Below are positions 1-7,131 of a stretch of DNA of 7,131 nucleotides, in pieces. The notes under the pieces were generated by a model, which did no database searches, was not told the DNA's origin, and was given only the letters and a program-made list of their open reading frames with translations. The DNA is from Candidatus Binatia bacterium (lineage in GTDB: Bacteria; Desulfobacterota_B; Binatia; UBA9968): the NCBI GenBank assembly GCA_025922795.1, contig JAICHC010000139.1:1-7131 (forward strand), read 5' to 3'. Both the position numbers and the translations under genes were made by a program. Position 1 is the stretch's first letter. Each line of letters starts with the position of its first letter.

Positions 1-249
1 CGCCCATGGCGGTTGATCGCGCTGGCCTTCAAATCCTTGCGCCGGCTGTGGCCGGATTACGATCTCTGGCGCGATTTCCCGTACGAATACGAGAAAGATC
101 GGCTTGCCATCGACCTCATCAATGGCAGTGAGCTGCTGCGCCGTTGGGTGGATGATCCCGCCGCAACCGCTGCTGATCTCGACAGGCTTGCCGAGCCGGA
201 CGAGAAATTGTGGCGGGAAGAGCGGGAAGCTTTGCTGCTCTACCGGTGA
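1..249 (+). CDS. NamZ/DUF1343 exo-beta-N-acetylmuramidase, C-terminal end (partial)
   Basis: This is an 82-residue C-terminal fragment. The frame is open to the left window edge, so the true start is outside; the TTG at 13 is internal. The segment with FPYEYEKDRLAIDLINGSEL, then LRRWVDD, and an ending in EREALLLYR is the usual tail of the DUF1343 (PF07075) family, recognised from memory. That family includes NamZ, a secreted enzyme removing N-acetylmuramic acid from the non-reducing end of peptidoglycan fragments during wall recycling. The catalytic region and any signal peptide lie outside the window, so activity cannot be judged. It converges on the substrate-binding protein gene with 34 bp between the stop codons. 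I saw no convincing terminator hairpin there. The family call is fairly secure; the substrate is assumed from the family. Confidence 0.8.
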   Translation, partial: RPWRLIALAFKSLRRLWPDYDLWRDFPYEYEKDRLAIDLINGSELLRRWVDDPAATAADLDRLAEPDEKLWREEREALLLYR

Positions 250-283
250 ATCGACGCAGTCACTCACGTCCATCAACCTGCTC

Positions 284-1282
284 CTACTTCAACCCCAGTG
301 CCTTAATGAAGCCGCTTTCGTCCAACTCTCTCATAACACTGTTGTCCAGTATTTCTTCCGCTTTGACGTCGCGGACCTTGGGATTGTCGCGGGCGGTGAA
401 GTCGATGAGCGTTTTCCACCCTTTGTCGATCGGATAGGGCACCTTGCTGCGGATCTTCAAGATATAAATGTTATAGGCGATATCGAGTAACTCGTTATCG
501 GTGATGCCGGTGTAGCCGGCCAGGATTTTCTTGCTGAGCGATTTGTTCTCAAGGTTTAACTTGATGGCTTCGAGATAGGCTTTCATAAAGCTCATCACTG
601 ACGGCCGCTTTGCCTGCAGATATCGCCTGGTTGTGGCGATGCCGTTGAACGGGAAATCTTCACCGAGTTTGGAAATATCGATGATCGCGTTGAAACCCTC
701 CCGCTCCAGCATTTTGGCGAAAGAGTTTCCGAGGCCCATGGCCGCACCGGCGATCTGTCTTTGCTGCAGCGCAGAATAGGTTTCGCGCAGCCCGCCGGTG
801 TAGATAATTTTCACGTCCTTGTCCGGCACGAGCCCGTGATGGGTCAAGCCGAACCGCGCCCAGTAGTCGGTATTCGCCCCACGCCGAGTCACACCGATGG
901 CTTGACCTTTGAGATCGGCGACTTGCTTGATCTCCGGTCGCGCCATGATTTGCGCCGCCATGCTGTTTATAGTGGTTGCTATGTAGGCCATGTCGACCCC
1001 GGCGGCTTTGCCAAACAGCGCTGCCGAGCCGCCGATCTGGCCGATTTGAATATCGCCAGCGATCATCACCGGGACAATGCGCGTGCTGCCGCCCAAGTAG
1101 ACCGTGGAAACTTCCAAACCGTATTTCTCGAAGAGATTTGCCTTAGCCGCCGTAACCAGAGTCCATTCCGCGGGGCTGATCGAAGAATAACCGGCCACGA
1201 GCTTTTCGGCGGCCATCGACGAACTTGTTTCGTTGACGAGCAATTGAAAGACGACGGTGAGTCCGACTACGAGAGTTCTCAT
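284..1282 (-). CDS. ABC transporter substrate-binding protein, NMT1/SsuA/TauA type
   Basis: A 332-residue periplasmic binding protein of the NMT1/THI5-like class, whose relatives bind sulfonates, taurine, nitrate or pyrimidine precursors. The N terminus MRTLVVGLTVVFQLLV is a signal peptide, with likely cleavage near residues 24-25 (SMAA before EK). The mature part has the class's opening pattern: a GYSSIS strand, then ANLFEKYGLEV (49-58), a GGSTRIV loop (64-70), AGDIQIGQIGGSA (75-87), and later DLKGQAIGV (123-131). A GTG at 1300 would add six residues (MSRRQT), but the ATG at 1282 has GGAGG at 1289-1293 six bases upstream, so I chose the ATG. No permease or ATPase gene is adjacent, so it is an orphan in this window and the ligand cannot be inferred. 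It is divergent from the PaaA-like gene across about 250 bp. Confidence 0.85.
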   Translation of the reverse strand: MRTLVVGLTVVFQLLVNETSSSMAAEKLVAGYSSISPAEWTLVTAAKANLFEKYGLEVSTVYLGGSTRIVPVMIAGDIQIGQIGGSAALFGKAAGVDMAYIATTINSMAAQIMARPEIKQVADLKGQAIGVTRRGANTDYWARFGLTHHGLVPDKDVKIIYTGGLRETYSALQQRQIAGAAMGLGNSFAKMLEREGFNAIIDISKLGEDFPFNGIATTRRYLQAKRPSVMSFMKAYLEAIKLNLENKSLSKKILAGYTGITDNELLDIAYNIYILKIRSKVPYPIDKGWKTLIDFTARDNPKVRDVKAEEILDNSVMRELDESGFIKALGLK

Positions 1283-1288
1283 CGTTTG

Positions 1289-1293
1289 CCTCC
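1289..1293 (-). promoter_or_regulatory. Shine-Dalgarno site that sets the start of the substrate-binding protein
   Basis: GGAGG on the minus strand lies six bases before the ATG at 1282 and falls inside the longer GTG-started reading. This favours the ATG, which also places the hydrophobic signal peptide at the very N terminus. Confidence 0.7.
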
Positions 1294-1309
1294 GCGACAC
1301 GTTCGATTG

Positions 1310-1331
1310 TCCTAGTACGCTCCTAGCAGGC
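1310..1331. repeat. Two near-tandem 11-bp units starting TCCTAG
   Basis: Two adjacent 11-bp units (1310-1320 and 1321-1331) match at 9 of 11 positions and both begin TCCTAG. They lie 28-49 bp upstream of the substrate-binding protein ATG. The spacing is about one helical turn, so same-face binding by a regulator is possible. A TTGACG -35-like hexamer on the minus strand (1344-1349) lies beside them, but no acceptable -10 is found 16-18 bp downstream of it. The repeat is visible; its role is inference. Confidence 0.3.
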
Positions 1332-1336
1332 GCGCC

Positions 1337-1347
1337 GACGCAGCGTC
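1337..1347. repeat. Inverted repeat GACGC-A-GCGTC
   Basis: A perfect inverted repeat with 5-bp arms and a one-base centre. It lies about 150 bp upstream of the start site predicted for the sigma-54 promoter, within the usual distance for an enhancer-binding-protein site. It is short enough to occur by chance in GC-rich DNA. Confidence 0.3.
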
Positions 1348-1398
1348 AATCCCAAACTGTGAATGCTCATTTCTCAATTGTAGGAAGTGGGGCCATCG

Positions 1399-1411
1399 TT
1401 TCTCGCAGAAA
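1399..1411. repeat. Inverted repeat TTTCT-CGC-AGAAA
   Basis: A perfect inverted repeat with 5-bp arms and a 3-bp centre, about 90 bp upstream of the predicted sigma-54 start site. It is a second candidate for activator binding. Its arms do not match those of the repeat at 1337-1347, so the two would not be copies of one operator. Confidence 0.3.
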
Positions 1412-1468
1412 TCGGAAAGACTCTTCGCAGCCACTCGCAATCTCCTGAAGCGTCACTGGCTTTATGCA

Positions 1469-1484
1469 TGGCACTCTCCTTGCT
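1469..1484 (+). promoter_or_regulatory. Sigma-54 (RpoN) -24/-12 promoter
   Basis: TGGCAC, five bases, then TTGCT is an exact match to the sigma-54 core elements (TGGCAC-N5-TTGCW), with the GG and GC dinucleotides at the required spacing. Transcription would begin near 1494-1496, giving an untranslated leader of about 40 bases that contains the strong ribosome-binding site at 1522-1530. Ten fixed bases at this spacing are unlikely by chance in 7 kb, and both position and orientation suit the gene at 1534. Sigma-54 promoters need an ATP-hydrolysing enhancer-binding activator; none is encoded in the window. Confidence 0.75.
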
Positions 1485-1521
1485 TTTGATCCATTGAGCA
1501 CCAACAAAGCCGCTTAAGACT

Positions 1522-1530
1522 AAGGAGGGG
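1522..1530 (+). promoter_or_regulatory. Strong ribosome-binding site of the PaaA-like gene
   Basis: AAGGAGGGG lies just before the ATG at 1534 and is close to full complementarity with the 16S rRNA tail. It fixes this start and suggests efficient translation. Confidence 0.75.
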
Positions 1531-1533
1531 AGA

Positions 1534-2250
1534 ATGTTTACCGACAAGATCGAATTAGCAGATTTCGACAAAATGGAGCCGGAGTACAAAGAACTTTTAG
1601 GTCATGTGCTGACGATTCAAGCCGACTGCGAGATCGGCGGGCCGCACTTGTACGTGGAAAAGATGTTGCCGGCGGCGCCGACCAAGCTCGATCAATTGAT
1701 CGTCGCGCGCACCGCCGCCGAGGAGATCGACCATTTTCGTAAAATCGCCCGTGTAGCCGGAGACATCGGGGTCGACGTTTCTTTCGTGCTGAGCCAGCCG
1801 AACGAGAAGCGCTTTGTCGACGCCTTTCGCGGTGTGATCGACACGTGGGAGGACAATGCGGTGTTCGGCTTTTTGATTGACCGGGTTGGGCGCTATCAGC
1901 TGGAGGAATTTTTTGATTGCAGCTACCTGCCGCTCCAACGGATTCTCCCCGATATCGTAATGGAGGAACTGGGTCACATCGAGTACGGCTTTAATAAGAC
2001 CGTGGAGCTAATTCAGTCGGGCGACGAGGGCAAGGCCAAGGCGCAAAAGGCGGTGGATTTCTGGTACGTACGCGCTCTGGATATGTTCGGCAGAGCTGGG
2101 TCGAAGCGTTCCGAGCGCTATCGTTACTGGGGCCTCAAACGACGCACCAATGAACAGGCGCGGCAAGATTATCAGACCGAAGTCAACCCGATCCTGAAGA
2201 AGATCGGACTCACGGTTCCGGATCCGCTGAAAGGGCGGCGCTATCTATAA
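1534..2250 (+). CDS. PaaA-like diiron oxygenase (PaaA/PaaC family, ferritin-like)
   Basis: A 238-residue all-helical protein of the phenylacetyl-CoA epoxidase PaaA/PaaC family (PF05138). Expected diiron ligands are visible in two halves: E33 (ADCEIGG), then E64 and H67 in EEIDH; later D116 or E124, then E145 and H148 in EELGH. From memory, the stretch DRVGRYQ to EELGH (116-148) lines up without gaps on E. coli PaaA. The FWYVRALDMFG (176-186) and IGLTVPDP (224-231) segments also have clear PaaA counterparts. PaaA proper has about 309 residues, so this protein lacks roughly the last 70. No PaaB, PaaC or PaaE reductase gene is nearby, so phenylacetyl-CoA is not a safe substrate call. A BoxB-like or other stand-alone oxygenase role is possible. 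It is first gene of a short operon behind a sigma-54 promoter. Family is confident; substrate is unknown. Confidence 0.85.
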   Translation: MFTDKIELADFDKMEPEYKELLGHVLTIQADCEIGGPHLYVEKMLPAAPTKLDQLIVARTAAEEIDHFRKIARVAGDIGVDVSFVLSQPNEKRFVDAFRGVIDTWEDNAVFGFLIDRVGRYQLEEFFDCSYLPLQRILPDIVMEELGHIEYGFNKTVELIQSGDEGKAKAQKAVDFWYVRALDMFGRAGSKRSERYRYWGLKRRTNEQARQDYQTEVNPILKKIGLTVPDPLKGRRYL

Positions 2251-2267
2251 AGCGCGAAGGAGGGAAT

Positions 2268-2459
2268 ATGCCGGAAGCAGCACCAAATACGGAAAAACTG
2301 GACGAGCATCTAAGAGCAGTTGTGCAAGCGCTCCACGGGGCGGTTAAGCAGGGAATCCCGCACGTGAAAGAACCGGAGATCGTCGATAAGGCGGTCGCAG
2401 ACTGCAAGGAATTACTCGACGAAATCATGAAGGGAGAGGTTAAGGAGTGGCTTAATTAG
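2268..2459 (+). CDS. Small helical protein of unknown function
   Basis: A 63-residue acidic protein that I do not recognise. It starts 17 bp after the PaaA-like stop and has its own strong ribosome-binding site (AAGGAGGG at 2257-2264), so it is very likely real and co-transcribed. The sequence predicts two or three amphipathic helices, roughly residues 8-30 and 36-60, with a break at GIPHVKEP. It has one cysteine (C46) and three histidines (H14, H23, H32). It has no signal peptide and no membrane segment. It does not resemble PaaB, which is larger. Being paired with a diiron oxygenase, it could be a partner or stabilising subunit, but that rests on position alone. Confidence 0.7.
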   Translation: MPEAAPNTEKLDEHLRAVVQALHGAVKQGIPHVKEPEIVDKAVADCKELLDEIMKGEVKEWLN

Positions 2460-2491
2460 GCAACGACCGGTGAGCTGGCGATAGAAGAACT

Positions 2492-2509
2492 CGCAAAGGA
2501 CGCAAAGGC
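2492..2509. repeat. Tandem 9-bp repeat CGCAAAGGA/CGCAAAGGC
   Basis: Two adjacent 9-bp units differ only in the last base. They sit in the 51-bp gap between the convergent ends of the small protein gene and the M20 peptidase gene. GCAAAG-type short tandem repeats occur in intergenic DNA of many environmental bacteria, so this may be a fragment of such an element. I saw no terminator hairpin in this gap, although two transcription units meet here. Confidence 0.45.
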
Positions 2510-2510
2510 A

Positions 2511-3644
2511 TCAAGCCGCACTGAAGCCCAATTTTCTTTCGATGTAATTCTCATAAATCCGGTAAAGCATTTCCATGGACGCGATATCGACCCACTCGTC
2601 GAGAGCGTGCAGGCTGCCGACGTAAGGCCGCGTCATAATGACGGGTATGCCATGGCGCGCGAGGTAGCGAGCGTCGCTGCCGCCGTGCTCGCGTATCAAC
2701 CGTACCGGCGCGCCGGTGATCTCCTCGGTCACTTTGAGATAAAGCGGGTCCGGCGCCAGGTTGGTGGGCTCGGCGGCGACCAGGACTTCCAATTCCATTT
2801 GCTCGTCCAATAATCGTTCGATGCCTGCTTGCATTTTCGCAACCGTGTGCGGCGCCGGGAAGCGGATGTCGCAGGTCACTTCGGCGCGATCAGGGACGCG
2901 GTTGGGTACGCGGTTTTGCGTTTCCACTACTGTGAATGTGCAGGTTGGATGCCAATGGTTGTCGCCCTTTTTGAGTCCATCGAAGTGAGCGCGAATCCTA
3001 CCAAGGGCACTAATGATCCGCTCGCAAGCGTTGTCGGCCAGCCATGGCCGGCTGCCGTGGCCCGCCGTACCGCGGGCCACGATTTTCACATGCAGCGTGC
3101 CTTTTTCTTCAACTGCGATGTCGTTGAGCGAACCGGAATCGGGAATGATGGCCGTGCCGCAGCGCATCCCGGCCTGCTCGAAGAGAAAGCGCGTGCCGTG
3201 AGTGCCGCCCCGTTCTTCGTCCGAGGTGACCGCCAAACCCAAGGAGGCACCGGGATGCCTTTCATGAATCGTGCGAAAAACTTCCAGCAGGATCGCCAAC
3301 TCGCCCTTCATGTCACCCGCGCCAGGGCCGTAAATTTTTCCATCTTTCAGAGCCGAACTGTATTCCGTGCCGGGCGGCAAAGAGACCACATCAAGGTGAG
3401 CCAGCAATAGGATCGCAGGCGCTGCTGCGCGGGTCGGCAGAAAGACGGTGCACGGAGCGTTGCCCTCGCGATAACGGTGCACGGTCACAGCGTCTGAAAC
3501 CTCCGCATGGTGAATGACGAATTCCATCCCGCGGTCAATCTCTTCAGGGCGATCCGCCGTGCTCGGAATGAGAATCAAATCCCGGGTGATCTCAACCAGG
3601 CGCTTGCGCAGCGTTTCCGAAGCTTGAGAGCCCGTGTCAGTCAC
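2511..3644 (-). CDS. M20-family dinuclear zinc peptidase/deacylase
   Basis: A 377-residue enzyme of the M20 family (ArgE/DapE/ACY1/CPG2). The metal centre is complete: H83 and D85 (AHLDVV), bridging D111 (GAGDMKG), catalytic E143 and ligand E144 (SDEERGG), D169 (IPDSGS), and H346 near the C terminus (GSLHALDE). The dimerisation or lid domain falls at about 180-295 and contains GHGSRP with H196. There is no signal peptide, so it is cytoplasmic. The family hydrolyses N-acyl amino acids, dipeptides or succinyl-diaminopimelate; the sequence does not tell which. It is last in the four-gene operon. Its GTG start overlaps the stop of the upstream ATP-grasp gene (GTGACTGA, 8 nt), which suggests translational coupling. 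Context suggests that it hydrolyses an amide bond related to the product of the ligases upstream. Confidence 0.87.
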   Translation of the reverse strand: MTDTGSQASETLRKRLVEITRDLILIPSTADRPEEIDRGMEFVIHHAEVSDAVTVHRYREGNAPCTVFLPTRAAAPAILLLAHLDVVSLPPGTEYSSALKDGKIYGPGAGDMKGELAILLEVFRTIHERHPGASLGLAVTSDEERGGTHGTRFLFEQAGMRCGTAIIPDSGSLNDIAVEEKGTLHVKIVARGTAGHGSRPWLADNACERIISALGRIRAHFDGLKKGDNHWHPTCTFTVVETQNRVPNRVPDRAEVTCDIRFPAPHTVAKMQAGIERLLDEQMELEVLVAAEPTNLAPDPLYLKVTEEITGAPVRLIREHGGSDARYLARHGIPVIMTRPYVGSLHALDEWVDIASMEMLYRIYENYIERKLGFSAA

Positions 3645-5019
3645 GATCGTAACCCCATTCGACCGGTAACTCGGACCACGCCCGATTGAGTAGCACCGTA
3701 CATTCGTCGATCTGATCAGCGATGCAGACGAACTGGCCTTTCAACACTCGGCCCTCGAGGTCGGTATTGAAATTGAAAGGAATGATGCCGGCAGCCGAGC
3801 CGGTTCGATACAATACCCCGGCGCGTTCGATCAGCGCGATGAGATCTACTCCGGCCAAGGGTTTGCGAAATGCGATGTTGCGCATGAGCCAATCACCTTC
3901 GGGTTTGAGATGCCGGGCGAGAAAGGCCGGATAGGTGGCGCCGGTGACACGCGCGTTGATCTCGCAGAGGATCGTTTCCGAGCGTCCGCCGCGCTCGACA
4001 ATGAGAAAATCGACGCTGCAGGTGCCGCGAAAGCCCTGTCGGTGCAACCAGGTTCCGGCAATGCCGGCCTGGCGCCACAATTCGCGCTCGACCTCGGGAA
4101 ACTGCTGCGCCACCGGCGGGGGCGACATATTGCCCTGGTGGACGCTTTCTTCGCTGAGGATTTGTTCGGTCATGTCGAAGAGGAATACCGTGTCGGCGTT
4201 CAAAAACAGCTGGACGCTCGGGGACGCAAGCTTGCGCATGCCGAGAACGCCGTCTTCGATCCAGCCCTGCACCATGCAGGGGCCCTCGAAAAAAAGAAAT
4301 TCCGGAACCGCGGGCATTTCAAGCTCGCCGATGGCCATGACGATCATGCCGTAGCCCGAAGCGCCGATCTGGGCTTTGACGACGGCCTTGCGGTAGCCGA
4401 TCGCGCGGAGATTGTCCAAGCACGCGCCGACTTCCTCTTGATTCGACGCGAGCAGAGTATCGAAAACGGGCAACTGTTGTTCCACTTGATGGCGATAAAG
4501 AAGGTATTTGTTGTTGCCGTTCTTACTCCCGTCTAAAGTACTGATGGTTTGCTTACCCAGCAGTTCGGCGATCTTGACCAGCTTGGTGTCGGTGACAAAA
4601 CCATCCACCCACTCGGCGGGATGCTCGCGCAGCTTCTGAAAGAGCCGGGTTTGAGTCAACGCCTTCGCATCCTTGGCGGAGGCCAGCCGTTCGTAATCGG
4701 ATAGCTCGATGATTTGGTATTCCGGCAGCGGCAGACCGATCTCGTCGGCGAGATATTTCACGAGACTTGGCTCAGGTGAGACCTCGAGCAGCATCAGGTT
4801 GGGCCGTTCGTGAAACAGTAAATCGAGAATCGACATTACCCGCCCGCCGTAGGAATGAGAGCCGGTGATTTCATTCATCAATTGCCGGGTCTGATCGGTG
4901 TTGCCATAAAAGATCGAGTGGATGTTGGAGAAGAACAGCGCGCGGCGAGCCCACGAAGGTGGCGGCTGGCCGTGTCGAACTGTGACGGTGGGATTGGCGG
5001 ATGGCATCGTTGACTGCAT
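3637..5019 (-). CDS. PGM1-like ATP-grasp peptide ligase
   Basis: A 460-residue ATP-grasp ligase (ADP-forming carboxylate-amine ligase). Residues 25-165 look like a pre-ATP-grasp domain. ATP-binding elements follow: K171 (NNKYLLYR), K215 with the glycine-rich loop AQIGASGYGM (216-225), a VQGWIEDG hinge (250-257), D337 (SVDFLI), and the metal-binding CEINARVTGATYP (352-364) with E353, N355 and R357. The C-terminal part (about 400-450, with GIIPFNF and KGQFVCIADQIDE) resembles the C-terminal segment of PGM1, the pheganomycin peptide ligase, from memory. Cyanophycin-like or other amide ligases are alternatives. It begins four bases after the stop of the Ddl-like gene with only a weak ribosome-binding site, so coupled translation is likely. 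A second ATG at 5007 also lacks a good site. Ligase chemistry is well supported; both substrates are unknown. Confidence 0.8.
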   Translation of the reverse strand: MQSTMPSANPTVTVRHGQPPPSWARRALFFSNIHSIFYGNTDQTRQLMNEITGSHSYGGRVMSILDLLFHERPNLMLLEVSPEPSLVKYLADEIGLPLPEYQIIELSDYERLASAKDAKALTQTRLFQKLREHPAEWVDGFVTDTKLVKIAELLGKQTISTLDGSKNGNNKYLLYRHQVEQQLPVFDTLLASNQEEVGACLDNLRAIGYRKAVVKAQIGASGYGMIVMAIGELEMPAVPEFLFFEGPCMVQGWIEDGVLGMRKLASPSVQLFLNADTVFLFDMTEQILSEESVHQGNMSPPPVAQQFPEVERELWRQAGIAGTWLHRQGFRGTCSVDFLIVERGGRSETILCEINARVTGATYPAFLARHLKPEGDWLMRNIAFRKPLAGVDLIALIERAGVLYRTGSAAGIIPFNFNTDLEGRVLKGQFVCIADQIDECTVLLNRAWSELPVEWGYDRD

Positions 5020-5023
5020 CTTT

Positions 5024-6043
5024 CTATCTTGCCAGCGCCAGGCGCAGGATATGCTGGATCAAGCGCTCGTAAGATAAACCGGCCTTCATGGCCGATTGGG
5101 CAAACTCATCGTCGCGATCCAGATTGGGATTGGGATTCGCTTCGAGTATGACAACCTCGCCTTGCGGCGTAACGCGGAGGTCGATGCGGCCGTAGCCGTG
5201 GATGCGCAGCGCGCGGTAAACGGACTTGCAGATCTTGACAATCTGCTGGCCGGTGCCGTTGGGGAAGGGCTCGGCGAAAACATTTTGGATGCCCCAGCGT
5301 TTGCGATAAGCATCGTCCCATTTGGCCTTAAAGGTGGAAAACTTGGGCTGGCCCTCGGGGACTTCGGTGAAGATGACCTCGCGGAACGGAAAGACGCGCA
5401 GGCGGTCGTTACCGAGCAAGCTGACGTAAATTTCCCTACCCTCGATAAACTCTTCGGCCAACGCTGCCTGGTTCATGCGCTCGTGGATGAAACGAACCCG
5501 TTCCTCGAAGGCTTCGTCGTTTTCGACGAACGAGTCCAAGGAGATTCCGTAGGAGGCTTCTTCTTCGGCGGGCTTGATGAACAGGGGAAACTGGAGGCGC
5601 GGCGGTTTTTTGATTGCCGCGCCCGGTGAAAAAATCGCGAAGTTAGGCACGCGAATCTTGTGATACGCCAACAGTTCCTTGGCCATGCCTTTATTCTTGC
5701 AGAGCGTCAACCCGGTCGGACTCGAACCGGTGTAGGGCACGCTCATCATCTCGAGCAGGCCGGCAACGTTGCGGTCGTAGGCGGAGACCTCGTTGAAATG
5801 CTCGGTCAGGTTGAAGACGACGTCGGGCGGGTTGGCCTTGATCTCATCGATGATCATGCCGGGCTCGTCCCAGACGCCGATGGTGCGCACTTCGTGGCCG
5901 AGTTTTTTTAGCGCCTCGATCACATGCGCTTCCGCCGCCCAGTCGTCGGTTTTCAATTCCTTGGTGAAATCCTGATCTTCCGGCGGTGTTCCGGCGGTAT
6001 CGAAGAGGACGAGAACCTTGTGACGTCTTTTCGCTCGGGCCAT
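5024..6043 (-). CDS. D-Ala-D-Ala ligase-like ATP-grasp enzyme
   Basis: A 339-residue cytoplasmic ATP-grasp ligase related to D-alanine--D-alanine ligase. The N-terminal domain (about 8-110) ends in VFNLTEHF (76-83) and PYTGSSPTGLTLCKNKGMAK, a Ddl-like linker with K116 and K118. The ATP-grasp fold follows: K157 (FIKPAEEEASYGI), the E197-E198 hinge (AEEFIEGREIYV), R286 and D288 (GRIDLR), and metal ligands E301 and N303 in EANPNPNLDRDDE. Housekeeping Ddl usually carries an E-x-N-T-x-P-G motif there, so a substrate other than D-Ala-D-Ala is likely. The start at 6043 is three bases after the upstream gene's stop, with no strong ribosome-binding site. No mur genes are near, which also argues against a wall-synthesis role. 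Confidence 0.83.
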   Translation of the reverse strand: MARAKRRHKVLVLFDTAGTPPEDQDFTKELKTDDWAAEAHVIEALKKLGHEVRTIGVWDEPGMIIDEIKANPPDVVFNLTEHFNEVSAYDRNVAGLLEMMSVPYTGSSPTGLTLCKNKGMAKELLAYHKIRVPNFAIFSPGAAIKKPPRLQFPLFIKPAEEEASYGISLDSFVENDEAFEERVRFIHERMNQAALAEEFIEGREIYVSLLGNDRLRVFPFREVIFTEVPEGQPKFSTFKAKWDDAYRKRWGIQNVFAEPFPNGTGQQIVKICKSVYRALRIHGYGRIDLRVTPQGEVVILEANPNPNLDRDDEFAQSAMKAGLSYERLIQHILRLALAR

Positions 6044-6046
6044 AAT

Positions 6047-7090
6047 TCAGGACTTCTTGAACTTGCCGGTCAGCCGGTAATGGGACGCGAGCGTCGCCAG
6101 GAACGCCGTGACCTCGACGCCCGCAGAAGGATTGCGCAACCGCAAATCCAGCTCGGCGCAACGATCCGTCAAGGCGCGCAGCAAACGGTTGAGGGTGAAC
6201 TTCGGTTCGCCGGTCCAGGTCGAGACGGCCTGCAGAATCATTTTGCTCGAACGGCGCAAAAACACCGCGGCGCGCTCGTTCTCCGGCGCCGCAGCCGCGT
6301 CGACGAAGAGCCTGCGCAGATCGGCGTCGAAAAATTCCGGAAAGTCTTGGGCGTAAGTTTTGCGCCGGCGCTTGTAGTATAGAGCCAGGCGCGAGCGCAA
6401 ACGCGAAGCCTCGCTCATCTTGGTTTTGACGAACACCAGGGGCGGTTTGCCGGCGAGCTTGTTCATTAGCTCATCGACGTATTCGAGCTTGGTCAGAGCT
6501 TTCCAGCCGCGATACTGGCGGCGCCAGTCGAGATCGGGCGTGAGCCAGATCGCGACGGTTTCGGCGAAATCTTCTTCCGGGTGACTCTGCGCGTAATAAC
6601 CGTCCAGGTGCCGCACGAAGCCGCGGCTGTACGGCCGGGCGCGAAAGCTCTCGGAGTATTCCAGCGAGACGGGGCCGAACAGTTTCTGCCAGGCTTTGTC
6701 CTTTTCCAGCAGATAGGCGTGATTCAGCACGTGGCCCATTTCGTGACGCAGGAGACGCATGCACCAGGCCTCGGTGCCGCCTTCGACTTCCATCATCATT
6801 TTCTCTTCGAGCTTTTTCAAGCGCGGATGGGCGAGATAAAAGGGGATAGCGATGGTGGCACAGCCCTCGGGGCAATACCACTCTTCGCCGAGATAGCAGA
6901 TCGGTTTGACTAGAACATTTTTTGCGTCCAGCTCCGCATTGAATTTGGCAATTCGTGATTCGAGTTCGGTGCCGGGAATTCTGAGCTTCAAGTCACAGAT
7001 ACGCATCTGCAGTAGCTCGTCATCGGTCATAGCGCCGAGGTCCGGCTCGCTGTCCTGAGGTCCCGGAAGCTTTTCCGTCGATTCGTCCAT
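6047..7090 (-). CDS. Intracellular HExxH zinc metallopeptidase
   Basis: A 347-residue protein with the zinc site H116-E117-x-x-H120 (LLRHEMGHVLNHAY). The probable third ligand is E173 in HPEEDFAETVAIWL, an E-x-x-A-E arrangement seen in gluzincin-type peptidases. The layout resembles the putative zinc-binding metallopeptidases of Pfam Peptidase_Mx, where a HPxED-x-AE segment follows HExxH by 50-60 residues; this match is from memory. YCPEGC (72-77) holds two cysteines. The C-terminal 130 residues are helical and basic (YYKRRRK at 238-244) and match nothing I know. There is no signal peptide. The ATG at 7090 has no ribosome-binding site, and the frame stays open to the window edge, so translation could begin further upstream. 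An alternative ATG at 7030 is no better. It is first of the four-gene operon as seen here. Confidence 0.75.
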   Translation of the reverse strand: MDESTEKLPGPQDSEPDLGAMTDDELLQMRICDLKLRIPGTELESRIAKFNAELDAKNVLVKPICYLGEEWYCPEGCATIAIPFYLAHPRLKKLEEKMMMEVEGGTEAWCMRLLRHEMGHVLNHAYLLEKDKAWQKLFGPVSLEYSESFRARPYSRGFVRHLDGYYAQSHPEEDFAETVAIWLTPDLDWRRQYRGWKALTKLEYVDELMNKLAGKPPLVFVKTKMSEASRLRSRLALYYKRRRKTYAQDFPEFFDADLRRLFVDAAAAPENERAAVFLRRSSKMILQAVSTWTGEPKFTLNRLLRALTDRCAELDLRLRNPSAGVEVTAFLATLASHYRLTGKFKKS

Positions 7091-7098
7091 CGAAACGT

Positions 7099-7104
7099 AT
7101 TTTA
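7099..7104 (-). promoter_or_regulatory. Possible -10 hexamer (TAAAAT) for the ligase/peptidase operon
   Basis: TAAAAT on the minus strand matches the -10 consensus at 5 of 6 positions and lies eight bases before the ATG at 7090. If used, the transcript would be nearly leaderless, which fits the absence of a ribosome-binding site. No convincing -35 is found 16-18 bp further upstream, so the assignment is weak. Confidence 0.2.
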
Positions 7105-7131
7105 ACAGAGCGATGGGAAAGCGGCTAGAAG

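What the first reader, a model, noticed from the sequence alone, without database searches (positions are those of the whole stretch)
2511..7090. Compact operon with two different ATP-grasp ligases and two different metallopeptidases
Four genes read leftward with junctions of 3 nt, 4 nt and an 8-nt overlap: HExxH peptidase, Ddl-like ligase, PGM1-like ligase, M20 peptidase. The active-site residues I can identify appear intact in all four. Two amide-forming and two amide-breaking enzymes in one operon suggest a dedicated pathway. It may make and process a small peptide or amide metabolite, or attach and remove residues on a protein. NAGGN osmolyte clusters use a similar ligase-plus-peptidase logic with other families. 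I do not recognise this combination as a named system.
Basis: partly seen in the sequence, partly recalled or inferred. Interest (0 to 1): 0.78.

Follow-up and report, generated by a model that had tools for sequence, protein, structure and literature searches.

The report
Two joined ligase–peptidase gene pairs
A bacterium, probably of the Binatia group, carries in one operon two gene pairs that are separate in other genomes, each pairing an enzyme that builds amide bonds with one that breaks them; I found no described product for either, and one pair shows signs of a link to salt-adapted bacteria.

Summary
In detail: four tightly packed minus-strand genes (HExxH peptidase, Ddl-like ligase, PGM1-like ligase, M20 hydrolase). 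The reading as one dedicated four-enzyme pathway is only partly supported.

The operon is two cassettes that elsewhere stand alone. A (HExxH then Ddl-like) is adjacent in 54 of 56 loci examined; B (PGM1-like then M20) in 79 of 80; all three misses are contig ends. None of 70 B loci with enough upstream sequence has A beside it, and none of 40 A loci has B (33 have 1.5 kb or more after Ddl). A is about as common in B-carrying genomes (14 of 50, mixed phyla) as in random planctomycetes (49 of 199). Six further contigs carry Ddl and PGM1 together, inferred from equal contig lengths, so the join looks inherited but confined to the window's relatives.

The Ddl-like enzyme misses the D-Ala–D-Ala ligase cut-offs shown and lacks that enzyme's acceptor motif. 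B occurs in 12 of 17 genomes of Scalindua's family and 0 of 45 others of its order; planctomycete and verrucomicrobial carriers have more acidic proteins, Binatia carriers do not. I propose that B makes and recycles a dipeptide-like osmolyte, and that A adds and removes an amide on a peptide or protein.

The parts
6047..7090 (-). Cassette A, gene 1: HExxH zinc peptidase (PF15887 Peptidase_Mx), HEMGH at residues 116-120, HPEEDFAE at 170-177
5024..6043 (-). Cassette A, gene 2: Ddl-like ATP-grasp amide ligase, not a D-Ala-D-Ala ligase by motif or by the cut-offs shown
   Evidence: PF07478 95.6 bits; best NCBIfam Ddl model 131.7 bits vs cut-off 243, 25 of 42 matches shown, all below cut-off; canonical NTLPGMTQASL reads NPNPNLDRDDE; downstream of HExxH on the same strand in 54 of 56 loci, the 2 misses at contig ends
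3637..5019 (-). Cassette B, gene 1: PGM1-like ATP-grasp ligase
2511..3644 (-). Cassette B, gene 2: M20 metallo-hydrolase (DapE/ArgE-like), GTG start, 8-nt overlap with the PGM1-like gene
   Evidence: PF01546 88.6 bits, PF07687 51.4; nearest solved chain 2RB7, then DapE; putative metal-ligand positions invariant in 75 of 75; match directly downstream of PGM1 in 79 of 80 loci

Best explanation
SHOWN: the operon joins two cassettes that elsewhere are separate and each nearly invariant, (A) HExxH zinc peptidase then Ddl-like ATP-grasp ligase and (B) PGM1-like ATP-grasp ligase then M20 hydrolase. By family, each is a maker/breaker pair for amide bonds. INFERRED for B: the PGM1-like ligase couples two small amino/carboxylic acids, using ATP, into a dipeptide-like compatible solute, and the M20 enzyme hydrolyses it when it is no longer needed, so that the pool follows external osmolarity or dryness. 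INFERRED for A: the Ddl-like ligase adds an amino acid or amine to a peptide or protein and the zinc peptidase removes it (or trims the substrate first), as RimK and RimB do for ribosomal protein RpsF. INFERRED for the window: in the window's lineage both cassettes came to lie in one closely spaced, probably co-translated operon, which implies co-regulation, not one pathway. Rough odds: two-cassette anatomy 0.9; B makes and recycles a small amide or dipeptide 0.6; that it is an osmolyte 0.35; A is a reversible tag on a peptide or protein 0.35.
Against: In that contrast (D+E)/(K+R) does not differ (p = 0.64), though the share of proteins with pI below 6 does (p = 0.030) and so does G+C (p = 0.028); carriers and non-carriers within the family do not differ (p = 0.49, only 2 non-carriers usable); the planctomycete pI-share contrast is not significant (p = 0.24); verrucomicrobial contig-1 pieces alone give p = 0.075. 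PMC5486813 argues that other Scalindua use a salt-in strategy rather than solutes. Binatia-class B loci show no acid shift (0.89 vs 0.95, p = 1, 3 against 9 loci), so salt cannot be the whole story, least of all for the window's relatives. No substrate is identified for any of the four enzymes. For A nothing shows that the substrate is a protein.
Confidence: 0.45

Rival explanations
1. One dedicated four-enzyme pathway: the two ligases act in sequence on one metabolite or protein and the two peptidases process it.
For: Very tight spacing across all three junctions in the window; Ddl and PGM1 on one contig in six further cases by contig-length match, at PGM1 identities of 60-71% (one of the six, P0098, a partial protein at 69%), so the join seems to have lasted some time.
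Against: Elsewhere A and B were not neighbours (no match in 80 B loci, or in 40 A loci) and do not co-occur beyond background (14 of 50 vs 49 of 199); 15 of 18 HExxH-carrying genomes of the order of G002 lack PGM1.
Confidence: 0.15
2. Protecting-group or carrier strategy: B's ligase blocks an amino group (as LysX does on LysW, or BesA with gamma-glutamate; recalled) and the M20 enzyme releases the finished product (as LysK does; recalled). B would belong to amino-acid or cofactor synthesis, not to an osmolyte route.
Against: [LysW]-lysine hydrolase scores 58.2 against a cut-off of 363. No carrier, kinase, reductase or transaminase gene was seen to recur beside B: apart from PGM1 and M20 the largest ORF cluster covers 12 of the 80 loci and, at the two loci checked, is an antisense frame of these two genes; the next covers 9. 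Patchy distribution (3 of 148 in the class of G002, 3 of 115 in the phylum of G005) does not suit core amino-acid synthesis.
Confidence: 0.2
3. Specialised metabolite or modified-peptide pathway of the pheganomycin kind, with a ribosomal precursor peptide.
For: PGM1 itself joins a nonproteinogenic amino acid to a small core peptide (PMC8939145, passages).
Against: No recurring tailoring gene seen beside B or A; precursor genes under 60-70 aa were not called, so a short one could be missed.
Confidence: 0.07
4. Cell-wall chemistry: the Ddl-like ligase makes an alternative dipeptide for peptidoglycan and the zinc peptidase trims stem peptides.
For: Sequence match to D-Ala-D-Ala ligases.
Against: The acceptor motif is replaced; scores lie far below the Ddl cut-offs shown; a second Ddl-type match exists in G003, so the housekeeping role is probably filled there.
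Confidence: 0.08

Closest known systems
RimK/RimB (ATP-grasp glutamate ligase plus protease, Pseudomonas)
   Same: One operon holds an ATP-grasp ligase that adds glutamates to the C-terminus of RpsF and a protease that removes them (PMC12239564, passages).
   Different: The PGM1-like ligase is not RimK (TIGR00768 19 bits vs cut-off 143.4); the peptidases here are metallo-enzymes, not aspartic; substrate unknown.
PGM1 (pheganomycin) and BesA ligases
   Different: 15-16% identity; paired with an M20 hydrolase in 79 of 80 loci; no recurring antibiotic-type genes seen.
NAGGN osmolyte cluster (composition recalled)
   Same: Amide-forming enzyme plus peptidase, osmolyte role.
   Different: None of its marker models is among the NCBIfam hits shown for the four proteins, lists for two of them cut at 25.
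D-Ala-D-Ala ligase (Ddl)
   Same: Dala_Dala_lig_C domain.
   Different: Acceptor motif replaced, family cut-offs missed.
DapE/ArgE-type M20 deacylases and M20 entry 2RB7
   Same: M20 plus dimerisation domain, metal-ligand positions kept.
   Different: Below the cut-off of each DapE/ArgE model shown, 25 of 47 matches shown (best 166.3 vs 381).

Membership tests
D-Ala-D-Ala ligase | Passes a curated Ddl cut-off | tested here: not met
   Best NF002378 131.7 bits vs 243; TIGR01205 115.8 vs 245.65; 25 of 42 matches shown
D-Ala-D-Ala ligase | N-x-x-P-G-x-T...S-L acceptor motif (residue roles recalled) | tested here: not met
   NTLPGMTQASL of 3R23 aligns with the family's NPNPNLDRDDE
PGM1-type peptide ligase | PGM1 fold over most of the chain | tested here: met
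   [not shown]
PGM1-type peptide ligase | PF18604 PreAtp-grasp above its cut-off | tested here: not met
   21.4 vs 27.5 bits; three of the 120 listed homologues carry the precomputed PF18604 label (P0026, P0104, P0118)
PGM1-type peptide ligase | Ligates a peptide acceptor | not testable with these tools
   Needs an assay
M20 peptidase family | Pfam cut-offs and metal ligands | tested here: met
   PF01546 88.6 vs 24.6, PF07687 51.4 vs 21; H83 D85 D111 E143 E144 D169 H346 in 75 of 75 (roles recalled)
PF15887 Peptidase_Mx | Pfam cut-off and HExxH | tested here: met
   33.9 vs 27; H116 E117 H120 invariant in 20
RimK | TIGR00768 cut-off (PGM1-like ligase) | tested here: not met
   19 vs 143.4
LysW-type carrier system | [LysW]-lysine hydrolase cut-off | tested here: not met
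   58.2 vs 363
LysW-type carrier system | Small acidic carrier-protein gene nearby | tested here: inconclusive
   No recurring neighbour found, but only ORFs of 70 aa or more were called
NAGGN cluster | Its marker models (recalled) | tested here: inconclusive
   None among the NCBIfam hits shown; tables for the Ddl-like and M20 proteins were cut at the best 25

The most novel reading that the evidence does not exclude
Cassette B is the complete maker/breaker unit for an undescribed dipeptide-type compatible solute used by marine anammox bacteria and other salt-adapted planctomycetes and verrucomicrobia, which would supply a candidate for the unidentified solutes of Scalindua; cassette A is a widespread bacterial add/remove cycle on a protein or peptide end; and some Binatia-like bacteria have placed both in one operon as a joint water-stress response.
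Probability: 0.22. Interest if true: 0.85.

Novelty: new variant of a known kind. Interest (0 to 1): 0.58.

Why it matters
Two ligase-hydrolase pairs conserved across phyla, with no function that I could find in the papers searched, are cheap to test: each is two enzymes with no other conserved partner seen. If B makes an osmolyte, it would offer an answer to a stated open question, which compatible solute Scalindua uses (PMC5486813, passages), and would link a gene pair to marine nitrogen loss. If A is an add/remove cycle, it would be a metallo-peptidase counterpart of RimK/RimB. For this scan it also shows that a tight four-gene operon can be two modules rather than one pathway.

Tried and rejected

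Weak points of my counts. The comparison planctomycetes are the first 20 listed without a HExxH match (absence of B assumed from its rarity), the comparison verrucomicrobia the first 20 listed without a PGM1 match. Genomes used after dropping those with too little sequence: 12 of 13, 18 of 20, 37 of 42, 16 of 20, 10 of 11, 13 of 15 and 2 of 5. One search made 12 tests and five, uncorrected. One search kept the best 80 of 95 confirmed loci. Of these 80 genomes, 50 were searched for HExxH and three more (L001-L003); 27 were not. The 56 cassette-A loci are 32, 22 of the 49 planctomycete genomes beyond G006, and two found through Ddl (L153, L154). Gene distances are extrapolated from match starts; L018, whose M20 is broken, was wrongly counted there as overlapping and is left out of my figures (36 of 78 overlap, 26 at 0-50 nt, 12 at 51-150, 4 beyond). 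In G002 the Ddl gene runs off its contig end, so the separation of A and B there rests on the absence of a Ddl match in the 649 bases before PGM1.
Full report
The window and the observation. A binding-protein gene (284-1300, minus), a PaaA/PaaC-domain gene (1534-2250, plus) and a 63-aa ORF lie beyond the operon. No whole genome is held for the window; several of the named relatives in the protein searches are Candidatus Binatia MAGs, so the source is most likely a Binatia-like bacterium.

Two cassettes. A scan of the 84,980-species genome collection with the PGM1 alignment kept the best 80 of 95 confirmed loci. An M20 match follows PGM1 on the same strand in 79 of 80; in the exception the contig ends at PGM1, and in one of the 79 (L018) the M20 gene is broken. 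Leaving L018 out, the genes overlap in 36 of 78 and lie 0-50 nt apart in 26 (from, which had counted L018 as overlapping). None of the 80 has a HExxH or Ddl match; 70 have at least 1.1 kb upstream. HExxH homologues searched in whole genomes have Ddl downstream on the same strand in 52 of 54 distinct loci inspected, the two misses at contig ends; two more loci found through Ddl also have HExxH, making 54 of 56. In 40 loci taken with longer flanks, the largest neighbour cluster is shared by 5 and none has a PGM1 or M20 match; 33 of the 40 have at least 1.5 kb after Ddl. In three Binatia-class loci an alginate-lyase family protein follows, in one an MFS transporter.

Do the cassettes depend on each other? 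In the order of G002 (titled Candidatus Binatia), 18 of 35 genomes have HExxH and 3 of 35 have PGM1 (3 of 148 in the class). The three PGM1 genomes have both, on different contigs; in G003 these are 152,993 and 217,790 bases long. Of 50 further PGM1 genomes of several phyla, 14 have HExxH, against 49 of 199 genomes drawn from the phylum of G006. That is no sign of dependence.

The join in the window's relatives. No held genome that I searched was seen to contain the four-gene order. In the protein listings, six contigs match in exact length and source between the PGM1 and Ddl lists (12686, 8024, 5685, 13016, 9283, 8136). Shifted controls give, for lengths of 3000 or more, a mean of 0.12 and a maximum of 2; for all lengths a mean of 0.44 and a maximum of 6. 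Two of the six also appear in the HExxH list (13016, 8136, compared by eye). This is an inference from lengths, not a reading of the contigs. Long contigs with close PGM1 relatives (751940 and 1646779 bases) do not appear in the Ddl list, which counts against a general join in the clade, though clustering at 90% and the cut at 120 rows may hide them. In one Binatia MAG (VJQ55) PGM1 and Ddl are on different short contigs (P0021, P0269).

A lead on function of B. In the order of Scalindua arabica's genome, 12 of 17 genomes of its family carry PGM1 and 0 of 45 others do (the names Scalinduaceae and Brocadiales are recalled). Of the 12, ten are titled Scalindua, one Brocadiaceae S225, one is unnamed (titles). 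The Scalindua rubra paper states that betaine and ectoine synthesis are absent in Scalindua and that the nature of its compatible solutes needs experiment, but also argues that other Scalindua use a salt-in strategy (PMC5486813, passages). As a name-free proxy for salt adaptation I compared (D+E)/(K+R) in B carriers and comparison genomes: planctomycetes 1.09 vs 0.95 (p = 0.003), verrucomicrobia 1.12 vs 0.97 (p = 0.0015). For the anammox carriers the ratio does not differ (p = 0.64), while the share of proteins with pI below 6 does (p = 0.030), with a G+C difference too (p = 0.028). With contig-1 pieces only: planctomycetes p = 0.023, verrucomicrobia p = 0.075; A carriers show no shift (p = 0.81) and the three usable Binatia-class B loci show none. 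Many record titles suggest sea, soda-lake or saline-sludge samples to me, but that reading is recalled and was not counted. In S. rubra, from a brine interface, the M20 gene is broken while the ligase frame is open, which would fit a solute that need not be degraded; it is one case.

Mechanism. For B I propose that the ligase makes, and M20 breaks, a dipeptide-like compatible solute; for A an add/remove pair on a peptide or protein, modelled on RimK/RimB, where an ATP-grasp ligase and a protease of one operon act in opposite directions on RpsF (PMC12239564, passages). Both are inferences. The acidic residues where Ddl enzymes have their acceptor motif argue against a free D-amino acid as second substrate. 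For the window, the joint operon is best read as shared regulation.

Standing. Ligase-hydrolase antagonism is a known kind of system; these two pairs were not described in any listing or passage I saw in ten searches. The survey most likely to have mentioned them (Iyer et al. 2009) could not be read, so priority is not claimed.

Noticed in passing
L155, L156, L160 (genomes of the phylum of G003): Two Ddl-like ligases in tandem follow, in L155, deoxyhypusine-synthase, arginase and pyruvoyl arginine decarboxylase family proteins; L156 and L160 have proteins of matching size and start (L160 cut by its contig end). Possibly a polyamine-conjugating pathway.
   Followed up: partly
L157 and L162: Tandem Ddl-like ligases followed by a lysine 2,3-aminomutase family protein (with a GNAT acetyltransferase in L157), hinting at beta-lysine-containing amides.
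   Followed up: partly
L018:1793-2490 (Scalindua rubra): The M20 gene of cassette B is broken: only its last third is recognisable, in three frames, with an inverted-repeat-like stretch before it, while the PGM1-like frame is open.
   Followed up: partly
L011, L044, L060 (PGM1-like gene): In-frame stop inside the PGM1 match; decay, sequencing error or recoding not distinguished.
   Followed up: no
L135:3846-5060, L147:9257-10495, L143:2281-3534: An alginate-lyase family protein (PF05426) follows HExxH-Ddl in three Binatia-class loci; similar proteins occur in two more of the 40 loci.
   Followed up: no
[not shown]
   Followed up: partly
window 1534-2250: A PaaA/PaaC-domain protein (80.7 bits, above the Pfam cut-off) that scores far below the PaaA equivalog (88.6 vs 280); no other paa gene was recognised among the window proteins scanned.
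   Followed up: no
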